A stretch of 39,988 nucleotides of DNA from Pseudomonadales bacterium (lineage in GTDB: Bacteria > Pseudomonadota > Gammaproteobacteria > Pseudomonadales > Azotimanducaceae). The stretch spans positions 1-39,988 of the forward strand of contig JAHRWB010000119.1 in NCBI GenBank assembly GCA_019090385.1, given 5' to 3'. The notes below the pieces were generated by a model that had not been told where the DNA came from, made no database searches, and saw only the letters and a list, made by a program, of their open reading frames with translations. Every line of letters starts with the position of its first letter. The first letter of the stretch is position 1. The position numbers were made by a program, and so were the translations under genes. Shown one piece after another: positions 1 through 39,988 of the stretch.

Positions 1-201
1 ACCACTGTGTGCCTGGCTTCCGGTAGCAGTGAGGGCGGTCTAGCAGTTAATGTTGTCGTAGAAACCATATTGCCCTGTAATCTGACTATTCAGAGGCGTA
101 GTATACTTTATTGGGCTTGATACGCAGGGGGAATAGAAACAAAATCCTGCGGTAGTACGAGGGAGCAATAGGTTTCAGAAAATAGCGGAGACTCAAAAAA
201 A
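1..201. other. Leader region before the first complete gene
   Basis: No complete gene is visible. On the minus strand a reading frame opens at an ATG at 68-66, preceded by a CAGGG stretch, and runs off the left edge, giving MVSTTTLTARPPSLLPEARH and two more residues. It could be the first codons of a divergent gene, but 22 residues are too few to identify. On the plus strand an open stretch of about 39 codons ends near base 120 and could equally be a gene tail. A TATACT hexamer lies at 102-107 but has no good -35 partner. Confidence 0.3.
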
Positions 202-570
202 ATGAAAAATAATATCGATACTATTAAGGATTTTGTTACTGCCTGGTCCAGATTGGATGCTAAGGAATTGGTAGAGTATTTCACTGAAGATGGTATTTAC
301 CATAATATGCCCATTGGCCCCGTGGCAGGAAAAGATAAATTGTTAGAGTTTATCACTGTGTTTTTGAAAGACTGGGCTAAAACGGAGTGGGAGTTAATAA
401 ATATTTCTGAATCCGGGAATGTTGTTTTCACTGAGCGAGTCGACAGAACGCAGATAGGAAAAAAATTGGTGGAATTGCCCTGCTGCGGAATTTTCGAAAT
501 GCAGGACGGTAAAATTAGTGCCTGGAGAGATTATTTTGATATGGCTACTTATACACGCGCATTGGAATAA
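202..570 (+). CDS. Limonene-1,2-epoxide hydrolase-like (SnoaL-like fold) protein
   Basis: A 122-residue protein that fits the small cone-shaped NTF2/SnoaL-like fold of limonene-1,2-epoxide hydrolases, which add water to epoxides without a covalent intermediate. The family's polar site is recognisable: YHNMP (Tyr33, Asn35) for positioning water, an Arg79-x-Asp81 pair in ERVDR, and a second acid in WRDYFD (Asp110). These match the Tyr-x-Asn and Arg-Asp-Asp arrangement known for the Rhodococcus enzyme. The ATG follows GCGGAG about 10 bases upstream. It has no signal peptide, so it should be cytosolic. A FrnE-like oxidoreductase follows 26 bases downstream on the same strand, so the two may be co-transcribed. 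The natural substrate cannot be told from sequence. Confidence 0.8.
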   Translation: MKNNIDTIKDFVTAWSRLDAKELVEYFTEDGIYHNMPIGPVAGKDKLLEFITVFLKDWAKTEWELINISESGNVVFTERVDRTQIGKKLVELPCCGIFEMQDGKISAWRDYFDMATYTRALE

Positions 571-596
571 ACAGGGTCTGGAAGGGGTATCTTGAT

Positions 597-1250
597 ATGC
601 AAACTTTAAAAATTGATATTGTCTCCGATGTGGTATGCCCGTGGTGTTACATTGGATATAAGCAGCTTGAAAAAGCGTTGTTGCTGATGAATGCTACGGC
701 GAAGGTGGTAATACATTGGCATGCCTTTGAACTCAATCCAACATTACCCGAAGGTGGTGAAGATATTGGGGAACATATGCAGCGTAAATATGGTGTACAG
801 GCTAAAGCCAAATCACCTCAACGTGAGCATATGCTAACACTTGCTAAAAGTTTGGGTATAGATATGAAATTTGGCAAAGGCCGGCGCATATACAATACCT
901 TCAAAGCACACCGTGCTTTGTTCTGGGCGAGGCAGCAAGGCTGCCAAACCGAGTTTAAACTGGCACTTTTCAAAGCGTATTTTGAAGAAGGACAGGATCC
1001 ATCTGATCCGGACGTATTGAGCAAGGTTGCGCGGGATTTGTCTTTGGATGAAAAGGAACTGCAAGGTGTTTTGAGTACTGACAAATATATAAACGAGGTC
1101 CGTGCCGAACAGAAAACAGTTTATTCAATGGGTATACAGAGTGTTCCAACATTTATACTCAATGAGAAATATACATTACCAGGTGCCCAGGATGCAGAAA
1201 GGCTTGCTAAAGCCTTTGATCATATTTGCGCTGAGGCAGCAGCTTCGTAG
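597..1250 (+). CDS. DsbA-family oxidoreductase, FrnE-like
   Basis: A 217-residue thioredoxin-fold protein with a helical insertion, of the FrnE / 2-hydroxychromene-2-carboxylate isomerase type in the DSBA family. The N-terminal strand leads into CPWC (Cys14-Cys17), and the cis-proline loop is visible near the C-terminus as SVPTF. There is no signal peptide, unlike periplasmic DsbA, so it probably works as a cytosolic dithiol-disulfide oxidoreductase. GAAGGGG lies upstream of the ATG with normal spacing. It sits between the epoxide-hydrolase-like gene and the oligopeptidase gene, all on the same strand and close together, which suggests one transcript. Its redox partner is unknown. Confidence 0.88.
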   Translation: MQTLKIDIVSDVVCPWCYIGYKQLEKALLLMNATAKVVIHWHAFELNPTLPEGGEDIGEHMQRKYGVQAKAKSPQREHMLTLAKSLGIDMKFGKGRRIYNTFKAHRALFWARQQGCQTEFKLALFKAYFEEGQDPSDPDVLSKVARDLSLDEKELQGVLSTDKYINEVRAEQKTVYSMGIQSVPTFILNEKYTLPGAQDAERLAKAFDHICAEAAAS

Positions 1251-1253
1251 CCT

Positions 1254-3506
1254 ATGCTTGTTCGCAGGATTAAAAATACCGGCATTGTGGGGCTGGGTCT
1301 CTTGTTAATGGTCGCGTGTTCACAAGAGTCTGACACTGATTCATCGCTATCAGCTTCCGGTTCTAATACCGTGTTATCTTCCGCATATCCAGTTCCTCCC
1401 CATGCCAAGAAAATTCCCAAAGACGTGAGTGCACATGGCGATTCGAGGATTGATAATTATTACTGGATGCGTGATGACACGCGCTCGGATGCCGAAATAA
1501 TCGCGCATCTGGAAGCAGAAAACGCATATACCAACGAGGTCATGGCACCAACGCAAGTACTTCAGGAGCAGTTGTTTCAAGAAATGCTCGCACGTATTCA
1601 GAAAGATGATTCCTCGGTGCCTTATAAGAAAAAAGGCTATTGGTACTACTCTACCTTTAGCGGCGAAATGGAGTATCCGATATACGCTAGGCGCGCTGTT
1701 ACCGCTCAGGATAGTCAAAATGCAGAAACCGGTGGGTTCGGTCAAGGTCAGTCTGGTAATGGCCAGGAAGAAATTCTGGTAAACGTGAATGAATTGGCTG
1801 CGGGTCATGAGTATTTCTCTTTCGCTAACTTAAGCGTAAGCCAGGATGGTCAGATCTTGGCTTATGCCACAGATACCCTTAGCCGGCGAATTTATACCAT
1901 TGAGTTTAAAGATCTTAAAACTGGGGAGTTGTTGCCAGATAAACTCTATGGAGCAAGTTCTTCATTAGTGTGGGCAAATGATAATAAAACGCTGTTTTAT
2001 ATCAAAAGAGAAGCACAAACTTTACTGGAATATCAGGTATTTCGGCATACAATCGGTTCGCCGCAGTCTGAAGATGTGTTGGTTTATGAAGAAACAGACA
2101 AGACTTTTTATACTGACATTAGTAAATCGTTGGATGAAAGTCTGATATTTATTCGCCATGACCACACGTTGAAGTCGGGCGTCTCTGTGCTTGATGCTGA
2201 TAATCCTGAGAGTGATCCCGAGTTATTTCAGTTTGTTGAGAAGGGTCATAAATACCAGATAAAAAAATCTGGAAATTATTTCTATATTCTTACTAACTGG
2301 AACGCTCGCAACTTTAGAATAATGCGCGTTGCCCAGGGTGATGGTGGAGATCGTAACAGGTGGCAGGAATTGGTTGCACATCAAAAAGATACTTTGATTA
2401 CAGGTTATCTGGTTTTTAAGGATTTTTTAGTATTGCAGGAGATGCATCGCGTCGTGCCCGGTGTGCGGATCATACCACTAAAAAATAACGCCAAGCACAA
2501 AAAAAGTTACGCTATCCAATTTGAAGAAGAAGCTTTCGCTACAAGCTTTGAGGTGAATGCAAATTTTGAGTCAGATAAACTGCGTCTGAACTACAGTAGC
2601 CTGACCACACCGTCGTCGGTTTACGAATATGATTTGCTTAGTCGTTCTCGCACGGTACTAAAGCAACAAAGCATACCGGGTAAATTTGAGGCTAAAAATT
2701 ATCAGTCTGAACGACTATTTGTAACCGCGCGAGATGGGACACAAGTACCAGTCTCCCTTGTGTATCGAAAAGACCTGTTTAAAAAAGATGGTAGCAATCC
2801 TTTATATCAATATGGTTATGGGTCTTATGGCGCTAATATTCAGCCGCGCTTCAGGATCAGTATCTTACCCCTGCTGGACCGAGGTTTTGTATATGCCATC
2901 GCGCATATCCGAGGTGGTCAATCTATGGGGCGTAGTTGGTACGAAGACGGTAAGTTGTTTAAGAAAAAAAATACCTTTAGCGATTTTATTGATGTGACAA
3001 AAGGTCTAATCAGTATGAAATACGCTGATGCAAACCGAACTTTTATTAAAGGCGGTAGTGCGGGGGGCTTGTTAATTGGAGGGGTGGTAAATATGGCCCC
3101 GGATTTATACACCGGGGCCATAGCAGATGTGCCGTTTGTTGATGTGTTAACCACCATGCTGGATGCAAGCATACCCCTCACCACAAATGAGTGGGATGAA
3201 TGGGGCGATCCGCGAGAGCCTGATTACTATGCGTATATGAGACAGTACTCGCCCTACGACAATGTAGAGCGTAAGGATTATCCCGCACTAATGATCACCA
3301 CTGGATTCCACGATTCGCAGGTCCAATATTTTGAGCCGGCCAAATGGGTAGCAAAATTACGTGAGCTTAAAACAGACAGTAACCTGCTGATATTCAAGGT
3401 AGATATGCAAGCAGGCCACGGTGGATCATCGGGTCGCTTTAAACCCTACCGAGATAAAGCCCTTGAATACGCATTTGTTTTTGATTTGGCAGATATTTCC
3501 AAGTAA
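1254..3506 (+). CDS. Prolyl oligopeptidase family protein, oligopeptidase B-like lipoprotein (S9A)
   Basis: A 750-residue serine peptidase with an N-terminal beta-propeller (about residues 45-460) and a C-terminal alpha/beta-hydrolase domain. The triad is clear: Ser602 in GGSAGG, Asp687 in the stretch before SQVQYFEPAKW, and His722 in AGHGG. The wording around Asp and His is typical of oligopeptidase B, which cleaves short peptides after Lys or Arg. The N-terminus is a lipoprotein signal (two Arg, a hydrophobic run, then LMVAC with Cys22), so the enzyme should be membrane-anchored outside the cytoplasm, unlike cytosolic E. coli PtrB. A Gly/Gln-rich stretch near residues 155-172 looks like an inserted loop in the propeller. 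The start lies three bases after the preceding stop. Confidence 0.92.
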   Translation: MLVRRIKNTGIVGLGLLLMVACSQESDTDSSLSASGSNTVLSSAYPVPPHAKKIPKDVSAHGDSRIDNYYWMRDDTRSDAEIIAHLEAENAYTNEVMAPTQVLQEQLFQEMLARIQKDDSSVPYKKKGYWYYSTFSGEMEYPIYARRAVTAQDSQNAETGGFGQGQSGNGQEEILVNVNELAAGHEYFSFANLSVSQDGQILAYATDTLSRRIYTIEFKDLKTGELLPDKLYGASSSLVWANDNKTLFYIKREAQTLLEYQVFRHTIGSPQSEDVLVYEETDKTFYTDISKSLDESLIFIRHDHTLKSGVSVLDADNPESDPELFQFVEKGHKYQIKKSGNYFYILTNWNARNFRIMRVAQGDGGDRNRWQELVAHQKDTLITGYLVFKDFLVLQEMHRVVPGVRIIPLKNNAKHKKSYAIQFEEEAFATSFEVNANFESDKLRLNYSSLTTPSSVYEYDLLSRSRTVLKQQSIPGKFEAKNYQSERLFVTARDGTQVPVSLVYRKDLFKKDGSNPLYQYGYGSYGANIQPRFRISILPLLDRGFVYAIAHIRGGQSMGRSWYEDGKLFKKKNTFSDFIDVTKGLISMKYADANRTFIKGGSAGGLLIGGVVNMAPDLYTGAIADVPFVDVLTTMLDASIPLTTNEWDEWGDPREPDYYAYMRQYSPYDNVERKDYPALMITTGFHDSQVQYFEPAKWVAKLRELKTDSNLLIFKVDMQAGHGGSSGRFKPYRDKALEYAFVFDLADISK

Positions 3507-3514
3507 AAACGCGA

Positions 3515-3547
3515 GTCATTCGAACATTACCAAGGTGTTTGAATGAC
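3515..3547. terminator. Stem-loop between convergent genes
   Basis: GTCATTCGAACA and TGTTTGAATGAC form a 12-bp stem with a single G-T wobble around a 9-base loop. It lies between the stops of the oligopeptidase gene (+) and the hydroxylase-like gene (-), where a bidirectional terminator is expected. On the minus strand the stem is followed by a GC-rich stretch and five T; on the plus strand there is no clear T run. Terminator function is inferred from position and symmetry. Confidence 0.55.
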
Positions 3548-3566
3548 ATTTGGGCGGGTTTATGGC

Positions 3567-4139
3567 TTATTCGTGTACGGTTCGTGTAATTGTACCTGTA
3601 GGTACGTAATCAAAAATAAAAGTGATTTGATCCTCATTGCCTTTGTTGATTTCGCTGTGCCTCACCTGGTTATTTACTTCGTATGCTTCCCCAACACAAA
3701 ACTCATAGGGTTGGTTACCGATTATAAAGCTGCTCTGGGAATTATTGGCAATAGGCACATGTATCCTGTGAGCACCCTGGGCTGATAAATCCTGCTCCGC
3801 GGATGCCTCGAACGCTTCTCCGGCGGGCAGGCGCGTAGTTATAGCCCGGATTATTGTGCCGCCAGCACCGTAGTGACTGGCAAGAATACTGTGCATTACT
3901 GGCACTGCGGCTTTCTCAAGTTGATCCCATGCGGGGCCTTTGCTCACCTCAATATGTGGCCAATGGCTGCAATCGCTCAATACAAGCTGAGCGGTGTTGG
4001 CATTGGATGCCATTGGGCTGGCTTCCTCTTTGGCGCTAATTGTGTCAGCCCACATTGGCTCTGGCATTTCCAATATGGCCTCTACCAGGGGTTGTGAATC
4101 GACAGCACCCAACATTTTTAATGATTTACCAATATCCAT
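3567..4139 (-). CDS. Aspartyl/asparaginyl beta-hydroxylase-like protein
   Basis: A 190-residue protein that resembles the 2-oxoglutarate/Fe(II) AspH-type hydroxylase domain. The features are HRIHVPI, then F-x-IG, then GEAYEVNNQVRHSEINKG near the C-terminus. These supply the two histidines expected for iron and a basic environment for 2-oxoglutarate. AspH-type enzymes are known to lack the usual acidic iron ligand, so a His pair is enough. The ATG at 4139 is chosen because GAGGT precedes it at good spacing; the frame also has a GTG four codons earlier without such a site. It stands alone, with about 145 bases to the MetX-family gene upstream. The substrate is unknown. Confidence 0.72.
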   Translation of the reverse strand: MDIGKSLKMLGAVDSQPLVEAILEMPEPMWADTISAKEEASPMASNANTAQLVLSDCSHWPHIEVSKGPAWDQLEKAAVPVMHSILASHYGAGGTIIRAITTRLPAGEAFEASAEQDLSAQGAHRIHVPIANNSQSSFIIGNQPYEFCVGEAYEVNNQVRHSEINKGNEDQITFIFDYVPTGTITRTVHE

Positions 4140-4284
4140 AGCGGACCTCACTTGTTACTGCCCATATGCGCAAACTGTGCCATTTTGCACACCTTTCGTC
4201 TAGCAGAGCTGACACTTGAGTTAAAAATATGTGCTGAATCGGGGGTAGGTCGGTGACCTGCAGGCTTTCACGATAAAGCGCGTT

Positions 4285-5376
4285 TTATTCAGCAAAAAAG
4301 TCTGCGATAACGGGTCGGAATCGATTCATATCAACTAAAAAGGAATCGTGTCCCTGAATGGACTCCAGGCAATTAAAACTGACGTCGTCTACTGCTGCTC
4401 CCAGGGCATCACTGAGTTCCCGTTGTTGCTGAATAGGAAATAATATATCACTGTTAACACCGATGACTTTGGCGCGTGTAATTTTTAATCTGGAAAATGC
4501 CTGCTCAATGCTGCCACCAAAATCTGCGGTATCAAAAAGGTCCATGGCCTGGGACAGATATAGATAGCAGTTTGTATCAAAGCTCCCAACGAAGCTGTTG
4601 GCCTGGTGCTCTAGATAGGATTCTACTTCAAAACTCAGGCTGAAAGGGCCCTCACTCGCAGTACCGATTGTGCTGAATGCACGCTCTCTCGCAAAGCGTG
4701 TTTCCCACTCTATTGCTGAACGGTAGGAGATCATGCCTAGTTTTCTGGCCAGTTTCATGCCACTTGCCGGGGGCGTGTCCAGATCATACAGCCCGTTTTT
4801 CCAGGTGGGGTCTTCACGGATGATCTCTCGTTGAAGTGATCGCAGTGCTATGGCGAAGGGCAGTGCCCGTGCCGCAGAGGATATAGAAACCAGTGAACGG
4901 CTAAGCTCTGGATATAAAAGACAGAAAGCCAAAGCTATCATGCCGCCCATGGAGGCTCCCACGGTCGAATAAAGTGAGTTTATTTTCAGTGCGTTGATAA
5001 CTTCAACGCTGGCTTTTGCGATATCCTCGATACTGAGCTGGGGGAAATCCAATCGATAGATTTTACCTGTATCAGGGTTCACCGAAGCGGAGCCAGTGGA
5101 GCCAAAACAACTACCCAGTGAATTTACACAGACTACAAAATACTGTCGTGTATCTATGGGTTTGCCTGGCCCCACCATGTCCTCCCACCACCCAGGGGTG
5201 GTATCTTCTGTTGAAGATGCGATGTGGGCAGAGGGTGATAACCCGGTGAAAACCAGGACTGCATTGTCACGCTGGGAATTCAGCTCTCCCCAGGTTTCAT
5301 AGGCTACTTGAGGGGAACTTAAGGTGCCTTTCTTCATTCGAAATTCACCCTCTATGGTGTGATAGTGCTTCGCCAT
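4285..5376 (-). CDS. metX: MetX-family O-acyltransferase (homoserine or serine acyltransferase)
   Basis: A 363-residue alpha/beta-hydrolase-fold acyltransferase. It has the nucleophile elbow GASMGG, an acid in GVNSDILFP and a His in QGHDSF near the end, which is the MetX triad order. The family transfers an acyl group from acetyl- or succinyl-CoA to homoserine (methionine route) or serine (cysteine route). The oxyanion-side motif reads NSLGSCFGSTG, not the GGCxGTTGP usual in homoserine acetyltransferases, so substrate and acyl donor are uncertain; see findings. AGGGC lies upstream of the ATG. No SAM riboswitch or met-box was recognised in the 150 bases upstream. The symbol names the family, not the proven activity. 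Confidence 0.85.
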   Translation of the reverse strand: MAKHYHTIEGEFRMKKGTLSSPQVAYETWGELNSQRDNAVLVFTGLSPSAHIASSTEDTTPGWWEDMVGPGKPIDTRQYFVVCVNSLGSCFGSTGSASVNPDTGKIYRLDFPQLSIEDIAKASVEVINALKINSLYSTVGASMGGMIALAFCLLYPELSRSLVSISSAARALPFAIALRSLQREIIREDPTWKNGLYDLDTPPASGMKLARKLGMISYRSAIEWETRFARERAFSTIGTASEGPFSLSFEVESYLEHQANSFVGSFDTNCYLYLSQAMDLFDTADFGGSIEQAFSRLKITRAKVIGVNSDILFPIQQQRELSDALGAAVDDVSFNCLESIQGHDSFLVDMNRFRPVIADFFAE

Positions 5377-5527
5377 GCAGATCTGCCCTTATACATTAGT
5401 GCTCACAGGTTGGAGTGAGAAATGAAGGTGAGTATAAGGTTTATGCTGCCCATCACCAAGACCGGCATAGATTTGGCTCGAAAGGATGGAAGATCGCGCT
5501 CGGGGAGCATGGTGTATATCTGGGTAA

Positions 5528-6799
5528 TTAATGTGTGTTGGCAGCAATTTCCTGTCGTAGGGCACGTAGCATGTTGTGAATATCTTGGCCGATATGTGGC
5601 CCAAGGGATGCGGACTCTTCGTAGTTTTCATTGCGCCCGGATGCCCATTCATCCTCGGGGATGAAGTAACCCAGGGCCCCGCCGCTTAAGCCCATCATCA
5701 GTTGAACAGGGGCGGGTGAGTTGCTTTTAATTGCCAGCCCCAGGCGCGTTATAGCTGCGCCTGGAAGGGCAATGGCCTCCACTTGGTCTCCCAATTGAAT
5801 TATGCTCAAACGTGCGTGGGCTGTGACATTCCACAAAGGGCCGCTAATATCTTCCTGGGTAAGGCCTAAAAAGTGCGCCAATATGAACCGAGTGTTCTCT
5901 ACTGCGGTGGTAAAATCTTTGTGCCTGATGTGGATGCCCGTACCAATGGATTTACGCGATACCAAGCTGTTATAGGCTTCATAGGCAATACTTTCCCCAT
6001 AATCCTGGGCGCTTTGCCATTCGTTTTCCGGAAAACCTGGCAGTGGATTTACGTCACCAAGCGTGCCATTGATATAAACTACAGGTGCTTCGGTAAGCTC
6101 GCTGGCCGTAATACGCAGATAATGCACATAATCGCTGGAGATGCTTTGGTTTTTGCTGCCAGTTAATATGGGTTGAGCCGCAAAATTGATTATCGAGCCC
6201 AGGCGAGTCCCGTTTTCAGACAGTGCTTCTATTACGGTCAGAGTATCATCGGTAATTTCCCAGCCTCGCTGATTAAAGTTCTTTATTGTGCTGGTTGAGT
6301 AAAACAAGTTTGCGGGGTGGCGATTTAGATACGCTTCGGAAACTGCCCTGGTGGTTTGTAAAACTAGTTCTTCAATATATTGACTGGGGGCTGCTCCCCA
6401 CAGGCCGATTAAGTCAGGGGCTGCGTGGGTATGTGTCGCTCCAATAAAAAGGTTGTCCGTGGGTATTTTGGTGATCTTGCTGATTTTTTCGCTTATGCGT
6501 TTTACCAGGGTGCTGGGTAGCCCCAGACTATCGAGAACAACAATACACATATCGTTACTCGAGTCAGATACACACGCGGCGCTGGCTTTTAAGGGATCAT
6601 GGATAGACTCGGCAGCGCCGCGTAATTTCCATAGGCCGTACCCGCCCATGTATATATTCCCGTCATTAATAAGTTCTTGGCTTGGTGTGATATCCAATAC
6701 GGCAAATCCGACTTGGTGGGTTGCGGCATTTATTTCGCTGCCCAGATAAAAAATAAAACATGTGAAAAGGATTTGAATATAGTTGTGCTTTGCGAGCAT
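5528..6799 (-). CDS. Neutral/alkaline ceramidase-family protein, probably altered active site
   Basis: A secreted protein of 423 residues from the ATG at 6799. That start gives a clean signal peptide (Lys-His, hydrophobic run, then EINAA), and CAGGAG lies upstream; the frame stays open to 6871. The fold signature of the neutral ceramidase N-terminal domain is clear: VGFAVLDITP, MGGYG, HDPLKA, VVLDSLG and GATHTHAAPD. Neutral ceramidases hydrolyse the amide of ceramide in a zinc-dependent way. However, the second His-ligand motif (normally FAxHP) reads FAAQP, and the catalytic GDVSPN hexapeptide reads GDVNPL. It is also much shorter than classical ceramidases and lacks the C-terminal immunoglobulin-like domain. 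Ceramidase activity is therefore doubtful. It lies downstream of the GMC oxidoreductase gene on the same strand with about 160 bases between. Confidence 0.78.
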   Translation of the reverse strand: MLAKHNYIQILFTCFIFYLGSEINAATHQVGFAVLDITPSQELINDGNIYMGGYGLWKLRGAAESIHDPLKASAACVSDSSNDMCIVVLDSLGLPSTLVKRISEKISKITKIPTDNLFIGATHTHAAPDLIGLWGAAPSQYIEELVLQTTRAVSEAYLNRHPANLFYSTSTIKNFNQRGWEITDDTLTVIEALSENGTRLGSIINFAAQPILTGSKNQSISSDYVHYLRITASELTEAPVVYINGTLGDVNPLPGFPENEWQSAQDYGESIAYEAYNSLVSRKSIGTGIHIRHKDFTTAVENTRFILAHFLGLTQEDISGPLWNVTAHARLSIIQLGDQVEAIALPGAAITRLGLAIKSNSPAPVQLMMGLSGGALGYFIPEDEWASGRNENYEESASLGPHIGQDIHNMLRALRQEIAANTH

Positions 6800-6959
6800 A
6801 TTGGGTGTCTTGCTCCTGATCTTTGCTAGCCTTTTCCTTAACCTTGCGTATATGGGCTTACACAATGCCATAAAATTTATATTGCAGGCAGGGGCTTATC
6901 CTCAGATTATCGCTTATTCTGCGAGGTATGGAAATAGTGTCGACTAATGGATATAGCGC

Positions 6960-8681
6960 TCAACTCTTGTGTGGAGAACCCAGCTGCATTTTGATTTTAT
7001 CAGCTATTCGAAAGGCATTTGCATAAATAGTCCAGGTAGGCGTTACACTGCCGCCGTTAGGCATAAAGCTACCATCTGTGACAAACAAATTATCTGTGCC
7101 ATGTACCCGACAGTCAGCATCCAGAGCTGAACTATGGGCATGCTTGCCGAACCTGAGTCCGCCCGCCATCAGATTAGCGGTGGGGGATGTAAAAGCATTG
7201 CCATAGTAGCTATGTGCGCCCATTTGCTTCATCACGGCTACACCTTTATCGACAATATATTTGGCTACCTTTAAGTCGTGGGGGTGGTAACCAACTTTGA
7301 TTTTTGCGACGGGAGAACCCCATTGATCTTGTTTCGAGCTATCCAGGCTGACGTGGCATTCATCGGTGGGCAACCAATCACAGAATACCTCGAATTTAAA
7401 ATCCCGTGATTGCGTAAAGTGGGATTTCAGTCGATGTTTGAATGCACTGCCCCACACCAGTTTACCGTCTTGGTCCCGCTTGAGTTTGTTGGCAGCTGAG
7501 GTAGGGGAAGGTGGGTCAAATACGAAATCGATAGTGCCGCCTTTAATCCGACCACCAAATTTTTCTTTGTCGTCAATGAAATACCAATCTTGCAATGCAC
7601 GATTAAAAAATGGACCACGTATTTTTAGGGCGGCCGCATCGCTTGAATTGAGTTTGCTTAGATCAAATATGCCGTGGCCAGTACCACCGGCGCAGCAATG
7701 CAGGTTTTTTCCGATTTGCTGGTAACGATTGCCGATACCATCAGCATGTTTTTGCCCGGGAGAACTCAGCAGCAGTCGACTGGACTCCATGGAGTAACAG
7801 GCGACCACGATAATTTTTGCCTTGATGCGAGAAGGCGCTTGATGACTATTGGGTCCGTTGTCATAGTAGTCGACAGAAATGGCATTACCTTTGTTGTCCG
7901 TATTAATTTTGTAGGCTTTGGCGTGAGTAAAAATTTTGCAACGGCCGGTATTCACGCACTTGTCGAGCAGGGCAGCTCTGGAGCTGCCTTTTGCTCCGGA
8001 GTGGCAGCCATAACTGCCGCAATAACCAGAGTATTCACAAGCTGCTCGTCCGTCGTTGGGACGCGAGAGTATTGCGCGAGCCATTGGAAATGGGTGTAGT
8101 CCCAGCGCCTTCGCAGCTTTGTCAAACCTTGTGGCAATGGGGTGCTCGGCAGTGGGGGGAAAAGGAAAATCTGCTGTAGAGCGTGGCTCGAGGTTTGGAT
8201 GCGGGACGACTTTTCCGGATATGCCTATCTCTTGTTCCACCTTGGTATAGTAGGGTTCCAGGTCCTCGTAACCGATAGGCCAGTCAGCAATGTTGGCTTT
8301 TTGGATCGGGCCAAATTCAGATAACAAACGGAAATCTTCGGGTTTTAATCGGTGAAAGTAGCCACTCATAAAATTGCTGGCACCGCCGACTATGTTGCCG
8401 CCCCAAAATTGACCGGTTGTGTTTGATGACCAGGTCCCGTCAGTTTTGGGGCTTTCCAGTATGTGGGGTTCATTTTGAATTTTGGAACGAAAAATTTTTC
8501 GTCGGGATAACATTTCATCTTTCTTAAAATCCTGTTCATCGTACCAGCCACCTTTTTCAAGTACGGCAACCTGGAATCCCGCTTTTGAAAGTTCATAGGC
8601 AACTGGTCCGCCTCCAGCGCCACTGCCTATGATGCAGATGTCGAATTCGTCCTGGGTGTGTTTTGTTGATATAGAGGCCAT
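6960..8681 (-). CDS. GMC-family FAD oxidoreductase (sugar/alcohol dehydrogenase type)
   Basis: A 573-residue flavoprotein. The ADP-binding loop GSGAGGG follows the first strand near residue 17, and the C-terminal GMC block has NLFVTDGSFMPNGG followed by SVTPTWTIYANAFR. A cysteine motif CEYSGYCGSYGC lies mid-protein; related FAD-dependent glucose/gluconate dehydrogenases have cysteines here that can hold an iron-sulfur cluster. The product has no signal of its own. The gene for a gluconate-dehydrogenase subunit-3-like Tat lipoprotein ends three bases upstream, and the usual arrangement is that the small subunit carries the flavoprotein through the Tat pathway. It probably oxidises a sugar, polyol or alcohol in the periplasm. 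No cytochrome subunit is encoded nearby. Confidence 0.87.
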   Translation of the reverse strand: MASISTKHTQDEFDICIIGSGAGGGPVAYELSKAGFQVAVLEKGGWYDEQDFKKDEMLSRRKIFRSKIQNEPHILESPKTDGTWSSNTTGQFWGGNIVGGASNFMSGYFHRLKPEDFRLLSEFGPIQKANIADWPIGYEDLEPYYTKVEQEIGISGKVVPHPNLEPRSTADFPFPPTAEHPIATRFDKAAKALGLHPFPMARAILSRPNDGRAACEYSGYCGSYGCHSGAKGSSRAALLDKCVNTGRCKIFTHAKAYKINTDNKGNAISVDYYDNGPNSHQAPSRIKAKIIVVACYSMESSRLLLSSPGQKHADGIGNRYQQIGKNLHCCAGGTGHGIFDLSKLNSSDAAALKIRGPFFNRALQDWYFIDDKEKFGGRIKGGTIDFVFDPPSPTSAANKLKRDQDGKLVWGSAFKHRLKSHFTQSRDFKFEVFCDWLPTDECHVSLDSSKQDQWGSPVAKIKVGYHPHDLKVAKYIVDKGVAVMKQMGAHSYYGNAFTSPTANLMAGGLRFGKHAHSSALDADCRVHGTDNLFVTDGSFMPNGGSVTPTWTIYANAFRIADKIKMQLGSPHKS

Positions 8682-8684
8682 GGA

Positions 8685-9284
8685 CTATGTGAAATCCAAA
8701 TATGTTTTGCCAGTTGTTGGTCGGGGGAAGCCAGGTTGGTGTTCCAGCCAGCGCCATCCTTTTTGCTCGATATTGCCACCATAAACCGGGTCGAGCATGA
8801 GTGCTTCTGTTAGGTAGTACATGAGCAGTGAGATCCAGTTTTCTCCTGCGCGAGTGGATGCGATGCTATTGAGCACCCGATCCTGTTGAATGACGGTCAA
8901 GCTCGTAAAATCTGAAGCAAACGAACGTTGGGCCATATCATTGAGCCAGCTGCAGCCTTTGACTATAAATGCCGGGTCTCCGTCTTCAATATTTGCGGGG
9001 TCTTGTAAGGCCCCTTCAAGATAAGCCAGTGCATTTAAATCCTGCGCATCTGGTCCATTGCCATCTTTCGGAAACAGTTGCATTTGTACGGCATCAATGA
9101 GGGTGCGCTGGGCAGTTGATAAAACGAGGTTTTCAGGGATGTTGGCAGATGTCCCTGGGTTTTGTTGAATGGCAGTGGCACGCTGTAAGATGACTGGCTT
9201 ACAGGCGGTGATACTGGCTAACATTGATGCCGATACACCCTTTGCCAGCAGGGCGCGGCGGCTCAAATATCTCTTTTGTTCCAC
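8685..9284 (-). CDS. Gluconate 2-dehydrogenase subunit 3-family Tat lipoprotein
   Basis: The frame is open from 9377, but the GTG at 9284 is preferred. It places a twin-arginine motif (SRRALL) at residues 5-10 and a lipobox (ASITAC) about 20 residues later, and leaves only about 20 bases of overlap with the upstream TlpA-like gene. The mature part matches the small subunit that accompanies GMC-type gluconate and sugar dehydrogenases: LSTAQRTLIDAVQMQLFP near the start, NALAYLEGAL, and a Trp/Tyr-rich end containing DPVYGGN and GWRWLEHQPGFPRP. Its known role is to partner and export the flavoprotein encoded directly downstream. No strong Shine-Dalgarno is visible, so translation may be coupled. 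The start codon is the least certain point. Confidence 0.78.
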   Translation of the reverse strand: MEQKRYLSRRALLAKGVSASMLASITACKPVILQRATAIQQNPGTSANIPENLVLSTAQRTLIDAVQMQLFPKDGNGPDAQDLNALAYLEGALQDPANIEDGDPAFIVKGCSWLNDMAQRSFASDFTSLTVIQQDRVLNSIASTRAGENWISLLMYYLTEALMLDPVYGGNIEQKGWRWLEHQPGFPRPTTGKTYLDFT

Positions 9285-9820
9285 TGTTCTAACATAGGTT
9301 TTAGGTTGGTAGGCACATGATCCCGGTGTTGAATCATGCCGTTGATATCGATGATAAACTCTGTAGGTGTACCCCATACACCGTATAGTTCAGTGACACT
9401 TTTGTCGTGATCAAAAGCCAACGGGTAATTGATATTTTGTACTCGCTGAAATTGTTTGCTGGCTTCTGCGGAATCATTCAGGCTGGTGTTCACAGCAATA
9501 ATTTTTATTTGCTCGGATAGTTCGCTTTGAATATTTTTTAGATGAGGAATTTTTTTCATGCAGTAGTTGCACCAGGTATTCCAGAATACAAGGTAAACAG
9601 ATTTTACCCCACGGTAGTCAGCCAAATTGAAATTGGTACCATCGAGTTGGGTAATCGTAAATTCCGGGGCAATTTGGTCTGCCAGTGCTGTTCCATAGGT
9701 GCCATTTACTGTATCCGCTTTCAGGGAATTCAGCTGGCTTGTACTGAGCATGACACAGATAAACACAACCAGATGTGCTCGATGGGCCATGAGTGCTTGA
9801 AATATCCGGTGAATGCTCAT
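9263..9820 (-). CDS. TlpA/ResA-like thioredoxin-fold protein
   Basis: About 185 residues from the ATG at 9820. That start gives an N-terminal hydrophobic signal or anchor (roughly residues 15-30) and avoids overlap with the DUF454 gene upstream; the frame is open to a TTG at 9859. The redoxin domain shows FTITQLDGTNFNLADYRG, then FWNTWCNYC with the active-site CxxC, and a cis-proline near GVWGTPTEF. TlpA/ResA proteins are membrane-tethered periplasmic thiol reductases, often serving cytochrome or cupredoxin maturation. Here it sits in front of a periplasmic flavin dehydrogenase pair with a Cys-rich motif, so a role in keeping those cysteines reduced is plausible but unproven. Confidence 0.82.
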   Translation of the reverse strand: MSIHRIFQALMAHRAHLVVFICVMLSTSQLNSLKADTVNGTYGTALADQIAPEFTITQLDGTNFNLADYRGVKSVYLVFWNTWCNYCMKKIPHLKNIQSELSEQIKIIAVNTSLNDSAEASKQFQRVQNINYPLAFDHDKSVTELYGVWGTPTEFIIDINGMIQHRDHVPTNLKPMLEQWNKRDI

Positions 9821-9836
9821 ACTCCATAGACAGAGC

Positions 9837-10262
9837 TTATAGTTTAAGGTTCCTTGCAATGAATTGCAGCGTTCTTAGTTTCACGTTTTCTATATAGCTT
9901 AGCCCGTGTGTGCTCGAGGTATTCTGGGGGTTGTAGCTGTCCCTCTGTTGGTAGGAAGGCCTCTGTTGGTAGGAAGGCCCCTGTTTGTAGGAAGCCCCCT
10001 GTTTGTAGGAAGCCCCCTGTTTGTAGGAAGAAAGACGCCGTTGTCGAAAGTGGAGGTAATAAGCCCGAAATTTTAACCGTACTGGTTCTGAGATGCTTGC
10101 GAAGCAGCAGGCGGAGGCAATCATAAACAGGAAACCAGGCATGATGGGAATAACAATGCTGACCAGGCCAAGAAATAGCAAGCCTGTGCCGCATAGGGCT
10201 ATAAAGAATTTTTTGGCAAAATGAAGTGTTTGTTTCACTTGTTTGGGTCCTCCAGCTCTCAT
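9837..10262 (-). CDS. DUF454 (YbaN-like) inner-membrane protein with repeat tail
   Basis: A 141-residue membrane protein of the YbaN/DUF454 type. Two hydrophobic segments (about residues 16-35 and 39-55) surround IVIPIMPG, the family's typical Pro-rich turn. A cytoplasmic tail follows, and from about residue 78 it holds five copies of a six-residue unit close to SYKQGA/SYQQRP, encoded by an 18-bp tandem array. The function of DUF454 is unknown. GGGA lies seven bases before the ATG. A second frame covers nearly the same bases because the array is free of stops in both frames; this frame is chosen because its N-terminus matches the family. It is the first gene of the minus-strand oxidoreductase cluster. 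Confidence 0.72.
   Translation of the reverse strand: MRAGGPKQVKQTLHFAKKFFIALCGTGLLFLGLVSIVIPIMPGFLFMIASACCFASISEPVRLKFRAYYLHFRQRRLSSYKQGASYKQGASYKQGPSYQQRPSYQQRDSYNPQNTSSTHGLSYIENVKLRTLQFIARNLKL
9942..10031. repeat. Five 18-bp tandem units inside the DUF454 gene
   Basis: Five contiguous 18-bp units begin at 9942, 9960, 9978, 9996 and 10014. On the plus strand the first two read CCTCTGTTGGTAGGAAGG and the last three close to CCCCTGTTTGTAGGAAGC. The period is a multiple of three, so each unit adds six residues and keeps the frame. The two sub-types are grouped, which suggests stepwise duplication by slippage. Confidence 0.93.
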
Positions 10263-10623
10263 TCATGTTCCCATTGAATTAAGCAGGAAATATGCCAATA
10301 GTAAACATTAATTAAAACAATAAGATAGGTTTGATGGTTACTTTTTTAGTGATGTTGAGCACCAATTTCCGGTCAGATTCCACATAGATTTCACTATAGA
10401 AAGCTTGCCAAACCGTTTTGAGGTATTGGCAATTGTCTCAAAATGAGACGGAATCGATTCCATATTTCAGACGTCTGCACAGCTTTCCTGGGCGTTCTGT
10501 CAGAAAATACAGTCTGCTAGTCATTCACCGGTGTTTCTTTGGCTTGGATCCAGATAATGCATCGGCTAAATAGGTTGCTGGCAATTCATGTTGATCTTCA
10601 AAGGGATGTGAGTAGTTATTGTC
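10263..10623. other. Divergent intergenic region with a perfect palindrome
   Basis: About 360 bases separate the DUF454 gene (-) from the coiled-coil hypothetical (+). No gene is visible. The region must hold promoters for both directions, but no strong sigma-70 pair could be picked by eye. The one distinct element is the inverted repeat GTCTCA-AAA-TGAGAC at 10435-10449. Confidence 0.5.
10435..10449. promoter_or_regulatory. Possible operator palindrome
   Basis: GTCTCA, three A, then TGAGAC: a perfect 6-bp inverted repeat centred about 180 bases upstream of the ATG at 10624. The symmetry suits a dimeric regulator. It could also be chance, and no regulator was recognised from it. Confidence 0.3.
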
Positions 10624-11406
10624 ATGGATAAGGATGAGAGAAATTTGGCTGACAACAGTCCGGAATATTACGAGTTGGTATTTCTATTTCGCAAAGGTGA
10701 AATTGCGGTTGAGTTGCAATATGCGTCATTTGTAGCTTTGCTTAACGATGCGAATCGCCTGGAGCAATTTGCGTCCGAAAAGATTCAGTGTGTTTATGCC
10801 GCGGTGAGTAGCCGTTTGGCGTTAAGAGGTGCTGTTTGCTTTGAGTTGCAGTTTGACGAAAGTGGCCGGGTAGATGACGACTTTGGTGTGCCTCTGCGGC
10901 ATTTGATGGAATCCGCAGGGATAGGCCCGGATTTAGGCGCAGGTCGAATCAAGCTGGCTTGTCGAAGTCAGTGTTCTATTTCCTGGCAGGCAATGAACCT
11001 CTGGGAGCCCAAAGGTGGAGATAACAAAAACCCACTAAATCTGGTGCAACGTGCTTTATGGAGGAATCGGCTGGGACTGATTATACGAAATGAGCTTGCA
11101 GATGCGGGTGGATATCAGGATTCTGCTCTACCACAGCTGGATTTGCGTGAGTGTGATACTAAGATAGATGATGCCTTTGATAATGAAGGTCGGGTCAGTT
11201 TGCAAGAGCTCATCAAGCAACACAAAAGTCAACTTGAGCAGCTCAAGACTAAATTTCGCGTTGAGTTGGAACGGCAACAAAATCAATATCTGGAACAGAT
11301 AAAAAAGACTAAAGATGAGCAACAGCAACTTAAAGTTGCTCTGCGAATGGAGCAGCAGCGATCACTTCGCCTCCAACAGATACTTCGAGGTGAGCCTAAT
11401 CATTGA
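10624..11406 (+). CDS. Conserved hypothetical with C-terminal coiled coil
   Basis: A 260-residue soluble protein without signal peptide or membrane segment. The first 190 residues form a mixed domain with LVFLFRKGEIAVELQYASF near the N-terminus and GAGRIKLACRSQCSISWQ mid-protein. The last 65 or so residues are charged and Gln-rich with a heptad-like pattern (KQHKSQLEQLKTKFRVEL onwards), which predicts a coiled coil. I do not recognise a named domain. A hypothetical gene in this position beside NAD kinase is, from memory, also seen in pseudomonads, which suggests vertical conservation and not acquisition. Its function is unknown; an oligomeric scaffold is only a guess. nadK follows 64 bases downstream. 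Confidence 0.75.
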   Translation: MDKDERNLADNSPEYYELVFLFRKGEIAVELQYASFVALLNDANRLEQFASEKIQCVYAAVSSRLALRGAVCFELQFDESGRVDDDFGVPLRHLMESAGIGPDLGAGRIKLACRSQCSISWQAMNLWEPKGGDNKNPLNLVQRALWRNRLGLIIRNELADAGGYQDSALPQLDLRECDTKIDDAFDNEGRVSLQELIKQHKSQLEQLKTKFRVELERQQNQYLEQIKKTKDEQQQLKVALRMEQQRSLRLQQILRGEPNH

Positions 11407-11470
11407 ATCCGGTTTGGAACTATCAGCAAATGTGTATACTCACACCATTCTATTTGCGTGGTAGGTAAGT

Positions 11471-12385
11471 GTGCAGCAGAAAAACTTGACTGTTTTTAAT
11501 ACGATTGGACTCATTGGGCGGCAGGGAAACCCTTTGGTTGCAGAGTCTCTTTCCAGAGTCGCGGCACTGGTATTGGGTAAGGAGCGTTCGCTTGTTGTTG
11601 AATCCGCTTCTGTGGATATGCTTGAAGGCGTGAGTGGTTACTCCGTAAGCAGCCGGCTGGAGATAGGTAATATCTGCGATTTGCTGATTGTAGTGGGTGG
11701 CGACGGTTCTTTACTGGGGGTGGCCCGGGATCTTTCCAGTGCAGGACTTCCCGTACTGGGTATTAACCGTGGGGGCTTGGGTTTTCTCGCAGCTATATCA
11801 CCTGAACAGATTACCGCCCAGGTCAGTGAAGTGCTCGAGGGGGCATACCTGGCAGAAGATCATTTTCTTTTAAAGCTGAAGGTTCTTCGAGCTGGGCAGG
11901 AAATAGCCAGTACACCAGCAATGAATGATGTGGTATTGCACACGGGCACGCTTTCTCGCATGTTGGAATTTGCCTTATACATAGATGGTGAGTTTGTTTA
12001 CGAACAAAAATCTGACGGGCTGATAGTTGCGACACCTACCGGTTCAACCGCCTACGCCCTATCGGCAGGGGGGCCTATTATGCATCCCAAATTGGATGCA
12101 ATAGTTGTTGTACCTATGTTTCCGCATACGCTTACTTCTCGGCCCCTGGTAATTTGTGGTGATGCGGAGATTAAATTGCTGGTCAAGAAAGTGGGTGATA
12201 TTGGGCCCCAGGTCAGTTGTGATTCCCAGGTGGATATCGACTTGCAACTCGGTGATGAAATTTATATCAGTAAATATGAGCATCGATTGAAGTTGATTTA
12301 TCCTCTACAGCATAGTTTTTATGAATCCTGTCGCAGCAAGTTGGATTGGGCCAGTCGCCTGGGCAATCCCGCCGCCGGAGGCTGA
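11471..12385 (+). CDS. nadK: NAD kinase
   Basis: A 304-residue ATP-dependent NAD kinase, which phosphorylates NAD at the adenosine 2'-hydroxyl to give NADP. The GGDG motif is at residues 76-79 and is followed by GVARDL. Then come NRGGLGFLA, the NAD-contacting AMNDVVLHTG, and DGLIVATPTGSTAYALSAGGPI, all in family order. Length is normal. The start is a GTG with only a weak AGG-rich site upstream, placed by homology with the family N-terminus (IGLIGRQGN). The MobA-like gene converges on it with 14 bases between stops. Confidence 0.95.
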   Translation: MQQKNLTVFNTIGLIGRQGNPLVAESLSRVAALVLGKERSLVVESASVDMLEGVSGYSVSSRLEIGNICDLLIVVGGDGSLLGVARDLSSAGLPVLGINRGGLGFLAAISPEQITAQVSEVLEGAYLAEDHFLLKLKVLRAGQEIASTPAMNDVVLHTGTLSRMLEFALYIDGEFVYEQKSDGLIVATPTGSTAYALSAGGPIMHPKLDAIVVVPMFPHTLTSRPLVICGDAEIKLLVKKVGDIGPQVSCDSQVDIDLQLGDEIYISKYEHRLKLIYPLQHSFYESCRSKLDWASRLGNPAAGG

Positions 12386-12399
12386 GATTTTCTGGTGCT

Positions 12400-12993
12400 T
12401 TAAGGCGCTACATCAAGGTCCCAAAGTACACCTGGGTCATTCACCTCTAGTCGGATCAGATGTTCGGAGTGCCGCTTTAGTACTGATTTTGCACCCTGAT
12501 CACCTGTTAGCGTTTGTAACTCATCAAATAAATTCTGAGTAAAACCCACCGGGTGGCCGGGTATTTGATTGAAATAGGGCTGGACTATTTTGGGATCAGC
12601 GTTTGCAGAATAATCAGTGCAGGTGACCAGATGTTTTTTAATAGTGGCCAAGGTACTGGGTTGCGATCGAGGCATATCTCCCAGTGCTAAAATGACGTAT
12701 TTCCAGTGCGTGAGTTGCTTGATTCCGTCGCTTATCGTGTGGCCCATGCCTGATTCTGAATGTTCACTGTGGAGTATGTGCAGTCTGTCGGATTCGGGTA
12801 AAACTTGCTTGATGTATCGGCTGATTTCATCATCCTGGCGGCGCAAGATGACGGCGGTTTCATTATAAACGCTAAGATACAAGCGAATTGTAGCAACGAG
12901 GAGACTGGTGCCATTGGACATGACATGGCGACGTTTATCTGAACCGAAGCGCCTGGAAAAACCGGCGGCCAGTATTAATGCACCACCGCGCAT
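12400..12993 (-). CDS. MobA/MocA-like nucleotidyltransferase
   Basis: A 197-residue NTP-transferase. The N-terminal loop GGALILAAGFSRRFGSDKR is the nucleotide-binding signature, ALGDMPRSQPSTL is the metal-binding block, and GHPVGFTQNLF resembles the G-P-x-G-F stretch of MobA/MocA proteins. MocA makes the cytosine dinucleotide form of molybdopterin; MobA makes the guanine form. Pairing with xdhC favours a MocA-like role in maturing a xanthine-dehydrogenase-family enzyme. The ATG directly follows the XdhC stop with no spacer, so the two genes are surely translated together. No molybdoenzyme is present in the window. Confidence 0.83.
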   Translation of the reverse strand: MRGGALILAAGFSRRFGSDKRRHVMSNGTSLLVATIRLYLSVYNETAVILRRQDDEISRYIKQVLPESDRLHILHSEHSESGMGHTISDGIKQLTHWKYVILALGDMPRSQPSTLATIKKHLVTCTDYSANADPKIVQPYFNQIPGHPVGFTQNLFDELQTLTGDQGAKSVLKRHSEHLIRLEVNDPGVLWDLDVAP

Positions 12994-14004
12994 TTAGTTA
13001 TTTGCGACCTGTTTACCGGGAGTAAGCGCGTTTAGACATCCCTGTATTTTTCCTGATCGTACGGCAGTAATTTCTGCCAATATCGCAATGGCTATTTCGG
13101 GGGGAGTTTTGCTACCGATAGGTAGTCCGATGGGAGCGTGGAGTGAATCGATTTCACTTTGGCTCAGGTCGAGCGCCAGAAGGCGTTCCCTTCGGCTGGC
13201 TGAGGTTTTGCTGGAACCCATTGCCCCCACATAAAAAGCCTGGGTTTTTAGGGCTTGCATTAATCCCATGTCATCTATTCGTGGGTCGTGGGTGAGCGCA
13301 ACGATAGCAGTCGCCTCGTCGTCAGCCAGATCGCGAATGGCATCGTCGGGCATATCACAAACCAGGGTAACGCCCTCTTGATCAAAATCGTCAATCAGGT
13401 GCTGTCGCGGATCGCAAACTGTCACCAGATAATTGAGGGCCTGGGCCATTTCTGCTAAATAACTGGATACCATGCCTGCGCCAATAATGAAGAGCTGGTG
13501 CCGTGGCCCAAAGGTATGCATGAGCTTTTGGCCTTTTTCATCATAAACCAGCTTGTTAAAGCGATTGACAGGTTTTAACTCAGGGTTTTGTGAGGTTTGA
13601 TTCAAAGTCAGGCTGCGCTCTATGTATTTCCGCTTTACGAGTGAGCTCAGAATACTTTCAAAATGCGATAATGCCGAGGGTAGGACAGGTTCAACGATGA
13701 CATGTAAATGGCCACCACAGGGCAAACCCAAACGCTCAGTTTCTTCAGGAGTTATGCCGTACTTTATATACTCGGCAGATTCCTGGGCGAGTTCTCCACC
13801 GGTGAGGCTGTTCAGCAAGTCATCTTCCACACAGCCCCCAGACAATGATCCCACCAAGTGTCCGCTTGCGCTGCAGGCTAGCAGGCTGCCGATTGGTCGT
13901 GGTGAGGAGCCCCAGGTTTCAACGACGGTGGCTAGCCAGCAGGTTTCATTGCTTTGCAACCATTGGCAAATTTGTTCAATAACCTGTCTGTCAGTCGCTT
14001 GCAT
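12994..14004 (-). CDS. xdhC: XdhC/CoxI-family molybdoenzyme maturation protein
   Basis: A 336-residue protein with both XdhC domains. The N-terminal part has WLATVVETWGSSPRPIGS and the LSGGCVEDD motif. The C-terminal Rossmann part starts at LFIIGAGMVSSYLAEMA and continues to ALTHDPRIDD and YVGAMGS. XdhC binds molybdenum cofactor and inserts the sulfurated form into xanthine-dehydrogenase-type enzymes. The ATG at 14004 is chosen because AAGGA precedes it; the frame also has a GTG at 14055. It forms a two-gene unit with the MobA-like gene, on the strand opposite to its neighbours. Confidence 0.88.
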   Translation of the reverse strand: MQATDRQVIEQICQWLQSNETCWLATVVETWGSSPRPIGSLLACSASGHLVGSLSGGCVEDDLLNSLTGGELAQESAEYIKYGITPEETERLGLPCGGHLHVIVEPVLPSALSHFESILSSLVKRKYIERSLTLNQTSQNPELKPVNRFNKLVYDEKGQKLMHTFGPRHQLFIIGAGMVSSYLAEMAQALNYLVTVCDPRQHLIDDFDQEGVTLVCDMPDDAIRDLADDEATAIVALTHDPRIDDMGLMQALKTQAFYVGAMGSSKTSASRRERLLALDLSQSEIDSLHAPIGLPIGSKTPPEIAIAILAEITAVRSGKIQGCLNALTPGKQVANN

Positions 14005-14184
14005 GCTCAGTATTCCTTCTACATCGTCAGGTACGTCTATTATTCGCTCTTGCACTGTGCTTTTATTTGTCTATTGCGCCTTGCTTCTATTTGTTATCGC
14101 GCTGCACCGGCTTTTAAACTTGTAATAGATGGAAGTCTCGTTACTGTATCGCAGTATAAGTCAGTTTCAGCCGAGAACGCAGCA

Positions 14185-15093
14185 TTGAATAAACAAGAAA
14201 ACCCAGGACCTGTCCATAGCTTTGAGATTGAATCCCATGTAGATCTGGCTTCATTTTGCCAATTACTGTGGCAGCGTAAGCTTCCACACCGGGTGATTAG
14301 CAATGTGCAAGGTCGTTTTCTGGTGGTGGGTAGTGATCAGGATATGCTCAGGGTGAAAACGCTCTTTCACGATTGGAGCATGATGAGTGATGCGGATCGC
14401 AAGCTGGCAAGCAACGCAGCAGAGGGTGCCTGGGTAGGTAAGTTACTGAATCAGGCCAGGAAGTTACCGGTTACGGCAATGGTCAGTCTGGTTGCACTGT
14501 TGATTTATTTGCAGATGCATTTTTTTGATCCGGAAGTTATTCGTATGCTCAGTTTTGCGCCCGCGGTCCCGTCCGAATTTTCTGGGGGATTGCGCTTTGA
14601 ATCCTTATCGGAGACATTTAGCCGTTTGCAGTTGTGGCGCTTGATTAGCCCGGTGTTCATGCATTTTTCCGTGATGCATCTGGCCTTTGATCTAACAATA
14701 GTTATCTATTTTATGCGGCGAGTGGAAACTCGGTTAGGCTCAGCGTTTGCGCTGCTGTGTTTTTTACTAATTGGTATATTCAGTAATTTTGCACAGTACT
14801 ACTTTACCAGTGCTTCTTTATTCGGTGGTCTTTCTGGTGTGGCCTATGGTTTGGTGGGTTTTGTGATAGTTATGCGGCGTGCCTTCCCAGAGGTAAGTGA
14901 GTGGGCTGTGAATCCTGCTTTCCTGGTGGTGATGGTGGTGTTTTTAATCTTATACAGTACCGGCGTGACGGAGTTGTTTAATTTGTATATTGCCAATGCT
15001 GCGCATTGGGCTGGATTGGTTGCCGGCATGTTACTTGCCGGAGTTTTAGTTATCAGGCGTAAATTTAAACTTCAGGGAGACAGATCAGAATGA
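14185..15093 (+). CDS. Rhomboid-family intramembrane serine protease
   Basis: The frame is open from 13954, but its first part runs antisense through the xdhC start and does not look like coding sequence for this family. The TTG at 14185, giving about 302 residues, fits rhomboids of this type with a short soluble N-terminal domain (HSFEIESHVDLASFCQLL, then LPHRVISNVQGRFLVVG). The membrane part begins near the segment AMVSLVALLIYL. It shows WRLISPVFMHFSVMHLAFDL (loop 1 and helix 2), the nucleophile in LFGGLSGVAYGLVGF (GLSG), and the helix 6 His in NAAHWAGLVAGML. Rhomboids cleave membrane proteins inside the bilayer. The DUF2797 gene overlaps its stop by ATGA. Confidence 0.87.
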   Translation: MNKQENPGPVHSFEIESHVDLASFCQLLWQRKLPHRVISNVQGRFLVVGSDQDMLRVKTLFHDWSMMSDADRKLASNAAEGAWVGKLLNQARKLPVTAMVSLVALLIYLQMHFFDPEVIRMLSFAPAVPSEFSGGLRFESLSETFSRLQLWRLISPVFMHFSVMHLAFDLTIVIYFMRRVETRLGSAFALLCFLLIGIFSNFAQYYFTSASLFGGLSGVAYGLVGFVIVMRRAFPEVSEWAVNPAFLVVMVVFLILYSTGVTELFNLYIANAAHWAGLVAGMLLAGVLVIRRKFKLQGDRSE

Positions 15094-15914
15094 TATTGGG
15101 TAGTGGTGCCATTAGCAAAATGCATGTAGAGCATAAATCTCCTGCCAGTTATCATTTGCCGCTTGGAGATGGGTTGGTTGCAATGAACGAGCTTATTGGG
15201 CATCGAATTAGGTTGGAATTTCTATCCAAAATTAGTTGTGCACACTGTGGACGAGTAACCAAGAAAAGCTATGCAGGTGGTTACTGCTTTCCGTGTTTTA
15301 AAAAGTTGGCGCAATGTGATTTGTGCGTTATGAGTCCAGATCGTTGCCACTATGCCAAAGGCACTTGTCGTGAACCGGCTTGGGGTGAGGAGTTTTGTAT
15401 GCAGCCCCATGTGCTCTATTTGGCAAACTCTACCGGTCTAAAAGTTGGCATAACTCGCACCTCCCAAATGCCCACGCGCTGGCTTGATCAGGGTGCTGTA
15501 CAGGCTATCGTATTGATGCGCACGGCAACCCGATATCAGGTGGGCTGTGTTGAGAAATGTTTGGCAGAATTTGTGTCAGATAAAACCAACTGGCGCAAAT
15601 TGATAACGGGTGATTCACAAAAGGTGGATATGCAAGCGGCAGCACTAGCGCTTCGCTCTGAAGCCGCTGAAAATTTTACGCTGCTGGATGAAAAATTTGG
15701 TGCTGATCTGGTTTGGGAAGAAGCTAGCGAGGTGCACGAATTTCAGTACCCCGTAGAGCGCTACCTTGATAAGGCAAAAACGCAAAAACTGAAACCTGAT
15801 GAAGCGCTGGAGGGAGTGCTCACCGGCATTCGAGGCCAGTACTTGCTTTTGGACAGCGGTGCATTCAATGTCCGCTCCCATACATCACATCATGTTGCTC
15901 TTTCTCGTCTATAA
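15090..15914 (+). CDS. DUF2797 protein with zinc-finger-like cysteines
   Basis: A 274-residue protein of the DUF2797 type. An N-terminal Cys cluster reads CAHCGRVTKKSYAGGYCFPC, followed by CDLC and more Cys/His that could bind one or two zinc ions. Then comes LYLANSTGLKVGITR, reminiscent of the GIY-YIG-like strand in this family, with an Arg/Trp-rich stretch after it. The C-terminus ends in a conserved-looking GQYLLLDSGAFNVR. Biochemical function is not established for the family. Its ATG overlaps the rhomboid stop as ATGA, so the two are translationally coupled. Confidence 0.85.
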   Translation: MILGSGAISKMHVEHKSPASYHLPLGDGLVAMNELIGHRIRLEFLSKISCAHCGRVTKKSYAGGYCFPCFKKLAQCDLCVMSPDRCHYAKGTCREPAWGEEFCMQPHVLYLANSTGLKVGITRTSQMPTRWLDQGAVQAIVLMRTATRYQVGCVEKCLAEFVSDKTNWRKLITGDSQKVDMQAAALALRSEAAENFTLLDEKFGADLVWEEASEVHEFQYPVERYLDKAKTQKLKPDEALEGVLTGIRGQYLLLDSGAFNVRSHTSHHVALSRL

Positions 15915-15989
15915 GATAGTGAGCTTTATCTGATGTGGGTGATATACACCGATCTTTTTAAATTAAATTGAATACGGGTCTACAACATT

Positions 15990-18725
15990 ATGCATGAGGC
16001 ACATCCTTCGGCTACCAAGTTGGAAGAATATCGGGTACCGGCTTATTTGGTTGATGAAACGCACCTGAGTTTTGACCTGTCGCCAGAATATACTGACGTA
16101 TCCAGCCGGCTCCTGCTGCGTAGAAATCCGGATGGTATGCGTTCCGCTGGTCATCTACGCCTTGATGGCCAGACATTGGAATTGTTGAGCATAGAATTGG
16201 ACGGACGTCCGATTAGTGATAACGAATATCAGCTAGGCGATGAATGCCTGGAGCTTTTTAATGTGCCGGATCGCTGTGAACTGACCTTGTGCACACGAAT
16301 TTATCCGGAACAGAATACCGCACTGGAGGGGCTATATAAATCGGGTATGTACTGTACCCAATGTGAGGCGGAAGGATTTCGGAAAATCACCTATTATCCA
16401 GACAGGCCGGATGTACTATCGAAATTTACTACGACGATTATTGCCAATGATTCGGACTACCCGATTTTGCTGTCAAACGGGAACAGAGTGGGGGAGGAGC
16501 GGCAGGCCGATGGTCGTTTGGCAGTTACCTGGCATGATCCATTTCCTAAACCCAGCTATTTGTTTGCTTTGGTGGCTGGTGATTTAGCGGTATTGGAAGA
16601 TAAATACACCACTGGTTCGGGTCGCGCCATTGATTTACGTATCTATTCTGAATCCCATAATATTGCCCACTGTGCTTATGCCATGGATGCGCTTAAGCGT
16701 TCGATGCGCTGGGACGAGGGCGCCTTTGGCCGGGAATATGATCTGGATAGTTTTATGATCGTGGCGGTCGACGATTTTAATATGGGAGCAATGGAAAATA
16801 AGGGTCTTAATATTTTTAATACCTCCTGCGTGCTGGCTTCACCGGATACAGCAACGGATGCCGCCTATGAGCGCGTTGAGGCGGTAGTGGCACATGAGTA
16901 TTTTCACAACTGGTCCGGTAATAGAGTGACTTGCCGTGATTGGTTTCAGCTGAGCTTAAAGGAAGGTTTTACAGTTTTTAGGGACGCGCAGTTTAGTGCA
17001 GATATGAACTCTCAAACGGTGAAACGCATCGAAGATGTTAACTTTTTACGGACCGTGCAGTTCGCTGAAGATGCAGGCCCTATGGCCCATCCAATTCGGC
17101 CAGATTCCTACATCGAAATATCTAACTTTTACACTACGACGATCTACGAGAAAGGCGCTGAAGTGGTACGCATGATCCACACTTTGTTGGGCGCTGAAAA
17201 TTTTCGTTCAGGTTCGGATTTATATTTCCAGCGTCATGACGGGTGCGCGGTAACCACTGAAGACTTTGTTCTGGCGATGGAGGATGCCAGTGGGGTTGAC
17301 CTGACACAATTTCGCCGTTGGTATTCTCAAGCCGGCACACCACATTTAAGCGTGAAAAAACAGCAGGCCAGGGATGGAGTTACATTGTTGATCAGACAGT
17401 CCTGTCCGGATACGCCAGGGCAGGCTGCAAAATTACCCTTCCATATTCCTCTCAAAATGGGCCTTATTGGAAAAAATGGCAAAGACATGCTGGGTGGCTC
17501 CAATCCAAAGCTGAATATATCAGGCAATGCCACAATCGAAGATGTTGTTGGGAGTTCCAGTTGCCTGGTGCATCTAAAAGAACAGGAAACGCGTCTGCAG
17601 ATATCATTTCAGGGGGAGCAAACTGGAGAACCTGATGAGATAGCGGTGAGCTTACTGCGGTCGTTTTCAGCACCGCTTACCGTTGATTTTGAGCGTACAT
17701 CTTCGGAACTGTATTTTTTGGCAGCCCACGATACAGACGGATTTGCGCGCTGGGATGCCATGGTGCAGGTATTTTGCAATCAACTTGCAACGGTCCGGGA
17801 GCATACTGCCGGGGATGCAGAGCCCATCACTGCTGAATTCGAACAACTAATCGGGCATCTAATCGAAACATCTCTCAAGGCTGCTGATGATGGTGAACAA
17901 AAAGCGATGTTTGCCAGCATGTTGGTGGTTCCAGGAGAATCTTATCTGCATGAGCAAATGCCGATAATTGATGTTGAAGGTATTGCTCGGGCGCGGGAGA
18001 CGCTCCGAGCCAGATTGGGAATGTTGATGTTTGAGGAGTGGCAAGCTCTGTATTCGATCAATCAATCTGATGGTGTATACACACCAGGAGGTGTGCAGAG
18101 CGCACGGCGGGGACTAAAAGCCGTTGCACTGGGTTATATGTCCATGTCTGAGGACCCCATGCATAAACGTATCGTCCACTCTCTGGTGCAGGAATTAATG
18201 GACAATGCAGATAACCTTACCGACCGGATGTTGGCATTGAGAATCGCATTGGGTAGTGAGGCTTTTGCGGAATCGGAGCTTCAGCAATTATTGAGTGAGT
18301 TCTATCAGCGCTGGAAAGGCTTTAAGTTGGTCGTTGATCAATGGGTTCTGGCCCAGGCAACTTGCCCGATGGGACAGGCGCTGAAACGGGTAGAGGTATT
18401 GGAGCGGCATGAAGCATTTGATGTAAAAAATCCGAATAGTGTACGCATGCTTTACGGTGCGTTCTGTTCCCAGAACCACCGGAATTTTCATCAGCTTGAT
18501 GGCAGTGGTTACCGGTTTTTGAGTGAGCGAGTGAAGCGCTTGGATGCTTTGAATCCTCAAATTGCCGCCCGTCTATTGACGCCTCTTACGCGTTGGCGAA
18601 GATTTGATATAACACGCCAGGGTTTGATGAAAACTGTCCTGACGGATCTGCTTGAGCAGAATGCAGGTTCAAAAAATTTGTCAAAAGATGTCTATGAAAT
18701 TATCAGTAAATCTTTGGCAGACTGA
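15990..18725 (+). CDS. pepN: Aminopeptidase N (M1 family)
   Basis: A 911-residue zinc metallopeptidase, close to the usual PepN length. The exopeptidase motif GAMEN lies near residue 268. The zinc site is HEYFHN (His302, His306) with the third ligand Glu about 19 residues on, in SLKEGFTVFRD. The Pro-rich N-terminus (EEYRVPAYLVDETHLSFDL) and the C-terminal helical domain ending in KSLAD agree with gammaproteobacterial PepN. It removes N-terminal residues from peptides in the cytosol during protein turnover. No signal peptide is present. The upstream site is weak, and the start is placed by family agreement. Confidence 0.96.
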   Translation: MHEAHPSATKLEEYRVPAYLVDETHLSFDLSPEYTDVSSRLLLRRNPDGMRSAGHLRLDGQTLELLSIELDGRPISDNEYQLGDECLELFNVPDRCELTLCTRIYPEQNTALEGLYKSGMYCTQCEAEGFRKITYYPDRPDVLSKFTTTIIANDSDYPILLSNGNRVGEERQADGRLAVTWHDPFPKPSYLFALVAGDLAVLEDKYTTGSGRAIDLRIYSESHNIAHCAYAMDALKRSMRWDEGAFGREYDLDSFMIVAVDDFNMGAMENKGLNIFNTSCVLASPDTATDAAYERVEAVVAHEYFHNWSGNRVTCRDWFQLSLKEGFTVFRDAQFSADMNSQTVKRIEDVNFLRTVQFAEDAGPMAHPIRPDSYIEISNFYTTTIYEKGAEVVRMIHTLLGAENFRSGSDLYFQRHDGCAVTTEDFVLAMEDASGVDLTQFRRWYSQAGTPHLSVKKQQARDGVTLLIRQSCPDTPGQAAKLPFHIPLKMGLIGKNGKDMLGGSNPKLNISGNATIEDVVGSSSCLVHLKEQETRLQISFQGEQTGEPDEIAVSLLRSFSAPLTVDFERTSSELYFLAAHDTDGFARWDAMVQVFCNQLATVREHTAGDAEPITAEFEQLIGHLIETSLKAADDGEQKAMFASMLVVPGESYLHEQMPIIDVEGIARARETLRARLGMLMFEEWQALYSINQSDGVYTPGGVQSARRGLKAVALGYMSMSEDPMHKRIVHSLVQELMDNADNLTDRMLALRIALGSEAFAESELQQLLSEFYQRWKGFKLVVDQWVLAQATCPMGQALKRVEVLERHEAFDVKNPNSVRMLYGAFCSQNHRNFHQLDGSGYRFLSERVKRLDALNPQIAARLLTPLTRWRRFDITRQGLMKTVLTDLLEQNAGSKNLSKDVYEIISKSLAD

Positions 18726-18740
18726 ACACAGGCAAGAATG

Positions 18741-20579
18741 TTATAAGGGATATAAATCCGGTAGCGTGTGGTCATTATGCCTGGTTTTGATTAAGTGCTT
18801 GCTGTTTTGGATACGCATGGATTTCACCTGTTCAATGATTTGTTTCCTGAGTGAGGCATTGGTATCGATTGGTTTTTCTAAATTCTGGGCTACTACTGGC
18901 ATTGAGTGCTGAGCTGCTGCTGATGTCAGATTACTGTCCTGTGCAGCATAGATTTTTTCGCTGAGTTGATAAAATAGCTGCTGTGATTCCTTATGACGGC
19001 AAAAAACCTGAATAGCGGCGTTGGGTGCAAGTTGGTAGTGTGCTGCTAACCAATCTGTCAGTGTTGATTTGATGGCGTGGAGATCATTGTTCTGAACAGC
19101 TGATTCCAAATCCTCAAAGCAATTACGTTCATGCTGAATCTCAGTACTTACTCCAAAACAGCGTTGGTAAATCCGGCGTATCGTATATACCAGGCTTGTG
19201 CGTTTGATTAAAAGGGCAATAAAAAAAATCAGTAACGCCAGTAGTAAGATCATCACCGTCTGTATTGAAGATAATAAGCCTTGCGGGGCATTCTGCTCTT
19301 GGTGTTCAGCATTATCCTTTATATTGAATTCTTGTTCCGGGGAGGCTGGCTGGGTTTCTGGTATGGGTGAATTGTCAGCCAAGTCGTTGGGTGCCGCTGG
19401 ATTAAGGGCAACCTGCATATTATGTTCGTCAATACTGGCAACTTTGACTTCTTCGGTCACTGTGTCCCACCAGGTCAGGCTAATTTTTGGCAAGTTGATA
19501 TGGCCGCTACGTTGGGCGGAAACAGCATAGCTTTCTTTTCTTATTCCTGAGAAGCCATTGGCCATGGTACGTTCTGAAATATCTGCAGGATCAGGGTAGG
19601 CACGCAGTGCTTTCGGGAACTGTGGTGTGAGAGGCGGAATAATTGAACCAATGTTTGCACTGGCATATACCATAAGTATGCGCGTAACCGGAATGCCAAC
19701 TACAAGTTGATCCGTATGGGCACTCCAGGATTCTGCCAGGGTTACCTGGGTTGCCGGTAGCCAGGGCTGAGAGCTGGGGTAGGTTGCCGGGATGGGTTTT
19801 ACATTAATGGTGTATGCCTCAGACGTGGCACTGATGCGTGTACGGCCCCCTGCAAACCCGGGTTGGGATCTCAGTCTGACATAGCTACTTGCATTTGTAG
19901 CGGGTATGACCAGGTTGCCGCTTCGTTCTGGGTAGATAGCGTATTTTTGTTCCGTCATGGTGTACTGACGGTTGTTAATGGTTACTGCCTGGGGGGTTAG
20001 TGGAGAGAAGCTTTTAACCACAGCGTGTGCAATCTCGGGTGCAGGAGGGGATTCACCATATATTTGTGCACCACGTGCGTAGTACAGTTTGCGTGAATAT
20101 ATTAACTGGGCCTGGACGTAAATGTTATCTGCGGAAATTTCTGACTCAAAGAATATAAGCGATTGAATAGCTGCACGGACTTGCTGGTCCAGCGGATCGA
20201 CGCGCAAACTTAGAGGTTCAGAGTGCTCAGCTCCAAGGCTAATGGCGGGTATGGTAAGCTCTCCGGTTTTTTTGGGTTCGAGTGTTAATTGCCAATCTAT
20301 CCAGGAACTAACACGACCGTTGATGCTTTGATATTGGCTGTTGGTTCGGTTGCCGAGTATAGTGAAATCTTTCTCAAGAGGGGAAAAATCTGGTTCACCT
20401 TGTTTATCAGAGCGTAGGGTTAATTCTATTGTCTGGGTTTCAAGGATAGTGGAGCGGTCCAGGAAGGCACTGAGTTCTGCATGGGTATTGAGCACCGGCA
20501 GGCATAAAAGCAGAAACATCAGGCAATGAAACCAGCGTAAATTATATCGCTGCCTGCTTCCAGTACAGTATATAGTCAC
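18741..20579 (-). CDS. batD: BatD-like membrane protein
   Basis: A 612-residue membrane protein that closes the MoxR/Bat operon. A signal segment (MFLLLCLPVLNTHA) precedes a large beta-rich periplasmic part: AFLDRSTILETQTIELTL, then FTILGNRTNSQYQSING, then SWIDWQLTLEPKKTGELTIP. These are typical BatD phrases. One transmembrane helix near residues 425-447 is followed by a cytoplasmic helical tail. In Bacteroides and Leptospira, Bat proteins have been linked to oxygen or oxidative stress tolerance, but the mechanism is not settled. The start is a GTG overlapping the previous stop as GTGA. It converges with pepN, with 15 bases between. Confidence 0.87.
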   Translation of the reverse strand: MTIYCTGSRQRYNLRWFHCLMFLLLCLPVLNTHAELSAFLDRSTILETQTIELTLRSDKQGEPDFSPLEKDFTILGNRTNSQYQSINGRVSSWIDWQLTLEPKKTGELTIPAISLGAEHSEPLSLRVDPLDQQVRAAIQSLIFFESEISADNIYVQAQLIYSRKLYYARGAQIYGESPPAPEIAHAVVKSFSPLTPQAVTINNRQYTMTEQKYAIYPERSGNLVIPATNASSYVRLRSQPGFAGGRTRISATSEAYTINVKPIPATYPSSQPWLPATQVTLAESWSAHTDQLVVGIPVTRILMVYASANIGSIIPPLTPQFPKALRAYPDPADISERTMANGFSGIRKESYAVSAQRSGHINLPKISLTWWDTVTEEVKVASIDEHNMQVALNPAAPNDLADNSPIPETQPASPEQEFNIKDNAEHQEQNAPQGLLSSIQTVMILLLALLIFFIALLIKRTSLVYTIRRIYQRCFGVSTEIQHERNCFEDLESAVQNNDLHAIKSTLTDWLAAHYQLAPNAAIQVFCRHKESQQLFYQLSEKIYAAQDSNLTSAAAQHSMPVVAQNLEKPIDTNASLRKQIIEQVKSMRIQNSKHLIKTRHNDHTLPDLYPL

Positions 20580-22342
20580 CAGACTTGCTCCGATTTTTTA
20601 GCTTGATACTCACCCCGCCGAAGGCGCTGATTTGTTTCATGTTGAAATTTGCGCTTCAGCAATCCGCCAGGGTCGTCGGGCACTCTGCGTAACCACTGTT
20701 CCATGGCTTCTTGCTGTTCATCGCGGCTCTCTTCTTCAACACTTTGCATATCGGTTTTGGGCTGGTCTTTTGGGTCCGCTTGTTGTTCAGATTTTTGTTC
20801 TTTGTCTTGTTTTTTTTCCTGGGAGGGTTGTTGCTGATCTTCCTCTTTTTGCTGGTCCCCTGAATCTGTACTTGAATCCTGTTGAGATGCATCGGATGAC
20901 TGATTGTCCTGAGACCGATCCTCTTGCTCTCCTTCTTTGTCCGGATCTGAAGATTGTTGGTCTTGTTCCTGTTTAAGTTGCTCTACCAGCTGCTTGTTAA
21001 ACTGAGCATTTTCATGAGTGGGATTTTTGGCGAGCACTTTCTCATAGGCTTTTATCGCGCCGGAATAGTTACCTAATTTGGCGAACGCATTTCCTGCATT
21101 GTAATTTTGCTCAAGACTACTGAAGGTGGAAGCCGCTGAGTCGAAGGCACCGGCACGGTACTCCGCTGTGGCCTGCCAATCCTGCTGCTGGAATAGCTGT
21201 GCAGCTTTTTCTGCCTGTCCGGAATTGAGCGCATTATAGGCTTGTTGGTCCGTGCGCTGCCATAGACCGCTCCAAAAGTCATCCAGTGTCGATGCGCGTA
21301 CTGGGCTCGGTAATATTGCAATACAAAGTATAAGTAGAAAACCTCTGCGAAAGCTTATTGCCATAAGCGGGATAAGCAGGAGCAAGAGCAGATAACCACG
21401 ATCGGCCCAGACGTCGAACTGGCGTTCGACCTCTTTGGTTTCCTGGTTTTCGCCAATAGGGCTTCCCAGTAGATAGCGTATATCAGCATCGCCAATGCCT
21501 GATTGTCTGAATCTGCCAAAGCTTCTGCTGGCGATTTTTTCCAAATGACTTGTATCGAGTTTTGCAATAACCTGGCGCCCCTGGGAATCTGGCAAAAAGT
21601 CGCCTTTGCGGTTCATAAAATCCAGTGGTATGGGGCCACCTGGCTTTGTGCCGATGCCCAGTATAGAAATGGGGATGTCTCGGCTTGCGAATTTCTTTAG
21701 ATCGGAACCCTCGGAGATGCCATCTGTTAGCAGCAATATTCTGCCCCGTAATAAATGCGCACTGGTAATTAAATTACGTGCTAGTTCTACAGCTAGTTCA
21801 GGGTTACTTCCAGCTACCGGCATCATTGCTGGACGCAGTGAAAGCAGCAGGTTTTCTATTGTGTCCGTATCATCAGTGAGCGGTGTGACGATATGGGCAT
21901 CACCGGCGTAGACCACAAGGGCCGTGTATCCTTCATCTCGGGTGCGAAGAATATCCGTTATTTTGTGGCGAGCATGGATGAGTCGGGATGGTGATAGGTC
22001 CTGGGCGTACATAGAGAGCGAAAGATCGAGAATGATAACAAGTGCATCATTCTTCTGTTCCATGCGCTGGGGCAGGCGATTCCAGGTAGGTCCCGCCAGT
22101 GCCAGAGCCATTAGAACGAGACCTATCGCGGTCAGAATTGAGACCCAGATATTTTTGTGTTCGCTTTTCTTTTCCAGTAACACGGCGAGCAATTCAGGCT
22201 GAATGGCTTTTCGCCACTCAGAATTTGCAGCTTTGTCTTTCAATATTATCCATGCCAGTACCATTGCCGGAACGATCGCCAGTAGCCAAAGAGGCCTTAG
22301 AAAATGGAACTCTGCGGGATTAAAAAGAGCCACTGTGTCCAT
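20576..22342 (-). CDS. batB: BatB/BatC-type VWA and TPR protein
   Basis: A 588-residue protein that joins a von Willebrand A domain to a TPR region, so it covers both BatB and BatC. Two N-terminal membrane helices (about residues 17-33 and 67-83) precede the VWA domain with the metal site DLSLSM at 106-111. A third helix (LLLLLLIPLMAISF) comes after it. TPR-like repeats follow (NALNSGQAEKAAQLF, NAGNAFAKLGNYSGAIKAYEKVL). The tail from about residue 460 is a Gln/Asp/Glu/Ser/Lys-rich low-complexity stretch, ending in a short basic segment. The VWA domain should be periplasmic and the tail outside too. It overlaps the BatA stop by one base and BatD by four. Confidence 0.9.
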   Translation of the reverse strand: MDTVALFNPAEFHFLRPLWLLAIVPAMVLAWIILKDKAANSEWRKAIQPELLAVLLEKKSEHKNIWVSILTAIGLVLMALALAGPTWNRLPQRMEQKNDALVIILDLSLSMYAQDLSPSRLIHARHKITDILRTRDEGYTALVVYAGDAHIVTPLTDDTDTIENLLLSLRPAMMPVAGSNPELAVELARNLITSAHLLRGRILLLTDGISEGSDLKKFASRDIPISILGIGTKPGGPIPLDFMNRKGDFLPDSQGRQVIAKLDTSHLEKIASRSFGRFRQSGIGDADIRYLLGSPIGENQETKEVERQFDVWADRGYLLLLLLIPLMAISFRRGFLLILCIAILPSPVRASTLDDFWSGLWQRTDQQAYNALNSGQAEKAAQLFQQQDWQATAEYRAGAFDSAASTFSSLEQNYNAGNAFAKLGNYSGAIKAYEKVLAKNPTHENAQFNKQLVEQLKQEQDQQSSDPDKEGEQEDRSQDNQSSDASQQDSSTDSGDQQKEEDQQQPSQEKKQDKEQKSEQQADPKDQPKTDMQSVEEESRDEQQEAMEQWLRRVPDDPGGLLKRKFQHETNQRLRRGEYQAKKSEQVW

Positions 22343-23340
22343 CAGGTTTTTACCGCCCGGGTATTAGAAAGTAGCAGACTCAGGTAAAGAACAATGACGA
22401 CAAGCCAGGCTGATCCCAGTGGCCATACGAACAAAGACTGGGTCGGTCTGAATACTTCCGGATCCTGTTCAACGGGCTCTAGGGAATCGATCAATGCATA
22501 TATCTCGCGCAGCTCTACGGTATTGTGGGCTCTAAAATACTCTCCACCGGTGGCTTCAGCGATACGCGTTAGTGTTTCCTCATCGAGATCTGCAGAGGGA
22601 TTTATTTTTCTGGGGCTGAAGGCACCTAAAAACCCGCTTACCTGCATTTCGTTGGAGCCCACACCGATGGTATGTATTTTGACATTGGCGTGACTCGCGA
22701 GTTCAGCAGCTTTGATGGGTTCTATTTCCCCTGCATTACTCGCTCCATCGGTAAGTAATATGAGTAAGCGAGTGGATTCCGGGCGCTCCCTCAGCCTTTT
22801 TACCGCCAGTCCTATTGCATCGCCAATGGCTGTTTTTCCTCCAGCTATGCCCACGGGTGCTTCCGTGAGAAATTTAGTTACGGTATTTAAATCGAAGGTT
22901 AATGGTGCCTGAAGGTAAGCGTTGCTGCCAAATAAGATCAACCCCACTCTATCGCCCTGTCTTTGCTCAAGAAACTCGGAAACGACGGATTTAACGACGA
23001 CCAGTCTATTTACCTGGCGCTTGTGTAATTCCATATCTTCGGTATTCATACTTCCAGATACGTCCACGGCCATGATCATATCGCGCCCGGTTACACTCAG
23101 ATTTACCGGTTCACCAATCCACTCCGGCCTGCTGGCAGCGGTAATTAGTAAGATCCATGCAATCCAGAGCAGTATCAGTCTCCATCCGGAAGAGGATTTC
23201 CCGGAGGGGGTTTTATCAGTATGAAAATAATCCATATTGGGAACCGACAAAGCCGCCTGGCTATTGGATCCGGAGAGCATCCTCACCAAAATAGGCAGTG
23301 GCAATAGCAGAAACATCAACGGCCAAATAAATTCAATCAT
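22342..23340 (-). CDS. batA: BatA-like VWA-domain membrane protein
   Basis: A 332-residue protein: an N-terminal hydrophobic segment, a second helix near residues 54-69, the VWA domain with a canonical metal-binding site DVSGSM (from residue 93), LLTDGASNAG for the later site residue, and a C-terminal helix near 305-325. This is the Aerotolerance-regulator N-terminal plus VWA layout of BatA. VWA proteins of this group work with the MoxR ATPase encoded in the same operon, probably in folding or assembly of envelope complexes. It overlaps the DUF4381 gene by four bases (ATGA). Confidence 0.9.
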   Translation of the reverse strand: MIEFIWPLMFLLLPLPILVRMLSGSNSQAALSVPNMDYFHTDKTPSGKSSSGWRLILLWIAWILLITAASRPEWIGEPVNLSVTGRDMIMAVDVSGSMNTEDMELHKRQVNRLVVVKSVVSEFLEQRQGDRVGLILFGSNAYLQAPLTFDLNTVTKFLTEAPVGIAGGKTAIGDAIGLAVKRLRERPESTRLLILLTDGASNAGEIEPIKAAELASHANVKIHTIGVGSNEMQVSGFLGAFSPRKINPSADLDEETLTRIAEATGGEYFRAHNTVELREIYALIDSLEPVEQDPEVFRPTQSLFVWPLGSAWLVVIVLYLSLLLSNTRAVKT

Positions 23341-23813
23341 GCAGATTTTTCCATTCTTCTTATCACCGCGATAACAGATGTGTGCAAATCTGTCAGGTCT
23401 GCTTGGGAATGCGTCTGGTATCGCTGATCTCCCAATGCTTGTCCTGGGCCTTGGGTGAATTCAGTGCTACAGGAAATATCATCCAGATATGTGAGCCAGC
23501 CTTTACCGGATAGTGGTGCGACATGACTAGCTCGGTCGCTGTGGATAGCCGCGCGTTTCAGTAGTTGATTCAGCAGCTCAACATATTCGTTAGATGTAAT
23601 GTTGTGCTGGATATAGGCAGTATTGTGATCCAAAATTATATCGCGGGCTTGTTTGAAGGGCTGATGACGAAAATGACGGTTAAGCAGATGGCGGTAAAGG
23701 TAAGCTATACCAAGCAGTATCAGTATGCCCAGAACCCACCAACCTGGCGCAGGTGGCCACCAGCCGGGAGCTATTGGGATCTGGATATCTTTGAGTTGCG
23801 CGAGGGGATCCAT
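23337..23813 (-). CDS. DUF4381 membrane protein of the MoxR/Bat operon
   Basis: A 158-residue protein with a single transmembrane helix near residues 25-43, preceded by the Pro/Trp-rich PIAPGWWPPAPGWWVLG that marks DUF4381. A cytoplasmic helical domain follows, with KQARDIILDHNTAYIQHN and YVELLNQLLKRAA. Its place between the DUF58 and BatA genes is typical of this operon in Gammaproteobacteria. The exact role is unknown; it probably belongs to the same membrane complex. Confidence 0.88.
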   Translation of the reverse strand: MDPLAQLKDIQIPIAPGWWPPAPGWWVLGILILLGIAYLYRHLLNRHFRHQPFKQARDIILDHNTAYIQHNITSNEYVELLNQLLKRAAIHSDRASHVAPLSGKGWLTYLDDISCSTEFTQGPGQALGDQRYQTHSQADLTDLHTSVIAVIRRMEKSA

Positions 23814-23816
23814 TGG

Positions 23817-24752
23817 CTAACCCGAGTAATTTATTAGATGGTTGGCCAGATTTTCTTCGGCGGCTTCAGCAGTGGAAATCTCCTCAAAATGCATACCGTA
23901 GCTTTGACAAAAACTTTGAATCTGGTCGTGAAATTCTTGATATCTTTGCTGGTAACGATCTCTTAATTGCTTGTTTCCAGTATCGATCTGGTTCCTGGAC
24001 TGACCATCCGTGATTGCATACAGGTTAGCCGGCGGGAGTGTTGCTTCCAGGGGGTCAGAGATCAGTATGAGTGTCAGGTCATTGTGTCTGCTGAGAGCCA
24101 GCATATGTGGTTTCCATAAATCAAAGGGGGTTCTAAAGTCACTAACGATATAAATTTGGTGGCCGTTGTGGGCTGTTTTCTTCAATTGCGCAAGGGCACG
24201 GGAAAAATAATTTTCAGCACTGTTTTGCCGGGTATTCCTATTCAGTTTTTGATTTGCCTCACTGATTAAATTCAAAAAACGCACTAGCGTGCGAACACTG
24301 CGCCGGGGTTTTATTGCTTGAATGGTTTGGTTGTCCAATACCAGCCCGCCGACTCGGTTTCCCTGATTCAGTGTGTGCCATGCTAGCACGGCACTGACTT
24401 CAGCAGCTGCCACAGATTTAAGACGATTGATGCTACCAAAAAACATACTCTGTGTTTGATCACACAAAATGAGTGTGGGGCGTTCGCGCTCTTCTTCAAA
24501 GATCTTGGTGTGGGTCTTGGCTTTGCGAGCGCTGACTCGCCAGTCAATCGTTCTTACATCATCTCCACTTTGGTATAGCCGGACTTCTGCAAAGTCCATA
24601 CCCCGCCCACGCATTTTTGATCTACGGTGTCCGCCTGTCATTCGGGTTCGTGCACGGCGAGGGGTTTTTGCGCCAAAATGTCTGGTTCGAAAACCTAATA
24701 GATCGTCGAGCTTGGCGTATGCGCCCAAAATCATGTGTGGAGTTGTTTTCAA
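23817..24752 (-). CDS. DUF58 domain protein
   Basis: A 311-residue cytosolic protein. The DUF58 signature is clear: RRSKMRGRGMDFAEVRLYQSGDDVRTIDWRVSARKAKTHTKIFEEERERP, given here as its key parts GRGMDF, DVRTIDW and KIFEEERE. A VWA-like fold follows with LILCDQTQSMFFG as a degenerate metal-site loop. It has no membrane segment. DUF58 genes almost always follow a moxR gene, as here, where the two overlap by four bases. It is likely a MoxR partner. Confidence 0.9.
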   Translation of the reverse strand: MKTTPHMILGAYAKLDDLLGFRTRHFGAKTPRRARTRMTGGHRRSKMRGRGMDFAEVRLYQSGDDVRTIDWRVSARKAKTHTKIFEEERERPTLILCDQTQSMFFGSINRLKSVAAAEVSAVLAWHTLNQGNRVGGLVLDNQTIQAIKPRRSVRTLVRFLNLISEANQKLNRNTRQNSAENYFSRALAQLKKTAHNGHQIYIVSDFRTPFDLWKPHMLALSRHNDLTLILISDPLEATLPPANLYAITDGQSRNQIDTGNKQLRDRYQQRYQEFHDQIQSFCQSYGMHFEEISTAEAAEENLANHLINYSG

Positions 24753-25723
24753 GGAACTGGAACGATTTCGACAATGTCATCAAGGATTTTATCGGCAGTA
24801 ATACCCTGAGCATCGGCTTCAAAACTCAGGATCAGTCGATGGCGAAGGGTGTCATGTACCACTGCCTGCACATCTTCCGGTGTCACAAAGGTTCTGCCAT
24901 CCAGCCAGGCTACAGCGCGGCTGCATAAATCCATTGCTATAGTGCCGCGTGGACTGGCACCATAGTCTATCCAGCGGGCAATTTCTTCTCCGTACGCCTG
25001 GGGGTTTCGGGTCGCCATAATCAATTGTACGAGGTACTCTTCTACAGAATCGGCCATGTGCAGACTTATTATTTCCTTACGTGCGGCAAAGATATCTGCT
25101 GCAGCAATCATTTGAACAGGCTCCTGGTTGCCTAACTCGAGGGTTTCGCCTCTTACCAGCTGTAAAATTTTGTGCTCGGCCTCTTTGTTCGGGAAATCTA
25201 CCCTTAAATGCATTAGAAATCGGTCCAGTTGCGCCTCTGGTAGCGGATAGGTGCCTTCCTGCTCAATAGGATTTTGTGTTGCCATGACGAGAAATAGCTC
25301 AGGTAGAGGGAAAGTTTCTCGGCCGATGCTGACCTGTTTTTCGCCCATTGCTTCGAGCAGTGCAGATTGTACCTTGGCAGGTGCGCGATTAATTTCGTCT
25401 GCCAAAAGTAGATTATGGAATACCGGGCCTTTCTGGAAAATAAAGCTACCATCTTCTGGCCGATATATTTCGGTGCCCGTTACATCACTCGGCAATAAGT
25501 CGGGAGTGAACTGAATTCTGTGAAAGTCTCCTTCCACAACGTTGGCCAGCTCTTTTATTGCCCGTGTTTTGGCCAGTCCTGGTGCGCCCTCGACTAAAAG
25601 GTGGCCGCCGCATAAAAGCGCCAGCACGAGGCGCTCAACAAGTGTTTGTTGCCCGATGATCCTGCTGTCGAGCCACTGAATGGTGTTTTTAACCTTAATA
25701 AGCGTTGGGGATGATTCTGACAT
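24749..25723 (-). CDS. moxR: MoxR-family AAA+ ATPase
   Basis: A 324-residue AAA+ ATPase of the MoxR family. Walker A is GAPGLAKT (46-53), Walker B is LLLADEINRAP, and the sensor region reads VMATQNPIEQEGTYPLPEAQLDRF, which is diagnostic for MoxR. MoxR ATPases act as chaperones with VWA proteins to activate or assemble enzyme complexes. It is the first gene of the six-gene minus-strand operon; all downstream genes overlap or are a few bases apart, so a promoter in 25724-25852 should drive the whole unit. Confidence 0.95.
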   Translation of the reverse strand: MSESSPTLIKVKNTIQWLDSRIIGQQTLVERLVLALLCGGHLLVEGAPGLAKTRAIKELANVVEGDFHRIQFTPDLLPSDVTGTEIYRPEDGSFIFQKGPVFHNLLLADEINRAPAKVQSALLEAMGEKQVSIGRETFPLPELFLVMATQNPIEQEGTYPLPEAQLDRFLMHLRVDFPNKEAEHKILQLVRGETLELGNQEPVQMIAAADIFAARKEIISLHMADSVEEYLVQLIMATRNPQAYGEEIARWIDYGASPRGTIAMDLCSRAVAWLDGRTFVTPEDVQAVVHDTLRHRLILSFEADAQGITADKILDDIVEIVPVP

Positions 25724-25855
25724 ATGTTTCCAGAAGGCCTCATGGGCCGATGGTTGATCTTAATGGGACGGTAAAACCGCGTAATTTAAACTTCTCTCAC
25801 CTTATAGTCCAGATTGTCTATGCTAATCTTATAAGCGGTCAAACAGGTTGGGTTG

Positions 25856-26125
25856 ATGCCAGATAAAAAACCGAATAGAAATGCACCACCAGCACTTCGG
25901 CTTAGACCGCATGTCATTGTAGATTTATCCATAAATGCTGACTCTATTCAAAAACTGTATGCGGGTAGAATTAATGGGGTGTCTGCGCTCAGCCGTGATG
26001 GCAGACGCATCCGTTTTCCAGCCAATATATTGAGACCCTTTGTCGGTTTTGATGGTGTTCAGGGAGTTTTTCAGTTGACTATTGATTCTGAATCCAGACT
26101 ACAGGAGATAAAGCGTTTGGGTTAG
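25856..26125 (+). CDS. DUF2835 protein
   Basis: An 89-residue protein from the second of two adjacent ATG codons (the first is at 25853). The central part LYAGRINGVSALSRDGRRIRFPANILRPFV followed by DGVQGVFQL is the DUF2835 pattern, quoted here by its parts. It has a short beta-rich fold and no signal. Its function is unknown. It is transcribed away from moxR and lies 35 bases before pyrD, so the two may share a transcript. Confidence 0.85.
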   Translation: MPDKKPNRNAPPALRLRPHVIVDLSINADSIQKLYAGRINGVSALSRDGRRIRFPANILRPFVGFDGVQGVFQLTIDSESRLQEIKRLG

Positions 26126-26160
26126 ACTATAGCTTAATTCTTAGGCATAGACTTCTAGAT

Positions 26161-27267
26161 TTGTTGTACGAAATTGCACGTCAGGCACTGTTTTTGCTCC
26201 CAGCAGAAGCTTCCCACAATATTACCCTGGATATGATTCGCTGGGCTCACAAAATGGGTTTGCTAAGTCTTATGCCAGCTTCCATATCCAAGCCAGTGAG
26301 CTGTATGCAACTGGAATTTCGTAATGCTGTAGGACTAGCTGCGGGTTTAGATAAAAATGCCACTGCGGTGGAAGGACTAATGGCCCTGGGCTTTGGTTTT
26401 GTAGAAGTGGGTACGGTGACGCCTCGAGCACAATCCGGCAATCCGAAACCCAGGCTATTTCGCTTGCCCAATGAGCAGGCCATTATTAACCGTATGGGTT
26501 TTAATAATGAAGGCATGCAGGCTATGCGGATTAGACTAGAGGCAGTCCGTAACCGGGACAAGCTGGGTGGGGGTCTTATTGGGGTGAACATTGGCAAAAA
26601 TAAGGATACGCCGAATGAAAGCGCTGAGCAGGATTACCTGGCTTGTATGGATGAATTATATGCGCTGGCTGATTATCTGACGGTAAATTTATCTTCACCT
26701 AATACACCGGGGCTCCGAGAGTTGCAGGATAAGGACAGGTTACGAACCTTATTAGGCAGTTTACGTGAAAGACAGCTGAAGCTAGCCGATAGTGCTGGGC
26801 CTTATACCCCGCTGCTAGTTAAAATTGCTCCGGATTTGTCTGAGCAGGCGATATGGGATGTGGCTGAAATTGTGCAGGATATAGGCATTGATGGGGTAGT
26901 GGCGACCAATACCACCATTACTCGTCCAACTGCCCAGAGCGGGCGAAAAACTGCCCAGAGCTCAGAGAAAACTGCCCAGAGCTCAGAGAAAACTGCCCAG
27001 AGCTCAGAGAAAACTGCCCAGAGTGATGAGATAATGGCTCAAAGTGGTGGTTTCAGTGGCTTGCCACTATTTGAATTATCACTGGATTGCGTTAAAAAAA
27101 CCCGGCAAAGGCTGGATAATGGCAGCCCCATTATTGGGGTCGGTGGGGTATCTGATCCCAGCAGTGCGCTGAGAATGCAGGCAGCAGGTGCTTCTCTCAT
27201 TCAAATTTATTCAGCATTCATTTATCAGGGCCCGGAACTTATTCGACGCATGGCCGCGGTTTTATAA
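26161..27267 (+). CDS. pyrD: Dihydroorotate dehydrogenase (quinone), with repeat insertion
   Basis: A class 2 dihydroorotate dehydrogenase that oxidises dihydroorotate to orotate with quinone in pyrimidine synthesis. It is a peripheral inner-membrane protein. The N-terminal helix MLYEIARQALFLLP is the membrane/quinone element. FMN-site motifs are GLDKNA, NRMGFNNEG, NLSSPNTPGLR (with the catalytic Ser), KIAPDLS, NTT and GVGGV. At 368 residues it is about 30 longer than usual. The excess is a run of seven-residue units (residues 257 to about 298) between NTTITRP and GGFSGLPLF, encoded by a 21-bp tandem array. The start is a TTG chosen by family agreement; the upstream site is weak. It overlaps the Ddl gene tail by six bases, head-on. 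Confidence 0.93.
   Translation: MLYEIARQALFLLPAEASHNITLDMIRWAHKMGLLSLMPASISKPVSCMQLEFRNAVGLAAGLDKNATAVEGLMALGFGFVEVGTVTPRAQSGNPKPRLFRLPNEQAIINRMGFNNEGMQAMRIRLEAVRNRDKLGGGLIGVNIGKNKDTPNESAEQDYLACMDELYALADYLTVNLSSPNTPGLRELQDKDRLRTLLGSLRERQLKLADSAGPYTPLLVKIAPDLSEQAIWDVAEIVQDIGIDGVVATNTTITRPTAQSGRKTAQSSEKTAQSSEKTAQSSEKTAQSDEIMAQSGGFSGLPLFELSLDCVKKTRQRLDNGSPIIGVGGVSDPSSALRMQAAGASLIQIYSAFIYQGPELIRRMAAVL
26929..27054 (+). repeat. 21-bp tandem array inside pyrD
   Basis: Units start at 26929, 26950, 26971, 26992 and 27013, with a degenerate sixth at 27034. The three central units are identical: ACTGCCCAGAGCTCAGAG plus AAA. The outer ones have diverged. Each unit adds seven residues (TAQSSEK) and keeps the frame. 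Identity of the central copies suggests recent expansion. Confidence 0.95.
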
Positions 27268-28236
27268 ATTCTTCAGATGCTGTTTTATTTTTAAGTCACG
27301 TTTCAGTGCACTTTCAACCAGTTTCTCCACTAATTCGATAAAACTGATATTCAAGGCGCGTAATCCGTCGGGATATAGGCTGGTAGGTGTCATACCTGGC
27401 AGTGTGTTCACTTCAAGAAGCACAATCTCATTGTCGTCTGTCACGATAAAGTCAGCTCGGGATAAATCCCTGCATTTTAAAATCTGATGCGCTGCAAGGC
27501 TTATCTCCTGTAATCTGCGTGCGGTTTCATTCGGTATGGTTGCCGGGATGATATGCCCGCTCAGCCCTGTGGCATATCGGTGTTCATAATCGTACCAGGC
27601 ACCCTCGGGCGTGGTTATTTCAATGACCGGGGTGGCAATGCTATCTTCGCCCTCCAGGTCAAGAATTCCAACGGTCATTTCCCGTCCCATAACAAAAGGT
27701 TCAACTATTACATCTACTTCGAGCGAAAAGGTTTCGCGCAGTGCTGCGGCTATATCTCCTCCATTCATAAGTGGGACTACTCCCAGAGCAGATCCCTGAT
27801 TTACAGGTTTTATAACAACCTGCTTACCCAGGCGTTTTTCTATTTCGGTTGCGGCTTGTTCAATGTTGGCAGAAGCACGGTATTCTAAATCTTCACATAC
27901 AGGAAGACCCACAGAGCGAAATAGGGATTTGGCGATTCCCTTATCCATTGCTGCTGCACTGGCACGGACACCGTTGCCCACATAGGGTAACCCAAGTATT
28001 TCGAGAAATCCCTGAACAGTGCCGTCCTCGCCGGGTGGTCCATGTAATACCGGAAAAACGACATCAGGAGACCAGTCGAGAAGGATGGGCGCAAGTGATG
28101 TGTCGAGCTCCAGGAGGCGTACATCTTTATAGATTTGATTTAGCGCATTGGCTACTTGGGCCGCTGATGATCGGGACACCTCTGCTTCTCCAGAGTTTCC
28201 GCCAGCCAGAACGGCTATTTTCTTTGTTCGTTTCAT
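27262..28236 (-). CDS. ddl: D-alanine--D-alanine ligase
   Basis: A 324-residue ATP-grasp ligase that joins two D-alanines for peptidoglycan precursors. Visible blocks are VLAGGNSGEAEVS at the N-terminus, PVLHGPPGEDGTVQG, the ATP-grasp stretch VVIKPVNQGSALGV, EPFVMGREMTVGIL, and LLEVNTLPGMTPTSLYP at the end. The N-terminal motif differs a little from the usual GGxSxEREVS, keeping the Glu and Ser. It is not near division or murein genes, so it may be a second Ddl beside one elsewhere. Peptide ligase relatives cannot be fully excluded. Confidence 0.9.
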   Translation of the reverse strand: MKRTKKIAVLAGGNSGEAEVSRSSAAQVANALNQIYKDVRLLELDTSLAPILLDWSPDVVFPVLHGPPGEDGTVQGFLEILGLPYVGNGVRASAAAMDKGIAKSLFRSVGLPVCEDLEYRASANIEQAATEIEKRLGKQVVIKPVNQGSALGVVPLMNGGDIAAALRETFSLEVDVIVEPFVMGREMTVGILDLEGEDSIATPVIEITTPEGAWYDYEHRYATGLSGHIIPATIPNETARRLQEISLAAHQILKCRDLSRADFIVTDDNEIVLLEVNTLPGMTPTSLYPDGLRALNISFIELVEKLVESALKRDLKIKQHLKNL

Positions 28237-28257
28237 TCGGGAATTCTCGCAAAAAAT

Positions 28258-30285
28258 CTATGCGTCTGAAAGTACCTGGTTAGCAGAAGGTAAATTGAAG
28301 ATTTCTACTTCGGGTAGGGTCTCAGCAGGTTGGAATCCGAAAATGCGGGAGAAAAATTGATATTCACTTTCGATCGCCTGGCGGATGTGCGCCGCTTGCC
28401 GAAATCCATGTCCTTCTCCTTCAAAGGCCAGGTAAGCAACCGCTACACGTTTTTTCTTTAATGCATCGACCATGGCTTCGGCCTGATTGGGTGGTACTAC
28501 TTTGTCGTCTAAACCCTGAAAAAATATGACCGGACAACTTAGTTGCTCGGTATGATTAAGTGGTGACCGGGCTTTGTATTTAGAAATTTGCTGGGGATAC
28601 GGCCCAACTAAACTATCCATGTAGTGGGCCTCAAATTTATGGGTATCCTTGGCCAGCGCTTCCAAGTCACCAATACCATAGTGGCTCGCACCGGCACGGA
28701 ATATATTGCTGAAAGTGAGTGCTGCAAGGGTTGTGTAACCGCCGGCACTACTACCTTTGATGGCAACGCGATTTTTATCCACATAACCCATTTTACTTAA
28801 ATAGGTGGCGGCATCTACACAATTTTTTACATCACTCAAACCCCAATTACCCACTAAGCGCTCTCGGTATTTTCGACCAAAACCCGTGCTGCCGGCGTAA
28901 TTAGAATCAAATACTGCCCAGCCGCGAGAAGTATAATACTGAATTTTCAGATTGAGATTTCTCCGGGCGCAGTCGGTAGGGCCCCCGTGGCTTAATACCA
29001 GTAAGGGGGGGAGCTCCCTGGTAATATCCCCCCTTGAGTTATAGTTGGGGTTTTGGGGAGGGTAGAAATACCCATAGCTGCTGTGGTCATCCTGGCTGCT
29101 GATTTCAAGTGTCTGGCCTATTGAAAACCAGGCTGGATCCATTTGCGGTGACTGGCTTTCGATGACTGTCTTCGTGGGGAACTGTGGATTGCTGTCCTGG
29201 CTCCGGGAACAATCTATTTCAATAATCGTAGATGCTCGATCAGGGCTACCGGCAATACAGAAGACGGATTGTGAAACGGACTGCATACAGGAAAACTGCT
29301 GCCAGGAAGATACCTCCAATGTGCTTAGTGTGGCTGTATTAATATCGAGTAGACAAAATTGTGATGAGCCGTTTGTTATGCGGATGCACGCGAGTAAATT
29401 ATTGGAAATGATGGCATAAAATCGCATGCCAAATACCCAGTGTGGCAGGCCGTATTCCGCATTGTCTGGAAAAATATCTTGCACGCCATTGTGAGTATAA
29501 CGCTTTAGATTCCACCACCCTGATTCGTCAGAGGAAAATAGTATTTGTTGATTGTCCAGCCATTCCGGCTGGCAAATAGAGATTTCTTTATTGCCTGCGA
29601 TAAGGTGTTGTGTGCCTAACTCCAGACGGTCAGGTTTGACGAGAAAGTCTGCCAGATAAAGCAGTGTGCTGTCCCATGGCATGTCAGGATGGTCCCAGGA
29701 CAAAAAAAGTAGTTGGGTGGAGTCGGGTGATATCCGTGGTGAGCTGTAAAAATCATGTCCACTGCTGATAGTTGAGATCAGGCCGCTATTCAGATTGATG
29801 CTTACCAGGCTATTTACTACAGATTCACCCGCGTGGTGTTCCTGTACGCATATGATTGAATGGGTTCTTATATGATACTGGAGGTCAGTAAAACGGATGT
29901 TATCGTTAGAGTGTGTGCATTGAATTATCGTGTTTGTATCGATGGGTTCGGAAGGGTTGCCGGAAATTTTTAGTTGATAAATATTCTGGTCTGAAAAGTT
30001 TATAAAAAATATGTTCTGATCAGTAACCAGGTATGATCCTCCACCATACTCATGCACACGGCTTCGCACATTGAATGGTGCTGGAGTCAGTTCTACTCTG
30101 AATGGTTTGGTGTACGCTGACACCGGACTGCGGTGCATCAGGGTGGTGCGACCGGCTTCATCCGGGCGAGATTCGAGCCAGTATAAACCTGATGTCTGGG
30201 CGTTCAGTTCGCTAAAAGAAGTGCTATCAGCGGCTATAGATTCAGCACTAATGTCTGATTGCCAGCTTCCGTATTGGGCTGTAAT
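28258..30285 (-). CDS. S9-family prolyl oligopeptidase-like peptidase, probable ATT start
   Basis: A serine peptidase with an N-terminal propeller and a C-terminal S9 hydrolase domain. The nucleophile lies in KGSSAGGY, the acid in QGLDDKVVPP, and the His in EGEGHGF. The first ATG in frame is at 30138, but coding sequence clearly continues upstream: translation of 30285-30139 gives ITAQYGSWQSDISAESIA and, later, SGLYWLESRPDEAGRTTL, which is the usual N-terminus (G-x-W-x-S-x-I, then L-Y-W-x-E-x-R-P). A stop lies in frame 15 bases before the ATT, and AAGGAGAGG sits at ideal spacing. The full product is about 675 residues. No signal peptide, so cytosolic. Confidence 0.88.
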   Translation of the reverse strand: MTAQYGSWQSDISAESIAADSTSFSELNAQTSGLYWLESRPDEAGRTTLMHRSPVSAYTKPFRVELTPAPFNVRSRVHEYGGGSYLVTDQNIFFINFSDQNIYQLKISGNPSEPIDTNTIIQCTHSNDNIRFTDLQYHIRTHSIICVQEHHAGESVVNSLVSINLNSGLISTISSGHDFYSSPRISPDSTQLLFLSWDHPDMPWDSTLLYLADFLVKPDRLELGTQHLIAGNKEISICQPEWLDNQQILFSSDESGWWNLKRYTHNGVQDIFPDNAEYGLPHWVFGMRFYAIISNNLLACIRITNGSSQFCLLDINTATLSTLEVSSWQQFSCMQSVSQSVFCIAGSPDRASTIIEIDCSRSQDSNPQFPTKTVIESQSPQMDPAWFSIGQTLEISSQDDHSSYGYFYPPQNPNYNSRGDITRELPPLLVLSHGGPTDCARRNLNLKIQYYTSRGWAVFDSNYAGSTGFGRKYRERLVGNWGLSDVKNCVDAATYLSKMGYVDKNRVAIKGSSAGGYTTLAALTFSNIFRAGASHYGIGDLEALAKDTHKFEAHYMDSLVGPYPQQISKYKARSPLNHTEQLSCPVIFFQGLDDKVVPPNQAEAMVDALKKKRVAVAYLAFEGEGHGFRQAAHIRQAIESEYQFFSRIFGFQPAETLPEVEIFNLPSANQVLSDA

Positions 30286-30290
30286 GTGAA

Positions 30291-30298
30291 CCTCTCCT
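30291..30298 (-). promoter_or_regulatory. Strong ribosome binding site before an ATT codon
   Basis: On the minus strand AGGAGAGG is followed by TTCAC and then ATT ACA GCC. The in-frame TAA overlaps the left end of this site, so the reading frame can only start within the next few codons. None of them is ATG, GTG or TTG. Confidence 0.75.
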
Positions 30299-30329
30299 TA
30301 GGAATTATTATGTTGGGCCATAGAGGGTG

Positions 30330-30845
30330 TCAGGGCAAAAGGGATGTGCGCTGGTCGTATATAGCCCAGCGCTCATGATCTCGCCATTGGCCACTCAGGT
30401 ACAAGTAATTTTTTGACAGGCCCTCGTATACAAACCCTGTGCGTTTTACCAAATTCAGTGAGCGTGTGTTTTCTGGTTGAATATTAGCTTCAAGTCTGTG
30501 TAGGCCCTGGGTGTTAAAGGCATAATCTATTAATTGCTGCATGGCTGTTTGCATATACCCTTTGCCAAGATAGGGTTGTCCAATGTAGTAACCGAGTGAT
30601 GCGGATAAAAAAGAACCTCTAACGATATTGTTAATGTTTATTACCCCAACAATATTTCGTGAATGTTTCTCGCATATCAATATCCCGTCATGATCCAGGC
30701 GTGAAGCGCGGTCCAGATAAAGCTCAAAACTGCGTTTATCCAGTGGTGGGTTTATCCAGGGGGTGTGTAAGTTTTGGCTGATGCGCATCAGCGCCAGAAA
30801 TTCCTTTTCGTCAGCTGCGGCAACTGTTCGCAGGTATACCGTCAT
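30330..30845 (-). CDS. GNAT-family N-acetyltransferase (RimJ/RimL type)
   Basis: A 171-residue acetyltransferase. The ATG at 30845 is preceded by GGAGGA and overlaps the stop of the upstream membrane protein gene as ATGA; the frame stays open to 30893. The acetyl-CoA signature is the GYYIGQPYLGKGYMQTAMQQLIDYAF region (short form: Y-L-G-K-G-Y). The LHRLEANIQPENTRSLNLVKRTGFVYEG region is typical of RimJ/RimL proteins, which acetylate N-termini of ribosomal proteins; others act on small amines. The substrate is unknown. Confidence 0.9.
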   Translation of the reverse strand: MTVYLRTVAAADEKEFLALMRISQNLHTPWINPPLDKRSFELYLDRASRLDHDGILICEKHSRNIVGVININNIVRGSFLSASLGYYIGQPYLGKGYMQTAMQQLIDYAFNTQGLHRLEANIQPENTRSLNLVKRTGFVYEGLSKNYLYLSGQWRDHERWAIYDQRTSLLP

Positions 30846-31078
30846 TTTTTTTCCTCCGAATTGGAGGCGTGTTGGAGTAAAAATAGCTCCCACATGGTGG
30901 GTGGAATCATGGCAATTCCTAGCATGACGTAATGCATGGGGTGAAGCGTATAGTCATTGTCAAAGTACCAGATGCCAAGCATGGAGAAATCGATTCTGGC
31001 CCAATTAATCATTCCGAAAGAAAGTAGTGCAAACCCTGTAACTAGTAAAATATATCGTATGCAATACTTAAGTATCAT
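30842..31078 (-). CDS. Small inner-membrane protein
   Basis: A 78-residue protein with two predicted membrane helices, about residues 6-24 and 47-67, joined by a Trp/Tyr/Asp-rich loop (WARIDFSMLGIWYFDNDYTL). The C-terminus is charged (NSEEKK). I do not recognise a family. It is coupled by an ATGA overlap to the GNAT gene, which supports it being real. Confidence 0.65.
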   Translation of the reverse strand: MILKYCIRYILLVTGFALLSFGMINWARIDFSMLGIWYFDNDYTLHPMHYVMLGIAMIPPTMWELFLLQHASNSEEKK

Positions 31079-31179
31079 AGTAAGTTTTAAAACTAGATAA
31101 GCTAAATGGCCGTGTATTGTAGGGGATAAATAGTGCGCCGTCAGGCGGATCTATAACTTGAAAAAGGGAATCCTGATTA

Positions 31180-32136
31180 TTACATAAAGGGCACCAGCAC
31201 ATAAGCCACACCCATGTTGTTTATCCATGCATCGAAAAACTCGCTACGGCTGTAGTGACGTGAAACGGCAGTGTGTGTTTTTGCGGCAGGGTCATAAACT
31301 TGTACATGGTCTGAATTCACCGCTGTCAGTACGACTAGATGTCCGGTTGTTTCTTTCAGAGGTGCGTGTGAGAGGCTGTTTTTTGTGAATTGAATACTGC
31401 AGATAAGCGGAATGCCCTGATCAAGTAATGCACATACCTCTGCATATTGGCTAAAACATTCCACTGCTGCTAAACAGCCCCTGCGGGAGGCTGCACCGAT
31501 GTTAACAGGCCACACGCCATACATGTCATTAGTGCTATCATAGCAGTCCTTAACCAGGTGTATGGCATCGTCCAGCAGGCCATAGTGATCCAATACCATG
31601 CCCACGCAGGTTGGCGAACAGATTCTGTCACGGATCAACGCCGGCGCCTGCATTTGGCTGCGGGGAGGAATATCCAGGGAGTTTTTGGTAGAGCTTGTGT
31701 GATCATCCGTTGCATCCGTTAATTTGCTTGTGATGGCTAGCACAATCAGGTAATTTTCCGGCGCTTTTTTTACGTTTAGATCGAGTCTCAGTACGGGCTG
31801 ACCAAGTTCTTTATGTATATGAAAATAATCGACATGTGTGCTGACTGACGGGTTTGAATTTACACTTTGACTATCTGCCTTGCCCGTTTGCAACTGCCAG
31901 GTATCTTGCGCATTGTTGGTGTTTGAGGGCATTTTACCATTGCTTAAGCAGGCCCGGAAAACTGCCTGCTCAAAAGGTATACTTATGCACGGGATAAGCA
32001 CCTGATCGGATAGAAGAGGCGGAAGGTCAATACAAGTATAGTACCCCTCTGGGCTTGGTTGCCATAAAATCGATTCCAGGCAGGGTAGTGGATAACACCG
32101 CTGTACTAACTTGGAGGCGAAGCGTTTTGTCTGCAT
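31180..32136 (-). CDS. C39-like cysteine peptidase-fold protein
   Basis: A 318-residue protein. The C-terminal half has the papain-like C39 triad: Cys173 in CSPTCVGMVLDHYG, His266 in TGHLVVLTAV and Asp282 in VYDPAA. CSPT instead of CGPT is seen in a group of free-standing C39-like proteins. The N-terminal 130 residues (WQPSPEGYYTCIDLPPLLSD, then YFHIHKELGQPVLRLDL) form an accessory domain I do not recognise. There is no ABC transporter segment and no signal peptide visible, so it is not a bacteriocin exporter of the usual type. It is divergent from a glutaredoxin-like gene with only 33 bases between the two starts. Confidence 0.78.
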   Translation of the reverse strand: MQTKRFASKLVQRCYPLPCLESILWQPSPEGYYTCIDLPPLLSDQVLIPCISIPFEQAVFRACLSNGKMPSNTNNAQDTWQLQTGKADSQSVNSNPSVSTHVDYFHIHKELGQPVLRLDLNVKKAPENYLIVLAITSKLTDATDDHTSSTKNSLDIPPRSQMQAPALIRDRICSPTCVGMVLDHYGLLDDAIHLVKDCYDSTNDMYGVWPVNIGAASRRGCLAAVECFSQYAEVCALLDQGIPLICSIQFTKNSLSHAPLKETTGHLVVLTAVNSDHVQVYDPAAKTHTAVSRHYSRSEFFDAWINNMGVAYVLVPFM

Positions 32137-32169
32137 TATTAATCCTCAATACGCAAAGGGGAATCGAGT

Positions 32170-32433
32170 ATGTCATCTAGTTTACGGGTACTCACTTTGT
32201 ATTCCACCAGTGCTTGCCATCTGTGTGAACAAGCTATTAGTTTATTGAGTAATATTCCAGAAGTATCTGAATTTAAAGTAGTTATTCAGGATATATCAGA
32301 GTCTGTCGAGCTGGTGGAACGCTTTGGCCTTCGAATACCTGTTGTTCAGGCAGATAGCACTGCCTGTGACCTGGGTTGGCCTTTTAATGAAGAAGATGTG
32401 AAACAATATTTGGCTAGTATAGGTCTTACTTAA
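32170..32433 (+). CDS. Glutaredoxin-like protein (DUF836)
   Basis: An 87-residue thioredoxin-fold protein of the DUF836 group. The active site is CHLC in STSACHLCEQA; a cis-Pro is in LRIPVVQ. The last part is DLGWPFNEEDVKQYL. It has no signal and should act in the cytosol as a small thiol-disulfide protein. Its start ATG follows GGGGA with good spacing. Confidence 0.88.
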   Translation: MSSSLRVLTLYSTSACHLCEQAISLLSNIPEVSEFKVVIQDISESVELVERFGLRIPVVQADSTACDLGWPFNEEDVKQYLASIGLT

Positions 32434-32520
32434 GCCGGTGAGCACAAAAGGTCGTATAGGCGCAGTATTTTAGCGACGCCTGGAGATGCTGCCGGTCGCA
32501 CCAAATATGGGAGTGTCGCT

Positions 32521-35500
32521 TTGCTATCAAGGGATGGAACGGGGGCTTTGAGGAGAATCCTGGCGGGCGTGAAGCCCGGTATATCAATTGCCCTGTTTGC
32601 CCTGTTTGCTTCCCAAGCGGTCGGTGCTGTCGAAGCCGGCGCAAGATACATCATCCAGTATCATCCCAATGTACAGAGTAGTTCAGCTGGTCAAAGGCAA
32701 ATTCGGCGCAATCGAATAAAGAGCCTGGGTGGTGACATTCGAGTCGAAATACCAGGGCGGCGCGCCTATGCGGCTATGCTCTCACCCCAGGCAGTGGCCG
32801 AGTTGCGCGCCTCTCCTGACATTGCCATGGTAGAACCCGATTTTCCGCGTTATCCCATGGGGGACCGTGTACCAATCGGGATAACCGCGATTCAGGCAGA
32901 TAAAGTCAGCTACGCAGGTGATCCGGGTGTCAAAGTATGTGTTATCGATTCAGGCTACAACCTGGGCCACCCTGATTTACCCCAAGGCGTTCGAATTAAC
33001 GGCTCATCCTCAGTGGACGGGGCTTGGAACCAGGATGCCAGTGGACATGGCACGCATGTGTCTGGGACGATCATGGCTATGGAAAATAACCTGGGTGTCG
33101 TAGGTGTCCTGCCCAATGGCAATTTTGATATTCATATTCATCGGGTGTTCGATGACGAGGACGATACGGCTCCAACATCAGCGGTGGTTATGGGCATTGA
33201 TGCTTGCGTAGCCGCGGGTGCCAAAGTTATTAATCTCAGCCTGGGTTGTTCTGGCGCCAGTTGTTTTAGTGCATTTGAAAATCAGGCCTTTGCCGATGCT
33301 TATGCCCAGGGTGTACTTTCCATTGCTGCAGCAGGAAATGATGGTGATACCAATGTCAGTTATCCAGCTGCCTACGACAGTGTTGTCGCCGTGGCTGCAG
33401 TAGATCAAAATGGCCTGGTTGCCAGTTTTTCACAACAATACAGTCAGGTGGAGCTGGCTGCACCGGGGGTGAGTGTATTGTCTACTGTGCCCGTGGGCAG
33501 TGGTTTTGGCGGGACCTTGTTAGTGGGTCCCCTGGACTTATTGGCGTCCCCTCTGGCAGGTTCTGCCAATGGAGACTTTACTGGAGCAATGGTAGATTGT
33601 GGCTTAGGTGAAAACACCTGTGTTGGCGTTGAAAATGCCGTTTGTCTCATCGAAAGAGGCACTTTTTTGTTTGCAGAAAAAGCGGAAAACTGTGAACTTG
33701 GGGGTGGCAAGGCTGTGGTCATTTATAACAATGTGCCGGGTGTTTTTTCCGGCACGCTGGGAGATTACCAGACAGCATTGCCTGTGGTGGGGGTTTCCGA
33801 TACCGACGGTTCGCTGTTGCAGGGTTTTGTTGGATCCCAGGCTCGGGTAATAGTCGGGGCATCAAATTACGGTAGAAAAAATGGTACTTCCATGGCCTCT
33901 CCCCATGTGGCCGGAGCAGCAGCTCTTTTGTGGAGTTATAACCCCGGTTTTAGCAATACTCAAATAAGAGACGCGCTCAGCGCTGGAGCGGTGGATAAAG
34001 GTGTGCCAGGAAGAGACTCGGCCTATGGGTTTGGTGTACTAGACGTGGCCGCATCTCTTAACAGCCTGTTCGGTAGTGGCGATAGTGACGGGGATGGCAT
34101 GCCGGATAACTATGAGCTGTTGAATGGCTTTGATGCCTTTGATGCATCAGATGCGGCAGAAGATGCTGACGGGGATGGCTTATCGAACTTGTCTGAGTAT
34201 CTCCAAAATACCGATCCCAATGACATTAATAGTCCGGTGTTATTATCTGAGACCGAAAAACCGTTTGAGAAAAAGGTATATTTTGTCAATCCGGCAAGCA
34301 ACCTTACCCAGCAAACCTTCATTCGGTTTATTAACAATACTGATACTGCTAACGCTGTAGAAGTGCGCGGCATAGATGACACAGGTGATGCTGCGCCGCT
34401 TGGCGTGTTGCGCCTGGATATCCCGCCGCAGGCATCCATCCAGTTGAATGCCCAGGATTTGGAACTGGGTAATTCTTCTAAAGGAACGATGGGGCAATTA
34501 GGCAATGGGGCAGGAAAGTGGCAATTGTCCGTAGGCTCGAGCGCCGCACTTGAAATCATGAGCCTAATTCGTACACCTGATGGTTTTTTGACCAGCTTGA
34601 CGGAAATAGTAGCGCCGCAGGGAATGGTAAACAAAGTATTTTTCGCTAACCCAGCCAGTAATTCTTTGCAGCAGAGTTTTTTGCGAGTAGTTAACACAAC
34701 TGCAGAAACTGGACTGGTTACGGTGTCTGCGATTGACGACAATGGCAATGCCGCACCGGAGGGTACGGTGACATTTAATCTGGGCCCAAATGAGTCAAAG
34801 AATTTTAACAGTACGGATTATGAGTCTGGTAATCCTGAAAAAGGTATCAGCGGATCTTTTGGTGATGGGGAAGGCAAATGGCATCTGAGTATTACTTCTA
34901 GTTTGGATCTGGCAGTGATGAGTTTGATTCGCTCGCCGGACGGGTTTTTAACGAACCTCAGTAGTGTTGTTGATGAAGATTCGTTTGGTGTACATCGTGT
35001 ATACATGGTTAGTTCAGCGGCCAATACCTCTCAGCAGAGTTTCTTGCGGATAATTAATGCCAGTGCGAGTGAGGGATCTATAAACATTTCTGCTATAGAC
35101 GATATGGGAAACCCTGCTCCGGGAGGAGACATAGATTTTACCTTGGATGCTTTGAAAGCTATTCAGTTGAATGCCGGTGAGTTGGAATCTGGCAATGTAG
35201 ACAAGGGATTGTTCAGTGGGCTGGGTGTCGGTGATGGTCGCTGGACCCTGACAGTAACATCAAGTCTTACCTTGCAGGTTATGAATCTTATCCGTACGCC
35301 GGATGGATTTGTGACCAATATGAGTAGCTTGGCAACGGGAAATACAAATCTTGTTAGGGATGCGTATATTTTTAATCCTGCAAGCAATCAGAGTCAGCGC
35401 AGTTTTTTAAGGATAATAAATAAATCTAATTCAAGCGGGGTGGTAGATATACAGGGTGTGGATGATCTGGGCAATAGCAGTACGGCAGTTAGCCTTGCGA

Positions 35501-35697
35501 TTAACGCGGGGGCTGCTGTTGAAATATTGTCTGAAGACCTTGAGTTTGGCAATGCCGGGGCTGGTGTGTTTGGTGCATTGGGAAATGGCAGTGGAAAGTG
35601 GAGATTGTCGATTTCAGCTGATGTAGAAATTGAAGTAATGAGCTTGCTGGATACCACCTCAGGGTTCCTGACCAACTTAAGCACCACGACTAGATAG
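32521..35697 (+). CDS. Secreted subtilisin-like serine protease (S8) with four C-terminal repeat domains
   Basis: A 1058-residue exported protease. The start is a TTG preceded by GGGAG; a second TTG nine codons later is possible. Order of parts: signal peptide to about residue 40, an I9-type propeptide (RYIIQYHP to VEPDFPR), and a subtilase domain with Asp143 (VIDSG), His176 (GHGTHVSG) and Ser457 (NGTSMASPHVAGA). A PA-type insert lies at about 330-445. A calcium-type spacer with DSDGDGMPD and DADGDGLSNLSEY follows at about 520-560. Four copies of a domain of about 115 residues then begin near 584, 704, 825 and 947. It likely degrades extracellular protein. No secretion gene lies beside it. 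Confidence 0.93.
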   Translation: MLSRDGTGALRRILAGVKPGISIALFALFASQAVGAVEAGARYIIQYHPNVQSSSAGQRQIRRNRIKSLGGDIRVEIPGRRAYAAMLSPQAVAELRASPDIAMVEPDFPRYPMGDRVPIGITAIQADKVSYAGDPGVKVCVIDSGYNLGHPDLPQGVRINGSSSVDGAWNQDASGHGTHVSGTIMAMENNLGVVGVLPNGNFDIHIHRVFDDEDDTAPTSAVVMGIDACVAAGAKVINLSLGCSGASCFSAFENQAFADAYAQGVLSIAAAGNDGDTNVSYPAAYDSVVAVAAVDQNGLVASFSQQYSQVELAAPGVSVLSTVPVGSGFGGTLLVGPLDLLASPLAGSANGDFTGAMVDCGLGENTCVGVENAVCLIERGTFLFAEKAENCELGGGKAVVIYNNVPGVFSGTLGDYQTALPVVGVSDTDGSLLQGFVGSQARVIVGASNYGRKNGTSMASPHVAGAAALLWSYNPGFSNTQIRDALSAGAVDKGVPGRDSAYGFGVLDVAASLNSLFGSGDSDGDGMPDNYELLNGFDAFDASDAAEDADGDGLSNLSEYLQNTDPNDINSPVLLSETEKPFEKKVYFVNPASNLTQQTFIRFINNTDTANAVEVRGIDDTGDAAPLGVLRLDIPPQASIQLNAQDLELGNSSKGTMGQLGNGAGKWQLSVGSSAALEIMSLIRTPDGFLTSLTEIVAPQGMVNKVFFANPASNSLQQSFLRVVNTTAETGLVTVSAIDDNGNAAPEGTVTFNLGPNESKNFNSTDYESGNPEKGISGSFGDGEGKWHLSITSSLDLAVMSLIRSPDGFLTNLSSVVDEDSFGVHRVYMVSSAANTSQQSFLRIINASASEGSINISAIDDMGNPAPGGDIDFTLDALKAIQLNAGELESGNVDKGLFSGLGVGDGRWTLTVTSSLTLQVMNLIRTPDGFVTNMSSLATGNTNLVRDAYIFNPASNQSQRSFLRIINKSNSSGVVDIQGVDDLGNSSTAVSLAINAGAAVEILSEDLEFGNAGAGVFGALGNGSGKWRLSISADVEIEVMSLLDTTSGFLTNLSTTTR
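34269..35691 (+). repeat. Four diverged copies of a domain of about 115 residues
   Basis: Protein-level repeats within the S8 protease. Each copy has a Tyr/Phe-rich opening strand with NPASN, then QQSFLRIIN, an AIDDxGN loop, a DLExGN turn, GLGxGxGKWxL, and the closing VMSLIRTPDGFLTNL. DNA identity between copies is limited, so these are old duplications, unlike the short tandem arrays elsewhere. Confidence 0.9.
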
Positions 35698-35743
35698 AGG
35701 GAAAGCTTAGCTGGGAGGTTCAATAAGAACGACTCAAGAAGGT

Positions 35744-36526
35744 CTAAAGCTGAAAAAAGTTCTGTGCATTTTCCGTGCATAATTGCTGAACTTCCGCAAT
35801 ACTTTGATTGCGTAAGCGCGCCACCATTTCAACGATATAAGTTAAATGCTCGGGTTCACAGCGATTTTTTACGGCCGGTTTCCCCTTTATATTGCGTGGT
35901 AGTAAATAGGGAGCATCAGTCTCCAGCATTAGTTTTGAATCAGGGATCATAGGGATCAGGCTTTGCAAAACTTTGCCGCGTCGCTCGTCGCAAACCCAGC
36001 CGGTAATACCTATGGAGTATCCGGCTTTTAGATATGCACTTAATTCTTCTCTATTTCCTGTGAAACAGTGTATTACTACAGCGCTTAGATGCTGGTCGAA
36101 GGATTTAAGAATTCGGAGCGTTTCACCCTTTGTATCTCGGTCATGAATGAACACCGGCTTGTCCAGCCGGCATGCCAGTGCTAGTTGTGCCTGAAAAATT
36201 TCTATTTGTTTTTCTACTGGTGAATAATTGCGATTAAAATCCAGGCCAGTTTCACCCACCGCCTTAACACACTTGTCTTTTTGTAATGATTCAAGAATAT
36301 CCAACCAGTTGTTTTCGACATATTTTGCATCATGTGGGTGAACTCCTGCAGTACAGGAAAGAAGACCAGGCCGGCTGGAGCAGAGTTCGCTTGCGAGCTG
36401 GCTTTCTTCAATATTAGTACCAGTTATGATGATGTGATCAAGTTGTGCATTTGTTGCTCGATCCAGGACGGCATTCAAATCATTTTTAAACGTAGTATTT
36501 GTTAGGTTGGCACCAATATCTATCAT
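35744..36526 (-). CDS. tatD: TatD-family metal-dependent DNase
   Basis: A 260-residue TIM-barrel hydrolase of the TatD family. Metal-site motifs appear in order: MIDIGANL (strand 1; the usual D-x-H-x-H is altered to D-x-G-x-N), TAGVHPHDA, GETGLDF (Glu), FIHDRDT, HCFTG and ETDAPYLLP. The change at strand 1 agrees with the TatD subgroup proper. TatD is a 3'-5' exonuclease linked to DNA repair and to fragmentation. Its name comes from a tat-linked gene in E. coli, but no tat genes are present here. Confidence 0.92.
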   Translation of the reverse strand: MIDIGANLTNTTFKNDLNAVLDRATNAQLDHIIITGTNIEESQLASELCSSRPGLLSCTAGVHPHDAKYVENNWLDILESLQKDKCVKAVGETGLDFNRNYSPVEKQIEIFQAQLALACRLDKPVFIHDRDTKGETLRILKSFDQHLSAVVIHCFTGNREELSAYLKAGYSIGITGWVCDERRGKVLQSLIPMIPDSKLMLETDAPYLLPRNIKGKPAVKNRCEPEHLTYIVEMVARLRNQSIAEVQQLCTENAQNFFQL

Positions 36527-36554
36527 GTCAGTAGTGTCTAGATGGGTGTAAAAA

Positions 36555-38657
36555 TCATGGTGAAAGATTGAGTAATGTTGTGTCGCGGCTGGTCAGGTGC
36601 TCTGCTTGGGCCAAAGGGTATAGAGGTAGCCCTTTGGCTTCACCCTTCAGCAGAAAAGGAGAATCCTGATCGAGATGTTGAGAAAAGATGTAGGTGAAGG
36701 CTAAAACATTTTTTACATAATTTCGTGTTTCTTTGAAGGGGATAGATTCGATCCAGATATCTATGGGATCTGACGCACGTGTTCTCAACCAACGGTCTGC
36801 TCTAGAGGGGCCGGCATTATATGCCGCCGCTGCAAAGGCTCTGTTGCCATTGTAGCGTTCCAGCAAGCCTGAGAGATATTTGCTGCCTAATTTTATATTC
36901 ATTTCAGGCTTGAGTAGCTGCGCGCGTCGGGGCGCTCCTATACCTGCTTTACGGGCAGTTTCTGCTGCAGTACCCGGCATTATCTGCATTAATCCTAGTG
37001 CGCCTGCCCTGGATATGACTGCTGGTGCAAATGCACTTTCCTGTCGACCAATTCCATACAGCAGGTTCTCGGGAACCTGTGCAGCACTGGCTTCTTTGGT
37101 AAATATACCCCGAAAAGGTACCGGAAAGCGCAGCTCGAGATCATTGTGCAGTTCGGCCAGGTTAGCTGTTCTGATACTCTGGTTTAGCCAACCTATATCA
37201 GCTGCTATTTTTGAAGCTGCTGCGAGTTCTGTCTTGGATAAGCGGTTTGTTAGCCAGGTCCACTCACGAGTAGCACTGACTATTTTATTAGTCGCAAAAA
37301 GTTCTATCGCACGCTGCATACCGGGCAAATTCCCCACCCTGTGTTCAACCGGCAATTCTATGCGACTAACCTGATTGTTAAGGCTGGGTTTTATGCCAAG
37401 AGAATGCGCAGCCAGAAAACCATAGTATGTGCGCGTACTCGAGAGGTATTTCAAATGCTTGTGCGCGAACAGATTGGCATCTTGTTCAATTTTATCCTGG
37501 CTCAATATTGATCTTGCTAACCAGTAGCGCCATTTGGTTTTTTGCTGAACTTGCTCCGGTAGTCGACCTATCCAGTAAGCCGCTTGTCGCCACTGTTTTG
37601 TTCTGAGTGCCGCCAGGCAGATCTCCTCGATGACCAATTCGTGCTTAGCATCGGCACTCTTTTGAACGGTTTCTACCGTTGGCAGAATGTTTTTTCGTGC
37701 CATAAAAATCTGTATATCCTGCAATATGCTCTGTTGCTCGAAAGCTGTAAAGTTGTGACTATTTGTATATATTTTCCATGCTTGCCTGGCCGCAACAGGG
37801 TTGGACCTGGCCCATCGTACAATGCCATGGCTAATGATATCTCGAACATACTCCGTATCTTCTGAGAAGCGTTGATAGTTGGATAGCAGTGAAGGCTGTC
37901 GATGTACCTGATAATAAGTGTTTGAAGTGCGCTTCAGTGGGCCTTTGAAAAATCGTAGCAGGTAGCGCGCAAGTACCGTATTGTTGGCATCCAGAGCAAG
38001 GTGCATCCGCTTCCAGGCGGTGTGGCTATCAAGGAGGTTGTTGTCGATCCACGTGGCAAATAGAGGGTCGCAGGCTTTTGGTTGTGAACGGGCATTCAGC
38101 CACAGAGACTCAACACCAGACATCGACTGTTCTGTTTTTCCTGTTTGATAAAGTGCACGCAAAAAATAGCAGCGGTGTTTTGTACTTGTTCCAGTTTCAG
38201 TCAGGTAGTTTTCCACATAACTTTGCCATTGTTCAGTTTTTGCAAGATGGGTCAAACGTTTGGAATAAAGCCGATCCGATAGAGGCCCATCTGGCCATGC
38301 CTCGCGAAATTGGGCTACATCCTGATTACTGATTTTAGTCAGGCTTCGTGTTAAATGTGCATATTCCAGATAGGGGTACAGTGCATAATGTTTTAGTGAA
38401 CGTCTGGCCTCATTGAACGAGCGTATATTACCCGCATCCAAATCTTTGAGGGCTTGGGTATAAGTTGATCTGTCATCCAGCAGAGCAGCCTGTACAGAAG
38501 CTGCTGCAACGCTCAGTAGAATGGTGGTAAACAGCCTTGAGCTAAAGGTAAACAGCCTTGAGCTAAAGATAAACAGCCTTGCACCAACATAAAACTCCAA
38601 TTTATGGGGGGAGCGGGTAAAGCGCTTAATTTGCCATCGACTAATTTTTTTGCTCAT
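36555..38657 (-). CDS. slt: Soluble lytic murein transglycosylase
   Basis: A 700-residue periplasmic enzyme that cleaves the glycan strand of peptidoglycan, leaving 1,6-anhydromuramic ends. The long helical N-terminal superhelix is followed by the lysozyme-like domain from about residue 525: GIGRQESAF with catalytic Glu540, AGALGLMQIMPGTA, then NIKLGSKYL and AAYNAGPSR. The N-terminus is odd: the basic n-region is extended to about 45 residues, and residues 27-44 hold a tandem SSRLFTF-type repeat encoded by a 21-bp array just before the hydrophobic core (ILLSVAAASVQA). The start overlaps the end of the universal stress gene by 17 bases. Confidence 0.93.
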   Translation of the reverse strand: MSKKISRWQIKRFTRSPHKLEFYVGARLFIFSSRLFTFSSRLFTTILLSVAAASVQAALLDDRSTYTQALKDLDAGNIRSFNEARRSLKHYALYPYLEYAHLTRSLTKISNQDVAQFREAWPDGPLSDRLYSKRLTHLAKTEQWQSYVENYLTETGTSTKHRCYFLRALYQTGKTEQSMSGVESLWLNARSQPKACDPLFATWIDNNLLDSHTAWKRMHLALDANNTVLARYLLRFFKGPLKRTSNTYYQVHRQPSLLSNYQRFSEDTEYVRDIISHGIVRWARSNPVAARQAWKIYTNSHNFTAFEQQSILQDIQIFMARKNILPTVETVQKSADAKHELVIEEICLAALRTKQWRQAAYWIGRLPEQVQQKTKWRYWLARSILSQDKIEQDANLFAHKHLKYLSSTRTYYGFLAAHSLGIKPSLNNQVSRIELPVEHRVGNLPGMQRAIELFATNKIVSATREWTWLTNRLSKTELAAASKIAADIGWLNQSIRTANLAELHNDLELRFPVPFRGIFTKEASAAQVPENLLYGIGRQESAFAPAVISRAGALGLMQIMPGTAAETARKAGIGAPRRAQLLKPEMNIKLGSKYLSGLLERYNGNRAFAAAAYNAGPSRADRWLRTRASDPIDIWIESIPFKETRNYVKNVLAFTYIFSQHLDQDSPFLLKGEAKGLPLYPLAQAEHLTSRDTTLLNLSP
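38528..38590. repeat. 21-bp tandem array in the slt signal-peptide region
   Basis: Three units start at 38528, 38549 and 38570 on the plus strand. The first two read TAAACAGCCTTGAGCTAAAG plus one base; the third keeps TAAACAGCCTTG and then diverges. The period keeps the slt frame. The core TAAACAGCCTTGAGC is shared with the 23-bp array at 39185. Confidence 0.93.
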
Positions 38658-39087
38658 CTTCAGCTATACCCACTCGAACAGCCAGAACATCACAACTGGC
38701 ACCATGTAGTACGCCATTCGCAGTAGAGCCTAGAAGCAAGGAGAGTCCGTGTCGGCCGTGGCTGCCCACGACAATGAGCTCCGCATCGATTTCTTCGGCT
38801 ACCCTGTGGACTTCGGCTTCAGGGCGACCAAATACCAGGTATTGTCGCTCAGTCGGGACATTGAGTGTTTTGGCAAACTCAATGAGGTGGGTTTTGGCCT
38901 GATCGTGAATTTGATCCTGGACAGTCGAAAGATCCATGGGGATATCACCGCCATAGGCTAGGCTCAAGGGTTCGATTACATGTATTACATGAATCTCCTT
39001 GGCACCTAAGTTCATTGCCCTGTGGGCTACCTGATTCGATTCCACAGTTAAATCCACTGAAAGGAGAATCTTGTTGTAGGTGTTCAT
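38641..39087 (-). CDS. Universal stress protein (UspA family)
   Basis: A 148-residue protein with the UspA fold: KILLSVDLT at the first strand, HVIHVIEPLSLAYGG, and VGSHGRHGLSLLLGSTANGVLHGASCDVLAVR. The G-x-x-G-x(9)-G-(S/T) ATP-site pattern is present. UspA proteins accumulate in stationary phase and stress. The ATG at 39087 is preferred over a TTG ten codons earlier since it gives the usual N-terminus. Its upstream region holds the 23-bp repeat array, so the array may lie in or beside its promoter. Confidence 0.92.
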   Translation of the reverse strand: MNTYNKILLSVDLTVESNQVAHRAMNLGAKEIHVIHVIEPLSLAYGGDIPMDLSTVQDQIHDQAKTHLIEFAKTLNVPTERQYLVFGRPEAEVHRVAEEIDAELIVVGSHGRHGLSLLLGSTANGVLHGASCDVLAVRVGIAEDEQKN

Positions 39088-39117
39088 ATGAGTTACCAGC
39101 CGCTTTCTGAGCGACAA

Positions 39118-39315
39118 TACACATTATATTCTGTGGCCTCAATAGAGGAATTGTGGGTAAACCCAAAAATTTTTACAAGGATTGTAAACAGCCCTGAGCG
39201 TTTTGTGTAAACAGCCTTGAGCGGTTCTTGTAAACAGCCCTGAGCGTTTTCTATAAACAGCCCTGAGCGTTTTGTGTAAACAGCCCTGAGCGTTTTCTAT
39301 AAACAGCCCTGAGCG
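39118..39315. other. Divergent intergenic region carrying a repeat array
   Basis: The region lies between uspA (-) and the membrane-anchored hypothetical (+). About two thirds is a 23-bp tandem array at 39185-39315. The remaining 39118-39184 is AT-rich and contains TTATATTC near 39123, which may be part of a promoter. No promoter for the plus-strand gene is visible outside the array. Confidence 0.5.
39185..39315. repeat. Six 23-bp tandem units between divergent genes
   Basis: Units start at 39185, 39208, 39231, 39254, 39277 and 39300, an exact 23-bp period. Each holds the core TAAACAGCCCTGAGCG (unit 2 has CCTTG) and a 7-base linker: TTTTGTG, GTTCTTG, TTTTCTA, TTTTGTG, TTTTCTA. The last core ends at 39315, directly before the GTG proposed as the next start codon. 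Confidence 0.96.
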
Positions 39316-39927
39316 GTGTTACCATATGACGGCGCTTATTTTTCTTTGCTGGTGTTCTGGGGAGCTGTATTGATCTGGATTGTTATTATTATTGTGCTTG
39401 CGGCGGCTTTCGGGCCGATATCGCGAATGATGCCAACTCCGAGAGAGCGGCAACTCTCGGCACTTCGGCTCAAGGCAAGATCCTGCGGGCTGGTTGTTGA
39501 AATTCGACGCTTGGTATATGCCGATCCAAAGCCTGAGCACCGGGTCAGTGCGGGTGGGAAATTGCGGGATAAGGCAAGAGATTGTGCTGCATACAGCCTA
39601 TTTATGGACTCACCAGACCGGGAGATTCCGGCCTGGCAATTGTTAAAAACTGTTGAAGAAGACGGTTATGTCGACGATTCTCCTATAAAGGGTTGGAAAT
39701 GGCAGGTACGTGCCAAAATGCCGCAGACATTCTGGCAAGCAATGAAAACGCATATGGCGAGTTTGCCGGATGATTGTTTGTCTTTGGAGGTGAGCGCGGG
39801 AAAAGTGACCTGCTATTGGCAGGAAAAAACAACTCCGGAAAAGTTGGATGAGACAGTAGAAGCGATCGCTTTGACTTTGCATTCTATGGCAATGCTAATA
39901 AATGACTCCTTAGTTTCAGCAGAATAA
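39316..39927 (+). CDS. Membrane-anchored conserved hypothetical
   Basis: A 203-residue protein: one N-terminal transmembrane helix (LLVFWGAVLIWIVIIIVLAAAF), then a cytosolic domain starting GPISRMMPTPRERQLSALRLKARSCGL (short marker MMPTPRER), with EHRVSAGG and GWKWQVRAKMP further on. I recall similar small helix-anchored proteins in related bacteria, but no named domain. The only early start codon is GTG at 39316, touching the last 23-bp repeat unit and lacking a good ribosome binding site; a TTG at 39346 is an alternative. The true start may have been altered by the array. Confidence 0.72.
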   Translation: MLPYDGAYFSLLVFWGAVLIWIVIIIVLAAAFGPISRMMPTPRERQLSALRLKARSCGLVVEIRRLVYADPKPEHRVSAGGKLRDKARDCAAYSLFMDSPDREIPAWQLLKTVEEDGYVDDSPIKGWKWQVRAKMPQTFWQAMKTHMASLPDDCLSLEVSAGKVTCYWQEKTTPEKLDETVEAIALTLHSMAMLINDSLVSAE

Positions 39928-39988
39928 TTATTTTTGGTTTTGTGTATGTGGAGTTGAAACTGGCGATTTTTTTAATTTAATTTAAAAT

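Follow-up and report, generated by a model that had tools for sequence, protein, structure and literature searches.

The closest described relatives of the protein reported here are the neutral ceramidases of Pseudomonas aeruginosa (structures 2zws and 2zxc) and of human (ASAH2, structure 4wgk). We take the zinc ligands of the human enzyme to be His194, His303, Glu540 and Tyr579. The solved chains comprise 646 and 688 residues and extend past the part that aligns with the protein described here, which has 423. Roles for His196, Arg257, Tyr579, Tyr591 and Ser354 are given in part of a review, where Ser354 is stated to stabilise Arg257 (PMC6952831), and an excerpt of a second source describes the GDVSPN hexapeptide as conserved and important to activity (PMC5874051).

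Short ceramidase-like proteins are spread over many bacterial phyla and some archaea, as judged from genome-record titles and the organisms of plasmid records. Those in plasmid records, annotated "neutral/alkaline non-lysosomal ceramidase N-terminal", and those in metagenome-assembled genomes (MAGs) consist of a single catalytic domain, as does the protein studied here. A literature search, at the level of listings rather than full text, returned no study of any short ceramidase-like protein and no paper combining "pseudoenzyme" and "ceramidase". Pseudoenzymes can be recognised by conserved catalytic motifs that are missing on sequence analysis, as set out in a portion of a further publication (PMC10211241).

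We investigated one such gene in a 39,988-nucleotide stretch of DNA from a Pseudomonadales bacterium (hereafter the window). In the reading that we judge to have a slightly better than even chance of being right, it encodes a zinc-dead pseudoenzyme, a putatively exported protein with a constrained fold, whose metal site was lost in this lineage alone and which was kept for binding.

A short, probably exported protein with a predicted ceramidase fold

The intact open frame spans 5528-6871 on the minus strand (447 codons), and residues are numbered from this frame throughout. The following features were assigned.

5528..6799, minus strand: gene for the short ceramidase-fold protein when read from the likely start Met25 (423 aa); counted from an ATG further upstream, at 6871, the open frame has 447 aa
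6725..6799, minus strand: signal-peptide-like N-terminus, Met25 to about Ala49, judged by eye

The start at 6799 had been chosen in the first-pass annotation, and it fits both the leader-like stretch and an AGGAG located 13 nt 5' of Met25, although this spacing is long. The leader suggests that the protein is probably exported. A scan for promoters and terminators gave signal no better than that of shuffled sequences.

The ceramidase fold proposed from the sequence was borne out by structure prediction. An AlphaFold model, built from a 56-sequence alignment (A2), had a mean pLDDT of 92 and a pTM of 0.88, and matched the solved ceramidases in VIA-align with Z scores of 40.7 for 2zws (rmsd 2.2, 376 residues aligned), 40.2 for 2zxc and 38.4 for 4wgk. 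The rmsd to these structures was 2.1-2.2 over 376 residues, while the next-best fold reached a Z of only 8.4; Foldseek returned a ceramidase match at E 1.7e-27. The A2 profile likewise recovered 4wgk (2.2e-38) and 2zws (3.1e-38) from PDB sequences. The alignment used for the model and the profile held 56 of 60 chosen sequences, the divergent L015, L038, L114 and one L045 frame having been left out. Thus, on the evidence of the predicted model, the neutral ceramidase catalytic fold is present in the window protein.

The Pfam family profile PF04734 (Ceramidase_alk) scores the protein at 22.1 bits, below the cut-off of 32.1. This is a property of the short branch to which it belongs, as five of seven relatives tested also fall under the cut-off, including its sister L003 (23.8 bits); the two that pass are L004 (40.1) and L006 (48.7). 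PF04734, the protein used as a query and two alignment profiles (A1 and A2) each found one match in the genome, the protein itself, and we accordingly rejected the idea that it regulates an intact paralogue.

For wider comparison we assembled 180 proteins, including that of the window, as open frames found by profile, drawn from a genome scan and from searches covering relatives and the family, order, class and phylum. The scan, from which 80 of 373 confirmed loci were taken, started from two peptide patterns, of which one covered the THTH motif. A separate scan of viral contigs found no relatives. Shortness had been noted as a peculiarity of the protein. It is indeed a 423-aa, single-domain protein whose frame stops where the catalytic domain does, with no C-terminal domain, but this is ordinary in its branch, and 133 of the 180 frames are no longer than 600 aa. 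These proportions come from searches that favour short members, frames of 670-730 aa being common among the ceramidase matches listed for the order. Our division into long (a frame of more than 600 aa between stops) and short is also crude, in that L005 and L022 count as long despite a short matched domain. The nearest relatives (L003, L004 and L005) are all of the short, single-domain kind.

Active-site residues

Active-site positions were mapped by profile alignment to the solved ceramidases and counted by hand, chain index plus 98 giving the human numbering.

6431..6433, minus strand: His147 codon, human His194, kept (profile alignment)
6425..6427, minus strand: His149 codon, human His196, kept (profile alignment)
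6269..6271, minus strand: Gln201 codon CAG, human Arg257, replaced; Arg in the six nearest relatives (profile alignment)
6173..6175, minus strand: Gln233 codon CAA, human His303, lost (profile alignment, relatives)
6047..6049, minus strand: Asn275 codon, human Ser354 of GDVSPN (profile alignment)
5756..5758, minus strand: Ala372 codon GCA, human Glu540, lost; PGA where relatives have PGE (profile alignment, relatives)
5666..5668, minus strand: Tyr402 codon, human Tyr579, kept (profile alignment)
5621..5623, minus strand: Tyr417 codon, human Tyr591, kept (profile alignment)

The window protein thus shares with 2zws, 2zxc and 4wgk the catalytic fold, the THTH motif and the equivalents of His194, His196, Tyr579 and Tyr591, but has no equivalents of His303, Glu540, Arg257 and Ser354. 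The motifs reported previously, an intact THTHAAPD followed by FAAQP and GDVNPL, are all present, and the alignment places the glutamine of FAAQP (Gln233, previously numbered Gln209) on human His303, as had been claimed. The loss at the metal site had nonetheless been understated, since Ala372 and Gln201 were overlooked: two of the four zinc ligands are replaced (Gln233 and Ala372), and so is Arg257, which is held to be catalytic. As just two of the original four ligands remain, one a His and the other a Tyr, ceramidase-style zinc would not be expected in this protein, and with the ligands missing, both metal and hydrolysis have probably been lost.

A hydrolase with a remodelled site, binding a metal through His147 and Tyr402 together with side chains in new positions, or working without metal, would be a different outcome, which we consider improbable. 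In its favour, His147, His149, Tyr402 and Tyr417 are all kept, and glutamine can occasionally bind zinc. Catalytic residues have also migrated in some pseudoenzymes, according to the portion of the literature cited (PMC10211241). An alanine side chain, however, cannot bind metal, Arg257 is gone as well, and nothing in the sequence points to a substitute metal site, with no His, Asp, Glu or Cys gained relative to the sister at positions five residues or fewer from site 233 or 372. Of the three possibilities first raised (a pseudo-enzyme, a binder, or a hydrolase with a new mechanism), the first is strengthened by the second lost ligand and the last appears unlikely. Catalytic motifs are missing from the window protein, as in the sequence definition of a pseudoenzyme given above, and it probably no longer works as a zinc-dependent lipid amidase.

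Zinc-site conservation among relatives

The zinc ligands are broadly conserved in the other 179 proteins. Site 147 is His in 178, with one gap; site 233 is His in 177, with one Pro (L027) and one gap; site 372 is Glu in 168 and Asp in eight, with three gaps; and site 402 is Tyr in 175, with one Val (L027) and three gaps. Conservation at His147 and His149 is partly a search artefact, because one seed pattern covered THTH, and site 417 lies inside the other pattern; sites 233, 372 and 402 lie outside both. The changes of His to Gln at 233 and of Glu to Ala at 372 are each unique to the window protein among the 180, and homologues sharing its glutamine, which had been suggested as a possible conserved Gln/Asn clade, did not materialise (0 of 179).

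Gaps aside, all the short-branch relatives examined except L027 keep the aligned zinc ligands, and the window protein and L027 are the only two of the 180 in which a ligand is missing. The six closest relatives (L003, L004, L005, L020, L021 and L022) have complete zinc ligands and an Arg at the place of Arg257. A complete aligned ligand set was also found in a Teredinibacter plasmid relative (29% identity), the one read at active-site positions among 16 plasmid records with a match.

The losses also stand out against the conservation of the protein as a whole. Of the 15 columns in which 126 homologues are conserved to 95% or more, the window protein differs at exactly two, both of them ligands. 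Departures at these columns occur elsewhere (four in L114; three in L011, L014 and L027; two in L012, L026, L029 and L108), but among proteins departing at two or more, only L027 besides the window protein does so at a ligand. Six close relatives are invariant at 71 columns, and the window protein departs at nine of these; this number is not extreme, as the same count for L005 gives 14 of 76. Three of the nine are in the active site (His233, Glu372 and Arg201), with p 0.02 for a six-residue active-site set and 0.04 for one of seven, the set being of our own choosing.

Faulty assembly or sequencing of the two ligand sites, in a gene otherwise ordinary, would give the same appearance. A single genome of the species was searched (the genus has two, one of them the window's own), and His to Gln takes one base; the Ala codon GCA, in contrast, is two bases from the GAG of L003 and L004, the Arg to Gln replacement is a third change, and errors falling on two of the four ligands are improbable. 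We therefore give an error very little credence.

L027, from the Bacillota MAG ZC3RG07, resembles the window protein in having a short, intact frame (L027:6040-7329) that lacks two of the four ligands. Its losses differ, with Pro for His303, Val for Tyr579 and Asp for Tyr591, while Glu540 and Arg257 are kept. The two proteins are 31% identical and belong to different lineages, and the ligand loss in L027 is independent.

The serine position of GDVSPN

Asn275, previously numbered Asn251, does align with Ser354, as had been proposed, but it is a weak sign of lost catalysis. Asn at this site is common to the window protein, L003 and L004, and Ser is found in L005, L020, L021 and L022. Because L003 and L004 carry Asn together with a full zinc site, the Asn would have preceded the zinc loss and is not coupled to it; the Ser of the other four relatives suggests that it probably arose in an ancestor that the window protein shares with L003 and L004. 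We likewise rejected the idea that Asn marks out a special enzyme, as GDVNP accompanies all the aligned zinc ligands in L003, L004, L024 and L033. Across the dataset, Ser occupies this site in 24 of 47 frames longer than 600 aa and in six of the 133 shorter ones. Within the short branch, the GDVSPN serine is thus a poor test of activity, and it is the zinc ligands that stay conserved.

Phylogeny and rates of change

A tree of 83 of the 180 proteins, built by fast search, groups the window protein with L003, L004 and L005 (SH-aLRT 99.4, after midpoint re-rooting, which can shift labels), placing it by descent, as far as the sequences indicate, with the short single-domain branch. Its sister L003, from the same genus, is 53% identical and has a full zinc site. 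Because the three lost residues (His, Glu and Arg) are all present in L003, L004 and L005, the losses can be placed on the terminal branch of the window protein, and because the same-genus relative keeps the full site, they would represent a loss in a single lineage.

Two neighbouring genes of the window served as controls for the rate of change.

4285..5376, minus strand: MetX-type acyltransferase, downstream neighbour, also paired with the ceramidase-fold gene in the same-genus genome
1254..3506, plus strand: prolyl oligopeptidase, second rate control; also nearby in the same-genus genome

The terminal branch leading to the window protein is 0.508 long, against 0.229 for L003. With L004 as the outgroup, relative-rate counts were 56 for the window protein and 24-25 for the sister (p 0.0005). 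Four more distant outgroups gave 38 against 26, 33 against 33, 29 against 33, and 33 against 23, a difference that is weak or absent. The corresponding window and sister values were 10 and 18 for MetX (outgroup G020), and 46 and 63 (outgroup G060) or 49 and 43 (outgroup G020) for the oligopeptidase. With the nearest outgroup, the rate of the gene is thus about double that of its sister, and the two neighbours show no acceleration. Pairwise dN was 0.41 for the ceramidase-fold gene, 0.14 for MetX and 0.28 for the oligopeptidase, synonymous sites being saturated, with no usable dN/dS.

Constraint and possible decay

A fast branch on which both ligands were lost might also be that of a dead gene, in which a recent ligand-inactivating change was followed by neutral drift, leaving a functionless frame that is still unbroken. 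This is the main rival to a retained pseudoenzyme, and one that we consider rather unlikely. We counted the private changes of the window protein at the 203 positions that are identical in L003 and L004, with conservation taken from the other relatives. There were 56, distributed as 22 of 45 sites below 30% conservation, 29 of 82 at 30-50%, three of 34 at 50-70%, none of 23 at 70-90% and two of 15 at 90% or more; the four sites that lack a conservation value carry no change. Changes therefore affect 51 of 127 sites under 50% conserved, far more than above this level (Fisher p 1.8e-7), and only five of the 56 fall at sites at least 50% conserved, where about 20 would be expected under neutrality (p 3e-6). 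These counts exclude neutral drift along the entire branch. The sole private changes at columns at least 70% conserved are the two zinc ligands (His233Gln and Glu372Ala). The probability that both hits among the 38 best conserved sites would be ligands is 0.009. Only two indel columns separate the protein from its sister over residues 50-436, which also speaks against a dead gene. This pattern indicates a fold under selection for much of the branch, with the loss concentrated at the metal site.

Other aspects of the same counts are more favourable to a dead gene. Given one lost ligand, the chance that the second hit is also a ligand has p 0.08. The private changes of the window protein lie at slightly more conserved columns than those of the sister (mean conservation 0.36 against 0.30, Mann-Whitney p 0.04), which suggests some relaxation in this lineage; the sister has 24 private changes, none at columns at least 70% conserved. 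The counts leave room for up to about 26 neutral changes among the 56, so a late phase of decay would fit. An intact frame would be unsurprising after that many neutral missense changes, the chance of meeting no stop among 14 to 28 neutral changes being 0.5 to 0.25.

Proposed history of the protein

Ranking the possible present states of the protein, we regard a metal-free, exported fold kept for binding as the most likely, and a newly dead gene as the next. For the retained pseudoenzyme, the ancestor would have been a short-branch member of the neutral ceramidase fold with a complete zinc site. The window lineage would then have lost this site through changes equivalent to His303 to Gln, Glu540 to Ala and Arg257 to Gln, and metal and hydrolysis would presumably have gone with the ligands. 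The protein may still bind something, and could have been retained because an amide or lipid-like ligand, or else a partner, fits the former pocket. It is accordingly a candidate lineage-specific pseudoenzyme within a known ceramidase family, identified in one genome.

More tentatively, and with less than an even chance in our estimation, a pseudo-ceramidase of this kind may have given up its zinc, its former amidase pocket now acting as a metal-free receptor for, or carrier of, some N-acyl lipid or amide; the independent loss in L027 suggests that the branch may be prone to such a switch. The window protein, with the fold and no metal site, and its same-genus sister, with a complete site, together offer a matched comparison of what the pocket binds and of the need for zinc in that binding.

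Genomic neighbourhood

Among the upstream and downstream neighbours of the gene, only the pairing with MetX, with the oligopeptidase beyond it, is conserved in the same-genus genome. An operon with MetX was rejected as a clue to the substrate, as MetX lies on another contig in G020 (the genome of L005, where a fragmented assembly could explain this) and has no clear orthologue in G060. Other neighbours differ, by eye, among L018, L004/L019, L021 and L027. Thus, the neighbourhood fixes no ligand for the ceramidase-fold protein.

We additionally observed that the MetX-type gene at 4285-5376 is the sole MetX-like match in the assembly. Directly upstream of the ceramidase-fold gene (6960-9377) lie a GMC oxidoreductase and a protein resembling gluconate 2-dehydrogenase subunit 3, with 3 nt between them; the same-genus genome has its best GMC matches on other contigs, and these are distant. 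The ceramidase-fold gene of L027 adjoins a frame that resembles, by eye, an M20-type dipeptidase.

Elsewhere in the window, a small protein at 3567-4151 has a sub-threshold match to aspartyl/asparaginyl hydroxylase (19.6 against 22.6 bits), and a 1058-aa subtilase with a PA domain and a weak match to TSP3 repeats is found at 32521-35697. Finally, positions 18741-25723 on the minus strand encode BatD-like, VWA with TPR, VWA, DUF58 and MoxR-type AAA proteins, a gene set that we take to be an aerotolerance-type operon.
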